Below are positions 1 to 46,399 of a stretch of DNA of 46,399 bases, in pieces. The position numbers and the translations under genes were made by a program. The notes beneath the pieces were generated by a model. That model worked only from the letters and a program-made list of their open reading frames with translations. It searched no databases and was not told where the DNA came from. Origin of the DNA: Patescibacteria group bacterium (GTDB taxonomy: Bacteria > Patescibacteriota > Saccharimonadia > Saccharimonadales > Saccharimonadaceae); the NCBI GenBank assembly GCA_004322265.1, contig SCSZ01000034.1, positions 1 to 46,399 of the forward strand, given 5' to 3'. The stretch's first letter is position 1; each line of letters begins with the position of its first letter.

Positions 1-1
1 A

Positions 2-109
2 TATACCCATCCGTTGCCTGCGGGCCTGACCCACGTCGGGGGCTCTCTCTTTCTGGGCGGGTACGCTCATCCGTTGCCTGCGGGCCTGACAGCAAAAAAT
101 TGGAGGTGA
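2..109 (+). CDS. 3' end of a 20-residue tandem-repeat protein (continues from the window's right end)
   Basis: The frame is open from the first bases and stops at TGA 107-109. It reads YTHPLPAGLTHVGG, then SLFLGGYAHPLPAGLT, then a unique tail AKNWR. The same repeat in the same frame ends the window (gene starting at 45936), so this is very likely the C-terminus of that gene, separated by how a circular or permuted genome was cut. The repeat recalls short leucine-rich or beta-solenoid repeats of phage proteins of unknown function. The ribosome binding site of the next gene (GGAGGTG) overlaps the stop codon. The number of missing repeats is unknown. Confidence 0.75.
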   Translation, partial: YTHPLPAGLTHVGGSLFLGGYAHPLPAGLTAKNWR

Positions 110-112
110 AAA

Positions 113-370
113 ATGCGTAGGTTAAATCATGAAGAGGCACTGAGGAAGTGGAAAGAAAGCTCAATGACTGGAGGAGCCATGCATTTAAGCCATGATGAAA
201 CCGCGAAATACCAGAAAGAATATGATGCCGTGATTCCCCATACGATCGCGGTGCGGCATATCCGGAGAATGAAGCCGGTCGCAATGCCGTCCTGGTCGTG
301 GGTGGATTTGATCCTCCTTCTTTGCATCGGGGGATGGGTGTGGATGTTTCTTGTTATCTTTTTGTGGTGA
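113..370 (+). CDS. small C-terminally anchored membrane protein
   Basis: An 85-residue protein with GGAGG eight bases before its ATG. The N-terminal two thirds is hydrophilic; the last 26 residues (SWSWVDLILLLCIGGW onward) form one hydrophobic, tryptophan-rich segment that should be a membrane anchor. The first eight residues, MRRLNHEE, and the DNA around the start are repeated at the 38-residue gene at 1215, which also ends in a membrane segment, so the two are paralogues or share a copied leader. It lies directly before an NNGGC array. Function unknown. Confidence 0.6.
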   Translation: MRRLNHEEALRKWKESSMTGGAMHLSHDETAKYQKEYDAVIPHTIAVRHIRRMKPVAMPSWSWVDLILLLCIGGWVWMFLVIFLW

Positions 371-475
371 GAGGCACGGCAGGGCGTGGCGCGGCTTGGC
401 GAGGCGGGGCGGGGCAAGGTACGGCAAGGCGGGGCGCGGCTTGGCGTGGCGCGGCAGGGCGTGGCGCGGCGAGGA
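371..475. repeat. NNGGC pentanucleotide array, 21 units
   Basis: From 371 the sequence splits without a slip into 5-base units of form NNGGC (gaggc, acggc, agggc, gtggc, gcggc, ttggc and so on). Only one internal unit (aaggt, 416-420) and the last (gagga) depart. The first two bases vary freely while GGC is fixed, so it is not a simple microsatellite. The 5-base period argues against coding. It begins right after the stop codon of the 113 gene and ends in an AT-rich stretch before the 519 gene. A second, shorter array is at 1122. Confidence 0.92.
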
Positions 476-518
476 TTTTAACTTATTGGGCACACGGTTA
501 AAGAGGAGTAAATGAAAA

Positions 519-1118
519 ATGAAAATAAAGCAAAGCGCGACACTCATAGAATATGTGACGAGAAACATTCGGCTGGAAGGTCTGACGGATATCATGTTCG
601 ACCGGTATTCCGGGGACAACGATACGAAACTGGAACCGCATCAGAAGCTCTATTTCGCTCCGGGAAATACCAAGGCTATTGGCATACCGGCATTAAATAT
701 CATTTCATTCTTATCGGCCCACAACACGAATTCAGCGCCGAAGAGATTGCGGGACAAAAGAAAATTTAAGGATATTGCTAATGCAAATTTATCTTTTGTC
801 TCCATCCAGCAGGTTTTTATTCCATTGTTGAAGGGAAAGGAGCAAATCATTTTTGGAAAGTTTGAAAGGGATGTTGATTCAAAGTCGGGCATCTATATTC
901 ATCGATCCGTAGCGCGGCTCGATAAGGGGATTCCTAACCCCAAGGTCAGGCCGGTAGTTCCGTTGCCATGGGCGCTTGAGTTTGAGTTGACAATTTCCCC
1001 GAATAAGGAAATTCAGGAACAGGAGATATTAAACCTGATGGAAGAGGGCGGAAGAGCGTTAGGGCTCGGAACGTTTAGGGGCGTGTTCGGAAAGTTCAAA
1101 GTCGTTAAATGGGAATAA
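519..1118 (+). CDS. conserved phage protein of unknown function
   Basis: A 199-residue protein. AGAGGAG at 501-507 would serve an ATG at 512 or at 519; the 519 frame is the long one and looks like a folded protein. Recognisable segments are MFDRYSGDN near residue 26, an IYIHRSVARLDKGIPNPKVRP block, and a glycine-rich C-terminus (GLGTFRGVFGKF). I recall similar proteins in environmental phage contigs without a function. The glycine-rich end vaguely recalls the G-rich loop of RAMP-fold proteins, which is only a suggestion. It sits between the two NNGGC arrays in the early operon. Confidence 0.8.
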   Translation: MKIKQSATLIEYVTRNIRLEGLTDIMFDRYSGDNDTKLEPHQKLYFAPGNTKAIGIPALNIISFLSAHNTNSAPKRLRDKRKFKDIANANLSFVSIQQVFIPLLKGKEQIIFGKFERDVDSKSGIYIHRSVARLDKGIPNPKVRPVVPLPWALEFELTISPNKEIQEQEILNLMEEGGRALGLGTFRGVFGKFKVVKWE

Positions 1119-1121
1119 AAC

Positions 1122-1176
1122 CGGGCGAGGCAAGGCTGGGCATGGCCTGGCACGGCGAGGCAAGGCGCGGCGAGGG
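1122..1176. repeat. NNGGC pentanucleotide array, 11 units
   Basis: Eleven consecutive 5-base units: cgggc, gaggc, aaggc, tgggc, atggc, ctggc, acggc, gaggc, aaggc, gcggc, gaggg. As in the array at 371, GGC is constant and the first two bases vary, and it ends in gcggc-gagg followed by TTTAA-like sequence. It starts just after the stop codon of the 519 gene and precedes the MRRLNHEE gene at 1215. Confidence 0.92.
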
Positions 1177-1214
1177 TTTAATTTATGAAAACTTGCATTT
1201 CGATAAGGTGAAAA

Positions 1215-1331
1215 ATGCGTAGGTTAAACCATGAAGAGCGCCGGAAAAGAATTACACTGGAAGAGATTTTGGTTGTCGGGGCAACCATTTGTGTCTGCGC
1301 GATGGTTGGGATTGCAGTTTATCTTTGGTAG
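1215..1331 (+). CDS. 38-residue membrane peptide, paralogue of the 113 gene
   Basis: The ATG is preceded by AAGGTG. The peptide starts MRRLNHEERRKR and continues as one hydrophobic helix (ILVVGATICVCAMVGIAVYLW) to a TAG stop. The first eight residues and 33 bases around the start match the 113 gene with one mismatch. The DNA copy, the binding site and the membrane helix make this a credible small gene. Function unknown. Confidence 0.65.
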   Translation: MRRLNHEERRKRITLEEILVVGATICVCAMVGIAVYLW

Positions 1332-1342
1332 AGAGGATCAAC

Positions 1343-1963
1343 ATGGAACAGGAAAATGAGTACGATCTGAGAAAAATGGACTCGTACGACCGGGCGTGGG
1401 TGATGGCCGCGCGGCCGGATTGCCCAATCGACCTGGCCGGGCTGACCTCAGGACAGCGGGCGTGGGTGATGGCTGAGCGGCTGGATTGCCCGATTGACCT
1501 GGCCGGGCTGACCTCGGCCGACCGGGCGTGGGTGATGGCTGAGCGGCCGGATTGCCCAATCGATCTGGCCGGGCTGACCTCAGCCGGCCGGGCGCGGGTG
1601 ATGGCCGCGCGGCCGGATTGCCCAATCGACCTGGCCGGCCTGGCCTCAGGACAGCGGGCGTGGGTAATGGTTGAGCGGCCGGATTGCCCGATTGACCTGA
1701 CCGGGCTGACCTCAGGACAGCGGGCGCGGGTGATGGCCCACCGGCCGGATTGCCCGATTGACCTGACCGGGCTGACCTCAGCCGACCGGGCGCGGGTGAT
1801 GGCCCGGCGGCCGGATTGCCCGATTGACCTGACCGGGCTGACCTCGTACGACCGGGCGTTGGTGATGGCCCGGCGGCCGGATTGCCCAATCGACCTGGCC
1901 GGGCTGACCGCATCCGACCGGGCGCGGGTGATGGCCGCGCGGCCGGATTGCCCGAAGGGATAA
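1343..1963 (+). CDS. 22-residue tandem-repeat protein, nine units
   Basis: A 206-residue protein. The ATG at 1343 is preferred over upstream starts because GAGAGGA lies just before it and because the N-terminus ENEYDLRKM recurs in the next gene. After about 15 residues it is entirely a 22-residue repeat of pattern DRAxVMAxRPDCP-IDLxGLTxx, nine copies, the last ending CPKG. The repeat is 66 bp and nearly identical between copies, so the array expanded recently and probably varies in copy number. Similar ~22-residue repeats with a conserved Cys are known to me from gut phages and bacteria, without function. Confidence 0.75.
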   Translation: MEQENEYDLRKMDSYDRAWVMAARPDCPIDLAGLTSGQRAWVMAERLDCPIDLAGLTSADRAWVMAERPDCPIDLAGLTSAGRARVMAARPDCPIDLAGLASGQRAWVMVERPDCPIDLTGLTSGQRARVMAHRPDCPIDLTGLTSADRARVMARRPDCPIDLTGLTSYDRALVMARRPDCPIDLAGLTASDRARVMAARPDCPKG

Positions 1964-1986
1964 GTGCCACTGCAAAGGAGGAAAAA

Positions 1987-2271
1987 ATGGAAAATGAGTA
2001 CGATCTGAGGAAAATGACCTCTTACGATCGGGCGCGGGTGATGGCCGAACGGCCCGACTGCCCGATCGACCTTTCGGGGCTGACTCCGGTCGACCGGGCG
2101 TGGGTGATGGCCGAACGGCCCGACTGCCCGATCGACCTTTCGGGGCTGACTCCGGCCGACCGGGCGCGGGTGATGGTCAGGCGGCCCGACTGCCCGATCG
2201 ACCTTTCGGGGCTGACTCCGGTCGATCGGGCGTGGGTGATGGCCGAACGGCCCGACTGCCCGAAGGAGTGA
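1987..2271 (+). CDS. 22-residue tandem-repeat protein, four units
   Basis: A 94-residue paralogue of the preceding gene, with AAAGGAGG before the ATG at 1987. It starts MENEYDLRKM, then has four copies of the 22-residue unit, here with IDLSGLTPVD or PAD in place of IDLAGLTS, and ends CPKE. Each gene's repeats resemble each other more than those of the neighbour, as expected if the arrays homogenise separately after a gene duplication. Function unknown. Confidence 0.75.
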   Translation: MENEYDLRKMTSYDRARVMAERPDCPIDLSGLTPVDRAWVMAERPDCPIDLSGLTPADRARVMVRRPDCPIDLSGLTPVDRAWVMAERPDCPKE

Positions 2272-2341
2272 TTATGAAGCCATGGCAGCAGCATTCGGCC
2301 GTTTTAATCCATGCAAGAAATATTCAGCTGGAGGGAAAGAA

Positions 2342-2515
2342 ATGGGAAGACTTAAGAGATGCGTGTTTTGCCGTGACGGGAAGGGCGTTTTTTATGTGGT
2401 CGTCAAGGCGTCGGGGCTGGAACGGAGAGATTGCCCGATTTGCAACGAAAAAAACGAAAGTAAAAAGCCGGAGATGAATCGAGAGAGTACGGGCAGGAAA
2501 TCAGGGGGAAATTGA
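2342..2515 (+). CDS. small zinc-finger protein
   Basis: A 57-residue protein; GGAGGG lies about six bases before ATG 2342. Two Cys pairs (CVFC near residue 7 and CPIC near residue 32) with CxxCxDGKG after the first form a DnaJ-like or rubredoxin-like zinc knuckle; the C-terminus is basic. The stop is one base before the ERF gene, so translation is probably coupled. An overlapping frame from ATG 2274 (MKPWQQHSAVLIHARNIQLEG...) also has a good binding site and resembles the N-terminus of the 519 gene; it may be a relic. Confidence 0.6.
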   Translation: MGRLKRCVFCRDGKGVFYVVVKASGLERRDCPICNEKNESKKPEMNRESTGRKSGGN

Positions 2516-2516
2516 A

Positions 2517-3149
2517 ATGGAGAAATCGGAAAGCATTAAAGAACTTTCGGTGGCCCTCGCGAAGGCCCAAGCCGAGATGGAACCGGCAAAAAAAGAGAGC
2601 GAGAACCCATTTTATCGCAGTAAATATTCCGACCTCGCGAGCGTCTTGAACGCCAGCCGGAAAGCGCTGTCCAAGCACGGGCTATCCGTCATTCAGCCGG
2701 TGGAGATGGAGGGGGATTTTTATTTTATCGAAACGGTGCTCTTGCACGAAAGCGGGGAATGGATATCGAGCCGGTTGAAAATCACGCCGATGAAGCAGGT
2801 GAAGGAATCCGGATGGGCGCCCTCGCCCGATCCGCAGAGCATCGGGGTTGCGATTTCCTACGGGCGTCGCTATGCATACCAGGCCATGATTTGCGGCGCG
2901 GCGGAAGACGATGACGGGAATCAAGCGTCCGGGCTGGAGAAAGAGACGAACGAGGAGCTTGATAAAGAGGTCGAGCGGGGTGACCAGTCGGTCTGCCCAT
3001 GCGGAGAGAAGCTAAATGAAAAGAGCATCGCTTATTATGCCGCCCATCCGACCTACGAGCCCCTCTGCTTTGCCTGCTCAACGCGGAAGAAAAACAAGGC
3101 TCCCTACGGCTTCAACAGGCCGAAGGATCGCTCCGCGGAGGGGGCATAA
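2517..3149 (+). CDS. erf: ERF-family single-strand annealing protein
   Basis: A 210-residue protein in the usual ERF size range. It has the ERF core: ENPFYRSKYSDLASVL near residue 30, LSKHGLSVIQPVE near 55, SIGVAISYGRRYA near 110 and AEDDDGN near 130. The C-terminus adds a four-Cys zinc site (CPCGEK and CFAC). ERF proteins anneal complementary single strands in phage recombination and genome circularisation. The gene forms a unit with the Gp157-like gene starting at the next base. Confidence 0.92.
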   Translation: MEKSESIKELSVALAKAQAEMEPAKKESENPFYRSKYSDLASVLNASRKALSKHGLSVIQPVEMEGDFYFIETVLLHESGEWISSRLKITPMKQVKESGWAPSPDPQSIGVAISYGRRYAYQAMICGAAEDDDGNQASGLEKETNEELDKEVERGDQSVCPCGEKLNEKSIAYYAAHPTYEPLCFACSTRKKNKAPYGFNRPKDRSAEGA

Positions 3150-3653
3150 ATGAAGCCCCTATACGAAATCGCCGACGAGATCCGGCAGCTCGCGGAAGAA
3201 ATCGAGAACAACGATGGCGTTCTCACCGAGGATTTAGAGGCCCGGCTTGATCAGCTCCCGATGGATTTTGAGGCGAAGGGTCTCAACGTCGGGCTGTGGA
3301 TTCGGAATATCCGGGCCGACCGTGAGAAGATCAAGGAAGAAATAGATCGGCTGAGGGCAAAACTGAAATCCGCTGAGGCGAACGAGCAGAGGGCGCGGGA
3401 CTATCTTCTACACTGCATGTTAGGAGCCGGGATCGAGAAGATTAAGCATCCGGTCTTTACCGCGTCGGTATGCGCCGGAAAGGAAAAGATTGATGATGAG
3501 ATCGATATCGCCCAACTGCCGGAGGAGTACAAAGAAGTGGTGACAACAGTGACCCCGAAAAAAAAGGAAATTCTCGACCTTTATAAAAATACCGGGGAGG
3601 TTGTGACAGGCTGCAAGATCGTCAAAGGGAATCCGTACCTGACAATACGATAA
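3150..3653 (+). CDS. Gp157-like (Sipho_Gp157) protein
   Basis: A 167-residue protein. Pattern: N-terminal helix (LYEIADEIRQLAEEIE), a charged coiled coil in the middle (KIKEEIDRLRAKLKSAE), then the short beta motifs typical of the family, including DIAQLPEEY near residue 125 and VTPKKKEILDLYK near 137. Relatives commonly sit beside ERF or RecT genes and have been linked to inhibition of host nucleases. It starts one base after the ERF stop codon, as expected for that pair. Confidence 0.88.
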   Translation: MKPLYEIADEIRQLAEEIENNDGVLTEDLEARLDQLPMDFEAKGLNVGLWIRNIRADREKIKEEIDRLRAKLKSAEANEQRARDYLLHCMLGAGIEKIKHPVFTASVCAGKEKIDDEIDIAQLPEEYKEVVTTVTPKKKEILDLYKNTGEVVTGCKIVKGNPYLTIR

Positions 3654-3744
3654 GGGGATCTGCATGTCCTGTAACACGGAGTTTTCTAAGGAAATTCCTT
3701 ATGCGAGATGAGAACACATTAATGGGGACCGGGTGGAGGAACAT

Positions 3745-3975
3745 GTGATCAGACATTATTGTGATATTTGTGAAGCCCTTATCACCGAGGCGAACAAGAC
3801 AGGAGTTGAAATGCACTATAGGCTTGGAGTCAAATTGCATCACAACGGCCATCAAATTGATTTTGAGATACTGCACGTGCTTGATGGAATTTCCAATGCT
3901 GGAGATTTTTGTAAATATTGTATCCTTGATGCGTTCTATCGTCTTGATGATCGTCCGAAGGGCAAAAGTTGTTAG
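3745..3975 (+). CDS. small four-cysteine zinc protein
   Basis: A 76-residue protein. GTG 3745 is chosen because GGAGGA (3735-3740) sits four bases upstream; a GTG at 3733 in the same frame has no binding site. Cys pairs CDIC at the start and CKYC near the end, each in a separate segment, suggest one structural zinc site. It follows the Gp157-like gene in the same operon. Not recognised further. Confidence 0.6.
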   Translation: MIRHYCDICEALITEANKTGVEMHYRLGVKLHHNGHQIDFEILHVLDGISNAGDFCKYCILDAFYRLDDRPKGKSC

Positions 3976-3993
3976 AGGTAAAGGAGTATAAAA

Positions 3994-4089
3994 ATGACGC
4001 TTGATGAAGCACTGAATAAATTGGCGAAGTGGCGCGCCGTTTTCGCTGCATGGCAACTAACACCGATAAAAACAGGAGGAAAGATATGA
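3994..4089 (+). CDS. 31-residue peptide
   Basis: AAAGGAG lies eight bases before ATG 3994, which opens a short frame (MTLDEALNKLAKWRAVFAAWQ) ending in TGA that overlaps the next ATG. The peptide forms an amphipathic helix on paper. It may be a real small protein or a truncated relic like its two downstream neighbours. Confidence 0.4.
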   Translation: MTLDEALNKLAKWRAVFAAWQLTPIKTGGKI

Positions 4090-4245
4090 TTGGAAAATAT
4101 TGTGTTGTTCGGACGTATTCCGCTGGAGTCTTTGCCGGAATCGTAGCAGAGCGGAGCGGCAAGCCTATCGCAATTGGCGATGGAGGGAACATCTAAGCCT
4201 ATGCAATGTAAAATGCCCTCTGTGATTTTGAATATAACGATGGAG
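4086..4245 (+). pseudogene. DUF6948-like gene broken by an internal deletion and frameshift
   Basis: ATG 4086 has AGGAGG upstream and opens MIGKYCVVRTYSAGVFAG, the N-terminus of DUF6948 phage proteins. The frame ends after 36 residues at TAA 4194. From about 4165, another frame reads LSQLAMEGTSKPMQCKMP, which in the family comes some 20 residues further on. The part between, containing the ARRxWYW-like core, is missing and the reading frame shifts across the gap. This is read from memory of the family, so the exact deletion size is uncertain. Confidence 0.6.
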
Positions 4246-4251
4246 GAGCGA

Positions 4252-4455
4252 ATGAGATTTGAACTAGCAGATGTTGAAAACGTAATAAAAAACGAAATTA
4301 AACAAGGATGCACCCAAAGACAAATCGCACAAACTTACGCTCTTGCTATTAGATCGTCTTAGCCGACCGATTGGAAGGGAGTCAACGCAATGATCTTGGC
4401 ACGGTGGCCGAAGGGACTGGAAAGAATAAAAAATCTTGCTTGGTCTGGTAAGTAA
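4252..4455 (+). pseudogene. small HTH-like phage protein interrupted by an in-frame TAG
   Basis: GGAGGAG precedes ATG 4252. The frame reads 36 residues (IKQGCTQRQIAQTYALAIRSS) to TAG 4360-4362 and then continues without another stop for 30 codons: PTDWKGVNAMILARW, then LERIKNLAWSGK, to TAA 4453. In relatives I recall, both halves form one protein, so the TAG is either a nonsense mutation or a read-through site. Other genes here end in TAG, so a recoded genetic code is unlikely. The neighbouring gene is also broken, which favours decay. Confidence 0.6.
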
Positions 4456-4630
4456 TAAAATACCACGAGAGGCCCATCCCCCGGTCATGGTGAGACCGAT
4501 CAAGGTGAGGTGTAGGGAGTTTGAGGCCACCATCCGGGCCACCGGGTTGCGCTGACGGACCCGGTTCAAAATCCTCCCGCCGTTCCGCCCGGTTAATGCG
4601 CGGACCGAAAGCGGCCAAATGAGAGAAGGT
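4456..4630 (+). other. non-coding, structured spacer
   Basis: No credible gene. Two perfect inverted repeats are present: CGGTC/GACCG with a 7-base loop (4482-4498) and CCGGGT/ACCCGG with an 11-base loop (4542-4564). GGTTCAAAATCC at 4563 resembles a tRNA T-loop but has no matching stem. The region may be a decayed RNA gene or a 3' untranslated region leading to the terminator. Confidence 0.45.
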
Positions 4631-4661
4631 CCCCTCCCTACGGATGGGGGGAGGGGTTTTT
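4631..4661 (+). terminator. rho-independent terminator
   Basis: CCCCTCCC (4631-4638) and GGGGAGGGG form a very stable stem with a loop of about seven bases, followed directly by TTTTT (4657-4661). It would end the transcript of the broken genes just upstream or attenuate the early operon before the 4683 gene. Confidence 0.7.
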
Positions 4662-4682
4662 ACAAAGTGAGAAGGGGGAGAA

Positions 4683-5453
4683 GTGAAAAAAACAATCACC
4701 ACGCAGGAAGAGCTCGATCTGCTGACCCGCATTGAAGCCGATGACGAGATCATTATCAAGACGCACCTGAAACTCAATGCGCGACTGGCGGTTTTCGGGC
4801 GGATAGTGATTGACGTTGGGCTGGAGTGTAGGTGGAATGACGGTTTTATCGTTTCAATGGATGGAAAATCGTCCATCGAGAGCTGGGGGAACTCCTCGCC
4901 GTCCATCGAGAGCTGGGAGAACTCCTCGCCGTCCATCGAGAGCTGGGAGAACTCGGTGCTCCGCGTCCTCTCATCTGAAAAAAAATTATCGATCAGAGCA
5001 CATGGATTTTCGGTTTTGTCGCTCCCAATCGGGATCAGTCTTGATTTACAACAAGAAAAGACCTGCACCGTTTTGCGCCGACAGCCCCAGAAATTTTTAG
5101 ACCGGGATGGAGTCCCTGTTGCTGATGGCAAGGTTACCCTTTACAAGCGGGTCTCCGCCGATTTCAAAACTCAGGAGGGAACCCGGAACGAAACCCTGTG
5201 GCAGGTCGGGTCAACCGTTACGCATCCGGCATGGAGCCCTGAGGCCAGTGAATGCGGAGAGGGGAAATTTCACGCCTGCTCCAGGTCCTATTTCGCAGAC
5301 GAATTCCGCAGCGAGCGCGGCGACCGATACGTCGCCATCGAGATTGCCGTGGAGGACCTGTATGAGTGGCCGAACCCGCGATATCCTCACAAGATTGCAT
5401 TCCGGTCGGGCGTTGTTGTTGGTGAGGTGGATCGATTTGGGAGAAAGAAATGA
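4683..5453 (+). CDS. DUF7666-like protein with an internal 10-residue repeat
   Basis: A 256-residue protein; GTG start with AGAAGGGGGAG just upstream. The N-terminal third is beta-rich and leads into three copies of SSPSIESWEN (residues about 63-92), encoded by a 30-bp repeat at 4871-4955. The C-terminal half (near CGEGKFHACS and VAIEIAVEDLYEW) resembles the conserved end of DUF7666 proteins, which often carry repeats of this kind. Role unknown; beta-helix folding of the repeat part is inference. Its stop overlaps the next start (ATGA). Confidence 0.72.
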   Translation: MKKTITTQEELDLLTRIEADDEIIIKTHLKLNARLAVFGRIVIDVGLECRWNDGFIVSMDGKSSIESWGNSSPSIESWENSSPSIESWENSVLRVLSSEKKLSIRAHGFSVLSLPIGISLDLQQEKTCTVLRRQPQKFLDRDGVPVADGKVTLYKRVSADFKTQEGTRNETLWQVGSTVTHPAWSPEASECGEGKFHACSRSYFADEFRSERGDRYVAIEIAVEDLYEWPNPRYPHKIAFRSGVVVGEVDRFGRKK

Positions 5454-5845
5454 GGCGAGGGCCTAAACGAAAAGTGCCGGATGAAATGCTTCTGACGGAT
5501 TTGCGGCGTCTTGAGCGGATCAAGCCCGGCTTTTCCCTCTTGGAATACAATTTCTATGGGCAGTTTTGCCTGGGGACGCTATCTAAGCGGTTCGGATCGT
5601 TCAACAAGGCCAAGGTCGCGGCGGGGGTTCCGACCAACGGCATGGGCCGATCAACTGGATTCCGGCCTGCCAAGTACAAGCCGAGGAAGCCGCTGCTACC
5701 GGAAGGGTATAGCTCGCTGCCGGATAACAGCGGGCCGAGGATCTGCCTGCGCTGCGACAGGGCGTTTCCTTCGGAGGACGTCATCAAGATAAGGGTCTGC
5801 GGGCCGTGTAAGGGATCCATGGAGTGGAGTGACGGAATATGGTGA
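5450..5845 (+). CDS. homing-endonuclease-associated repeat protein with C-terminal zinc finger
   Basis: A 131-residue protein. One HNR-like domain covers residues about 12-62 (LLTDLRRLERIKPG ... LSKRFGSFNKAKVAAG), a DNA-binding repeat found near homing endonucleases. A four-Cys finger follows (CLRCDR and CGPCK). There is no HNH or GIY-YIG catalytic motif, so it is more likely a DNA-binding protein than a nuclease. The start overlaps the upstream stop by four bases. Confidence 0.75.
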   Translation: MRRGPKRKVPDEMLLTDLRRLERIKPGFSLLEYNFYGQFCLGTLSKRFGSFNKAKVAAGVPTNGMGRSTGFRPAKYKPRKPLLPEGYSSLPDNSGPRICLRCDRAFPSEDVIKIRVCGPCKGSMEWSDGIW

Positions 5846-5880
5846 GTTGAAACCGATCGACCCGAAGAGAGGAGCATCCC

Positions 5881-6360
5881 ATGACCACTCGCGTCTTTGG
5901 AAGCTCGTGGATTGAACGACCGAAAAAGCGTGTCCGGAAGACTCCCCGGCTGTGCGCGACCGAGCGGCAGGAAGCCCTAGCCTTCAATGCCTGGCGGCTG
6001 GCCCACCTCCGCCGGTACCCGGAGCTTGAAAACCTCATCCTAAACCCCCTTGGCGGCGGCCGGGCGGTGAAATTTAACCGCAATGGGGAAGTATACTCCC
6101 CCGCGGCGAAGCGGTTGCAGGAGGAAGGGTTGGAGAAGGGAATCTCGGATTACTTCCTGGCAGTTCCTAGGGGCTCCTATTCAGGATTTTGGATTGAACT
6201 TAAGGCGATGGACGGAAGGCCCTCCCCGGAGCAGCTCGCCTTTTTAGGTCGCCAGCGGGAATACGGATACGCGGCCGAATGGGTGAAGGGGTGGGAGGGG
6301 ATGGCGGAGATGATTGTTGAGTATTTAAAGATGCCGCGGGGTCGAGCGACAGAAAGATGA
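5881..6360 (+). CDS. VRR-NUC domain nuclease
   Basis: A 159-residue protein. The C-terminal half is a VRR-NUC fold of the PD-(D/E)XK group: GISDYF (Asp90), FWIELK (Glu106, Lys108) and the helix PSPEQLAFL (Gln118). Phage VRR-NUC proteins are thought to be structure-specific nucleases acting on branched DNA in replication or recombination. The first 50 residues are basic. GAGAGGAG precedes the ATG. The next small gene starts inside its stop codon. Confidence 0.88.
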   Translation: MTTRVFGSSWIERPKKRVRKTPRLCATERQEALAFNAWRLAHLRRYPELENLILNPLGGGRAVKFNRNGEVYSPAAKRLQEEGLEKGISDYFLAVPRGSYSGFWIELKAMDGRPSPEQLAFLGRQREYGYAAEWVKGWEGMAEMIVEYLKMPRGRATER

Positions 6361-6521
6361 CCTCAAGAAAACCTACGATGATCGATCTGGAAAGGGAGAA
6401 CAGGGAGCTCAGGGCCGCCCTGGAGGAGATTGATGAGCTGATTTTCCGTGATGCCCAGACCCACCCGGTTGCATTTTTCGCGGCCGTTTCAAAGATTATT
6501 AAAAAGGTTCTCGGAGTCTGA
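6357..6521 (+). CDS. 54-residue coiled-coil protein
   Basis: ATG overlaps the VRR-NUC stop (ATGA). The product has an acidic-basic helical stretch (MIDLERENRELRAALEEIDELI) and a hydrophobic C-terminal helix. Translational coupling to the nuclease is likely. Function not recognised. Confidence 0.65.
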   Translation: MTSRKPTMIDLERENRELRAALEEIDELIFRDAQTHPVAFFAAVSKIIKKVLGV

Positions 6522-6607
6522 GATATGATTTAATTTTTTTTACCGGAGTTTTGTTGCGTAATTTTCCTTACTCTTTCTAGGAATGGAGGCATCCAGAGAG
6601 CATTAAT

Positions 6608-7357
6608 ATGGCGTCGCCGAAAACAAATGGAAGGATGATCAATAAGGATATTTCAGATTCGGAAGGGTTTTCGGGGCTCTGTCCTCCGGCCGCCGTGCTT
6701 TTTTGTATGCTGATTCCTCATTTCGATAGTCACGGGAAGATGAATGGAGGGCCGGGATACATAAAAGATGCGATCTGCCCTCGGATTAATTACCTCACTA
6801 TAAAAAATATCCCCAAATTCCTCCAAGATATCAACAACCATACGAACGTGAAATGGTTCGTCTTCAATGGGCGCTACTGGCTTCATTCTATTAAGTTTTT
6901 AAGCGAGCATCAAAAACTAAAAGAAGAGAAGATAGGCAAAGATTTGCTCCCATCTTACTCCGGACTAAGTCAGGAATTAGTAGCTCACGAAGGGGAAGTA
7001 GAAGGAGAAGTAGAAGGAGAAGTAGAAGGAGAAGGTCGTGAACGAGCGGCGGTGCCGTCGTCCACCGACGTAGGCCTCTCCGATCTTGACACGAACTTAA
7101 AGGCAATTCTAAAAGATTGCCCCCACCTAGACCTGATTTCAACCGGAGCGTCGTCTACGTTCTGGGATCAGATCTTAGCGATGTGCGAACCCTACCCACA
7201 GGCCGGGCCGGCCTGGTTGAGCATCAAAATTCGAAAGTGGAATCAATGGTTTTCTACAAACAAGGGGCGGCGCTCCAAGAAACGTGAGTTTCTAGAAGAC
7301 AGGATTACGGGTTGGGTAGTTAAAGACCTGGAGGCAATGGCGAGGAGGAAGACTTGA
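6608..7357 (+). CDS. probable phage replication initiator / replisome organiser
   Basis: A 249-residue protein. The N-terminal 110 residues have the look of phage replisome-organiser domains: a winged-helix pattern with LCPPAAVLFCMLIPHFDSHGKMNG, then WFVFNGRYWLHSIKFLSEHQ. A linker EGEVEGEVEGEVEGEG, coded by a 12-bp repeat near 6995-7030, leads to a C-terminal part ending in WNQWFSTNKGRRSKK. The position after the recombination genes fits initiation of replication. GGAGG lies about 18 bases upstream, farther than ideal. No helicase gene is next to it, so it may load the host helicase. Confidence 0.68.
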   Translation: MASPKTNGRMINKDISDSEGFSGLCPPAAVLFCMLIPHFDSHGKMNGGPGYIKDAICPRINYLTIKNIPKFLQDINNHTNVKWFVFNGRYWLHSIKFLSEHQKLKEEKIGKDLLPSYSGLSQELVAHEGEVEGEVEGEVEGEGRERAAVPSSTDVGLSDLDTNLKAILKDCPHLDLISTGASSTFWDQILAMCEPYPQAGPAWLSIKIRKWNQWFSTNKGRRSKKREFLEDRITGWVVKDLEAMARRKT

Positions 7358-7776
7358 AAAGAAAATTTGGCGCGGGTGGGGGTGAAGAAACGGGCGATTT
7401 TGATTACCAGGCCAAACTCGCCGCGATCCGGAATAATCCAGATAAAACCAGGGCAAATATTGGCGGCCGGGTTGTCTGGGTCGACGCCTGTCAATGGCAG
7501 AGAGGGCACCGGTGCAGGATGCCCTCCACATCCAGAAATGGGGGCTTATGCCGGTGGCATCATGATTGCCTGGATCATCCGGCATCATCCGAGGATTATT
7601 CGGAATTTCTAAAGTGGCGGGAGAAGGAGATCACATGCACTTATCACCCTGATTTCATCTCGCTTGCCGAGAAAAAGTTCCCGGATGAAATCTCCCCGCC
7701 GGCAATCAGCCTAGCATCGGGAGGGGACCCGGTGAAAACATGGAAATTAGTCCGGGGGGGGGCTGACCAGGAATAG
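7354..7776 (+). CDS. Cys/His-rich zinc-binding protein
   Basis: A 140-residue protein starting at TTG within the end of the initiator gene (four-base overlap). A zinc-binding core with Cys and His lies at about residues 47-72 (ACQWQRGHRC then LCRWHHDCL). Similar phage proteins adjoin replication genes, so a role in primosome assembly is possible but unproven. It is the last gene before a degraded insertion. Confidence 0.65.
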   Translation: MKRKFGAGGGEETGDFDYQAKLAAIRNNPDKTRANIGGRVVWVDACQWQRGHRCRMPSTSRNGGLCRWHHDCLDHPASSEDYSEFLKWREKEITCTYHPDFISLAEKKFPDEISPPAISLASGGDPVKTWKLVRGGADQE

Positions 7777-7843
7777 GCCATAGAACCGACGGAAACAGGG
7801 CAAATTTCGATTGAATCGCGAAAGACCTACGGGGGGGGCTTAA

Positions 7844-7928
7844 AAAAAAGAAAGGCCCCTGGAATTGGCTTCTATGGGCCTCATCGGAACAGAAGGCGGT
7901 CAGCTTGCAGAATATATTAAGGTTCAAG
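7844..7928. repeat. 85-bp direct repeat, copy A
   Basis: Identical over 85 bases to 8994-9078, offset 1150 bp. A further 14 bases (AAATTTCGATTGAA at 7802) also match upstream of copy B at 8953, with a diverged stretch between, so homology once covered about 127 bp. The two copies bound a segment with a P63C fragment and a membrane-protein gene. Confidence 0.95.
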
Positions 7929-7954
7929 CTTTAAAATCCTATCTTCCCAAAGAC

Positions 7955-8290
7955 TTAGCTCCTGCAGAAAATGATCAGATCCCGGCCCTTGTTAATTTTG
8001 GAGACTATCGGTCGCCCGCGATTGCTCGAACCCTCCAAGTAAACATCACATAACTGCGGTAGTAGAAGTGCGTTGTACCCCTCCTTAAGTCTATCCTTTA
8101 GATCTCTATATACTATTGGTTTTGGGCCCCCTTCTATGTACTTGAAAACAAATGGCTGCAGGTTCCTCGCATCGATAAAACTGGGCATGTTGGGCTCTCT
8201 CGTTTCGTCCTTTGCCCGACCCCGCTTGCTACGCCCAAAAGCGGACCCAGTTGAGCGTCAAAACCTCACTATTCGGATGAGCATCCGACG
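7955..8290 (-). pseudogene. N-terminal fragment of a P63C-domain protein
   Basis: Reading leftward: GRSKRGRAKDETREPNM, then PSFIDARNLQPFV, then LLPQLCDVYLEG. This is the start of a P63C protein, and LLPQLCDVYL matches LLPQVCEIYL in the second P63C gene at 40551. The family should continue to about 250 residues, but the fragment stops near 7955. A TGA lies upstream of GRSKRG in the same frame, and the preceding family segment (EVLTLNWVRF) is in another frame, so there is also a frameshift. It lies downstream of, and on the same strand as, the 8300-8929 gene. Confidence 0.6.
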
Positions 8291-8299
8291 CTTTGGTTC

Positions 8300-8929
8300 T
8301 TAATTTGGGAGGCTTTCCGCTAAAGCCCCCAATCTTTCCCCGATAATACGCATAACGATTGGGTTTGTCGGGTGTTCATAATATGTGTCAAGCTCCTTAT
8401 CTATGATCCCATGTTTTAGTAGTTCATTTCTTGCAGCAATTACCTGTGCTCCAAAACTTAATGAATATAGATTCCTTGTTTCAGCGCTGAGCCTTAGCAT
8501 CCTATCTATATCATTATCCCATGTTTCTGGACGAGGAAGTGGAGAATCTCTTCGGTCCAGAAGGAAGCGAAGAATACTTGTTGAAAGATTCTGAAGTCGC
8601 TGTTTTAAGCTGTCCGGAGTGGGCGGGTGTTCACGTGACTTGCTTTCTACTTTTTCTATGATGGCAGAAATTATTTTTTCTTCTATTGGATTTGACATAA
8701 ACTCGCTGAGCTTTTGAGTCAGGGTCTCAACTTGACCTTGTAGTTTTAAATTGTGTGCATTCATATCTGTATTGGCCTTCTTCTCTTCTTTTTTTTGATA
8801 GACATTTAAAAAAATTATCCCGCAAGTGATAACAACAAATGAAATTGCCCAGCCAGCCTTTGCAAATTCATTGTCTGGCTGAAAAAGCGTTAAATAAAAC
8901 GCCATAATACCCAATAGTCCAATCATCAT
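8300..8929 (-). CDS. membrane-anchored coiled-coil protein, possibly 5'-truncated
   Basis: From ATG 8929 it gives 209 residues. Two hydrophobic segments (GLLGIMAFYLTLF and AGWAISFVVITCGIIFL) are followed by a coiled coil (LKLQGQVETLTQKLSEFM) and a C-terminal soluble domain. The frame is open upstream to 9034, but that extension lies in the 85-bp repeat and translates to unlikely sequence; no good binding site precedes either start, so the true 5' end may have been lost. AT-richer than its surroundings. Function unknown; a cargo gene of the insertion. Confidence 0.6.
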   Translation of the reverse strand: MMIGLLGIMAFYLTLFQPDNEFAKAGWAISFVVITCGIIFLNVYQKKEEKKANTDMNAHNLKLQGQVETLTQKLSEFMSNPIEEKIISAIIEKVESKSREHPPTPDSLKQRLQNLSTSILRFLLDRRDSPLPRPETWDNDIDRMLRLSAETRNLYSLSFGAQVIAARNELLKHGIIDKELDTYYEHPTNPIVMRIIGERLGALAESLPN

Positions 8930-8993
8930 TTGTATGGTCCAATCCAGCCGTGAAATTTCGATTGAAATAAAGAAATCAATCCGAGGGAACCGG

Positions 8994-9078
8994 AAAAAAG
9001 AAAGGCCCCTGGAATTGGCTTCTATGGGCCTCATCGGAACAGAAGGCGGTCAGCTTGCAGAATATATTAAGGTTCAAG
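8994..9078. repeat. 85-bp direct repeat, copy B
   Basis: Perfect match to 7844-7928. Its right edge runs straight into the transposase fragment, whereas the right edge of copy A runs into the P63C fragment. Confidence 0.95.
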
Positions 9079-9344
9079 ACTATTCGGTGGCGGATCGGAT
9101 GCGGCGCAAGCTTCTGACAAAGCGAGGGCGTGCGCTCTACTCCAGGCGCAAAGAGGTCGTGGAACCGGTCTTTGGGCAGATCAAGCAGGCTCGTGGGTTT
9201 CGGCAGTTTCTCTTGCGAGGGCTGACGAAGGTCCAAGCCGAGTGGTCGTTGATTTGTACGACGCACAACCTGTTGAAGTTGTGGAAGGCGGCGCAAGAAA
9301 AGGACCTGCACCCTCGCAGAAAGATGGGTTTGGCCTGGGGCTAA
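9079..9344 (+). pseudogene. C-terminal fragment of an IS1182-like transposase
   Basis: Translation gives DYSVADRMRRKLLTKRG, then RRKEVVEPVFGQIKQARGF, then FLLRGLTKVQAEWSLICTTHN, the C-terminal part of DDE transposases of the IS1182 type, with the third catalytic acid in VVEPVFGQIK. The N-terminal two thirds with the first two Asp residues is absent. Beyond the stop, another frame reads RYRYSDRLI and the DNA ends with CGGACAGGCTCCTAG near 9452-9466, which may be the right end of the element. No matching left end was found. Confidence 0.75.
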
Positions 9345-9465
9345 CGCAAAAAGGGAAGTCACATGAATCCCAGTCAGCTCTGGAAAACCAGACGCACTCC
9401 GGTATCGGTATTCAGATAGATTGATCACAGTAATCCAACCTTTATGCCGGACAGGCTCCTAGAAT

Positions 9466-9870
9466 CTACTCGATCATCTCCTCGGCTCCGGGAATTGCGG
9501 CCAGTAGCGCTGCGACCCTGGCATCGTACTGCGTTTTCACCCCGGCGAGCAATCGAGTCTGCTTCTCGTGGAATTGATCCCCCGGCGGAAACCCAGCGAC
9601 ATGCCCGGTGGGATCGTAGGCTACTAGCTCTTCCACCAGAGTTTTTAACGTCGCGCTACTGAAAATAAAATCGTGCCCCTCCTCCCCCTGCCAGAGCGTA
9701 CGATACCCTATCTGGAGGATGTATCGGCCCCCCCTGGTGCGATAGGCCGTGATATCGTGCCAGCGATTGAGTTCCCGCCCGGCCTGCCATTTCCCGCCGG
9801 CCTCTGCTAGAATCTCCCCCTCGAAGGCCACCGGGGCGTCGCAGGATCTTTTGAGGTTGTATTTTCCCAT
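9466..9870 (-). CDS. unknown protein, leftward pair with the 9968 gene
   Basis: A 134-residue soluble protein. On the minus strand GAGGAG lies five bases before ATG 9870. Segments such as AYRTRGGRYILQIGYRTLWQGE and AYDPTGHVAGFPPGDQFHEKQ recall proteins I have seen in environmental phage contigs, without a function. It is downstream of the 9968-11140 gene on the same strand, separated by a hairpin-rich spacer, and against the direction of almost every neighbour. Confidence 0.75.
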   Translation of the reverse strand: MGKYNLKRSCDAPVAFEGEILAEAGGKWQAGRELNRWHDITAYRTRGGRYILQIGYRTLWQGEEGHDFIFSSATLKTLVEELVAYDPTGHVAGFPPGDQFHEKQTRLLAGVKTQYDARVAALLAAIPGAEEMIE

Positions 9871-9885
9871 TTTTTCTCCTCGTTC

Positions 9886-9956
9886 CCGGACTCCGCGCCG
9901 GGATGCGGTTGGGGGCGAATCCCCTCCATGAGGCCCCCCTCAGAGGAGAGGGGCCT
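9886..9956 (-). other. spacer with three stem-loops
   Basis: Between the two leftward genes lie three inverted repeats: TCCCGG/CCGGGA (about 9885-9902), GGGG/CCCC around 9911-9924, and AGGCCCC/GGGGCCT (9931-9956). None is followed by a T-run on the minus strand, so they look more like RNA processing or stability elements than terminators. Confidence 0.5.
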
Positions 9957-9967
9957 GAGCAAGGGAC

Positions 9968-11140
9968 TTACGCGGCGGAGTGGGCCATGATCGCCTGGAG
10001 TACGGCGCGCCGGGAATAGCTGTCGTCTCGGATTCTTAGGATCACGTCGGCCCGGACCGCGCAGGGGCCGATGGCACCGATTTCGGTCCGGGCCTGCTGG
10101 GCGAACGCCTCGGTCTGGGTCCGGCAGTTCCCGGCGGCAAGACTATCCTCGATCGCCACGTAATGGCGATCGGCCTGGCCCGGAGTTCGGAGGATCAGCT
10201 CGGCCCTCTCCCGCAGCGCGCTCGCCCGTTTTTCCTCCCGCCTCTTCGAAAAGGCGCGGACGGCTTCCCGGTAGATTGCCGAGGCCGGGCCTTCCGGGCG
10301 GGGGGGGGTGTGATATTTCTCCCCCTCCAAGAGGTAGTACCCGGCATTCTCCTGCCGATCCCACATCCACGAGATTGCCGTGAGCCGGGAGACTGGAGAG
10401 GAGTAGTATCTCCGCAGATGGTGGGGCCGGATCGCGGGAGCGATCTTTTTCGGCTCAGGCTGGATAATCTCTCCCCCGATTTTCGCCGTGCCGAGCGCCG
10501 TGACCGGATACTCCGAGATCGATCCACCTGGGTATTGCGCCCAGATTTTTCGGCCGTCCGGCCGGAGGATCGCCGCGTAATCGGCATAGTGCCACGATAC
10601 GCAATTCCATCCACTCCTGCCATTGGTTTCCGTGCGGATCCCCGGAACTCTATTCTCCCCGCGATAGGTTTTCCGGAGCCGGCCCCAATCAGTCCGCGCG
10701 TACGCCTCCGCTGCCACTGCGGCCTGGATAGGATCCGGGATAGCCCGCGATCCCGCCGCTTTTTTCCAGGCCGCGATCGTACGCGGCCCCTCGAAACCGA
10801 GCAGCTGCCCCACCTCCGCCCGAACATAGATCGGGAGCGCGCGATTGGCTTTCCTCACTTTTCCGAGTGCTTTTTTTCTGTTCGTGGCCTCCCGATCGAG
10901 CAGTCCGAGCTGCTCGGCGATCCGGGCCGACCTCCGCTCATATATATACTCCCGGCGGCTCGTCCGCCGAAACGATGCCGGCGGGCTGAGGCTGGGGTCA
11001 ATTATCCGTCTCAGGCCGAAAGAGCCGATCAGGGCGCGCGAAATGCCGGAGATCGTGGTAGCTCGTGATCCCAGCGACCTCGCTAAGTCCTTATAATATT
11101 GTATTTTTTCTGATTTTTCTGATTTTTCGGTGGGATTCAT
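9968..11140 (-). CDS. 390-residue protein of unknown function
   Basis: ATG 11140 is preferred over the upstream open frame because GAGGAAAAAAA precedes it. The N-terminus has a short repeat (EKSEKSEK). A basic helical region (RRSARIAEQLGLLD ... KVRKANRALPIYVRAEVGQLL) is followed by NCVSWHYADYAAILRPDG-like sequence near the middle and alternating Arg/Ala-rich helices at the end. No family is recognised. GC is high and Arg is frequent. It is divergent from the HTH gene at 11414 and probably cotranscribed with the 9466-9870 gene. Confidence 0.75.
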   Translation of the reverse strand: MNPTEKSEKSEKIQYYKDLARSLGSRATTISGISRALIGSFGLRRIIDPSLSPPASFRRTSRREYIYERRSARIAEQLGLLDREATNRKKALGKVRKANRALPIYVRAEVGQLLGFEGPRTIAAWKKAAGSRAIPDPIQAAVAAEAYARTDWGRLRKTYRGENRVPGIRTETNGRSGWNCVSWHYADYAAILRPDGRKIWAQYPGGSISEYPVTALGTAKIGGEIIQPEPKKIAPAIRPHHLRRYYSSPVSRLTAISWMWDRQENAGYYLLEGEKYHTPPRPEGPASAIYREAVRAFSKRREEKRASALRERAELILRTPGQADRHYVAIEDSLAAGNCRTQTEAFAQQARTEIGAIGPCAVRADVILRIRDDSYSRRAVLQAIMAHSAA

Positions 11141-11297
11141 TTTTTTTCCTCGTCCCTCAGATCCGGCCTGAGAGTTCCGCCCGCAGTAATCGCCGCAGGA
11201 CGATTGGATTACCTTTCTCAACTGCACTTCCCGTGCCACACAAAAGAAGCACCACAACGCTCCCTTCCAGCATAAAAATAACCAAAATGAGGCAAAA

Positions 11298-11340
11298 TAC
11301 CACACCACACAATAAAATAAACGACTTATACGTTGTGGTA
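11298..11340. promoter_or_regulatory. inverted repeat TACCACA/TGTGGTA, possible operator
   Basis: TACCACA (11298-11304) and TGTGGTA (11334-11340) are perfect inverted copies 29 bases apart between the divergent 9968-11140 and 11414 genes. Further CCACA words lie nearby (around 11236, 11254, 11305). A regulator could bind both arms and control the two promoters. No direct evidence beyond the symmetry. Confidence 0.4.
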
Positions 11341-11379
11341 AAATGCAACAATCTGTAGATTTATGCCACAGGAAAAACC

Positions 11380-11408
11380 TTGACACCCCCCAAAAAAAAA
11401 GATAAACT
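11380..11408 (+). promoter_or_regulatory. sigma-70-type promoter of the 11414 gene
   Basis: TTGACA (11380-11385) matches the -35 consensus exactly, a 17-base spacer follows, and TAAACT (11403-11408) matches four of six -10 positions. Transcription would start at about 11414-11415, on the ATG itself. No ribosome binding site is visible, so the mRNA is probably leaderless. Confidence 0.65.
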
Positions 11409-11413
11409 GAAAT

Positions 11414-11902
11414 ATGCCTCGAAATCAATACAGTGCCGGCGTCCTCCAAAATCCGCATTCGATCCGCATGGCCGCAGCCATGCTCCTGCTCGAACGCGGC
11501 GAAACCTACACCTCGATCCGCGCGAAAACAGGACTTTCTCCGAACACGATCGCCGCCCTGAAACGAAAAGAAGCCCACTACGATCAGGATCTTGTTGATC
11601 GCCTCCGAAAATTAGAGGAAAGCAAACTTACCCATGCACTCCACCTGCACCTCGATTCCTCAATGGCCCCAGAAAAAATCGAGAAGATTTCCTCACTCCA
11701 AAATACGATCGCGGCGGGTATATTGATCGAGAAAAGAGAGCTTCTCAGCGGGCGTGCGACGGTGCGGATTGGCGCTGAGATCCCTGATCTGGTCCTCCGG
11801 GAGCGGATCGAGGCGTTGGAGCGGGATCTATCAGTCGAGGTCCTAGCGGCTGAGATAGTTCAGAGTAGCCAGGATTCGGGTGATGACGATAAAAGTGAGT
11901 AA
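11414..11902 (+). CDS. helix-turn-helix protein, probably leaderless
   Basis: A 162-residue protein. Residues about 17-50 form an HTH (MAAAMLLLERGETYTSIRAKTGLSPNTIAALKRKE, two segments joined). The remainder is helical and acidic at the end (DSGDDDKSE). Two roles fit: a small terminase subunit or late-gene activator, given the position before the packaging genes, or a repressor of the divergent pair. It has its own promoter and is followed by a long non-coding stretch, which favours regulation. Not decided by sequence. Confidence 0.72.
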   Translation: MPRNQYSAGVLQNPHSIRMAAAMLLLERGETYTSIRAKTGLSPNTIAALKRKEAHYDQDLVDRLRKLEESKLTHALHLHLDSSMAPEKIEKISSLQNTIAAGILIEKRELLSGRATVRIGAEIPDLVLRERIEALERDLSVEVLAAEIVQSSQDSGDDDKSE

Positions 11903-12375
11903 TATCGCATGCTTAATCCACTAGCGTCTGATAATATGCATTATGTCAACTATCTTGATAAGTAATTGATATTCATGGTATTTATGGTATTAATAGTGGT
12001 TTATATGGCACTAGGCGGCCACTACCATACCCCCCCCTCCACCGGGGGGTCTTTGGAATAAAGATACTCCCCTCTTTGGGGGTCGGTTTACAAAAGGGGA
12101 TTTTGGTAAATGGTTTTTTCCTTTTTTTGGAGAGAGAGATAAGGGTCAGGTTTGACGGTCGTGCCTGAATAGAAAACCGTCCATGGGTAGGCCAGCCTGG
12201 TTGCTTCACGAAGACCGGGTGCCTGAATGCTTAAATGGTCGGACAGAAGAGGGACGAACTATCCGTGAGATTTTTCGAAGAGGGATTTCTTTTTTTATTC
12301 CTCTTTGAATCAGTACGTCCGGCGGCTGGGAAGCGGTTTTGTAACGGGCGTATAAGGCACACGCAGGAACGAATT
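11903..12375 (+). other. 473-base non-coding leader before the late operon
   Basis: No convincing gene. It begins AT-rich, with a possible promoter (TTGATA 11966-11971, 16-base spacer, TATTAA 11988-11993). Then comes CCCCCC/GGGGGG with a 6-base loop (12032-12049) followed by TCTTT, a possible terminator or attenuator. A weaker hairpin lies at 12068-12082. GACGGT/ACCGTC is inverted at 12154-12181. The word GTGCCTGAAT occurs twice (12161 and 12220 regions). Likely the late-operon control region. Confidence 0.5.
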
Positions 12376-12771
12376 ATGTCTATTGGCGTTCGGGTTGATA
12401 TTGGGAGGTGGAAAGGGTCTGCCGATCCGGTAGAGCTGAGAGCCTTTGGCGGGCTTTTAGGGCTTCATCTCTCCCAGAGGGAGGCGATTTCTTTGATTGA
12501 AGCGGTAGAGGGGCCTTGGGTGAAGCAGGAGAGCATTGCAACGGTAATCGGTGGCCGACGCGCAGAGATTCTTGGCCTTAAGATTCAGTTGATTTTAAAC
12601 CGAATGATTGAAGAGTACGAAAAGCTCTTAATTGCTGCCAGGGTGGAGCTTTACCCTAATAATTCAGATTTAGGTATGAACGAGGAGACCGTTGCCTGGC
12701 GGGAAAATAGGAAGAAGGCGTTGAAGGATGGCGGGGCTTTGGCTTATCAGTCTGGGGGAGGTGAGAGATAA
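12376..12771 (+). CDS. unknown protein upstream of the large terminase; candidate small terminase
   Basis: ATG 12376 gives 131 residues. An upstream frame to 12235 is open but its translation (FLFLFLFESV) is implausible. The product is helical, with LLGLHLSQREAISLIEAVEG in the centre and NRKKALKDGG near the end. The place just before TerL and the size fit a small terminase, but I do not see a clear HTH, so the role is positional inference. GGAGG near its end serves the next small gene. Confidence 0.62.
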   Translation: MSIGVRVDIGRWKGSADPVELRAFGGLLGLHLSQREAISLIEAVEGPWVKQESIATVIGGRRAEILGLKIQLILNRMIEEYEKLLIAARVELYPNNSDLGMNEETVAWRENRKKALKDGGALAYQSGGGER

Positions 12772-12833
12772 TGCCGCACAAGGGGAAAGGGAAGGCGTAT
12801 CCGTCTACGAAGAAGCATCCGAAGAAGAAGTGA
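12771..12833 (+). CDS. 20-residue lysine-rich peptide
   Basis: GGGGGAGG lies nine bases before ATG 12771, whose first base is the last base of the preceding TAA. The peptide MPHKGKGKAYPSTKKHPKKK has nine lysines. Similar tiny basic peptides occur next to packaging genes in other phages as far as I recall. It is in the same frame as the terminase that follows. A DNA-binding role would be a guess. Confidence 0.5.
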   Translation: MPHKGKGKAYPSTKKHPKKK

Positions 12834-12938
12834 GGAAATTGGAAAGCGGGCAATCGTTTTTGGGGGAGAGCCATAGATTCAAAGGCCAAGAAAGAAGAGC
12901 TGGAGGCGCTTCGGGCGCGAGAGGGCAAGCTGAAAGAG

Positions 12939-14378
12939 TTGGCCGACCTGAAGGCGGAACTTGCGTGGCGGAGCAACCACAAGGCGATTTTCTATTACAG
13001 GCCGCATTTGAAGCAGGCGGCGGCGCACGCGGATTCAAGCCGGATTCGGCTGATTCTTGGGGCAAACAGATCTGGCAAAACGCAATGGGGAAGCGCCGAG
13101 GATTATGCGCATGCGGTGGGATACCGGCCTTGGCTGGATTCGGCGGATCCTGCTTACAAGATCGATATCCGCGTGCCGAACAAGGGATTGGTGATTGGGG
13201 AGTCGTTTGGGGAGCAGATCAAGAAAGTGTCGATTCCAAAGCTTTTGGGGGACCCGGAGAAGGGGACCCCCGGCGTCATCCCGACCGACGCGCTGGAGGG
13301 GGTGAAGCGCAATCAGCAGGGCATCATTACGTTTATCAAGCTTACGAACGGATCGACGATCGACATGCAGTCTTACGACCAGCCGGTGGAGTTGTTTGAG
13401 TCTTCGGATTACGACCATGTTCATTTCGACGAGCCGCCTCCGCGTCCCATTTGGATTGCCGTGCAGCGCGGGTTGACGGACCGCCTGGGGCATTCGTGGT
13501 TGACTTTGACGCCGCTGAAAGAGCCCTGGATATTCGACGAGCTGGTGAGCCGGGCTGATGTCGGAAAACATTACTTTGACATTGAGGACAACTTGGGATT
13601 TGGCCTGACCCGGGAGGGGATAGACAACTTCACGATGAATCTGACGGAAGACGAGAAGGAATGCAGGTTGAGAGGCAGGTTCTTCCATCTCACGGGGCTC
13701 GTTTATAAGTTGTATGGCGCGATCAATCGAATCAGGCGGGTTCCTATTCAACGGCATTGGGGCGTTTGGATGCACATCGATTCACATCCGAGAACGCCGC
13801 ATCACGCGGTCTGGATCGCTGTTTTACCGGATGGAAAGAAATTCGTCGCGGGCGAGTTGAAAAACAGCCACACCAGCAATCTGGTCGCGCCGTTTGCAGA
13901 GGCGATCAAGGTCTATGAGGCCGAAATCCTGAAGAGGCGCGGCGATGAGATCGTTCGCCTGATCGAGCCGGGCTCTTCCACCCCGAACCCGACGAAAGAC
14001 GGGTTGTCGATCAAAGACGAATTCGAGGAGCACGGGATTTATTGCCGCCCCGGATCAAAGAACCGGGACGCGGGAATCCTGAAAATGCAGGGCGAACTTC
14101 AATACGATCCTTCTGCGGGAACCTACCCGAACATCTATTTTTTCGACGATTTGACCGGCGTTCATCACGAGATGACCCATTACGTTTGGGACGACTGGGC
14201 GCAGAAGGCTTCTTACGGGCGGACGGATAAACAAAAACCGAAAGACGCGGACGACCATTTTATCGAGGGGATACACCGCATTTTACTCGATGAGCCGGAA
14301 TGTCCCGGCATGGAGGTGGACGACGAGCCTGCCGGGGCGGGGGCAAGATCGACCGCAAATTCTGTGACGGGGTATTGA
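12939..14378 (+). CDS. terL: terminase large subunit
   Basis: The ATPase-nuclease motor that packages phage DNA into the prohead. In the 479-residue form from TTG 12939, Walker A is GANRSGKT (residues 41-48) and Walker B ends HVHFDE (Asp164-Glu165). The C-terminal half has the RNase H-like nuclease domain (WMHIDSHPRTPHHAVWI, near residue 270). The start is uncertain: the frame is open back to TGA 12831, a strong GGGGGAG lies seven bases before ATA 12873, and the 22 extra residues form a plausible charged helix. TTG 12939 has no good binding site. Confidence 0.93.
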   Translation: MADLKAELAWRSNHKAIFYYRPHLKQAAAHADSSRIRLILGANRSGKTQWGSAEDYAHAVGYRPWLDSADPAYKIDIRVPNKGLVIGESFGEQIKKVSIPKLLGDPEKGTPGVIPTDALEGVKRNQQGIITFIKLTNGSTIDMQSYDQPVELFESSDYDHVHFDEPPPRPIWIAVQRGLTDRLGHSWLTLTPLKEPWIFDELVSRADVGKHYFDIEDNLGFGLTREGIDNFTMNLTEDEKECRLRGRFFHLTGLVYKLYGAINRIRRVPIQRHWGVWMHIDSHPRTPHHAVWIAVLPDGKKFVAGELKNSHTSNLVAPFAEAIKVYEAEILKRRGDEIVRLIEPGSSTPNPTKDGLSIKDEFEEHGIYCRPGSKNRDAGILKMQGELQYDPSAGTYPNIYFFDDLTGVHHEMTHYVWDDWAQKASYGRTDKQKPKDADDHFIEGIHRILLDEPECPGMEVDDEPAGAGARSTANSVTGY

Positions 14379-16399
14379 TGCCTGAAGAAAAGAATCCATC
14401 GATCAACGATCCGTCGCTCGTCAATCTGGCTTCCCGTCTGTCGGACGAGCAGCAGCGGAACATCGCGCTGGAAGCGATTGCCGATTACGACAATGACGTT
14501 TTGTCGCGTGCGGACTGGATGGACAAGCGCGACAAGTGGTACAAGCTCTGGCTCTGCCACAGAGAGCCGAAGACGGAGCCGTGGGCCGGCGCCTCAAACG
14601 TTTGCGTCCCAATCCTTCTTGCTTCATGCAACCAGTTCCACGGCAGGGCCTATTCCTCCGTCTTCGCCCCCCCCGGCATGGTGAAGGCGATGCCGATCGA
14701 GGGAAACGACGTGGCGCGCGCGAAGCATGTCGAAAGCTACATGAACTGGCAGACCTTGTATGAAATGGAAGAGTATGAGGACGAGTTCGACCGGCTGCTC
14801 CTTAATTTGCCGATCAACGGCACGGCCTTCAAGAAAGTCTATTACGACAAAGCGATGGCGCGAAACGTTTCGGAGTACGTTTCCGCAATCGATATCGTTC
14901 TTCCCTACCGGACGAAAAAACTGGAATCGGCCCGCAGGATCGCGCATCAGATCTGGCTACATTACGACGAGTTGATGGACCGCGACGAGCAAGGTCTGTA
15001 CGCCCATTTTAAGAAGGTGGCGAAGGAGGCCGGGAAGAAAGACGAGGCGATGATCGACCTGACCCGGGACCAGGCGGTCGGGGAGCATGAGCAGACAAAC
15101 GAGAACCGCCCGAAACTGATTTTGGAGGTTCATAAAAAGATCGCCCTTCCGTGGTATTCACAGCGGCATCCGTATTGCCTGACCATCGACTATGACAGCG
15201 GGACCACGCTTCGCATCACGGACCGAAACATCAGGATCGCCGGCAAGGAGCATGTCCTGAATTACTTTATCGATTATCATTTCATTCCCAACCCGGAGGG
15301 GTTTTACAGCTTTGGGTTTGGCCATTTCCTCGAAGGACTCAACGAGATGGCCAACACCTGCTTCAATCAGATTTTCGACGCGGGCCGGATCAGCAACACA
15401 CCGTTCGGATTCTACGGCCGGAGGGCGGGAATCAAGAGAAAGAACGTCAAGCTTCAGCCGGGGGCCATGATCGAAGTGGAAGACGCGACCCAGGTCTATT
15501 TCCCAACAATGCAGCGGGTCGACCAGGTGCTTTTTATGGTTCTGGGCTTGATTCAACAATACTCAGAGCATGTTTCTTCCAATTCCGATTATTTAATGGG
15601 CCGGGAATCGAAGGGAACGAAGACCCCCACCGCCACGGGAACGATGGCGATCATCGAGCAGGGATTGGTGACGTTCGGGGTGTTGACAAAACGCATCTTC
15701 CGGCAGCTCAAAAAAGAATTGAGGCTGCTTTACGCGCTGAACAGCCTCTATCTGCCGGAACAAAAACAATACCGGGTTCTAGGAGAGACTGCGGCGCTCC
15801 CTTTCCCGGCGATCAAGCGCGTGGACTTCGACGGAAAAATGGACATCATTCCGACCGGAGATCCCTCGTATGCCAGCAAAAGCCAACGCCGGCAGGACGC
15901 GCAGGAACTCTATCAATTGCTTCTCGGAAATCCCTTGATCGGCGTGAACCCCGCGACCGGACAAATGGGCAATCCGAAAGCGATATGGGAAGTCACTTCC
16001 GATTTAATCGACGCCTACGATAAGAAAAACAAGTCCGCCCTGCTCCCGCCGATGCCGGAACCCCCCATGTCGCCCGAGATGGAGAACGCCCTGTTCATGC
16101 AGGGAGACGATCATGCGCCGCAGGCGGGGGAAAATCATATGCAGCATATTCAATCGCATCTGGCGTTCTCGCAATCCCCGTTTTACACGGCGATGCCGGA
16201 AGAGTATAAGGAATTATTGAAAAAGCATATTCAGCAGACGCAATCGGTGGCCTACCTGGAGTCTCAGGCAATGGCCGCAATGGGCGGGAATAGGAGTGGG
16301 AGTGGAACAGGAACAGGAATCAATTCGGGCGATTCGGGATTGGATGGCGCATCCGGTGACAAAGGAAATATGGTCCCGGCTTTCGGAAATGGCGGATGA
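14378..16399 (+). CDS. portal protein
   Basis: A 673-residue protein; ATG 14378 overlaps the terminase stop (TGATG). It has portal features of the P22-type/podoviral group: EPWAGASNVCVPILL near residue 65, an acidic-rich crown segment, GFYSFGFGHFLEGLNEMANT in the stem region, and SDYLMGRESKGTKTPTATGTM near 415. Twelve copies form the ring through which DNA enters and leaves. The last 35 residues are Gly/Ser-rich and overlap the start of the next gene. Confidence 0.9.
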   Translation: MPEEKNPSINDPSLVNLASRLSDEQQRNIALEAIADYDNDVLSRADWMDKRDKWYKLWLCHREPKTEPWAGASNVCVPILLASCNQFHGRAYSSVFAPPGMVKAMPIEGNDVARAKHVESYMNWQTLYEMEEYEDEFDRLLLNLPINGTAFKKVYYDKAMARNVSEYVSAIDIVLPYRTKKLESARRIAHQIWLHYDELMDRDEQGLYAHFKKVAKEAGKKDEAMIDLTRDQAVGEHEQTNENRPKLILEVHKKIALPWYSQRHPYCLTIDYDSGTTLRITDRNIRIAGKEHVLNYFIDYHFIPNPEGFYSFGFGHFLEGLNEMANTCFNQIFDAGRISNTPFGFYGRRAGIKRKNVKLQPGAMIEVEDATQVYFPTMQRVDQVLFMVLGLIQQYSEHVSSNSDYLMGRESKGTKTPTATGTMAIIEQGLVTFGVLTKRIFRQLKKELRLLYALNSLYLPEQKQYRVLGETAALPFPAIKRVDFDGKMDIIPTGDPSYASKSQRRQDAQELYQLLLGNPLIGVNPATGQMGNPKAIWEVTSDLIDAYDKKNKSALLPPMPEPPMSPEMENALFMQGDDHAPQAGENHMQHIQSHLAFSQSPFYTAMPEEYKELLKKHIQQTQSVAYLESQAMAAMGGNRSGSGTGTGINSGDSGLDGASGDKGNMVPAFGNGG

Positions 16400-16541
16400 C
16401 GGCGACAAAAACTGCCATGCGTCGATTGCCAAAGCCGATTTTCAGGAAGCCTCCAGATGGAACGCCTATGTGGACGCGGTGAACGAATTGATGGACTTGC
16501 CGGCGGAAATGATTTCGGAGAAAAAAGAACATGCTGCTTGA
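16302..16541 (+). CDS. small helical protein overlapping the portal gene
   Basis: GTG 16302 is preceded by AGGAG with a five-base gap; a GTG at 16296 is closer than usual. The 79-residue product (SIRAIRDWMAHPVTKEIW, then FQEASRWNAYVDAVNELMDL) looks like short head-region proteins of other podoviruses. The first 98 bases are shared with the portal gene in another frame. The coding of the upstream, low-complexity portal tail suggests that this frame is the constrained one. Confidence 0.65.
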   Translation: MEQEQESIRAIRDWMAHPVTKEIWSRLSEMADDGDKNCHASIAKADFQEASRWNAYVDAVNELMDLPAEMISEKKEHAA

Positions 16542-16803
16542 GCCGTTTGGACAGAGAATTATCGTAAGAAGGAAAACCACGGAGAAGATCGGATTGATTC
16601 ACGTGCCGGAATCTTCTCAGAAGACCTCCTTGGAGGGAGAAGTGATCGCGGTCGGCCCGGAGGCGCAATGGGTCTCTCCGGGAGATAAGGTTTTATTCTG
16701 GAAGCATTCCGGTTTTGAGTTGCCGAACACGCTGAACGGATATGACGGATGCTTATTGATGAATTCAGAGGATTTACTTTCTGCCATAAAAGAGAGAGGA
16801 TAA
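16531..16803 (+). CDS. phage-encoded GroES-like co-chaperonin
   Basis: A 90-residue protein with the Cpn10 fold: start PFGQRIIVRRKTTEKIG, mobile loop residues about 18-32, then LEGEVIAVGP, SPGDKVLFWKHSG and the C-terminal strand CLLMNSEDLLSAI. GroES caps GroEL during protein folding; phage versions such as T4 gp31 replace the host one for capsid folding. The tip LIHV replaces the usual IVL. It lies between portal and scaffold, next to its likely client. The start overlaps the upstream stop. Confidence 0.88.
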   Translation: MLLEPFGQRIIVRRKTTEKIGLIHVPESSQKTSLEGEVIAVGPEAQWVSPGDKVLFWKHSGFELPNTLNGYDGCLLMNSEDLLSAIKERG

Positions 16804-16823
16804 AATTCCATCGGGGGATGACG

Positions 16824-17579
16824 ATGCCGGAAAATAAAGAAACAGAGACGACACAGAAAGGCGAAGGGGTCGCGGAAGAGACCGAGCGGAAGGAGCAGGA
16901 CCCCGCAGAGAAGATCACGCCGGATCATCCGCGTTTTCAGGAAGTCTATGGAAAATGGAAGAGCACCGAGCGGACGGCGGAACAATTAAAGAAGTCGCTT
17001 GAAGAGAAGGATTTGGACATCCAGCTTTTAAAGCAGCATAACCAGCGACTTGAAACAAGGTTTTCGTCCGTGGAAGATAAGATGAACGCCAAGGCCGAGG
17101 AACCCGCCCCGGACCCCATCGAAGATCCGAAAGGATATCATGCATGGTGGGAGAAAAAATACGATACGGACCGGAAACAGGTGCAACAGGCCGCGTATGC
17201 GGCGCGAATTGGCGAACAGATCGAGGCGCAGAGGGACCTCCATGAGGATTACGAGGCGGTGGTCAAGCCGATCATCGCCGAGATGGAGACGAACCAGGAA
17301 TTGAAAAACAAAATCTGGCTCTCCGCGAATCCCGCGCGGGAAGCCTATAAATACGGAAAAGGCAAAATGGAAAAACAAACGAAGGAAAATGAAACCTCCG
17401 AAACAGAAAAAGAAAAGGAAAGATCTCGCGCCATCGAGCAGGGATTGGTAGAAGGCGCAGGCGCACCTCCCGCGAAGAAGGCGGAGACAAAACTAACGCA
17501 GGATCAGGCGAGAGTCGCCAGGCTCCTGGGCGTGTCGGAGGAGAAATACCTAAAACAACTTCAAGCATTGGAGAAGTGA
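16824..17579 (+). CDS. scaffolding-like protein
   Basis: ATG 16824 gives 251 residues, with GGGGG six bases ahead (ATG 16818 in the same frame is too close). The protein is highly charged and mostly coiled coil (STERTAEQLKKSLEEKD), with a long Glu/Lys stretch and a C-terminal LTQDQARVARLLGVSEEKYLKQL motif as seen in podoviral scaffolds. Position between portal and capsid genes fits. It would direct capsid assembly and then leave the prohead. Confidence 0.72.
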   Translation: MPENKETETTQKGEGVAEETERKEQDPAEKITPDHPRFQEVYGKWKSTERTAEQLKKSLEEKDLDIQLLKQHNQRLETRFSSVEDKMNAKAEEPAPDPIEDPKGYHAWWEKKYDTDRKQVQQAAYAARIGEQIEAQRDLHEDYEAVVKPIIAEMETNQELKNKIWLSANPAREAYKYGKGKMEKQTKENETSETEKEKERSRAIEQGLVEGAGAPPAKKAETKLTQDQARVARLLGVSEEKYLKQLQALEK

Positions 17580-17580
17580 A

Positions 17581-18123
17581 ATGGGATGGAAAGAGGAAAG
17601 AGACGCCTGGAAGAAAAAGCTGTTAGGCCAAAAAGATCCGCCTGGGGAAGGTCCCGTTGAGCCGGGACCGGTAGACAAGCCGCCCGCGCCTCGCCCTATC
17701 GCCGAATCAGAGGCAGTCCCGCCCTTGTTGGATGAGCCAAAACCGGAGCCCCCCACCTCGCCGTGGAACGCGCCCTCCTCGCCGTGGAAGCGCGATACCT
17801 TAAGGGTCATTAAAAAACGCCCAGGATTCAGGATGAGATGGGTCGATCCGAGAAACTTCGAGCGAAATCTAGAAAACGGCTTTACTTTCGCCAGAACAGA
17901 ACATTACGGCGGGGTTTATGATCAGATCGCGGGCGAGGAAACACCGATTGACAGCCACATCCGCCGACGCGGAATGGTCTTGATGGAAATCCCGGAAGAG
18001 CTTGCAAAAAAGAGAGAGGAATATTATGCCGCCCGCGCAGACATGGCGGAGAGAAGCATCAGAGAGAGACATAAAAAAGAAGCAAACGAATCAGGGGTCG
18101 AAGTTTATGACCCCGTGAAATAA
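17581..18123 (+). CDS. unknown head-region protein
   Basis: A 180-residue protein with GGAG eight bases upstream. The N-terminal 70 residues are Pro-rich (VEPGPVDKPPAPRP); the rest contains RPGFRMRWVDPRNFERNLENG and a charged C-terminal helix with MVLMEIPEELAKKREEYY. This pattern, a disordered start followed by FRxRWV, is one I recall for conserved podoviral proteins next to the scaffold. Function unknown. Confidence 0.65.
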   Translation: MGWKEERDAWKKKLLGQKDPPGEGPVEPGPVDKPPAPRPIAESEAVPPLLDEPKPEPPTSPWNAPSSPWKRDTLRVIKKRPGFRMRWVDPRNFERNLENGFTFARTEHYGGVYDQIAGEETPIDSHIRRRGMVLMEIPEELAKKREEYYAARADMAERSIRERHKKEANESGVEVYDPVK

Positions 18124-18249
18124 CCGCATTTCATCCCTTTTCGGGATGCCCCGCTTTCGCCCGTTCCGGGCGCAAATCAATCAAAGCATTCTCGCCTCAT
18201 AAGGCGCTCCTTAGATAAAACTGAAGCAATCAGACAAGGAGGCTTTTCT
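18124..18249 (+). other. leader with three tandem stem-loops before the decoration gene
   Basis: Three perfect hairpins follow each other: CATCCC/GGGATG (18132-18148), CGCCCG/CGGGCG with a three-base loop (18158-18172) and CGCCT/AGGCG with a CATA loop (18193-18206). None is followed by a T-run, and the binding site AAGGAGG for the 18250 gene lies just downstream. They may raise mRNA stability or be processing sites for the strongly expressed capsid genes. Confidence 0.65.
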
Positions 18250-18810
18250 ATGTCCACAACAGATAAAAAACACGGATTTGTTCCGGTAAAGAGCCTCGTG
18301 GGAGGCGCAATTCGCACGCGCGAGTATCACGTCGATTCCGCCAACGCGACAGGTGTTTTCATCGGGGATCTGGTCATGATTGAAAACGACGGGAACATCG
18401 CTCCCGCGACGGCGGACATCGGCCTGGCCTGCATCGGCGTCGCAACGGGCGTCAAAGATGTGAACAGGGTGGCCATCAAAGCGGGATACCTGGCCGCTTC
18501 GACCGAAGGGTATGTCGATGTGGTCGATGATCCGTATGTCGTTTTCAGGGTTCAGGAAGACGGGGCCGGAACGTCGTTGATCGAGGCGCAAACCGCCATA
18601 GGGAATACGGCCAATCACGTGGCCGGAGCGGGAAGCACCACCACCGGGATTTCCGCCCACACCATCAACTCGGATGATGTCGGAACGGGCGCGCAGTTGA
18701 AGATCGTCGGACTCTACGAGGATCCCAACAACGCATTCACCGACACCTATACGGAAGTGTTGGTTTTAATCAACGAACATCACTATAAAGCTGCGGTCGT
18801 CGGAGTATAA
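18250..18810 (+). CDS. probable head decoration protein
   Basis: A 186-residue, beta-rich protein just before the major capsid gene, the usual place for a decoration or capsid-stabilising protein. AAGGAGG precedes the ATG. Segments GAIRTREYHVDSANATGVFIGDLV and GVATGVKDVNR resemble such proteins in other podovirus-like phages. The long strand-rich pattern and absence of enzyme motifs fit a virion role. Confidence 0.7.
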   Translation: MSTTDKKHGFVPVKSLVGGAIRTREYHVDSANATGVFIGDLVMIENDGNIAPATADIGLACIGVATGVKDVNRVAIKAGYLAASTEGYVDVVDDPYVVFRVQEDGAGTSLIEAQTAIGNTANHVAGAGSTTTGISAHTINSDDVGTGAQLKIVGLYEDPNNAFTDTYTEVLVLINEHHYKAAVVGV

Positions 18811-18880
18811 GCTGATGATTTCGCCCTTTCGCCTGATGGCGCTGCAATAAATCAAACTACTTTGAATAAGGAGGTTTCTA

Positions 18881-19771
18881 ATGTCAGTCGGAACAAGTAA
18901 TTTCGCAGATCTCCTGGCGCCTGGGTTTCGGGCTATCTTCCTGGATAAGTTCGGACAATATCCGGAGGAATACAGCAAGGCCTTCAATGTCTTATCCTCG
19001 ACAAAAAACTACGAGGAGGACAGCTTTGTCAGCGGATTCGGCCTTGCCCCAATCAAGCGCCAGGGAGAAAGCATCTCTTATGCGGACCCCAAACAGGGAT
19101 TCGATAAACGATATGTTCATGACACCTATGGCCTTGGGTTTATCGTGACCCGGGAGCTGTGGGAAGACGATCAGTACGGAAAGATCAAGCGGATGCCGAA
19201 TTCGCTTGCCAGGTCGTTGCGGGCGACCGTCGAAACGACTGCCGCAAACGTTCTGAACCGGGCGTTCAACAGCTCGTTCACCGGGGCGGACGGAAAGGAA
19301 ATGTGTGCGACCGATCATGCCCTTTTAGGCGGCGGGACACAGAAAAATGAATTGACAAACGCGGCGGACTTGACTGCGACCAGCTTTGAGCAAGCATTGA
19401 TCGATATTGCCGATACCACGGATGACGAGGGGCTTCTTCTTGCGCTTCGTCCCATGAAGCTGGTCGTTCCTACGGAACTGGATTGGACCGCCACCAAGCT
19501 CCTTGAATCCACACTCGATCCGGAATCCGCCAATAACGCCGTGAACCCCGGAAAATCACGCCTGCCCTATATGGTCTATCACTGGCTGACAGATCCAGAC
19601 GCCTGGTTTATTCTTTGCGAGGACCATGAACTCAACTTTTTCTGGCGCAGACGCCCCGATTTCGAGCGAGACAACGATTTCGATACGGAGAACGCCAGAT
19701 TCAAGGCCACGATGCGATTCATCGCATCGTGGAGTCTGCCTTGGGGAATTTTCGGGTCGCCCGGGATTTAA
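18881..19771 (+). CDS. major capsid protein
   Basis: A 296-residue protein with AAGGAGG before the ATG. It resembles Mu gpT-like HK97-fold capsid proteins: FADLLAPGFRAIFLDKF at the start, GLGFIVTRELWEDDQYGK near residue 88, and DWTATKLLESTLDPESANNAVNPG near 200. It would form the icosahedral shell. The unusually structured 142-base spacer downstream separates it from the next virion gene. Confidence 0.88.
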   Translation: MSVGTSNFADLLAPGFRAIFLDKFGQYPEEYSKAFNVLSSTKNYEEDSFVSGFGLAPIKRQGESISYADPKQGFDKRYVHDTYGLGFIVTRELWEDDQYGKIKRMPNSLARSLRATVETTAANVLNRAFNSSFTGADGKEMCATDHALLGGGTQKNELTNAADLTATSFEQALIDIADTTDDEGLLLALRPMKLVVPTELDWTATKLLESTLDPESANNAVNPGKSRLPYMVYHWLTDPDAWFILCEDHELNFFWRRRPDFERDNDFDTENARFKATMRFIASWSLPWGIFGSPGI

Positions 19772-19913
19772 GGATTCTCTTACCTTCGCGGGTGAAAGTC
19801 CCGCGCCATTCGTCCGAATAGGACGCCTCCAATCATAACTTTTATGGGTAAGCGGGGGCGCGATTCCCCCGGTCATCCTGGACTGCCAGGAATGATCCTA
19901 CAAGGAGGATTTC
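19772..19913 (+). other. structured spacer with four stem-loops after the capsid gene
   Basis: Four perfect stems in about 110 bases: CGCGGG/CCCGCG (19787-19805), CGTCC/GGACG (19811-19825), GGGGG/CCCCC with a 7-base loop CGCGATT (19854-19870) and CCTGG/CCAGG (19877-19890), the last extendable outwards to TCAT/ATGA. The third stem resembles a tRNA T-arm, but no acceptor stem matches. No reading frame fits. It is probably an RNA element of the capsid operon. Confidence 0.65.
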
Positions 19914-20840
19914 ATGGGACTTACAAAATTTCCAAATGGTTTGAGCAGCTTCGGAGTTCCCGTTTTGGGCGGGGGCAATATCATTACAACCGGAAACATC
20001 TTTTTTGTCGATAGCGTCACAGGATCGAACGGAAACAGCGGAGCAGATAAAGATCATCCCTTCGCCACGATCGACTATGCAGTGGGAAAATGTACGGCGA
20101 ACAAGGGCGATCATATAATCGTCATGCCAAAGCACGTTGAAACGGTCACTGCTGCGGCGGGTCTTGACCTGGATGTGGCCGGGATCACCGTTTACGGTTT
20201 GGGATCCGGGGCAAACAGGCCGCAGGTGAATTTTACCACGGCGACGGCCGCTGACATGGATGTCGACGCTGTAGATATCACGGTTTATAACATTCTCTTT
20301 ACTGGCGGCGTCGATGCTCTGGTGGCCCCCATCGATGTGAACGCGGCCGATTTCAAGCTGATTGGATGCGAATGGCGGGATGTCACGGGCCAGGCGACCG
20401 ACGTTATTCTGACCGACGCCAACGCCTCCCGGATGCTGATTAAAGATTGGCGGCATGACGGCGATACCGCTGCGGGAACGAATGCCGGAATCGCCATTGT
20501 CGGAGGAGATGGCATCGTGATCGACGGATTGCGGATGGACGGCAATTTCGCCGTCGGCGGAATCGATATCAGAACCACCGCGACCACCGATCTTGAAGTG
20601 CGAAACGGTTATTTTCGCACCCGGAACGCGGCGGATATCTTTCTCATCGATACCATCACGGGATCGACCGGGATCATCGGGCCGAATATCTACCTCAGGC
20701 TCCAGGACAACGCCGCGAACATCACGGAAGCCGTCACCGGCGCGACGTTTGTTCTGCATCAAAAGATTTCCGTGGTCAACGCGGCGAACGAAGTCGGCAT
20801 GGAAATCAACTGGACGGCTTCTACGGATGCAATCGTCTAA
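19914..20840 (+). CDS. right-handed beta-helix virion protein
   Basis: A 308-residue protein with AAGGAGG before the ATG. After an N-terminal segment it contains DSVTGSNGNSGADKDHPFATIDYAV (start of many parallel beta-helix domains) and then repeated strand-turn patterns such as GGDGIVIDGLRMDGNFAVGGIDIR. Proteins of this kind follow the capsid gene in related phages; they may decorate the head. No catalytic residues of a lyase are recognised. Confidence 0.75.
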   Translation: MGLTKFPNGLSSFGVPVLGGGNIITTGNIFFVDSVTGSNGNSGADKDHPFATIDYAVGKCTANKGDHIIVMPKHVETVTAAAGLDLDVAGITVYGLGSGANRPQVNFTTATAADMDVDAVDITVYNILFTGGVDALVAPIDVNAADFKLIGCEWRDVTGQATDVILTDANASRMLIKDWRHDGDTAAGTNAGIAIVGGDGIVIDGLRMDGNFAVGGIDIRTTATTDLEVRNGYFRTRNAADIFLIDTITGSTGIIGPNIYLRLQDNAANITEAVTGATFVLHQKISVVNAANEVGMEINWTASTDAIV

Positions 20841-21340
20841 TGAGTGACGTGATTACTCATTATGGGGAATTGCCCTATGATCTTACGGATCTGAAGGAAG
20901 AGGTCTTGGCCATTCCGCTTTCAGGATGGGTCTTTCGGGGAGACCCTGAATCTTATAAGACGAGAACCGTCTCTTTGGGGTCTCCCTGTTTCCCGTCAAA
21001 ATCAGTAAGCGTGCTATTGGATTGGGTTGAGAAACTTTATTTTCAGCCAGGCTATACGAACAGAGTATTGCTTTCATGTGTCCCTGCGGGAGAGGAAATT
21101 CTACCCCACAGGGACGATTTCGGGGAGGTGGTGAGGAACAAGTCTTACCATTGCCATATCCCGATCATCACCCACCCGGATGCCATTATGGGGTATCCGG
21201 ATAAGGGCATTGAGCTTCACATGAAAGCGGGTCATCTTTATTCGATTGACGAAACAGAGCGACATTATGTCAAGAACCCATCGAAGATGGACCGGGTTCA
21301 TCTGCTCTTCGCTTATTTCCCGCACCGGGGCAAATCATAG
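20840..21340 (+). CDS. Fe(II)/2-oxoglutarate oxygenase, Asp/Asn hydroxylase-like
   Basis: A 166-residue protein; its ATG overlaps the preceding TAA. It has the facial triad of a 2OG oxygenase: His90 and Asp92 in LPHRDD, His142 in ERHYVKN, and Arg152 ten residues on for 2-oxoglutarate. The segment CHIPIITHPDA is typical of the aspartyl/asparaginyl beta-hydroxylase group. The substrate could be a virion protein, since the gene sits among them, or a host protein. I infer enzyme activity from conserved residues only. Confidence 0.78.
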   Translation: MSDVITHYGELPYDLTDLKEEVLAIPLSGWVFRGDPESYKTRTVSLGSPCFPSKSVSVLLDWVEKLYFQPGYTNRVLLSCVPAGEEILPHRDDFGEVVRNKSYHCHIPIITHPDAIMGYPDKGIELHMKAGHLYSIDETERHYVKNPSKMDRVHLLFAYFPHRGKS

Positions 21341-21351
21341 GAGATCCGATC

Positions 21352-21708
21352 ATGTCTAATAGATATGAATATCCACAGATCAACGCCGCAGGCCAGGCGA
21401 CGAACGAAGGGGCCTCCGTTGACTTGGTTTCAAACCCGGGAAGCACGATGTTTGTCTACATCGAAAAGCTGGACTTATCCGTTTTCAAGGCGGCCTCAGG
21501 CGGGGGCGGGATCGCGGAAGTGAAGGACACCGATGGAAACGTGATCTATACGATCAGCGTCGACGGCGTAAAAGATATTCCGCTCGATTTCGGAGAAGAA
21601 GGATTGAAGGTGGGACCCGGGGTCGGCATTCAACTGGCCGTTTCCGGCGCTCAGAGTGAGCAGGCGTCCGTTTCCGCCGCGCTGTCCGGCCATCTGGCTT
21701 TTAGGTGA
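21352..21708 (+). CDS. small beta-rich virion protein
   Basis: A 118-residue protein with AGGAGATCC before the ATG. Its sequence (VDLVSNPGSTMFVYIEKLDL, then GLKVGPGVGIQLAVSGAQSEQASV) alternates hydrophobic and polar residues, as in a compact beta-sandwich. It resembles small head or neck proteins by position but no family is recognised. Confidence 0.65.
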   Translation: MSNRYEYPQINAAGQATNEGASVDLVSNPGSTMFVYIEKLDLSVFKAASGGGGIAEVKDTDGNVIYTISVDGVKDIPLDFGEEGLKVGPGVGIQLAVSGAQSEQASVSAALSGHLAFR

Positions 21709-21714
21709 TTTAAG

Positions 21715-21867
21715 ATGCACAAATTGGTTCTTCGGGCAAGCAATCAATATCGGGAGAAACAAGCGGCGATTCAGTCTGAGCTTTCGGCCCCGCGCCGGAT
21801 TATTTTATGGGTTATTGGATTGCAGGCGGTCGAGATTGGGATGCTGATTTATCTGATTGCGAGGTGA
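21715..21867 (+). CDS. 50-residue single-pass membrane protein
   Basis: ATG 21715 opens a frame of 50 codons ending in TGA. The first half is polar; RIILWVIGLQAVEIGMLIYLIA forms one membrane helix. GGTGATTTAAG precedes the start. A holin-like or scaffold role is possible. The following gene starts three bases on. Confidence 0.55.
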   Translation: MHKLVLRASNQYREKQAAIQSELSAPRRIILWVIGLQAVEIGMLIYLIAR

Positions 21868-21869
21868 TC

Positions 21870-22094
21870 ATGAAGACGCTCAAGCGGTATATCATGAACG
21901 TTCTGGTTTCGCTTGATCAGATGGGCAACGCCATGACCGGAGGAGACCCAGACGAGACGATTTCATCCCGCGCCGGGAAGGCCCACAAGAAGGGGAAGAC
22001 GTGGGGGAAGGTGATGTGTAAGTTTCTTGCGTGGTTCGACAAAGGGCATTGCAAAAAATCGATTGAGGAAGACGAGGGAGGGGATGGGCTGTGA
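21870..22094 (+). CDS. conserved small phage protein (SLDQMGNAMTGGDPDETISSR type)
   Basis: A 74-residue protein; AGGTGATC precedes the ATG. It carries the recognisable blocks SLDQMGNAMTGGDPDETISSR and CKFLAWFDKGHCKKSIE, which recur in many phages near lysis or tail genes as a protein of unknown role. Two conserved Cys (residues about 51 and 62) are present. The stop overlaps the next GTG. Confidence 0.72.
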   Translation: MKTLKRYIMNVLVSLDQMGNAMTGGDPDETISSRAGKAHKKGKTWGKVMCKFLAWFDKGHCKKSIEEDEGGDGL

Positions 22095-22327
22095 TTGACG
22101 GATGCACGGTAGGAAGGATCGTTCACTTTGTAATGTCGGACGGAGAGCATCGACCGGCGGTCATTGTAAAAGTTTGGAACAAGGAAAACGGGATGGTCAA
22201 TCTTCAGGTCTTCACGGATGGAGTGAACGACGGCCCCCTTTATGAATCCGGTCTGCTGTGGCAGACCTCGGTGGAGCATTCGGACGCGAAAATGGTTCGC
22301 ACCTGGCACTGGCCGGAGAGAGAATGA
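22091..22327 (+). CDS. conserved small phage protein ending in TWHWPE
   Basis: A 78-residue protein starting at GTG inside the preceding stop (GTGA). It has VGRIVHFVMSDGEHRPAVIVKVW and ends RTWHWPERE, the pattern of a widespread phage protein of unknown function. It is probably cotranscribed and translationally coupled. Confidence 0.75.
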   Translation: MIDGCTVGRIVHFVMSDGEHRPAVIVKVWNKENGMVNLQVFTDGVNDGPLYESGLLWQTSVEHSDAKMVRTWHWPERE

Positions 22328-22328
22328 G

Positions 22329-22406
22329 ATGTCGAAGACATGGAAAGAGAGGCTGAAGGAGCTGGGCGGCTTACTCCTTGAATGGCTTTTGCGGAGAAAG
22401 AAATGA
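22329..22406 (+). CDS. 25-residue amphipathic peptide
   Basis: ATG 22329 follows the preceding TGA by one base and ends in a TGA that overlaps the next ATG. The peptide (TWKERLKELGGLLLEWLLRR) is a strong amphipathic helix. The tight fit between neighbours favours a real gene, but it is too short to be certain. Confidence 0.4.
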   Translation: MSKTWKERLKELGGLLLEWLLRRKK

Positions 22407-22741
22407 AAGGCGCGCTGCTTGTCCTCACGATCCTTCTTTCTTTTCCATGGCCGACCTCGGCCGCCGACCTTTTCGACCCGCTTGCGGATCAGCACGGGCA
22501 GAAGGTGATCGTTTTCGGAAAGATCGCCTCCAAGACCTTGAAGTTCGGTCGGATGGGGTCGCAATATCTGGAACTGGCAATCGACTTTGAGGGGCGACAG
22601 GTCAGGGTCCTCACCGTGACGCCCCCTCCCTGCGAGACGGTGATTGTGGAGGGGATCTGGCATACGCGCGGGTGGTTTGGAGGGTTCATTGAAGAGCGGT
22701 TTTTATCGGCTAAAAAGATTTCCTGGTGGAGGAGCAAATGA
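22403..22741 (+). CDS. secreted OB-fold-like protein
   Basis: ATG 22403 overlaps the upstream TGA. The first 24 residues (MKGALLVLTILLSF-PWPTSA) are a signal peptide with a likely cut before ADLF. The mature part has VIVFGKIASKTLKF, LELAIDFEGRQVRVL and ETVIVEGIW, strands compatible with an OB-type fold. It would act in the periplasm. A role in lysis or exclusion is only possible, not shown. Confidence 0.7.
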   Translation: MKGALLVLTILLSFPWPTSAADLFDPLADQHGQKVIVFGKIASKTLKFGRMGSQYLELAIDFEGRQVRVLTVTPPPCETVIVEGIWHTRGWFGGFIEERFLSAKKISWWRSK

Positions 22742-22917
22742 GACCCTTCAGGATCGATCTGCGCTTCTATATCGAGGCGGAGGACATTCACCAGGCGATT
22801 GAGAAAGCAAAAAAAGGAGAAGTCGATCCCTTTGCCGTCGTCGCCATGCCGACAGATGTAGATCAATATCAAGCGATCCGGGAAGCGGTTGCGCAACAGG
22901 GGAAGGAGACACTTTGA
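22738..22917 (+). CDS. 59-residue acidic-basic protein
   Basis: GGAGG lies seven bases before ATG 22738, which overlaps the preceding stop (ATGA). The product has FRIDLRFYIEAEDIHQAIEKAKKGEVDPF, the pattern of small alpha/beta proteins. It is in a tight series of overlapping genes. Function unknown. Confidence 0.65.
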   Translation: MRPFRIDLRFYIEAEDIHQAIEKAKKGEVDPFAVVAMPTDVDQYQAIREAVAQQGKETL

Positions 22918-23033
22918 TGAATGTGGCGAACGTAGACCAATACGCCAGCTGCGCCCAATGTGGCCATGTGCTGATGCATCACCCATCTAAAATAGATCGG
23001 CCTGTTCCATGTCCGTCATGTGGTCGTCACTAA
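22917..23033 (+). CDS. 38-residue zinc ribbon
   Basis: The ATG shares its first base with the preceding TGA. Two Cys pairs, CAQC (residues 12-15) and CPSC (33-36), make a zinc ribbon. The TAA stop at 23031 is in the same frame as the gene at 23115, and the bases between them also encode a Cys-rich segment, so the two might once have been a single gene. Confidence 0.55.
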   Translation: MNVANVDQYASCAQCGHVLMHHPSKIDRPVPCPSCGRH

Positions 23034-23114
23034 TTTAAGACTGAGGAGTTACTTCCTCAATGCAACGTCGAGGGATGTTCCTGCCCTCTCTTTGTCCCGC
23101 TGGAAGTTGGCAAC

Positions 23115-23492
23115 ATGACCTGCGGGCGACGTATGTATGAATGGGGGCCGTGGGAAAGAAAAGAGAACCTTGATGTGTGGTCTACACACACCTGGGGGCC
23201 GTTCTACGGCGCGAAGTGGCCTGAGGAGTTTGAGCGACCAAGAACCTGTTCGTTCTGTGGAGGGGCCAACCCGGAGGATGTGGTTAGGTTGATAGAAAAA
23301 GGGTGGGAGGTTCAGAAGACCGACAAGAAATATAAATTCTATCTTCACCCGCCCGGGTATCACGATTATATCATGTCGGATCAAACGCCTGAAGGTGCCT
23401 CTGTCCCTTTTCCAAGCGTGGTCCCGCCGGTGAAGATTTACACGATGCACATTCAGACTGAAGAGGTCTGGAATAAAATTGTGAATTGGTGA
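23115..23492 (+). CDS. Cys-rich protein, start uncertain
   Basis: A 125-residue product from ATG 23115. It has MTCGRRMYEWGPWERKEN, then CSFCGGANPEDVVRLIEKGW and YKFYLHPPG. In the same frame upstream, after TAA 23031, the sequence reads EELLPQCNVEGCSCPLF, which looks like real protein with three Cys but has no start codon. Either the beginning has been frameshifted or an unusual start is used. Similar phage proteins exist, function unknown. Confidence 0.65.
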   Translation: MTCGRRMYEWGPWERKENLDVWSTHTWGPFYGAKWPEEFERPRTCSFCGGANPEDVVRLIEKGWEVQKTDKKYKFYLHPPGYHDYIMSDQTPEGASVPFPSVVPPVKIYTMHIQTEEVWNKIVNW

Positions 23493-23569
23493 AGACGTGG
23501 GCCTGGCGTCAGTGAAGTTTATCCGTGTAAACCAGATATCTTCGCGCGGACATATGAGGAGGTCTAGAT

Positions 23570-23890
23570 ATGCAAAACCAGGGACAAGCGCAACGCGAGA
23601 TGCCGCGCTACAAGTGCCACAAGGAGGTGCGGGCGCTGAAGATCAAGGCCATCGAGTTTAACTACGACAAGGCACAGGCCGAGCAGCGTGCGACGGGTGG
23701 GGCGACTCCTGAAAACGGCAGCGCCACTATTACCCCGGCGGACGCCCGCTTCGCGTCATTCAAGGTGGGGGCCGACTACGTACACAAGCATAGGCCAGAA
23801 GTTGGCGGCTACTACGTGGTCTATGCGGATGGCTACCAGTCGTTCTCGCCGGCGAAGGCGTTTGAGGACGGCTACTCGCCGGTGGGATGA
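23570..23890 (+). CDS. conserved phage protein (GYYVVYADGYQSFSP type)
   Basis: A 106-residue protein with GAGGAGG before the ATG. It has MPRYKCHKEVRALKIKAIE, ITPADARFASFKVGADYV, and GGYYVVYADGYQSFSPAKAFEDGY, a set of blocks that I recognise from many phages with no assigned role. The next gene's upstream ATG overlaps its stop. Confidence 0.8.
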   Translation: MQNQGQAQREMPRYKCHKEVRALKIKAIEFNYDKAQAEQRATGGATPENGSATITPADARFASFKVGADYVHKHRPEVGGYYVVYADGYQSFSPAKAFEDGYSPVG

Positions 23891-23907
23891 ACAGGGAAGG
23901 AGATCCT

Positions 23908-24138
23908 TTGACAAAGAAAATCCTCAATAAATATAAGGTTCAGAAAAGGATCTGGGCCAGATGGGGACCGATATCGCAGGCTCTATTTAATCGCCTCCAC
24001 GATAGCATTGGGAAAAATCAGGGGTTGATGCACTGCGGGCCAGATCTTTCAGAGAAAGAGTGGAAGACTTTGACCTGGAATGCCGCTTGGCTGGCGGCGA
24101 ATGAACTTCATCGTTTGCTTAAGGAGCCAGAAAAATGA
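23908..24138 (+). CDS. unknown 76-residue protein
   Basis: TTG 23908 is chosen because GGAAGGAGA lies five bases ahead; ATG 23887 in the same frame has a weaker site almost on top of it. The product is basic and helical (KYKVQKRIWARWGPISQALFNRLH, then WNAAWLAANELHRLL). The stop overlaps the next start. Not recognised. Confidence 0.65.
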   Translation: MTKKILNKYKVQKRIWARWGPISQALFNRLHDSIGKNQGLMHCGPDLSEKEWKTLTWNAAWLAANELHRLLKEPEK

Positions 24139-24521
24139 AAAAGATTCTTTTGGTTTTTGCGCTCGCCCTGATCGCCTCTCCGGTCTTCGCCCTGACGTTT
24201 ACCGTCACGGGGACGGAGGTTTCTTTTGAGTTCACGGAGCCGACGACGAACGCGAACGCCGCTCCACTGCTCGATCTATCCCATACCAATATCTATTTTC
24301 AGATCGGTTCATCGGCACCGGTAAAAGGTCCGAATCTTCCGGCATCTGCGCCTACAGGTGGAGGGATCAAGGCCGGTTCTGTTACCGTGCCCGTATTGGA
24401 GGGACAAGAGGCGGACGCGACCTTCTGGTCGACAGCGACCGATCTTTCAGGCAACGAGTCGGGTCGAAGCATCGAGATAATCAAGCGGATCGATAGGCTG
24501 TCTCCGGCGGCCCCGAAGTAA
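24135..24521 (+). CDS. secreted fibronectin-III-like protein
   Basis: A 128-residue protein. Residues 1-19 (MKKILLVFALALIASPVFA) are a signal peptide. The rest is one Fn3-like domain (TFTVTGTEVSFEFTEPTT ... ATDLSGNESGRS). Being exported, it may act at the cell surface or periplasm rather than in the virion. It lies among virion genes. Confidence 0.7.
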   Translation: MKKILLVFALALIASPVFALTFTVTGTEVSFEFTEPTTNANAAPLLDLSHTNIYFQIGSSAPVKGPNLPASAPTGGGIKAGSVTVPVLEGQEADATFWSTATDLSGNESGRSIEIIKRIDRLSPAAPK

Positions 24522-24530
24522 GGAGAGCAG

Positions 24531-25022
24531 ATGGCAACGATCAGAATACCAATCGATCTTAAAAATCCAAGGGTTACGAGTCTCGCTGGGAACTCATTCT
24601 TCACGGTAATTGGCCTTACCGCCTGGGATGCAGGCCATTGGGAATTTGTAAAAGACGTTGACGGAAAGATTTACGGCGCTGCAATAGTGGACCTGCAAGG
24701 CGGTGCATTTTCCTCGGCCCAGGTGCGGCTCATTCAGGCGTGGAACGCAACCACCGGCGTGTCTCGTATGAGCATGGGATACGATTCCCCTGCGGACGGG
24801 GCAAGCCTAAATCCTGCATCCCTGACTGCGATAGCGGCTCAGGACATCACGGTTCCGGCTACGGCTCGGCTGCGTAAGGATGTAGTCTTTACCGGTCTTA
24901 CCGGATTGGCGCAAGACGACCTTGTGATCTTCGAGTTTTTCCATGAGGGGGCGCACTTGAACGATACGGTTGCAGTAAATACCGAGCTTTTTGACGCGGT
25001 CATGGAAATTACCACAACGTAG
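24531..25022 (+). CDS. beta-sandwich virion protein
   Basis: A 163-residue protein, GGAG upstream. It is beta-rich (VKDVDGKIYGAAIVDLQGG, then LAQDDLVIFEFFHEGAHLNDTV) without enzyme motifs. The place between virion genes suggests a fibre or head accessory protein. Not recognised more closely. Confidence 0.65.
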   Translation: MATIRIPIDLKNPRVTSLAGNSFFTVIGLTAWDAGHWEFVKDVDGKIYGAAIVDLQGGAFSSAQVRLIQAWNATTGVSRMSMGYDSPADGASLNPASLTAIAAQDITVPATARLRKDVVFTGLTGLAQDDLVIFEFFHEGAHLNDTVAVNTELFDAVMEITTT

Positions 25023-25031
25023 GGAGACTCG

Positions 25032-25277
25032 ATGGCTTTAACAAGCGCCGAACTTAAAAAATCGTTTACCCAGATAGTTGATGAAATTTTATCGACGCGC
25101 CCGGTCGATATGACGAAATCAGAAATTAAAGACGCGGTAATCGCAGCAGACACATGGCTCACGGCGAACGCAGCATCTTATAATTCCGCGCTTCCTATCC
25201 CGTTCCGGACACGGGCGAATATTTCAGAAAAAGCTTTTTTACTTGCATTTGTGGCGTTGAGGAGGGCGGGGCGATAG
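25032..25277 (+). CDS. small helical virion-region protein
   Basis: An 81-residue protein with AGGGAG before the ATG. It has KSEIKDAVIAADTWLTANAASYNSALP-IPFR and LAFVALRRAGR, a pattern common to many phage contigs next to fibre genes and of unknown role. The stop adjoins the next ATG. Confidence 0.7.
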   Translation: MALTSAELKKSFTQIVDEILSTRPVDMTKSEIKDAVIAADTWLTANAASYNSALPIPFRTRANISEKAFLLAFVALRRAGR

Positions 25278-26057
25278 ATGGCAAGAAGTTTCGACGCGAT
25301 AGACGATCTCATCGATCTGGGCTCTCCAGCCCTGCTCGATAACGTCAATATCTTTTCGTGGGGGGCCTGGATATACCCTAAATCTCTTGGAGAGGCAAGT
25401 CTTGGGGCCATCGTCAACAAAGGATCATCTTCGAGCTCCTTGAGAAGGCAAATCCAGATGGTTGCCACTTCAACATTTCAGGGCCGCGTGGGGGGAACGA
25501 CCGTTGCAACGGCTGTAGCCGCGAACAATACAATTACGTTTAACGCCTGGCAGTTTATCGCGATGACACATTCTACCGCGAATGGATTGATCAAGCTGTA
25601 TCACGCGCTGCCACAAAACGCGCTGGCAGAAGTCACGTATGCCTCTCAGGTGGCCGGCGCGACACCGTCCGACGACAGCGCGCTGAATTGGTTTATCGGG
25701 AACGCATCAGCCGGAAACATCACGTTCGATGGATTCATTTCGAGCGTGACGTTTTTCAATGTGCAGCTTGCCCTGGAAGAGCTTCAAATGTTGATGCGGG
25801 GGAAGATTCCTCGCCGGACTTCTCTGATCGGGCATTGGGAGCTTTACGGAGTTGCGTCGCCGGAACCTGACTTTAGTGGCAACCAAAATAACGGGACTGT
25901 TACCGGGGCGGTGTTGGCGGACCATGCTCCTGTCGGTCGAGATTTTCAGCGGGTAAGAAAGCGAGGAATCTTGGTCTCGGCAGCGCCATCCCCCACATTG
26001 GTTCAACTTGAGCGCTTTCAGCCACGCGGCGTTGAGCGGGGGGTTTTTGCTAAATGA
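25278..26057 (+). CDS. LamG/concanavalin-like domain virion protein
   Basis: A 259-residue protein. Residues 1-170 form a LamG-type jelly roll (FSWGAWIYPKSL, AWQFIAMTHSTANGLIKLYH, NWFIGNASAGNITFDGFIS), which commonly binds carbohydrates. The C-terminal 80 residues include LIGHWELYGVASPEPDFSGNQNNG, a usual continuation. It may help attach to the host. The next gene overlaps by four bases. Confidence 0.8.
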   Translation: MARSFDAIDDLIDLGSPALLDNVNIFSWGAWIYPKSLGEASLGAIVNKGSSSSSLRRQIQMVATSTFQGRVGGTTVATAVAANNTITFNAWQFIAMTHSTANGLIKLYHALPQNALAEVTYASQVAGATPSDDSALNWFIGNASAGNITFDGFISSVTFFNVQLALEELQMLMRGKIPRRTSLIGHWELYGVASPEPDFSGNQNNGTVTGAVLADHAPVGRDFQRVRKRGILVSAAPSPTLVQLERFQPRGVERGVFAK

Positions 26058-26935
26058 GCTTCTTGCGGAAATACGCAGTCGGGGCAGGCGCGGATATTTA
26101 TATCCCCATTATCAAGCGGGCCGTGGTTGACTTTGCTGTTGGAGCGGATTTTACTGTCGCCGCGGGCGATGTAAAGATCTCTATTGACGGCGCGGCGGCG
26201 GCCAATATCGGCACGCTTCCTGTTGCGCTGGCAATGGGTAACGGCGCGGTCTGGAAGTTTGTCTTTACCAATGCTGAGCTAACTGGAAAGTATATCACTG
26301 TAACGGTGGTGGATGCAGCGACCAAGGCAGTTGAGGATCAAAGCTTCGTCATTGAAACTTACGGGAACGCTTCGGCTCTGCATCCGTTTGATCTTGGAAC
26401 TGCAAATGTAACAACTGGAACCAATCTGGATAAGACTGGTTATACCTTAACAGCAGCAGAATATGCTGCATTAGTTAATTTAATTTTTGACGAACTTACA
26501 GCGGAGGCAAGAACCGCAGGTTCTTATGGTCAACTTATAAAAGACAACCTCAACGCGGCAGTCGGAAGCCGGGCGATCCCCGGAGACCTGATGGGGCTGG
26601 TCGCGGGGGCAATCACGAATCTTAAGTTCGCGGCCGGGGCGATTGACGCAGCGGCGATTGCAACGGATGCCTTCGGCGCTTTGGAATTGGCCGCCGACGC
26701 GGTGAATGAAATCGCCGACGGGATATTGGACCGGAATATGGGGACTGGAACGGACAGCGGTTCCCCGACGGTCAGGACCTTGAGGCAGGCCGTCAGATTC
26801 TTACGGAACCGGTGGGCGATCGCGGCGGGCACGTTGACTGTGTATAAAGAGGATGATATTACGGCATCCTGGACCTCGACGATTACGACGACAGCTGGGA
26901 ACCCGGTTTCGGAATCGGATCCACCGAATGTTTAG
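26054..26935 (+). CDS. fibre-type virion protein
   Basis: A 293-residue protein. The N-terminal 110 residues are beta-rich (DFTVAAGDVKISIDGAAAANIG); the middle is alanine-rich (FAAGAIDAAAIATDAFGALELAADAVNEIAD in two pieces), a pattern of trimeric stalks; the end has AAGTLTVYKEDDITASWTSTITT, as in baseplate or fibre proteins. It follows the LamG protein and ends at TAG. Confidence 0.75.
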   Translation: MSFLRKYAVGAGADIYIPIIKRAVVDFAVGADFTVAAGDVKISIDGAAAANIGTLPVALAMGNGAVWKFVFTNAELTGKYITVTVVDAATKAVEDQSFVIETYGNASALHPFDLGTANVTTGTNLDKTGYTLTAAEYAALVNLIFDELTAEARTAGSYGQLIKDNLNAAVGSRAIPGDLMGLVAGAITNLKFAAGAIDAAAIATDAFGALELAADAVNEIADGILDRNMGTGTDSGSPTVRTLRQAVRFLRNRWAIAAGTLTVYKEDDITASWTSTITTTAGNPVSESDPPNV

Positions 26936-26936
26936 A

Positions 26937-26983
26937 GGCGGGGTTGTATGTTCTTTCTTTTTCGGATTACGAACAACCCCGCC
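26937..26983. other. 11-bp inverted repeat in a gene-free stretch
   Basis: GGCGGGGTTGT (26937-26947) and ACAACCCCGCC (26973-26983) are perfect inverted copies with a 25-base loop, starting one base after the stop of the 26054 gene. There is no T-run next to it, so intrinsic termination is not clear. The stretch to 27095 has no supported gene. Confidence 0.55.
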
Positions 26984-27095
26984 GTGGTTGCGGAGATCAA
27001 AAGGCATCACTTGAACCGGCCCGGAATTCGGTCTTCCCGGTCGGTCATAAAACATAGGCTTGGAAGCTTCATTTTATTCCTGAAAGGAGAGCGCC

Positions 27096-27410
27096 GTGGT
27101 TGTCAAACCTTTTCACTTTCGTAAGACGGTCACTACCGCAACAGCCAGAGAACAGGTCACAACGGCCCGCATCGTTACCCCGACGGTCATTTTTCAGGCC
27201 GAGGTTTCCAACACGGGCCAGGTCTACATCGGGAACGATCAGGTCTCCGCGACCAACTGCATCGTAGAGCTTGATTCCGGCGATTCAGTCGAGTTGTCCG
27301 CCGCCCATTTCGGATTGGCTGACGCTCAGTGGGATCTTTCGGATTTCTGGATGGACGTGTCGGTCAGTACCGATGGGGCCTTTGTCGGATATGGGGAGAG
27401 AAAGGATTAG
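27096..27410 (+). CDS. small beta-rich virion protein
   Basis: A 104-residue protein from GTG 27096, with AAAGGAGAG upstream. Sequence VFQAEVSNTGQVYIGN-like and VELSAAHFGL suggest a beta-sandwich. It resembles small phage proteins found near fibre genes. It ends in TAG. Function unknown. Confidence 0.7.
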   Translation: MVVKPFHFRKTVTTATAREQVTTARIVTPTVIFQAEVSNTGQVYIGNDQVSATNCIVELDSGDSVELSAAHFGLADAQWDLSDFWMDVSVSTDGAFVGYGERKD

Positions 27411-27413
27411 TCG

Positions 27414-27563
27414 TTGGATATCCTGATCACGCAGGAAGACTATGAACGGTGGATTGGACAGCTTTATATCCAGATCAAGCAGCTTGAAAAAGCGGTTTTG
27501 ATTTTGGATAAAGAGGAGAAAAAGGGCATCGAAATCGAAGAGGCGAAACATGATTCGGTTTAA
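27414..27563 (+). CDS. 49-residue coiled-coil protein
   Basis: TTG 27414, three bases after the preceding TAG, opens a frame DILITQEDYERWIGQLYIQIKQLEKAV, then LDKEEKKG, a heptad-like helix. The next gene starts inside it (27550). No strong binding site, so expression may depend on coupling to the preceding gene. Confidence 0.5.
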   Translation: MDILITQEDYERWIGQLYIQIKQLEKAVLILDKEEKKGIEIEEAKHDSV

Positions 27564-28098
27564 ATCGAAGACGGCAAACAGGGTGTCGGCGGTGGACGGG
27601 ACCGCAGCCGCACCGAGCATCTCATTCTCAGGCGATGCTGCCAGCGGCATGTATCTAATCAGCACAAACAACATCGGGTGGTCTACGGCCGGCGGGAATC
27701 GTCTGACGCTTTCCACCGGTGCGTTTCAACTCAATGGAGTGAATTTTATTTTTGCGACGGATAGCTTGAACGACATTGGTGCTTCCGGGGCGAGCAGGCC
27801 AAGAGATTTATTCTTAGGCCGCAAGCTGTTTTTAGATTTTACCAATACCGGCACGGTCGGGAATGTGACCATGAACAAGCCCTCCGGAAGAGTGAATATC
27901 GCAGCAGCCGGAACGACCTTTACGGTCACGAATTCTTTTGTGACCGCTGCCAGTCATGTTCTGCTTACGTTTGCCGGAAATCCGGGAAATTCCGTTGTTC
28001 TTTATGCGGTGCCCGCCGCCGGAAGCTTTACAGTCAATGTCAGCGCGGCAATCACGAATCAGACCGCCATCGACTTTGTTGTTTTAAACGCCGATTAA
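27550..28098 (+). CDS. tail-fibre/appendage protein
   Basis: A 182-residue protein. Its N-terminal half has the recurring fibre pattern AAPSISFSGDAASGMYLISTNNIGWSTAGGN, followed by LTLSTGAFQLNG; the C-terminal half is beta-rich with small residues. Such modules trimerise in phage fibres. GAGGCGAAAC precedes the ATG. Confidence 0.75.
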   Translation: MIRFKSKTANRVSAVDGTAAAPSISFSGDAASGMYLISTNNIGWSTAGGNRLTLSTGAFQLNGVNFIFATDSLNDIGASGASRPRDLFLGRKLFLDFTNTGTVGNVTMNKPSGRVNIAAAGTTFTVTNSFVTAASHVLLTFAGNPGNSVVLYAVPAAGSFTVNVSAAITNQTAIDFVVLNAD

Positions 28099-28110
28099 AG
28101 GAGATTCAAC

Positions 28111-28317
28111 GTGTCGTACAGTCAGGGATTTATTCCGGGAGACAGGCTGGTCGATTGCGATGTCTGCGGATTCACATGGCGAAGAAGCCAGATGCGGATT
28201 GGGGTTTCCAGAGAACAAAAAGGGTTTATCGTCTGTCCCAAGGATTTTGATCCTGAGCACCCGCTGGATAAACGGCCAAAGCCTCGCAAAGAGGAAGGCC
28301 CCATCAAGGTGAAATGA
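28111..28317 (+). CDS. small zinc-ribbon protein
   Basis: A 68-residue protein from GTG 28111, AAAGGAG upstream. It has CDVCGFTW near residue 16 and a single CPKDFDPEHP near residue 42, a pattern I know from phage proteins next to head-tail adaptor genes. The C-terminus is basic. Role unknown. Confidence 0.72.
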   Translation: MSYSQGFIPGDRLVDCDVCGFTWRRSQMRIGVSREQKGFIVCPKDFDPEHPLDKRPKPRKEEGPIKVK

Positions 28318-28318
28318 G

Positions 28319-29212
28319 ATGGCAATTGCCGCAGCGCCGACATCCGACTCGATTGCGAAAGAAGGGTTGAGAAAAGGGGGTATTCGGACGCCTCAGCCCG
28401 CAGAGATCGAGCGAGCCAAGGAAGAATGGTTGACGGAACTGTTCAACGACATCTGGATGACATCGGAGAGGGCGGGAAGCACGCGGCTTAAGACGCTTCA
28501 GATGACCGCCATCGCCATTGGGGTCGATAACCAGCGTCAATATGATCTTCCATCCGATTTCGACGAAGAGTTGATTGTTACGGTCCTTGACAGCGCTGAG
28601 ACAGGGACGGCTCAGGCTGGAACGATCAGCACGGTCACGCTCGCCGCCGCCGAAGACATATCGCAAGCCAATGCCGAGGGGCGGTATGTGTTGATGACTT
28701 CGGGAACCTCGAAAGGGCAGTATCGGCAGATCATCGGCTATAACGCGACGACGAAAGTGGCCTCCGTCGCAAACAATTTCGATTCCGGCAAAACGCCTGT
28801 TTCCGGCGATGCCTATGCGGTGATCGATACCTTAAGAAAATTGGACGAGATTGACATGTCCGAATTAAGCGAATATACAAACCCGGTTTCACCGGGTCTT
28901 CCGGCCTTTTTTGCCAAGTATAACGACAAGTTTTATTTTGACCGCCCGCTGGACAAATCGACTTATGGGTTGCTTCTGAATTACTACTCCAACCTGATGC
29001 TGATCGATCGGGAGGAGGGATCTGGGAAATTAATGACAAAGATTTTAACCAATTGGCATGGAATTCTCGTAATGGGCATCAAGATGAAAACGGAAGAGAC
29101 GATTCATTCGACGGAGGTTCGGCAGACGAAGACGGATTACAATGAGATGAAGGCAAATCTGGTTGCCAAAGAGATACCGTTCGGCGGAGAACTGACGCAA
29201 CTTATACTTTAG
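28319..29212 (+). CDS. head-tail adaptor (P22 gp4/T7 gp11-like)
   Basis: A 297-residue protein. The N-terminal 90 residues (EIERAKEEWLTELFNDIW, then YDLPSDFDEE) resemble the adaptor proteins that dock below the portal of short-tailed phages; an inserted beta domain follows (residues about 100-165), then FAKYNDKFYFDRPLD. It would link portal and tail hub. The stop is TAG. Confidence 0.75.
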   Translation: MAIAAAPTSDSIAKEGLRKGGIRTPQPAEIERAKEEWLTELFNDIWMTSERAGSTRLKTLQMTAIAIGVDNQRQYDLPSDFDEELIVTVLDSAETGTAQAGTISTVTLAAAEDISQANAEGRYVLMTSGTSKGQYRQIIGYNATTKVASVANNFDSGKTPVSGDAYAVIDTLRKLDEIDMSELSEYTNPVSPGLPAFFAKYNDKFYFDRPLDKSTYGLLLNYYSNLMLIDREEGSGKLMTKILTNWHGILVMGIKMKTEETIHSTEVRQTKTDYNEMKANLVAKEIPFGGELTQLIL

Positions 29213-29225
29213 CGAAGGAGAAAAA

Positions 29226-29675
29226 ATGGGTAGACGATACACTTCAACAGGCAATCAAAACGCGGCGGCGACGACGACCATCATCGGATTGACTTCCGCG
29301 ACCACGATCAGGCCAAAGCTCTATGAGATCGTGTTCGGTTCTGCGGCGGTGCCAGCGGACCAATCATTCAATATGAAGATCCTAAGATATACGGCGGCAG
29401 GAACAGCGACCGCATTTACGCCAGTCGCTCACGATCCGGCGGATCCTGCGGCGCTGGCGACATCAGGCAACGACCATACGGTCGAGCCGACCTATACGGC
29501 GTCGTCTGATCTCCTGAGTTTTTCGATCAATCAGCAAGCCACCTTTCGGTGGGTGGTTCCGCCAGAGGAAGGATTGGTCGCCCCGGCGACGGCAGCCAAC
29601 GGGCTGGGCTTGAGATTCATTGTCGTTTCCGGGGGCACGGCTCTTGCGGAAGCCACATTCATGCACGAGGAATAA
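29226..29675 (+). CDS. beta-rich virion protein
   Basis: A 149-residue protein with GAAGGAG before the ATG. Small-residue-rich beta pattern (NQNAAATTTIIGLTSATTIRPK, then QQATFRWVVPPEEGLV). A neck or decoration protein by position. No recognised family. Confidence 0.65.
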   Translation: MGRRYTSTGNQNAAATTTIIGLTSATTIRPKLYEIVFGSAAVPADQSFNMKILRYTAAGTATAFTPVAHDPADPAALATSGNDHTVEPTYTASSDLLSFSINQQATFRWVVPPEEGLVAPATAANGLGLRFIVVSGGTALAEATFMHEE

Positions 29676-29676
29676 A

Positions 29677-29949
29677 TTGAAAGTCACCCATAAACGCGCG
29701 GGGCAAATGACGATTGTCGGGCCGCGTCGAAACATGGAAGCGGATACGGCGACCTGTGTCCACTGCAACCGCGCCTGGATGACTCGGAGCAATGTCAAAG
29801 GAAAGGGCGATCCCGGCGGGTGGTGTATGGTCTGCATGAAAATGATCTGCCCGAAATGCGCCGGGAAGCCGTGTATGCCGTTTTTAAAGAAACTCGATTT
29901 GTACGAGAAACGGCAGGATTTGTTTAAAAAGATGGGGCTGACGCTCTAA
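29677..29949 (+). CDS. zinc-binding protein with eight cysteines
   Basis: TTG 29677 gives 90 residues; GAGGA lies a few bases before it. Cys pairs: CVHC, CMVC, CPKC, then CAGKPC, enough for two zinc sites. The ending FLKKLDLYEKRQDLFKKMGL is helical. I recall the same protein near tail genes of several phages, role unknown. Overlaps the next ATG by one base. Confidence 0.7.
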   Translation: MKVTHKRAGQMTIVGPRRNMEADTATCVHCNRAWMTRSNVKGKGDPGGWCMVCMKMICPKCAGKPCMPFLKKLDLYEKRQDLFKKMGLTL

Positions 29950-30476
29950 TGCCGGTTACGGGATCTCCGCAGGAATGGGAACAGCCCTTATCGAAAGAGG
30001 CCGGACGTCGACGAAGGTCGGATCATTGGAAATACAAATCGGTCTTCTGGGTGCATCAACTCAACGCCACCTTCCTTCCGTCTTTTCTGACGATTGGGCA
30101 GGGGATCACGGTGCCAAGAAGGATCAATCGTGAATACCGCTACCAGCACTATTTTTTTACCAGCTTCAAGTCGATCAAGACGTTTGCATGGAATTGCAGA
30201 AGGCCGGAGCGTTATTCTTCAAGGCCGCTGGATTATTACAAGTATCCGTCTCTGTTCTGGAACGTCAAGAACGTTCCGAACACGGCGGCCTTGCTTTGGA
30301 TGCGATCAAGACCGGATCAGGCGATCGTTTCGGGTTCCGAGAAATACAGGCGATCTATCTATCCGTCCGTTTTTATGTTGCCCAAGCTCGTTCCGAACGC
30401 TGGGTTTGCATCGACCGAATTAGGGGAATGGACCGAAACCGATAAACAATCAACCACCTGGACGAGGACACAGTGA
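29949..30476 (+). CDS. unknown basic/aromatic protein with loosely repeated units
   Basis: A 175-residue protein. The units YKSVFWVHQLNATFLPS, YPSLFWNVKNVPNTA and YPSVFMLPKLVPNA look like three degenerate copies of one motif. Many Tyr, Trp and Arg. It overlaps both neighbours (four bases with the tailspike gene), so it belongs to the tail module. No family recognised. Confidence 0.6.
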   Translation: MPVTGSPQEWEQPLSKEAGRRRRSDHWKYKSVFWVHQLNATFLPSFLTIGQGITVPRRINREYRYQHYFFTSFKSIKTFAWNCRRPERYSSRPLDYYKYPSLFWNVKNVPNTAALLWMRSRPDQAIVSGSEKYRRSIYPSVFMLPKLVPNAGFASTELGEWTETDKQSTTWTRTQ

Positions 30477-32392
30477 GCAACGGCGGTGCCCAATTCTTCT
30501 CTCATAATTTCAGGAAAACGGACGGTACTCCCTATGCGGGCGTCAAGATCTATCATTATGCGGCGGGGACGACGACAGCAAAGGATATCTGGTCCGATGA
30601 GGGGAAAACCACCCTGTTGGCCCAGCCGCATACGGGCGATCCGAACGGCATGATCTGGTTTTACGCCGACGGGGACTACCACCTGAAAGTGACCGACAAG
30701 GACGATGTTCTTCTATACGATTGGGACAACATCAAAATCACTTCCGACACGGCAACGATGTGGGAAGGGAACGAGGGAACGGCTTATCCTCCCATTGCAG
30801 CAGCAAATCGATGGCAGCTTTTTGCGAAGCATACCGCAGGGAACGTGATTCAGGAATTGGGGATCAACGATGGAACCGTTTTCAAGGCCATCAAGTCGTT
30901 TCGGGAAGCCGCCCATGTTTTGAACGTCAAGGATTTCGGCGCGAAAGGAGACGGCATAGCGGACGATACGACCGCCCTTCAACTCTGTTTTGATTCCGCC
31001 CCCGCCAACAGCATCGTTTATTTTCCGGCAGGACAATATAATGTCACCGGAACCACAACCGCTTCCACGCTTTCAACCGGCGCGAACGTCAAGAGAATAT
31101 ACGGAGATGGATACCAGTCCAGGATTCACCAGGTCAATACGACCAACCCTGGACAGCCGATGCTTCGTGTTCCCGCGAACATCGCTGATTTCAGTATGAG
31201 CCACATGCGGCTGACCCAGATTTCCAATTCCGTAGAGCAAAGCGGGAACGCCCAGCTCCATATCAGCTCCGGCGGTCCTGCCGGAGTGGTCATGATCGAT
31301 CATTGTTACTTCGAAAATTGGGAAGGGGACGCCATTTCGATAGAGTCCAAAAAGTCCATCGTGACGAACAATTATTTCTCCTCTCAGAACGGACATGCGA
31401 TTTATGGCGGCACTGATAACATGATCATCGCCAATAACCATATTAGAGATGTATCCCCAGGCGGATCTACCGTAATTAATGCGCTCAAATTGCAAGGCGG
31501 CGGGCCCGCAGGCGGGGTTGGCCAGGTCAAGGTCATTGGCAACACTCTCGATGGGACAACAGACACAACGGGTCGGGTGCACGGAATTGTTCTGCTGAAT
31601 TTAACGGACAATTCCGTTATTTCAGGAAATACGATTATTGGAATGTCTGGGTTTGCCATTCAGACGGCCGGCGCGATAAAAAATGCCATCATTTCCAACA
31701 ACAACCTGATTGGGAAAGCTGGGATGACACAGGTGATGTTGCAATTAGCAGGCGGTTCCGGGCATATCGTTTCATGTAATTTCGTTGACGCCTCGATGCT
31801 CGGCGCAGGGGCGGCCGGGATCGATGTGAAAGGCCCAACCAGTAAAAATAACATTTATGGAAATACAATTAAAGGGCCTGCGGATGGATATGCAATTACA
31901 GTGACCGGCGCGGATGCGATGGTTCATCATAACCAGATTATTTCTGGCAGCAGGGGAATTCAGGTTAATCTGGTTGGCAACGTTAAATTGATAGACAATA
32001 TGTTTTTAGGTTTAACGGGGGCCAAATACGATCTGAGTGGGGCATTATCAGGAACCACCATGGAGGAATTCGATCCTCGCATTCGCAGCGTGACGTTTGC
32101 ACAGGCCAACGGGATCAGCCTGGCTCACCTGGATGGGGACGTCGTAGAGGTGGGAGCCTTGACTGCAAATTTAACAATGGCTGTTCCGAGCCTTTCACTG
32201 ACCCAAATCGGGAAGCGATGGACCTTCCGATTTGTCCAAGATGCCACCGGTGGAAGAACCATCACCTGGGATTCGGCCTTTGAGCACAATTGGAGCGACA
32301 CCGGAAATACAGCGAGCAAAAAGAGCACGATTACTTTTTATTATAATGGCACAAAATGGGTTCAGGAAGGCGCTCAATTGGGGTGGTACTGA
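30473..32392 (+). CDS. tailspike with pectate-lyase-like beta helix
   Basis: A 639-residue protein from GTG 30473. The N-terminus (GGAQFFSHNFRKTDGTPYAGVKIYHYAAG) is a particle-binding domain; NVKDFGAKGDGIADDTTALQLCFD near residue 150 is the usual start of tailspike parallel beta helices, followed by many short strand repeats. It probably binds or cleaves a surface polysaccharide. The C-terminal domain is beta-rich. Catalytic residues cannot be assigned. Confidence 0.85.
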   Translation: MSNGGAQFFSHNFRKTDGTPYAGVKIYHYAAGTTTAKDIWSDEGKTTLLAQPHTGDPNGMIWFYADGDYHLKVTDKDDVLLYDWDNIKITSDTATMWEGNEGTAYPPIAAANRWQLFAKHTAGNVIQELGINDGTVFKAIKSFREAAHVLNVKDFGAKGDGIADDTTALQLCFDSAPANSIVYFPAGQYNVTGTTTASTLSTGANVKRIYGDGYQSRIHQVNTTNPGQPMLRVPANIADFSMSHMRLTQISNSVEQSGNAQLHISSGGPAGVVMIDHCYFENWEGDAISIESKKSIVTNNYFSSQNGHAIYGGTDNMIIANNHIRDVSPGGSTVINALKLQGGGPAGGVGQVKVIGNTLDGTTDTTGRVHGIVLLNLTDNSVISGNTIIGMSGFAIQTAGAIKNAIISNNNLIGKAGMTQVMLQLAGGSGHIVSCNFVDASMLGAGAAGIDVKGPTSKNNIYGNTIKGPADGYAITVTGADAMVHHNQIISGSRGIQVNLVGNVKLIDNMFLGLTGAKYDLSGALSGTTMEEFDPRIRSVTFAQANGISLAHLDGDVVEVGALTANLTMAVPSLSLTQIGKRWTFRFVQDATGGRTITWDSAFEHNWSDTGNTASKKSTITFYYNGTKWVQEGAQLGWY

Positions 32393-33798
32393 TGATTAAG
32401 GGGGTCTCGAAAAACGTCGCCATGTTTGCTCATGCCGCCAAAAATACAGATCCGAAAGAGACCTTCGCGCCGGCCCATATCGATTTGAGAAACGGCAGAT
32501 TGTCCGACGCCGGGAATTGGGAGAGGCGGCCTGGATACAAAAACAAATGGAATACGGGCGCGGATCGTCCGATCAATCTTCTGATTCCTGAATTTAGGGG
32601 GGTCGCATTGACCGACACAGGCCGCGCGTTCAGGTTAAACGAGAACGAAACGACAACGGAGCTGACCGGATTCGTGATGAACGGGGCATGGCGGCCCACT
32701 TGGGCGAACCATGATCAGCAAATCATTGTTTGCGACGGTGGAGATCCCATTGTTGTATCCGGCACAAAGACGGCGGCGCTCAGCGGAAACCCGCCAAAGG
32801 GCAGGTTTATCTCAACCCTGGACGGCTACGCGATTGTCTCCGGGGTCGACAAGGTTGGTTTCCGGTGGTCCGCCTTGTCGAACCCAGCGAGCTGGCCAGT
32901 GGCGAACTTCAATGCCGTCTTGAAAGAAGGCGAATCGATAGAGATGCAGAAGGTCCTCAACAGAGAGCTTTTCTTCTTTAAGACGAGATCGATCGAGATA
33001 TGGATGAACGTGGGGGGGGCGACGATCTTTGCCCGTCGGGATCTGATTCAATTGACCGATCAGGGACGACAAAAACGCGGTTTGGCCGGATATTCCGTCG
33101 TTCAGGCGAATAATACGTTCTATTTTTTCTGCGACGGAGACTTCTATGTTTTAAACGGCAGGACCCCGACCATCATCAGCAAAGATTACCGCGCCGAGCT
33201 GAACAAGATCCAACACTCTCAAGAGATTTATGGATTCGATTGCAGAAAAGAAAGCCTTATCAGATGGTTCGCGCCAATCGAGGGGAAGTGCTTTGTTTAC
33301 GATTATAAGAATGAGGTTTTCTCGGAAGATAATGTTTGGGACGAGGGGGGGTGGCAAAGACTTCCCTGGAACTCTTACATGGAGATGGCCGGAGAACAAT
33401 ATTTCGGAGACTATAACAGTGCGGGAAAAATCTATCATTGGTCCAAAGATTTCCACAGCGACGATGGAACTCCGATTCGGGTTTACCGCCGTTTTCTCGG
33501 CCCGATTTCTCCGACCGGCAAGACCGCGCGGATCAATCGTCTTTGCCTGCGCGTAAAACGCGGCGTGGCGACCGATTTGAATCCAACCCCCAAAATGCTG
33601 GTTTCGTGGCGAATGGATCAATCAAATTCAAACGATGCTGTGGAATTCGATCTTGGCTCGAAAGGAGAGATGGAACCCTATATCGATCTTTACAGTCTGG
33701 GGGTTTGTCGGGAAATCGAGTTTGAAATAACGGAAACGGACGTGGTGGATTATCTTTTGACGGGGGTGTCCATGACCGTTGAATTGACGGGGGGCTGA
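32392..33798 (+). CDS. tail hub, P22 gp10-like packaged-DNA stabilisation protein
   Basis: ATG 32392 overlaps the preceding stop; 468 residues, as in the family. It has the start AHIDLRNGRLSDAGNWERRPGYK, VSGVDKVGFRWSALSNPASW near residue 150, and SIEIWMNVGGATIFARRDL. In P22, gp10 forms the hexameric hub that plugs the portal and carries the needle and tailspike. It marks this as a short-tailed phage. Confidence 0.85.
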   Translation: MIKGVSKNVAMFAHAAKNTDPKETFAPAHIDLRNGRLSDAGNWERRPGYKNKWNTGADRPINLLIPEFRGVALTDTGRAFRLNENETTTELTGFVMNGAWRPTWANHDQQIIVCDGGDPIVVSGTKTAALSGNPPKGRFISTLDGYAIVSGVDKVGFRWSALSNPASWPVANFNAVLKEGESIEMQKVLNRELFFFKTRSIEIWMNVGGATIFARRDLIQLTDQGRQKRGLAGYSVVQANNTFYFFCDGDFYVLNGRTPTIISKDYRAELNKIQHSQEIYGFDCRKESLIRWFAPIEGKCFVYDYKNEVFSEDNVWDEGGWQRLPWNSYMEMAGEQYFGDYNSAGKIYHWSKDFHSDDGTPIRVYRRFLGPISPTGKTARINRLCLRVKRGVATDLNPTPKMLVSWRMDQSNSNDAVEFDLGSKGEMEPYIDLYSLGVCREIEFEITETDVVDYLLTGVSMTVELTGG

Positions 33799-34340
33799 TG
33801 CCGAAACCGACATTGGGGGATGGACAGACTTTCATTATTCCTCCGGACACGGGCAATCCAGCACTGGATGATTATCTGTTGATGCTCCATCATCGTTTGT
33901 TCGGTCTTTTAAACACCGGAGACCTGGACAATGACAACATCCGCTCCGCCTCTTTGACGGGGATTCTCCATGCCAATCTCGGAGGCATTACAAGTTATGA
34001 ACACCACGGGGCCGGCAATCACAAGGAGTTAGGTCAGGGGGCGATCTCTGCCGACGCGCTGGCTTCCACTGTCGCGGTTGGTGCATCCGATGCCAATACC
34101 TCCACAGTCAGCGTGACCACGGCAGACGCGGACGCGACCTATGGCGCGGCGGAAGCCGACTTACTCAATGAGATGAAGGGGGATATCAATGCCCTGGTCG
34201 CGGATTATAACACGTGCAAAATATTGACAAACGAACTGAAGTTGGATCTGACTCAGTTGACGACCGACATAAACGCGATTGTGACAAGTCTCAACGATTT
34301 AAAGAGCAAGTTGAGAACGGCAAAAATTCTAGCGACGTGA
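33798..34340 (+). CDS. fibre- or needle-like protein
   Basis: A 180-residue protein next to the hub gene. It has NIRSASLTGILHANLGGITSYEHHGAGNHKELG, then a serine/alanine-rich stretch and a coiled coil (LTNELKLDLTQLTTDINAIVTSLNDL). The coiled coil and position would suit a tail needle or short fibre. No direct proof. Confidence 0.65.
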   Translation: MPKPTLGDGQTFIIPPDTGNPALDDYLLMLHHRLFGLLNTGDLDNDNIRSASLTGILHANLGGITSYEHHGAGNHKELGQGAISADALASTVAVGASDANTSTVSVTTADADATYGAAEADLLNEMKGDINALVADYNTCKILTNELKLDLTQLTTDINAIVTSLNDLKSKLRTAKILAT

Positions 34341-34352
34341 TAGGAGGTGCAA

Positions 34353-35021
34353 ATGCCTTGGCCAATCATCGCAGCGGCAGCAATCGGAGCGGGAGCTTCT
34401 CTTATTGGTGCAAACAAGCAGTCCGCGGAGCTTCGTAAGGCCAGAAGAGGTCAGGAGGCGTATCAAAACAGCCTGCTTGATTTCCAGCGGATGATTTATG
34501 GAGAAGGAGCCCCGTTCCGGGATCTGGCGAAAGGTCTTTTGCCGGATCTGCTCAAGCGGTTTTCGGCTTCCCCTGAGTCTGTCGTCAGCCCGGCATTCAG
34601 TTTGATCGGAAAGGAAGGGCTGAACCTGTTGCGTTCTAACTTTTCCACCTCCGGAGATCCAAGTTCAGGTCCAGCTCAGATTGCCGGAGGGAGATTTTTA
34701 GAGGGGTTGGGTGCGCAAGAAGCAGACCGGATCATTCAACAAAAGAATCTGATGAATGCAGACCTTCTGAATCTGGCCGGATTTGGCACAGGAACAGGAT
34801 CATCCGCTTCCGGCCAGGCGCTCTCTCTTTCCGTGCCAATCGGCCAGACAGCAGGGAATATCGCTGATTTGACAACCACCCAAGGGGCAGTCCAGGGAGG
34901 GTTGTATGGCTCTATCGGCAACAACCTTTCACAGCTTGGGCTTCTTTACGGAATGGGCGCGTTCAATCGACCACAGGGAACTGCCCCTGTTTCTCAGGTT
35001 CCGCATTATGAATTGGGGTAA
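34353..35021 (+). CDS. internal/ejection protein
   Basis: ATG 34353 has AGGAGG six bases ahead. 222 residues; the N-terminus PWPIIAAAAIGAGASLIGANKQSAELRKARRGQ is hydrophobic, then helical, as in small ejection proteins (compare P22 gp7). The rest is Gly/Ala/Gln-rich. It would leave the particle with the DNA and help form the channel through the envelope. Confidence 0.72.
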   Translation: MPWPIIAAAAIGAGASLIGANKQSAELRKARRGQEAYQNSLLDFQRMIYGEGAPFRDLAKGLLPDLLKRFSASPESVVSPAFSLIGKEGLNLLRSNFSTSGDPSSGPAQIAGGRFLEGLGAQEADRIIQQKNLMNADLLNLAGFGTGTGSSASGQALSLSVPIGQTAGNIADLTTTQGAVQGGLYGSIGNNLSQLGLLYGMGAFNRPQGTAPVSQVPHYELG

Positions 35022-36329
35022 ATGATGGCACAGGTATATATTCCGCAACCACAAGATCTTCTTGGGATGGTCCATAACATCCAGCAGATACAGCAGGGCC
35101 AACAGAGAATGGATCTGCTCAATAAAAACATGGAAACCCAGGCAAATGCCCTGATGGAAAAAAGAAGGCAGACCGACGCGAACAATTACTTTAAGCTGGC
35201 CACCGTCAAGGGACAGACCAGGGAAAACAGGCAGGTCTATTTGAATAAATTTGCGGACACCCTGGGATATCCGCGTATGACCGTAGATGAGGACGGCAAG
35301 TTGATCGAAAGACTGAAAGGTATTCAGTCTGCCTTTGAGAAAGATCCGACCGGGCGCTATGACCCCTTGATCCAGGATGTGATCAATGAATTCGGAGACG
35401 ATGAACACAAGTTAAAGCAGATCGGGTTGTTGGGAAAAAACATTCAGGAGGAGAAACAAAAGGCTGCTGGGCAGTTCATGTCTTTACTTCAGGCCAGCGG
35501 CGGGGTCGCCCGTGGTCAACAAGATATGCTGTTGCGAAGCTTTTCCGAGACCGCTGGAGTGCCGGAATTGAGAACGGAAGCGGCAGCCCGGCTGAAACAG
35601 CGGAAGGAGCTGCAACCGACGGCCGACAAGGAATTTACCCAGACGCTTGATCTGATGGGGAAGGACGACAAGGTTCACAGCTTCCAGTATAACCCCGACA
35701 CAAACCGCTATGACATCGATGCGGGATTGGCAAAACCCTCTGCTTCCGGGGGGCGGTCCGGGTTCCTGAATGAATCGTCTCTTCGCAAGGAGTTTAATTC
35801 TCACCAGGCTGTTAAGGAATTCCGGGATGTCTCCGGAAAATTTAATAACATGGAAGCGGCGCTTTCTGAGGCTGGATCTCAGCCCAAGTCGTTTGTCGCG
35901 GTGGATCAGGCGTTGATTACGATGTTCAATAAAATGCTTGATCCTCAATCGGTTGTTCGGGAGTCGGAGTATGCCAGAACCGCTGAAGATATCAGCCTCC
36001 TGAATCGATTGAGAGGAAAGATTGACAAACTCACGGAAGGCGGGGCCGGACTAACCCCGGTTGAACGTGACGCGATAATCAGGATGGGCAGAAACTTCTT
36101 TGATATTTCTAAATTCCGGTATCAGGAAACATCCGATTTTTACAGGGAGATTGCAGATCGGGGAGGGATAGATCCGAATTTAATCATTCAGCCTTCCGGC
36201 GAGCCAAGAGAAAAGGAAAAATCAAGCGCTTCCACTGAAGAGCGTATTCCCCCTCATCCGAAACGGGGGCCAGAGATTTCAGATTCGCCAAAGACAGCAG
36301 AAGAATTTCTTAAAAAGTTTGGAAAATAA
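35022..36329 (+). CDS. ejection protein (middle)
   Basis: A 435-residue protein, highly helical and Gln-rich at the start (MVHNIQQIQQGQQRMDLLNKN), with long amphipathic helices and GGAGLTPVERDAIIRMGRNFFD near residue 340. The order small, middle, large ejection protein is as in P22-like phages. Starts directly after the TAA of the preceding gene. Confidence 0.72.
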   Translation: MMAQVYIPQPQDLLGMVHNIQQIQQGQQRMDLLNKNMETQANALMEKRRQTDANNYFKLATVKGQTRENRQVYLNKFADTLGYPRMTVDEDGKLIERLKGIQSAFEKDPTGRYDPLIQDVINEFGDDEHKLKQIGLLGKNIQEEKQKAAGQFMSLLQASGGVARGQQDMLLRSFSETAGVPELRTEAAARLKQRKELQPTADKEFTQTLDLMGKDDKVHSFQYNPDTNRYDIDAGLAKPSASGGRSGFLNESSLRKEFNSHQAVKEFRDVSGKFNNMEAALSEAGSQPKSFVAVDQALITMFNKMLDPQSVVRESEYARTAEDISLLNRLRGKIDKLTEGGAGLTPVERDAIIRMGRNFFDISKFRYQETSDFYREIADRGGIDPNLIIQPSGEPREKEKSSASTEERIPPHPKRGPEISDSPKTAEEFLKKFGK

Positions 36330-36331
36330 GA

Positions 36332-38860
36332 ATGGGCGCGACAGAAGACTTCCTTGGATTACCACAGGAAGAACAGCATAAAGTCTTATCCAATTTGAAT
36401 CAGGATTACAAGGGTCTTCCTCCCGAAGAACAGCATAAAGTCATAAACTCGATGCGGGAAGGGAGCCTTCAAGTCGGCTCTTTATTTGAGGCTGGAGAAA
36501 TCCCGGAAGGCCAGCCGGAATATACCACCGCGCAAAGTATTTATTTAAAAACAAAACCCTTCGTGAAGCCTGCGGCGGAGGCAGCCGCTTTGATCGGTGG
36601 CGGAATCGTGGGGGCCGGGGCCGGACTCCTCACTCCCATACCGGGGGATGAGCCGATAGGGGCAGTCATTGGTGCAGGATTGGCAGCAGGCGGGGTTAAG
36701 AGTTTCTTTAATTTCATTGAAAACTCGCTTGGATTGAGAGAACCAAAAAGCCTTGCAGGGGAATTCAAGGAAGCCGGGAAGGACATCGCGGAAGGGGCGG
36801 CGGCGGAAGCGACCGGGCAGATCGGCGGGACTTTAATCAGCAAGGGAATTGAAAAAATCCCGGAAGGAGTGAAGCATCCGATCAGGACAATAGGAGACAA
36901 ACTTGCGTTGACGAAAAAAGGCGCTCAGACGCGGGCGATAGAGAGATTTGAAGAAGAAACCGCCGGAACAGCTTTAACGAATCCACAAATTACCCGCAAC
37001 ATTGAAACCGCAAAATCGCTTGAAGCGAAAATTCCAGGACTGAAATTTACCCAGGGCCAGTTGACCAATGACGCCTCCGCCATTTCCCTGGAAAGAACGC
37101 TTGCCAGGAAATCAGGCCAGGATTTATCGCAAGCGCAGCGGGAATTTGCGAATGAAGTCCTTCGTAATCATTACGCCGCCAAGGTTTCAGGCGCGGGGAA
37201 AGCCGGAGATCTGGCGGCACGCGCTGAGAAAATGAGCGGGGCATTGCAGGCGGCCTCCATAGAAGCGGAAGCAGCCGTTCAATCGGAAGTGATGAGGCTT
37301 GGAAGAAACCTGGACGAACAGGCGATTGGGCGCGACATCCTCACGAAATTATCGAAGGGAAAACAGGGTCTCAAAGATCAAGTCGGTGAATTGTTCGACC
37401 GAATCCCGAACCTCAAGGTGAACCCGGCGCCTCTGGGTAGAAAAATAGACGACGTGATGAGGGAAATTTTGCCTGGAGAGCCGAAGGCAGATATCCCGAC
37501 GGAGGCGATAGAATTAATCAGGCGCTATATTAACCCGTCCGGGAAAGCGATCAAGGACATCGATATCAAAACGGCAAGAGGATTGAACCGGACATTGAAC
37601 AACCTGATCCGCAAGGCAGAGACCGGATTAGAGCCGAACAAGGTTTTATCGAGAAGGCTGCAAATTCTGAAAGAGGGGATCGAGGAATCCTACGCCGCAA
37701 CCGAGCAGGCGGGCGGACAGGCAGGCATCGAGCTGCTGAAGAAAGCGAATGCCCTTAGAAGGGAACTGGGGACCCGCTTTGAAAAAGGCTCCGTGGCCGA
37801 TGTGTTGGCCAAGGGGCCTCGCGGCGAAGAAACACGGATTGCGATGGCGAATATCGCCAAGGAATTTAACAGCCTCGACGGAATCGATGATTTGGTCCGC
37901 GCCACCGGGGACAGAGGGACCGCCGCCGCCGCGATGAAAGATTACTATTCGTATGACCTGCTGAACTCGGCGCGAGACCCCTCCACCGGAAAATTGGTGA
38001 CGAATAAAACCAATGCCTGGCTTGCGAAGAATATGGCCAAACTGGAAAAGCTCGGCCTGCTAAGCGAATTCAAAAACACGGCGACCTTACAGTCGAACGC
38101 TGAACAAGCGGCCAAGACGATTGATGTATTCAACAAGTCGGTTGCTGGCCGGATACTGGAAGCCGACACCGAAACGATGATTTTAAACGCTTTCCGGGGA
38201 AGTAAAAATTATGGGAATACCGCCGGCGAATTAATGAAGATGGTGAAGGGGGATAAGGCCGCCGAAGCGGGGCTGAAGAAAGCGGTTTCCGACCATCTGA
38301 TAAAGCAATCCGAAACGACGGCGGTTGATTTCTTTCAGAAGGGCGGAGAGACGGTCTCCGATATAGAATTTACCAGATCGGTCGCCAAATTGACCAATCA
38401 GGTGAAAAAATCCATGCCGGCCCTTCGGGTGATTTATCAGGACGAGCCGGAGAAAATAAGGGCGTTGATGAATGTGCTCCGGGCATATCAGACGTTAGGA
38501 AGAACCGCGAAATCTCCTCTTGGCGGTGGATCTGACACGTTTGAGTTATTCGGGAAGTCGCTTGATATTGTCGCCGGCGCTGCCGCGCCTGGGAAGTGGT
38601 ATGCATTTAAAACGGTCCGGGATATGCTAAACAGATTCAGCGAAAAAAATGTTGAGATGTATCTGCGGAGGGCCATGTTTGACCCGGATTACGCCGAAAC
38701 TTTGAGATTTGCGACTCAAGGCATAACCCCTGAGAGAGTGACGAGGATCAATCACCTGATGACACTTATCGCATACGGAGTTGGAGAACAAGTGGAAGAA
38801 AGTTCTTTAAGCAAGTTTCCATTGCCGGAGAGCGAAATTGAAAAGCTACGGGGGAGGTGA
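36332..38860 (+). CDS. large ejection/internal virion protein
   Basis: An 842-residue protein. N-terminus carries a duplicated motif (GLPQEEQHKVLSNL, GLPPEEQHKVINSM). A Gly/Ala-rich hydrophobic region (AAALIGGGIVGAGAGLL) near residue 90 could insert in a membrane. The rest is long helical, with many Lys/Glu heptads. Large size and place before lysis genes fit the last of three ejection proteins. No lysozyme motif is apparent. Confidence 0.75.
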   Translation: MGATEDFLGLPQEEQHKVLSNLNQDYKGLPPEEQHKVINSMREGSLQVGSLFEAGEIPEGQPEYTTAQSIYLKTKPFVKPAAEAAALIGGGIVGAGAGLLTPIPGDEPIGAVIGAGLAAGGVKSFFNFIENSLGLREPKSLAGEFKEAGKDIAEGAAAEATGQIGGTLISKGIEKIPEGVKHPIRTIGDKLALTKKGAQTRAIERFEEETAGTALTNPQITRNIETAKSLEAKIPGLKFTQGQLTNDASAISLERTLARKSGQDLSQAQREFANEVLRNHYAAKVSGAGKAGDLAARAEKMSGALQAASIEAEAAVQSEVMRLGRNLDEQAIGRDILTKLSKGKQGLKDQVGELFDRIPNLKVNPAPLGRKIDDVMREILPGEPKADIPTEAIELIRRYINPSGKAIKDIDIKTARGLNRTLNNLIRKAETGLEPNKVLSRRLQILKEGIEESYAATEQAGGQAGIELLKKANALRRELGTRFEKGSVADVLAKGPRGEETRIAMANIAKEFNSLDGIDDLVRATGDRGTAAAAMKDYYSYDLLNSARDPSTGKLVTNKTNAWLAKNMAKLEKLGLLSEFKNTATLQSNAEQAAKTIDVFNKSVAGRILEADTETMILNAFRGSKNYGNTAGELMKMVKGDKAAEAGLKKAVSDHLIKQSETTAVDFFQKGGETVSDIEFTRSVAKLTNQVKKSMPALRVIYQDEPEKIRALMNVLRAYQTLGRTAKSPLGGGSDTFELFGKSLDIVAGAAAPGKWYAFKTVRDMLNRFSEKNVEMYLRRAMFDPDYAETLRFATQGITPERVTRINHLMTLIAYGVGEQVEESSLSKFPLPESEIEKLRGR

Positions 38861-38861
38861 G

Positions 38862-39035
38862 ATGGAGGAGATCCTAAAAGGGCTGTATTCTTCGTGGCCG
38901 GTGGTCGGCGCGCTGGCGTACATGGGCTACCAGATGCACGCCTACGTTCTCGCGACGGAGAAGCGGCTGACGAAGATTGAGGAGAAAGTAGAAGCGCTGG
39001 AGGAGAACGTCTTTCCGAAGGCGGGGGCCGAGTAA
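38862..39035 (+). CDS. probable holin
   Basis: ATG 38862 after GGGGGAGG; 57 residues. One membrane segment (WPVVGALAYMGYQMHAYVLA) is followed by a coiled coil (KRLTKIEEKVEALEENV). The topology and the next gene fit a small class III-like holin, or the inner-membrane partner of lysis. Its last base is the A of the next start. Confidence 0.6.
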   Translation: MEEILKGLYSSWPVVGALAYMGYQMHAYVLATEKRLTKIEEKVEALEENVFPKAGAE

Positions 39036-39424
39036 TGTTCACTCTCAAGCGGATCTTATATGCCCCCACGGAGACATTCGGGGCGTTGATTTGCGACGGC
39101 GTTCCATTTTTACTGTCACTTGAAGACCCCTGGAAGGACAACGAGCCGCATATTTCATGTATCCCGAAAGGGAATTACGTTTGCAAGCGAATTATCTCTC
39201 CGAAATTCGGGGAGACGTTTGAGATTATGGATGTGCCGGGCCGTGAGCATATTCTTTTTCACGCCGGGAACACGCATGAAGCGACCGAAGGCTGTATTCT
39301 AACCGGCCTCTCGTTCGGAAAAGTGGGCGGGGTTAATGGCATTCTCTCCAGTAAAAAGGCTTTTTCGGTGTTTATGGCTCGGCTCAAAGGGATAAAGCAA
39401 TTTAACTTATTGGTCACAGGTTGA
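39035..39424 (+). CDS. DUF5675 family protein
   Basis: A 129-residue protein typical of DUF5675 in length and motifs: CIPKGNYVCKRIISPKFGETFEIMDVPGR, then LFHAGNTHEATEGCILTG and SSKKAFSVFM. The HAGN...EGCI part resembles the L,D-transpeptidase active site (His and Cys). It is often found in phage lysis modules and may act on peptidoglycan; its activity is not established. Confidence 0.85.
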   Translation: MFTLKRILYAPTETFGALICDGVPFLLSLEDPWKDNEPHISCIPKGNYVCKRIISPKFGETFEIMDVPGREHILFHAGNTHEATEGCILTGLSFGKVGGVNGILSSKKAFSVFMARLKGIKQFNLLVTG

Positions 39425-39480
39425 AAAAACTTTGTAAGCGGTGCAGGACGTGGCACAACGCGAAGGAGCGGTGCAAGTAA
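39421..39480 (+). CDS. 19-residue Cys-rich peptide
   Basis: TTG 39421 lies within the end of the DUF5675 gene and opens a short basic peptide (CKRCRTWHNAKERCK) ending in TAA, which overlaps the next ATG. Three Cys and one His could bind zinc. No clear binding site; doubtful. Confidence 0.35.
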   Translation: MKKLCKRCRTWHNAKERCK

Positions 39481-39827
39481 TGCATCAATACGTTTATTCG
39501 GCGCATATCATCGAGGTTCTTGACGGCGATACCGTGAGGGCGGATGTCAAACTCGGATTCTTCTTCAGGGCAGAGATGACCTTTCGCCTATTCGGGATGA
39601 ACGCGCCGGAGATTCGTGGGCCGGAAAAACAGGACGGCCTGCGTTCAAAGGCCGCCCTCTCCGATCTTATCCTCGATAAGGATGTGATCGTCAAATCGTA
39701 TAAGGACAAGCCCGATAAGTACGGGGGTCGATGGGTGGCTGAAATATTCCTGACCGAGGCGGAAGGCGACCCCTCCGTCAACCAATGGATGATCGCCAAT
39801 GGATACGCCGTGAAATATCTACCCTGA
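39480..39827 (+). CDS. staphylococcal-nuclease (SNase) homologue
   Basis: ATG 39480 with GAAGGAG upstream; 115 residues. SNase motifs: LDGDTVRADV (Asp15, Asp17), RLFGMNAPEI (Arg36, Asn41, Glu44) and YGGRWVAEIF (Arg84). Asn41 replaces the usual Asp, as in other phage members. Its likely task is degrading DNA at the end of infection. No signal peptide, so cytoplasmic. Confidence 0.85.
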   Translation: MHQYVYSAHIIEVLDGDTVRADVKLGFFFRAEMTFRLFGMNAPEIRGPEKQDGLRSKAALSDLILDKDVIVKSYKDKPDKYGGRWVAEIFLTEAEGDPSVNQWMIANGYAVKYLP

Positions 39828-39843
39828 CCACTGTGGAGGCCCC

Positions 39844-39936
39844 ATGAGCTACTACTGCATTCTTCTCTGGTCTGATTTGGCGTTTGAAATGCAGTGCTAC
39901 TACGAGGGGCCGACTCTCTTTTTGTGGCGGATCTGA
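39844..39936 (+). CDS. 30-residue peptide
   Basis: TGGAGGCCCC precedes ATG 39844. The short product (SYYCILLWSDLAFEMQCYYEG) has no recognised motif. Its stop touches the TTG of the next gene. A tiny phage gene of this style is possible. Confidence 0.35.
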   Translation: MSYYCILLWSDLAFEMQCYYEGPTLFLWRI

Positions 39937-40125
39937 TTGAAATGCTGTCGATGCGGCGGCCTGATGACAATCGACTATTTTCACGGAACCGAAAACAGCA
40001 CTCCCGATGCGCCGCCCGCGTGGAAATGCATTCAATGCGGCGAGATTGTCGATTCCGTCATCTTGGCAAATCGGGAGTGGCAACGGATTAAAAAAAGTGG
40101 GACAACAGTGGGACAAAACCGCTGA
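39937..40125 (+). CDS. zinc-ribbon protein whose 3' end is the 42-bp repeat
   Basis: TTG 39937 gives 62 residues. CCRCGGLM and WKCIQCGEIVD form a zinc ribbon; VILANREW follows. I know this family as a short conserved protein in several Gram-negative groups. The last residues (KSGTTVGQNR) are encoded in the 42-bp direct repeat at 40089, so the original C-terminus may have been replaced when the island or the att site was inserted. Confidence 0.65.
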   Translation: MKCCRCGGLMTIDYFHGTENSTPDAPPAWKCIQCGEIVDSVILANREWQRIKKSGTTVGQNR

Positions 40126-40130
40126 ATTTT
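40089..40130. repeat. 42-bp direct repeat, left copy
   Basis: Identical to 42506-42547. It contains two GTGGGACA words 11 bp apart. The segment between the copies (about 2.4 kb) is AT-rich and carries a toxin-antitoxin pair and a P63C gene. A third, related copy lies at the end of the integrase gene. Confidence 0.95.
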
Positions 40131-40143
40131 AGGGCAGTCTGGT

Positions 40144-40338
40144 TCATTTGGTTGTCTCCAAGCGCTTCTTAAGGAAGGCAATTTGCTTTCCAGCATCTTC
40201 TAATTCAACACGTGCGGCTCTGCGTAATCGCTCTCTAACCCATGTAGAAAGAGATAGCCCTGCCAAATTTGCGGCCTCTTGAAAGGCCTCTTTTTCTTCG
40301 GCGTCCAACCGTGCCCTTAGTATCTCTGACTTCGCCAT
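40144..40338 (-). CDS. ribbon-helix-helix protein, antitoxin or mobilisation type
   Basis: A 64-residue protein; AAGGAG precedes the ATG on the minus strand. It has SEILRARLDAEEKEAFQEAA, then GLSLSTWVRERLRRAA, the RHH pattern of CopG/MobC-like proteins, with a basic coiled C-terminus. It may regulate the island or be an orphan antitoxin. Confidence 0.72.
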   Translation of the reverse strand: MAKSEILRARLDAEEKEAFQEAANLAGLSLSTWVRERLRRAARVELEDAGKQIAFLKKRLETTK

Positions 40339-40429
40339 ATTACTCCTTTTTCTTAATTGTAGATCTTTTGTAGTTACAAGTCAATCTTTTTTATTGACAT
40401 GTAGTTCTACTGATGCACTACCGGAAAAA

Positions 40430-40550
40430 GCCATTTCGATCACCATTAGATTTGCTCTTAAAGATGTTGAATCGAGCAATAAATTGAGCGGAACTGTAGA
40501 GGCTGATGAGACCTATATCGGTGGCAAGAAACGTGGCATGGGAAGGCGAT
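40430..40550 (+). pseudogene. fragment of an IS1595-type transposase
   Basis: Translation FALKDVESSNKLSGTVEADETYIGGKKRG (in two parts) is the start of the ISXO2/IS1595 DDE domain with the first catalytic Asp in EADETYIGGK. It then breaks off into the P63C gene around 40545. No inverted terminal repeats were seen. A 121-bp relic only. Confidence 0.7.
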
Positions 40551-41315
40551 ATGTCTGCTGGCCGAGGGTCAGTGGTCGAAAAGGTTGCACCATTTCTTGC
40601 CTTAGACAACTTAAAACCCTTTATTACTAAAGAGTTAGAGTCTTCGACATATCCCGTCCTTTTTAAGCCAGTAAAGGGGAGTAGGGCCTGGGGTTATAAA
40701 GCAGAACTTCTTCCTCAAGTATGTGAGATTTATCTAAAGGCAAGAGACGCCGGAACTCTACTTGAATCACAGAAAAAGTTTGCAAAGGCATGTGATTTGT
40801 TGATGCGTGGTTTGGCGCACATCGGAATTATTGCCCTTGTTGATGAAGCAACCGGCTATCAATATGATCGAGCTAGAGATGAATTAAATAAAATTTTGCA
40901 GGCGTATATTTCGAAAGAATTGCTCCCTTGGACAAAACGCTTCCCGGATGAATTTTTTATGAATATATACCGCATAAGAGGATGGGAGTTTAAGCCTGGC
41001 AATCACAAAAGGCCACGACTAATCGGGAAACTTATAAATAAGCTTATTTATGAACCATTGCCACCTGGGGTATTAAATGAGCTGAGAAAACGTAATCCTC
41101 CCACAGAGAAAGGATACAGAAAATACCGTCACCATCAATTCCTTACCCGGGAAACAGGACATCCTCACCTTGATAAGCAAATTGTAGAGGTAATAACGCT
41201 TATGCGTGTTTCGGATGATCGTATTGTGTTCGAGCGGCTATTTCAAAAAGCATTTCCTAAGACAGGACAACAGTTAGCCTTAGAATATACAGAAAGCGAG
41301 GAGAAGAGCAATTAA
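40551..41315 (+). CDS. P63C-domain protein
   Basis: ATG 40551 gives 254 residues, but the frame continues upstream in the IS1595 fragment and the N-terminus may have been lost. It has VAPFLALDNLKPFI, LLPQVCEIYLKARDAG, LAHIGIIALVDEATGYQYDRA, and GHPHLDKQIVEVITLM, typical of the P63C family of phages and mobile elements. Function unknown; no catalytic motif is known to me. A fragment of another P63C gene is at 7955. Confidence 0.82.
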   Translation: MSAGRGSVVEKVAPFLALDNLKPFITKELESSTYPVLFKPVKGSRAWGYKAELLPQVCEIYLKARDAGTLLESQKKFAKACDLLMRGLAHIGIIALVDEATGYQYDRARDELNKILQAYISKELLPWTKRFPDEFFMNIYRIRGWEFKPGNHKRPRLIGKLINKLIYEPLPPGVLNELRKRNPPTEKGYRKYRHHQFLTRETGHPHLDKQIVEVITLMRVSDDRIVFERLFQKAFPKTGQQLALEYTESEEKSN

Positions 41316-41317
41316 TG

Positions 41318-41440
41318 CTATTTTGGCTTAGTTTTTGCTTTTCGCTTTTTGGCAGCCTTAGGCGTCAACGGTTCTTTAATCGCTGCCTCAAATACTTCGC
41401 GGGCTAACAAGATCGGATCGGTTGGCTTCTTTTTTGGCAT
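41318..41440 (-). CDS. 40-residue lysine-rich peptide
   Basis: On the minus strand, MPKKKPTDPILLAREVFEAAIKEP then TPKAAKKRKAKTKPK. Short basic proteins of this kind are found next to P63C genes in my memory, and this one ends three bases from the P63C stop (convergent). No good binding site. Function unknown. Confidence 0.45.
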   Translation of the reverse strand: MPKKKPTDPILLAREVFEAAIKEPLTPKAAKKRKAKTKPK

Positions 41441-41542
41441 GAAGGGATTATGCCATAGTCACCGCTTGAAGTCATCACTTCAATAATTCAAACTTGACCA
41501 GTACCGAAAATAATATTGCCAATATAATAAAAATGTGATAAT

Positions 41543-41917
41543 ATGTGGACACTTTACGATTACCTTGATAACAGGGGAAGGAATATTATCAAGGATTGGA
41601 TACAGGATTTAGAGAAAACAGAAAGGATGAAATTAAAAGCAAAACTTCTCACCCTAGAAAAAAGTGGACCCGATCTGTCTCCTGGCCTATTAGCAGGGAC
41701 GAAATTACCGCATATTGATAAAATCAAAGTCCATGGATCTGTACAGCCAAGATTATTGCTATGTAGGGGGCCAATTGACCTTCATCAAGAATTTACTCTC
41801 CTCTTAGGAGTAACTGAGCGCGATGGGAAGTTACCTAAAAATGCTGAGCAGACAGCAGAAGATCATAGGCAGGAAGTTTTAAGAGATCCTTCCTTGAGGA
41901 GGACAATACATGAGTGA
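41543..41917 (+). CDS. HigB/RelE-type toxin (Gp49-like)
   Basis: A 124-residue protein of the phage-derived Gp49-like type: NRGRNIIKDWIQDLEKTERMKLKAKLLTLEK, then GTKLPHIDKIKVHGSVQPRLLL. These toxins cleave mRNA at the ribosome. It overlaps the HTH antitoxin gene that follows, in the HigB-HigA order. No clear binding site is seen. AT-rich, unlike the phage core. Confidence 0.82.
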   Translation: MWTLYDYLDNRGRNIIKDWIQDLEKTERMKLKAKLLTLEKSGPDLSPGLLAGTKLPHIDKIKVHGSVQPRLLLCRGPIDLHQEFTLLLGVTERDGKLPKNAEQTAEDHRQEVLRDPSLRRTIHE

Positions 41918-42470
41918 AATAAACAAAGAACTTAAAGAAGAATTGCTTGCAGACAAAGAATCTAGACATGCCTACTTTAATGAGCTATTAAACATATTTA
42001 TTGCTACTCAGCTAAAAGTGCTTCGAGAGCAAAGAGAATTAACACAAGAGCAGTTGGCAAAAGATGCCAAGGGATTGAAAGGGTTTGGAAAAGAAGATAA
42101 AGAAATGAAACAGGAAAGAATATCAACAATGGAAAATGTTAATTATTCATCCTGGAGCATTAATACATTAAGAAAATTGGCATGGGCATTTGATTTAAGA
42201 TTAAAGGTGTCTTTTGAAGAATTCGGAACAGGATTAAGAGAGGCGCAATATTTCAGTCGAGAATTTCTAGAAAGGCGTTCAGTAAGAAATGATCCCTATT
42301 TTAAGCTACAAACTATTTCAGGTGAGGCAGATGGAAACAAAGCTATAATGAGAAGAAATGCAGCAGAAATTAACCATAAACTGCAAACAATTCTATCTTC
42401 TCAATCACATGAATTATTCATGATAACTGATCCTACATCGGCAACCCTATCGCGTGTCGTAAACCGATAA
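41910..42470 (+). CDS. HigA-type HTH antitoxin
   Basis: A 186-residue protein with an Xre-like HTH at residues about 30-95 (LKVLREQRELTQEQLAKDAKG, then ERISTMENVNYSSWSINTLRKLAWAF). The C-terminal half is unrelated to usual short antitoxins. It should neutralise the toxin and repress their operon. It starts within the end of the toxin gene (eight bases overlap). AT-rich. Confidence 0.8.
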   Translation: MSEINKELKEELLADKESRHAYFNELLNIFIATQLKVLREQRELTQEQLAKDAKGLKGFGKEDKEMKQERISTMENVNYSSWSINTLRKLAWAFDLRLKVSFEEFGTGLREAQYFSREFLERRSVRNDPYFKLQTISGEADGNKAIMRRNAAEINHKLQTILSSQSHELFMITDPTSATLSRVVNR

Positions 42471-42505
42471 CGCAAAATATAAGGCGATTATGCACTTGAC
42501 AAAAC

Positions 42506-42547
42506 TAAAAAAAGTGGGACAACAGTGGGACAAAACCGCTGAATTTT
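42506..42547. repeat. 42-bp direct repeat, right copy (possible attP arm site)
   Basis: Perfect match to 40089-40130, with two GTGGGACA words. It lies about 100 bp left of the tRNA-like attP core, as expected for an arm-type integrase binding site. Confidence 0.95.
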
Positions 42548-42644
42548 GACCTATTTTAACGGATCATGTAGTACTGCCAGCATCATACCCCTTTGATATT
42601 CCTCATAAGTGCTTGAATTCATAAATACATCAAAAGGCTTAAAA

Positions 42645-42693
42645 TTCCTTCACACGGAAGAGGCCGCTGGTTCGATCCCAGCATCGCCTACCA
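42645..42693 (+). other. attP core: 3' half of tRNA-Val(CAC)
   Basis: The sequence is the right half of a tRNA gene: anticodon arm TTCC-TTCACAC-GGAA with anticodon CAC (42651-42653), T-arm GCTGG-TTCGATC-CCAGC (42666-42682), acceptor 3' strand ATCGCCT (42683-42689), discriminator A and CCA. The 5' half (D-arm, acceptor 5' strand) is missing. Phages often integrate in tRNA genes and restore the 3' end. The integrase gene is adjacent. Confidence 0.82.
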
Positions 42694-42724
42694 AAATCAA
42701 TAGGTTATAAGATTCAATCTCTTG

Positions 42725-42752
42725 AAAGTGGGACAGTGGGACAAAATCGCTA
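42725..42752. repeat. third GTGGGACA repeat (possible attP arm site)
   Basis: AAAGTGGGACAGTGGGACAA, then AATCGCTAG, matches the 42-bp repeat except for the loss of two bases between the GTGGGACA words and some changes. It lies on the right of the attP core and runs into the stop codon of the integrase. Confidence 0.7.
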
Positions 42753-43718
42753 GAACCGGAGACGGTCAGCAGCTCTCTTTTTCGCCACATAAAGCACCTT
42801 TGTATATCGCTCGGTCATTCGGGTATCAGCATGGCCCAGCAGCTCGGAGACCATCTTGAGGTTCTCCCCTGCGGCGAGCAGGTAGGTTGCGAAGGAGTCC
42901 CGGAGCCGATGGAGCTTTCCTCCTTTGATTTCCGCCCGGCGACAGGCCCAGGAAAACAAGTCAGACACCGTGTCAGGATGGATCGGGAGGACATATTCAG
43001 AGGTGCGCGGGAGAAGATCTAAGACGGCTTTGACCTTTCTTGAAATCGGGATGATCTTTTCGGGCCCCTCCTTTGATTTCCGAACGATAAAATAGCCGTC
43101 TTTCACATCTTCCCATTTAAGGTGGTTTGCGATCTCCCCCCGGCGGCACCCTGTATAAAGATACAGTCTCCAGATCAGGCGCATGAATTTGGTGGACGTC
43201 CTCCAGATTTTGATGATCTCGCCCATCTCAAACGGCTTTGGCAGCTTCTTGTCGGTTTTCGGCCCCTTGACCCCTTTAAGCGGAGAGACAGCCAGGTCCC
43301 CGTCCATGACCGCCTCATTGAAGAAATTCCGGATTGTGTTGAGGTATCTCTTGACGGAGGTGGGGGCCAGGCCGTCGCTGATGGCGGCGATAAATTGCTT
43401 GATCCCCTTCTGATTGATCTCGTTCGCCCGGCAATCTTCCCCGAAATGCTTCTTGAGAAGGGAGAGGGCGCGGACATCGACCTGGTAGGTGTCATGGCTT
43501 TTATTTGATTTTGAATAGACTAGATAACCCGAGACGAGTTCCCCAAGCAAGGCCGTCGGCTTTCCCTTTTTCGAGGCGACGCCGTGTTTCTTGAGGTATT
43601 CAACGGCCTTTTTCTTGGCTTCTTCCCGGTCGGTCTGGCCGGTGGAGAGCTTGCCAAGGCCGTATTCCCGAAGGTCGGCATACCAATAGGGGGATTCAGG
43701 CCGGTGGCGAAGCTTCAT
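42750..43718 (-). CDS. int: tyrosine integrase
   Basis: A 322-residue site-specific recombinase. Catalytic residues: Arg192 (YTGCRRGE), Lys near 214-216, His270 and Arg273 (LHRLRDSF), His296 (LLGHAD) and Tyr305 (TERYTKV). Residues 55-145 are a SAM-like core-binding domain; the N-terminus is an arm-binding domain. Neighbouring attP overlaps tRNA-Val. Its ATG overlaps the stop of the outer-membrane gene, so both are expected on one leftward mRNA. Confidence 0.93.
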   Translation of the reverse strand: MKLRHRPESPYWYADLREYGLGKLSTGQTDREEAKKKAVEYLKKHGVASKKGKPTALLGELVSGYLVYSKSNKSHDTYQVDVRALSLLKKHFGEDCRANEINQKGIKQFIAAISDGLAPTSVKRYLNTIRNFFNEAVMDGDLAVSPLKGVKGPKTDKKLPKPFEMGEIIKIWRTSTKFMRLIWRLYLYTGCRRGEIANHLKWEDVKDGYFIVRKSKEGPEKIIPISRKVKAVLDLLPRTSEYVLPIHPDTVSDLFSWACRRAEIKGGKLHRLRDSFATYLLAAGENLKMVSELLGHADTRMTERYTKVLYVAKKRAADRLRF

Positions 43719-44089
43719 TATTTATTGAAATAATATCTTGCGCCGATGCGGATTGAAAACCCACCCGCCTCTACCTTCGCCCCAAGTAATGAGGCTGTTT
43801 CAGTGGCAGTATCTTCGGCCCCGATAAATGAAATTCCACCTAAGATTGTCCAGGATTCTGAAACTGGAATACGCGCATCGATAGTGAGGTCTGTTGCCTC
43901 AGAAGCGATATTTTGGCTTGTAGAAAACCCTGAATCCGTTGCGGTCAGGTCTCCATCGAAGCCGGTGTAACCAAGAGAAATTCCGATACTTGGATAATGG
44001 TCTGGATTTTTGTCAAATTCACCAGCAAAAACTAAACCTGAAAATCCCACAACAAACAGTGCAACCAAAACAAGAATCATCTTATTCAT
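43718..44089 (-). CDS. outer-membrane beta-barrel protein
   Basis: A 123-residue protein with GGGGGAGGA before the ATG on the minus strand. Residues 1-22 (MNKMILVLVALF-VVGFSGLVFA) are a signal peptide. The mature part has alternating strands ending in GGFSIRIGARYYFNK, with C-terminal aromatic residues as in outer-membrane barrels. Barrels of this size resemble Ail/Lom-type lysogenic conversion proteins. It overlaps the integrase start. Confidence 0.8.
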   Translation of the reverse strand: MNKMILVLVALFVVGFSGLVFAGEFDKNPDHYPSIGISLGYTGFDGDLTATDSGFSTSQNIASEATDLTIDARIPVSESWTILGGISFIGAEDTATETASLLGAKVEAGGFSIRIGARYYFNK

Positions 44090-44091
44090 GC

Positions 44092-44265
44092 TTATCCTCC
44101 CCCTTTTTTAAATTTTGGATCTCTCAACCGTGCCCCGTCTAAAATCTTTTTCATCTCCTTAATTTTAACATCCCGCATTCTCATCTTATCCAAAATCTCG
44201 TCGATCTCCCGCAGGTAAAACAATAAAAGCTGAAAGTCCTCCTCCCCGATGGCCCACTCCCGCAT
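44092..44265 (-). CDS. 57-residue helical protein
   Basis: ATG overlaps the stop of the RHH gene (TGATG). The product (DFQLLLFYLREIDEILDKMRMRD, then IKEMKKILDGARLRDP) is a charged coiled coil. The binding site of the barrel gene lies in its end. It may be a partner of the RHH regulator. Function unknown. Confidence 0.62.
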   Translation of the reverse strand: MREWAIGEEDFQLLLFYLREIDEILDKMRMRDVKIKEMKKILDGARLRDPKFKKGGG

Positions 44266-44561
44266 CAACTATACCTCTTTAGTATTTCGGTTGCATTGAT
44301 ATGCGCCTTCTTCAATGCTCTCTTAACGGCTTCTTCCGTTATCTTGTCCGCGCCTCTATTCTCAAACTCCGTAAAGATTTCAAGCCACGCCTTCTGGCGC
44401 GATGACAATTCTCTTGGATTCTCCATGTACCGCAGACACATCTCTTCAATCATATTCGACTTGCTCCGATGCTCCCTCGCGGCGCATTCAATAATTTTCT
44501 TAAAAAAACTTTCTGTGACTTTTAAATTTAGCCTTTTATTTCTTTTTTCTTTGATTTCCAT
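44265..44561 (-). CDS. ribbon-helix-helix regulator (leftward)
   Basis: A 98-residue protein. RHH pattern near residues 10-45 (RLNLKVTESFFKKIIECAAREHRSKSNMIEEM), then helices. It heads the leftward operon with integrase and is divergent from another RHH gene, so it is a good candidate for the lysogeny repressor. The binding site is weak and the likely start of transcription is close to the ATG. Confidence 0.75.
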   Translation of the reverse strand: MEIKEKRNKRLNLKVTESFFKKIIECAAREHRSKSNMIEEMCLRYMENPRELSSRQKAWLEIFTEFENRGADKITEEAVKRALKKAHINATEILKRYS

Positions 44562-44610
44562 AGCCGAAACAATACCTTACATAAAATATAGGTACAAGCA
44601 AAAAAAGGGC

Positions 44611-44638
44611 TTGACAAATATAGAAAGGTATGTAAAAT
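44611..44638 (+). promoter_or_regulatory. early rightward promoter
   Basis: TTGACA (44611-44616), 16-base spacer, TAAAAT (44633-44638). The -35 is perfect and the -10 has five of six bases. Transcription would start at about 44645. That is after ATG 44640, so the RHH gene may begin at GTG 44646 or ATG 44655 with almost no leader. Related words (TACCTTACATA, TATAGGTA, AGGTATGTAA) around it may be operators. Confidence 0.65.
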
Positions 44639-44639
44639 T

Positions 44640-44822
44640 ATGCCAGTGAAGAAAATGAAGACTGAAAAAAGAAAACGAGTGTTCGTACAAGCGAAGGTGA
44701 GCGACCAGGAAAAAGCAGCGTTGGATAAGATCGCAGAAAAGGAAAACCGATCTATGTCCAACCTGATCCGACTGGCGCTGCTTCAGTTGCTGGAAGAGTA
44801 CGAACAAAAGAAAACGGCTTAA
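44640..44822 (+). CDS. ribbon-helix-helix regulator (rightward)
   Basis: 60 residues from ATG 44640, or 55 from ATG 44655, which fits the promoter better. RHH pattern: RVFVQAKVSDQEKAALDKIAEKENRSMSNLIRLALLQLLEEY (two segments). It is the first gene of the early operon and faces another RHH gene, a layout like cI/cro with other folds. The N-terminal basic residues could contact DNA. Confidence 0.78.
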   Translation: MPVKKMKTEKRKRVFVQAKVSDQEKAALDKIAEKENRSMSNLIRLALLQLLEEYEQKKTA

Positions 44823-44927
44823 CGCCGTCCTCCCCCTTGCCGCTCGGTAGCTCCGACGCGGGACAAACAGGTCCTGGCCTGTGGGGGAGGATCCTCCAGG
44901 AGAAAAACCAACCAGGAGGTTTTAGAA
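44823..44927 (+). promoter_or_regulatory. structured leader with alternative pairings
   Basis: CCTCCCCC (44829-44836) can pair with GGGGGAGG (44883-44890), enclosing ACAGG/CCTGT (44867-44882). Next, CCTCC (44893-44897) can pair with GGAGG of the binding site (44915-44919) of the 44928 gene. If the first stem forms, the CCTCC is free to hide the binding site. This looks like a translational control leader, but is only inferred from pairing. Confidence 0.5.
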
Positions 44928-45215
44928 ATGTTGAAAGACATTTTAGACAAACGCCCCGAAACAGAATCATCGGCAACCCTGCCAGTTAAAGGATATACAG
45001 AAGACCGGGCGAATATGGACGATGTTGCGGAACTGATCGACCTGAAATCCCCTGGGGCCTCCGTCCGAGTGTCCATGCGTGTCCTCAAACAAATCATCAT
45101 CGCTGTCCGTAAAGATCCCATCCTAAGAGAATTTTTTTTCCGTGTCACGGTTAACTCGGTGATACCGGACAGGATTTTGGTATCACCAGAGGGGAAAAAG
45201 GAGAAGCTGGCATGA
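44928..45215 (+). CDS. early protein of unknown function
   Basis: A 95-residue protein with CCAGGAGG before the ATG. Contains DDVAELIDLKSPGASVRVSMRVLKQIIIAVRKDP. Small early phage gene, unrecognised. The end overlaps the next start. Confidence 0.7.
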   Translation: MLKDILDKRPETESSATLPVKGYTEDRANMDDVAELIDLKSPGASVRVSMRVLKQIIIAVRKDPILREFFFRVTVNSVIPDRILVSPEGKKEKLA

Positions 45216-45676
45216 AGAAAATCCCACTCACGCAAGGCAAATTTGCGCTGGTTGACGATGAGGATGCGGATCTGGTGGAAGGATATAAATGGACCGCAAA
45301 GAAGGACGGAAACAGGTTTTATGCGTACAGACGTGTCGGCCCCCGCAAAACCCTCTACATGCATCGGCTTCTCCTCGGCCTCACTGACCCGAAAGTCGAT
45401 ACCGACCACCGGGATGGGGACGGCCTCAATAACCGGCGGGAGAATCTGAGGGCATGCACTCGCTCCGAGAACATGAGAAACACTGGGAAGCGAGTCACAA
45501 ATACCAGCGGCTATAAGGGTGTCTGTTGGGATAAAGGAAAGGAGAAGTGGCGAGCAGCAATCAGGCTCGACGGTAAAAGAATTTTTCTCGGCTATTTCGC
45601 CGATCCGATTGAAGCCGCTCAGACTTACGAGCTGGAAGTAGAGCAGTTTAATTCAACGGAGTCATATCCAAGATGA
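45212..45676 (+). CDS. HNH homing endonuclease with AP2 domain
   Basis: A 154-residue protein. Start KIPLTQGKFALVDDEDADLVEGYKW and YMHRLLLG with VDTDHRDGDGLNNRRENLR give the HNH nuclease; residues 100-150 (SGYKGVCWDKGKEKWRAAIRLDGKRIFLGYF, in two parts) are an AP2 DNA-binding domain. Homing endonucleases of this type spread between phages. It is free-standing in the early operon. Confidence 0.9.
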   Translation: MKKIPLTQGKFALVDDEDADLVEGYKWTAKKDGNRFYAYRRVGPRKTLYMHRLLLGLTDPKVDTDHRDGDGLNNRRENLRACTRSENMRNTGKRVTNTSGYKGVCWDKGKEKWRAAIRLDGKRIFLGYFADPIEAAQTYELEVEQFNSTESYPR

Positions 45677-45921
45677 AAGTATCCGTTATGACGACTCGTG
45701 AAGTGGCCATTTCATCTGGCCTGACAGACCCGAAGGAAATTAGAAAAAAGATGAAGAGCCTTTGGGCGTATGCGAAAAAAATCGAGGCGGGGAAGGTCAA
45801 ACCGAAGTCCTTTACTATAGAGCGCAACGGATCTGATCTAATCTGGATCTTCCGCGACCCCGTTGAGCCTGAGGGAAAAGCCGGGAAATCGAACCGGCCG
45901 CGATTGATGGATGCGGTCTAA
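45673..45921 (+). CDS. unknown 82-residue early protein
   Basis: The ATG overlaps the preceding TGA. Sequence MTTREVAISSGLTDPKEIRKKMKSLWAYAKKI could contain an HTH-like helix pair; the rest is basic. It may be an early DNA-binding protein. Not recognised. Confidence 0.65.
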   Translation: MKVSVMTTREVAISSGLTDPKEIRKKMKSLWAYAKKIEAGKVKPKSFTIERNGSDLIWIFRDPVEPEGKAGKSNRPRLMDAV

Positions 45922-45935
45922 TCTGGAGGCATGAA

Positions 45936-46399
45936 ATGACACAGGCGGAGATAACTCGGGTGAAAGAGTCTGGGGAGTGGATGGTGAGGTTCGACGCGGC
46001 CGGTGCAGCGTACGGCGGTTTTCAGTGGCCTGCGATTGGGGAGTGGGCAGAGGCGGCGGACTGGAATCCTGCGCCGTTCTACGGAGGCGGATTGCACGGG
46101 CAGGGTCCCGGCGGGTACGGATACGCGCAATGCGGTGCCAGGATGGTTCTTTGCGAGACCGAGGGGGCGCGGGTAGTCCTTGCAGGTAACAAGATCAAGG
46201 TCCGTCGCGCCCGGATTGTGGCGGTCGATGCGGAGGCGTGGGAGGCGCTGATGGAACTGTGCGGCGGAGCCTGGCCCGGCTCTTTCGATCTGGGCGGATA
46301 TACCCATCCGTTGCCTGCGGGCCTGACCCACGTCGGGGGCTCTCTCTCTCTGGGCGGGTACGCTCATCCGTTGCCTGCGGGCCTGACCCACGTCGGGGG
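45936..46399 (+). CDS. 20-residue tandem-repeat protein, 5' part
   Basis: ATG 45936 with CTGGAGG upstream; open to the last base. The first 118 residues are unique, with Trp-rich VRFDAAGAAYGGFQWPAIGEW and GGGLHGQGPGGYGYAQCGA. Then the repeat begins: GGYTHPLPAGLTHVGGSLSL, repeated as GGYAHPLPAGLTHVGG. Bases 1-109 continue the same repeat to a stop, so the gene probably crosses the ends of the window. Repeat number unknown. Function unknown. Confidence 0.8.
   Translation, partial: MTQAEITRVKESGEWMVRFDAAGAAYGGFQWPAIGEWAEAADWNPAPFYGGGLHGQGPGGYGYAQCGARMVLCETEGARVVLAGNKIKVRRARIVAVDAEAWEALMELCGGAWPGSFDLGGYTHPLPAGLTHVGGSLSLGGYAHPLPAGLTHVG

Follow-up and report, generated by a model that had tools for sequence, protein, structure and literature searches.

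The VIPR system, a very recent find that was proposed to lie at the root of the CRISPR RAMPs, was described in a 2026 preprint and is composed of a Vipr protein of about 20 kD, a member of the CRISPR RAMP superfamily, and of guide RNAs termed vrRNAs (PMC13142463). Each vrRNA consists of alternating GGY motifs and NN pairs followed by a constant, folded 3′ tail; the preprint gives 9–16 as the number of repeats and reports that double-stranded DNA is recognized by the NN pairs, a single base being passed over from each pair to the next (PMC13142463). VIPR systems are encoded mostly by phages or prophages. An accessory gene, vap, is found "typically", not always, beside vipr (PMC13142463). The Vipr of the Escherichia phage SUSP1, whose VIPR system belongs to type II among types I–VII, was studied experimentally and reads double-stranded DNA (PMC13142463). 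The preprint served here as a lead, which was then tested.

The DNA considered here, referred to as the window, is the whole analysed stretch of 46,399 nucleotides. It belongs to a temperate phage, as indicated by genes of an integrase (42750–43718), terminase, portal and head proteins. The same 60-bp repeat unit is present at both contig ends (1–92 and 46278–46399), and the contig may thus be circular or terminally redundant. Near the left end two pentamer arrays enclose a small gene (Table 1). The arrays are almost certainly two VIPR guide RNA (vrRNA) genes of this phage, with Vipr encoded by the gene between them.

Table 1. Features of the locus; the arrays and tails are named according to the VIPR reading
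Feature	Position	Strand	Description
85-aa ORF	113..370	+	C-terminus hydrophobic; lies immediately 5′ of array 1; without a family match
vrRNA array 1	371..475	+	20 GGY motifs (19 GGC, 1 GGT) alternating with NN
Putative start of constant 3′ tail, array 1	464..481	+	GCGGCGAGG then ATTTTAA, end common to array 2
vipr gene	519..1118	+	199 aa, Vipr RAMP-fold protein, between arrays 1 and 2
vrRNA array 2	1122..1175	+	10 GGC motifs alternating with NN, terminating in GCGGCGAGG
Putative constant 3′ tail of vrRNA 2	1176..1200	+	GTTTAATTTATG...; inferred by analogy with array 1
38-aa ORF	1215..1331	+	3′ of array 2; starts with the same 8 residues, MRRLNHEE, as ORF 113–370

The two short ORFs that flank the locus share, in addition to these eight residues, the DNA just upstream of the MRRLNHEE start. 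Further downstream lie ORFs 1343–1963 and 1987–2271, each built of a 22-aa repeat that is nearly the same every time (66-bp units; 8.6 copies in the first ORF and 3.6 in the second); in Pfam they match leucine-rich repeat variants very weakly.

Two arrays in strict five-base phase

An earlier note on this DNA had claimed NNGGC pentamers in phase at two places, and this was confirmed, as 20 and 10 motifs stand at exact 5-base spacing. The motif run of array 1 covers positions 373–470, and 21 units are obtained if "ga" in front of it and GAGGA behind it are included; the motifs of array 2 span 1124–1171, and there are 11 with the trailing GAGG. A fixed motif every five bases does exist, but it is GGY and not the constant GGC originally proposed, since GGT is found in array 1 (only at 418–420) and among relatives. 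The NN pairs follow the order AC AG GT GC TT GA GG GG AA (GGT) AC AA GG GC TT GT GC AG GT GC in array 1 and GA AA TG AT CT AC GA AA GC in array 2. The reported position just past stop codons holds as well: array 1 begins directly 3′ of TGA 368–370 and array 2 begins 5 bases past TAA 1116–1118. So does the common end followed by TTTWA-like sequence, the terminus GCGGCGAGG being continued by ATTTTAA in array 1 and by GTTTAAT in array 2. This 3′ end is near-constant also beyond the window, where the last two to three NN pairs of relatives' arrays are mostly AA or GA and a T-rich stretch comes after them.

Such regularity is not expected by chance. In 100 simulated sequences for each of the Markov orders 1, 2 and 3 the longest period-5 run of GGC reached at most 3–4 units (means 2.3–2.6), while the observed runs are 9 and 10 units in array 1 (20 with the GGT bridged) and 10 in array 2. 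With the arrays left aside, the window holds no run of any 3-mer longer than 8 units at periods 4–15, and the rest of its 886-kb assembly has no similar array. Rfam gave no match, and a scan for promoters and terminators yielded signals at chance level only.

The Vipr protein and its linkage to the arrays

ORF 519–1118 encodes a Vipr protein, a small RAMP homologue with an RRM core and a glycine loop (G-loop). Searches of this ORF in Pfam and PADLOC gave no match; an ATG at 512 lies in a different frame. The SUSP1 Vipr was identified as ALH47069 through its flanking GGY arrays, and the PDB entry 36pp, "SUSP1 Vipr protein", matches ALH47069 with an E-value of 2.2e-130. In the C-terminal G-loop region, 45 aa of the product of ORF 519–1118 align with SUSP1 Vipr at 36% (E 1e-7), and a family profile built from 52 relatives found a single match in the PDB, again 36pp (E 1.3e-4). 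When an HMM was seeded with the SUSP1 and Donkeykong proteins and the window's own clade was left out, ORF 519–1118 was the sole match in the window (E 1.6e-6). The family phrog_4652, of unknown function, matches SUSP1 Vipr over its full length (E 1.4e-96) and gp49 of the Mycobacterium phage Donkeykong (E 1.7e-58), while its match to ORF 519–1118 is weak and limited to residues 149–195 (E 9e-7), which assigns the ORF to a divergent clade. Outside the C-terminal part, sequence comparison with SUSP1 Vipr reveals no clear homology. For the AF2 model (pLDDT 89.6) the top listed Foldseek matches are type III and VII CRISPR RAMPs (Csm3, Cmr), and in VIA the best alignment, with Csm3, reaches Z 12.0 over 159 residues (rmsd 3.4).

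The pairing of arrays with vipr was followed in both directions. Starting from the protein, GGY/NN arrays were found in 69 of the 71 viral-contig relatives, one to eight per locus, nearly all of them immediately 5′ or 3′ of vipr and in the same orientation as the gene. Starting from DNA only, the pattern GGC(NNGGC)7 was found in at least 120 stretches of the viral collection. Among the matches listed, 84 of 120 such stretches encode a Vipr homologue, and the array lies on the vipr strand in 320 of 329 cases and within 1.5 kb of vipr in 319 of 329. The DNA pattern alone therefore suffices to find such systems, at a rate of 84 in 120 among the listed matches. In the other 36 listed loci (e.g., L019, L080 and L081) GGC/NN arrays are present and no Vipr homologue was detected in the stretch; these stretches may be incomplete, may carry more distant Viprs or may hold unrelated repeats.

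The locus adds a divergent clade to VIPR. Viral contigs from the environment contain 71 relatives, but tblastn of the window Vipr against 50,697 phage records detected nothing. The named bacteria with loci of the clade are Paraburkholderia phenoliruptrix LMG 22037 and Candidimonas nitroreducens SC-089; it also occurs in MAGs of Methylococcaceae and Planctomycetota. Some loci deviate from the simple arrangement. At least 11 successive arrays precede one vipr in a Planctomycetota MAG (L274, 1537–2822), with a recurring spacer that carries a TTTTGATCGCATT-like motif. One viral contig (G007; L227 18971–19849 and L228 15363–16004) apparently has two Vipr genes, one of the window's clade and the other closer to SUSP1 (E 6.5e-23). 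In Donkeykong, gp48 (L135, 2323–2709), which lies beside the Vipr homologue gp49, is annotated as "hypothetical protein" and is largely a GGC/NN array, the CDS call probably being an error.

The linkage bears on the idea that the arrays act as DNA. According to it, a phage protein that binds DNA would use the GGC motifs, one per half helical turn, as a ladder, be it in replication, in partition or at a recombination site. The strict 5-bp phase of the motifs would suit such a ladder, as would the recombination genes just downstream of the arrays (ERF, 2517–3149; Mu Gam-like, 3150–3653), yet a ladder would not account for an orientation fixed to one gene in 320 of the 329 listed arrays, for the fold of CRISPR RNA-binding RAMPs in the product of that gene, for an array number that varies between one and eight per locus, or for NN pairs that are near-random and differ between otherwise identical phages in the manner of programmable content. 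A DNA element is hence very improbable, and the protein-binding ladder and the recombination site raised in the earlier note are both set aside. Its third option, an RNA element, gains support, since the adjacent gene encodes a CRISPR-RAMP-fold homologue of the guide-RNA-binding protein of VIPR.

Constant GGY motifs and variable NN pairs

Motif and entropy counts were made on 142 distinct arrays with a cut-off of 8 motifs. Among about 2,620 motif positions GGC occurs 2297 times and GGT 125 times, together 2,422, whereas the NN pairs in the body of the array are near-random (entropy 3.6–3.8 of 4 bits). The two pairs that precede the final motif are mostly AA or GA, and their entropy is lower, at 2.0–2.5 bits. 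The suspicion that GGC is under selection while the other two bases vary is in this way upheld for GGY. Array lengths among relatives extend from the cut-off of 8 up to 65 motifs; single in-phase arrays of 50, 64 and 65 motifs (L140, 1294–1571 and 2286–2628; L143, 3609–3976) go far past the reported 9–16 repeats (PMC13142463) and are possibly overlapping guides.

Pairs of closely related loci indicate how the arrays change. Nothing separates L200 from L201 over vipr and its upstream flank (3,560 of 3,560 bases identical), yet in one array 4 of 24 NN bases are changed and 0 of 39 GGY bases. The flanks of L183 and L185 are 99.7% identical and their arrays differ by whole-unit duplications; L170 and L171 differ in unit number. 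From the differences in L183/L185 and L200/L201 it follows that array length shifts by in-register gain or loss of units and that NN pairs change under fixed GGY. Between loci that are otherwise the same, the changes are confined to NN bases or to whole units. With such near-identical loci and altered arrays at hand, the question of how VIPR guides change becomes directly testable.

The same pairs were used to weigh the possibility that the arrays are a satellite of five-base units which evolves neutrally and has spread through slippage and unequal recombination. Such a satellite would gain whole units, as in L183 versus L185, would differ in unit number, as in L170 versus L171, and could leave the weak 9-unit self-similarity seen in array 1 (12 of 20 letters). 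It would also decay equally at GGC and at NN, which disagrees with 2,422 GGC or GGT among about 2,620 motif positions beside near-random NN, with the four NN and no GGY changes between L200 and L201, and with the tight linkage of arrays to vipr. A neutral origin is therefore extremely improbable. The exclusion of slippage in the earlier note was too strict with regard to whole units, which do duplicate, and stands for the changes of NN at fixed GGC.

Proposed function and comparison with known systems

Under the preferred VIPR reading, and by analogy with the preprint (PMC13142463), the arrays would be expressed as RNAs that form a ribonucleoprotein with Vipr. Vipr subunits would line up along the vrRNA via the GGY motifs, and the NN pairs left free would pair with the bases of double-stranded DNA, with a single skipped target base between one pair and the next (NNxNNxNN); through this binding, genes of rival phages or prophages would be repressed. 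Counted against the VIPR reading are the target searches described below, which yielded no proven target, the restriction of clear sequence homology with SUSP1 Vipr to the C-terminal part, the 20 motifs of array 1, compared with the reported 9–16 (PMC13142463), and the fact that no conserved vap gene, nor any neighbour family common to most loci, was found across the clade loci; the commonest neighbour family, exonuclease-like by eye, is present in 14 loci at best.

Targets were searched for under the 1-nt skip. Units 1–9 of array 1 (18 letters) have one exact match (18/18) in the viral collection, a sequence carried by two contigs; the 2-nt-skip control gave no match. The site lies in frame in a DnaB-like helicase gene (phrog_19, E 1.8e-112), and the skipped base falls at the third codon position. 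Since by our own estimate about one chance match is expected for an 18-letter pattern in a collection of this size, and the prior for a third-position skip is about one in three, the match is suggestive only: it weakly suggests that units 1–9 target a phage DnaB helicase gene, and it could be chance. Exact 1-nt-skip scans of the viral contigs gave no match for array 2, for units 10–18 of array 1, or for one Candidimonas array and one L201 array. With up to 3 mismatches, the window's own assembly holds no site for array 1 and one 3-mismatch place, at about chance level, for array 2; likewise, the 26-base guide of Candidimonas found none in 268 genomes of its family at up to 3 mismatches, and thirty viral records gave no match to units 1–12 of array 1. 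A pooled test of skip spacing in 2.8 Mb of fetched sequence showed no clear difference among skips 0–3 and no 1-nt excess. Codon-phase likelihood of the NN strings was best overall at skip 1, and it is not counted as evidence because shuffled arrays do equally well.

These searches, which gave no proven target for the clade, bear on whether a VIPR-type locus could work in a mode unlike that of SUSP1, e.g., RNA-guided against RNA or as a self-regulatory RNA, instead of DNA-targeted repression. The closest fold, that of Csm3, a subunit of RNA-guided, RNA-binding complexes, would agree with such a mode; against it, the homologous SUSP1 Vipr reads double-stranded DNA (PMC13142463), and the RAMP fold alone is uninformative on the substrate. 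A different mode is considered unlikely, and DNA-targeted VIPR is kept as the preferred reading.

With the RAMPs of type III and VII CRISPR systems (Csm3, Cmr, Cas7) the window Vipr shares the fold (VIA Z about 10–12), an RRM-like core whose last helix and strand are separated by a glycine loop, but its guide is built of 5-base units, unlike the long direct repeats and spacers of CRISPR. A tandem-repeat scan of the window found no CRISPR array near the locus, and the ORFs neighbouring vipr gave no match to Cas10 or other cas families. CRISPR-Cas type III identity is therefore not supported, neither a direct-repeat/spacer array nor further cas genes having been detected beside the RAMP.

The locus is a VIPR of a divergent clade within a known, very recent kind. 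It might tentatively be regarded as a distinct type, one not separately described in the preprint, characterized by a vap-free Vipr, long GGC/NN arrays (up to 65 motifs, L143) with several or overlapping guides, in-register unit duplication together with NN replacement, and possibly action against phage replication helicases. As in SUSP1, there is a single Vipr of about 200 aa with the RAMP fold and C-terminal G-loop homology, and same-strand GGY/NN arrays lie up- and downstream of vipr. In contrast to SUSP1, the motifs are mostly GGC and not GGT, array 1 is longer, with 20 motifs against the 5–13 intact ones of the detected SUSP1 arrays, the tail has a different sequence, and the window is without a recognisable vap partner.
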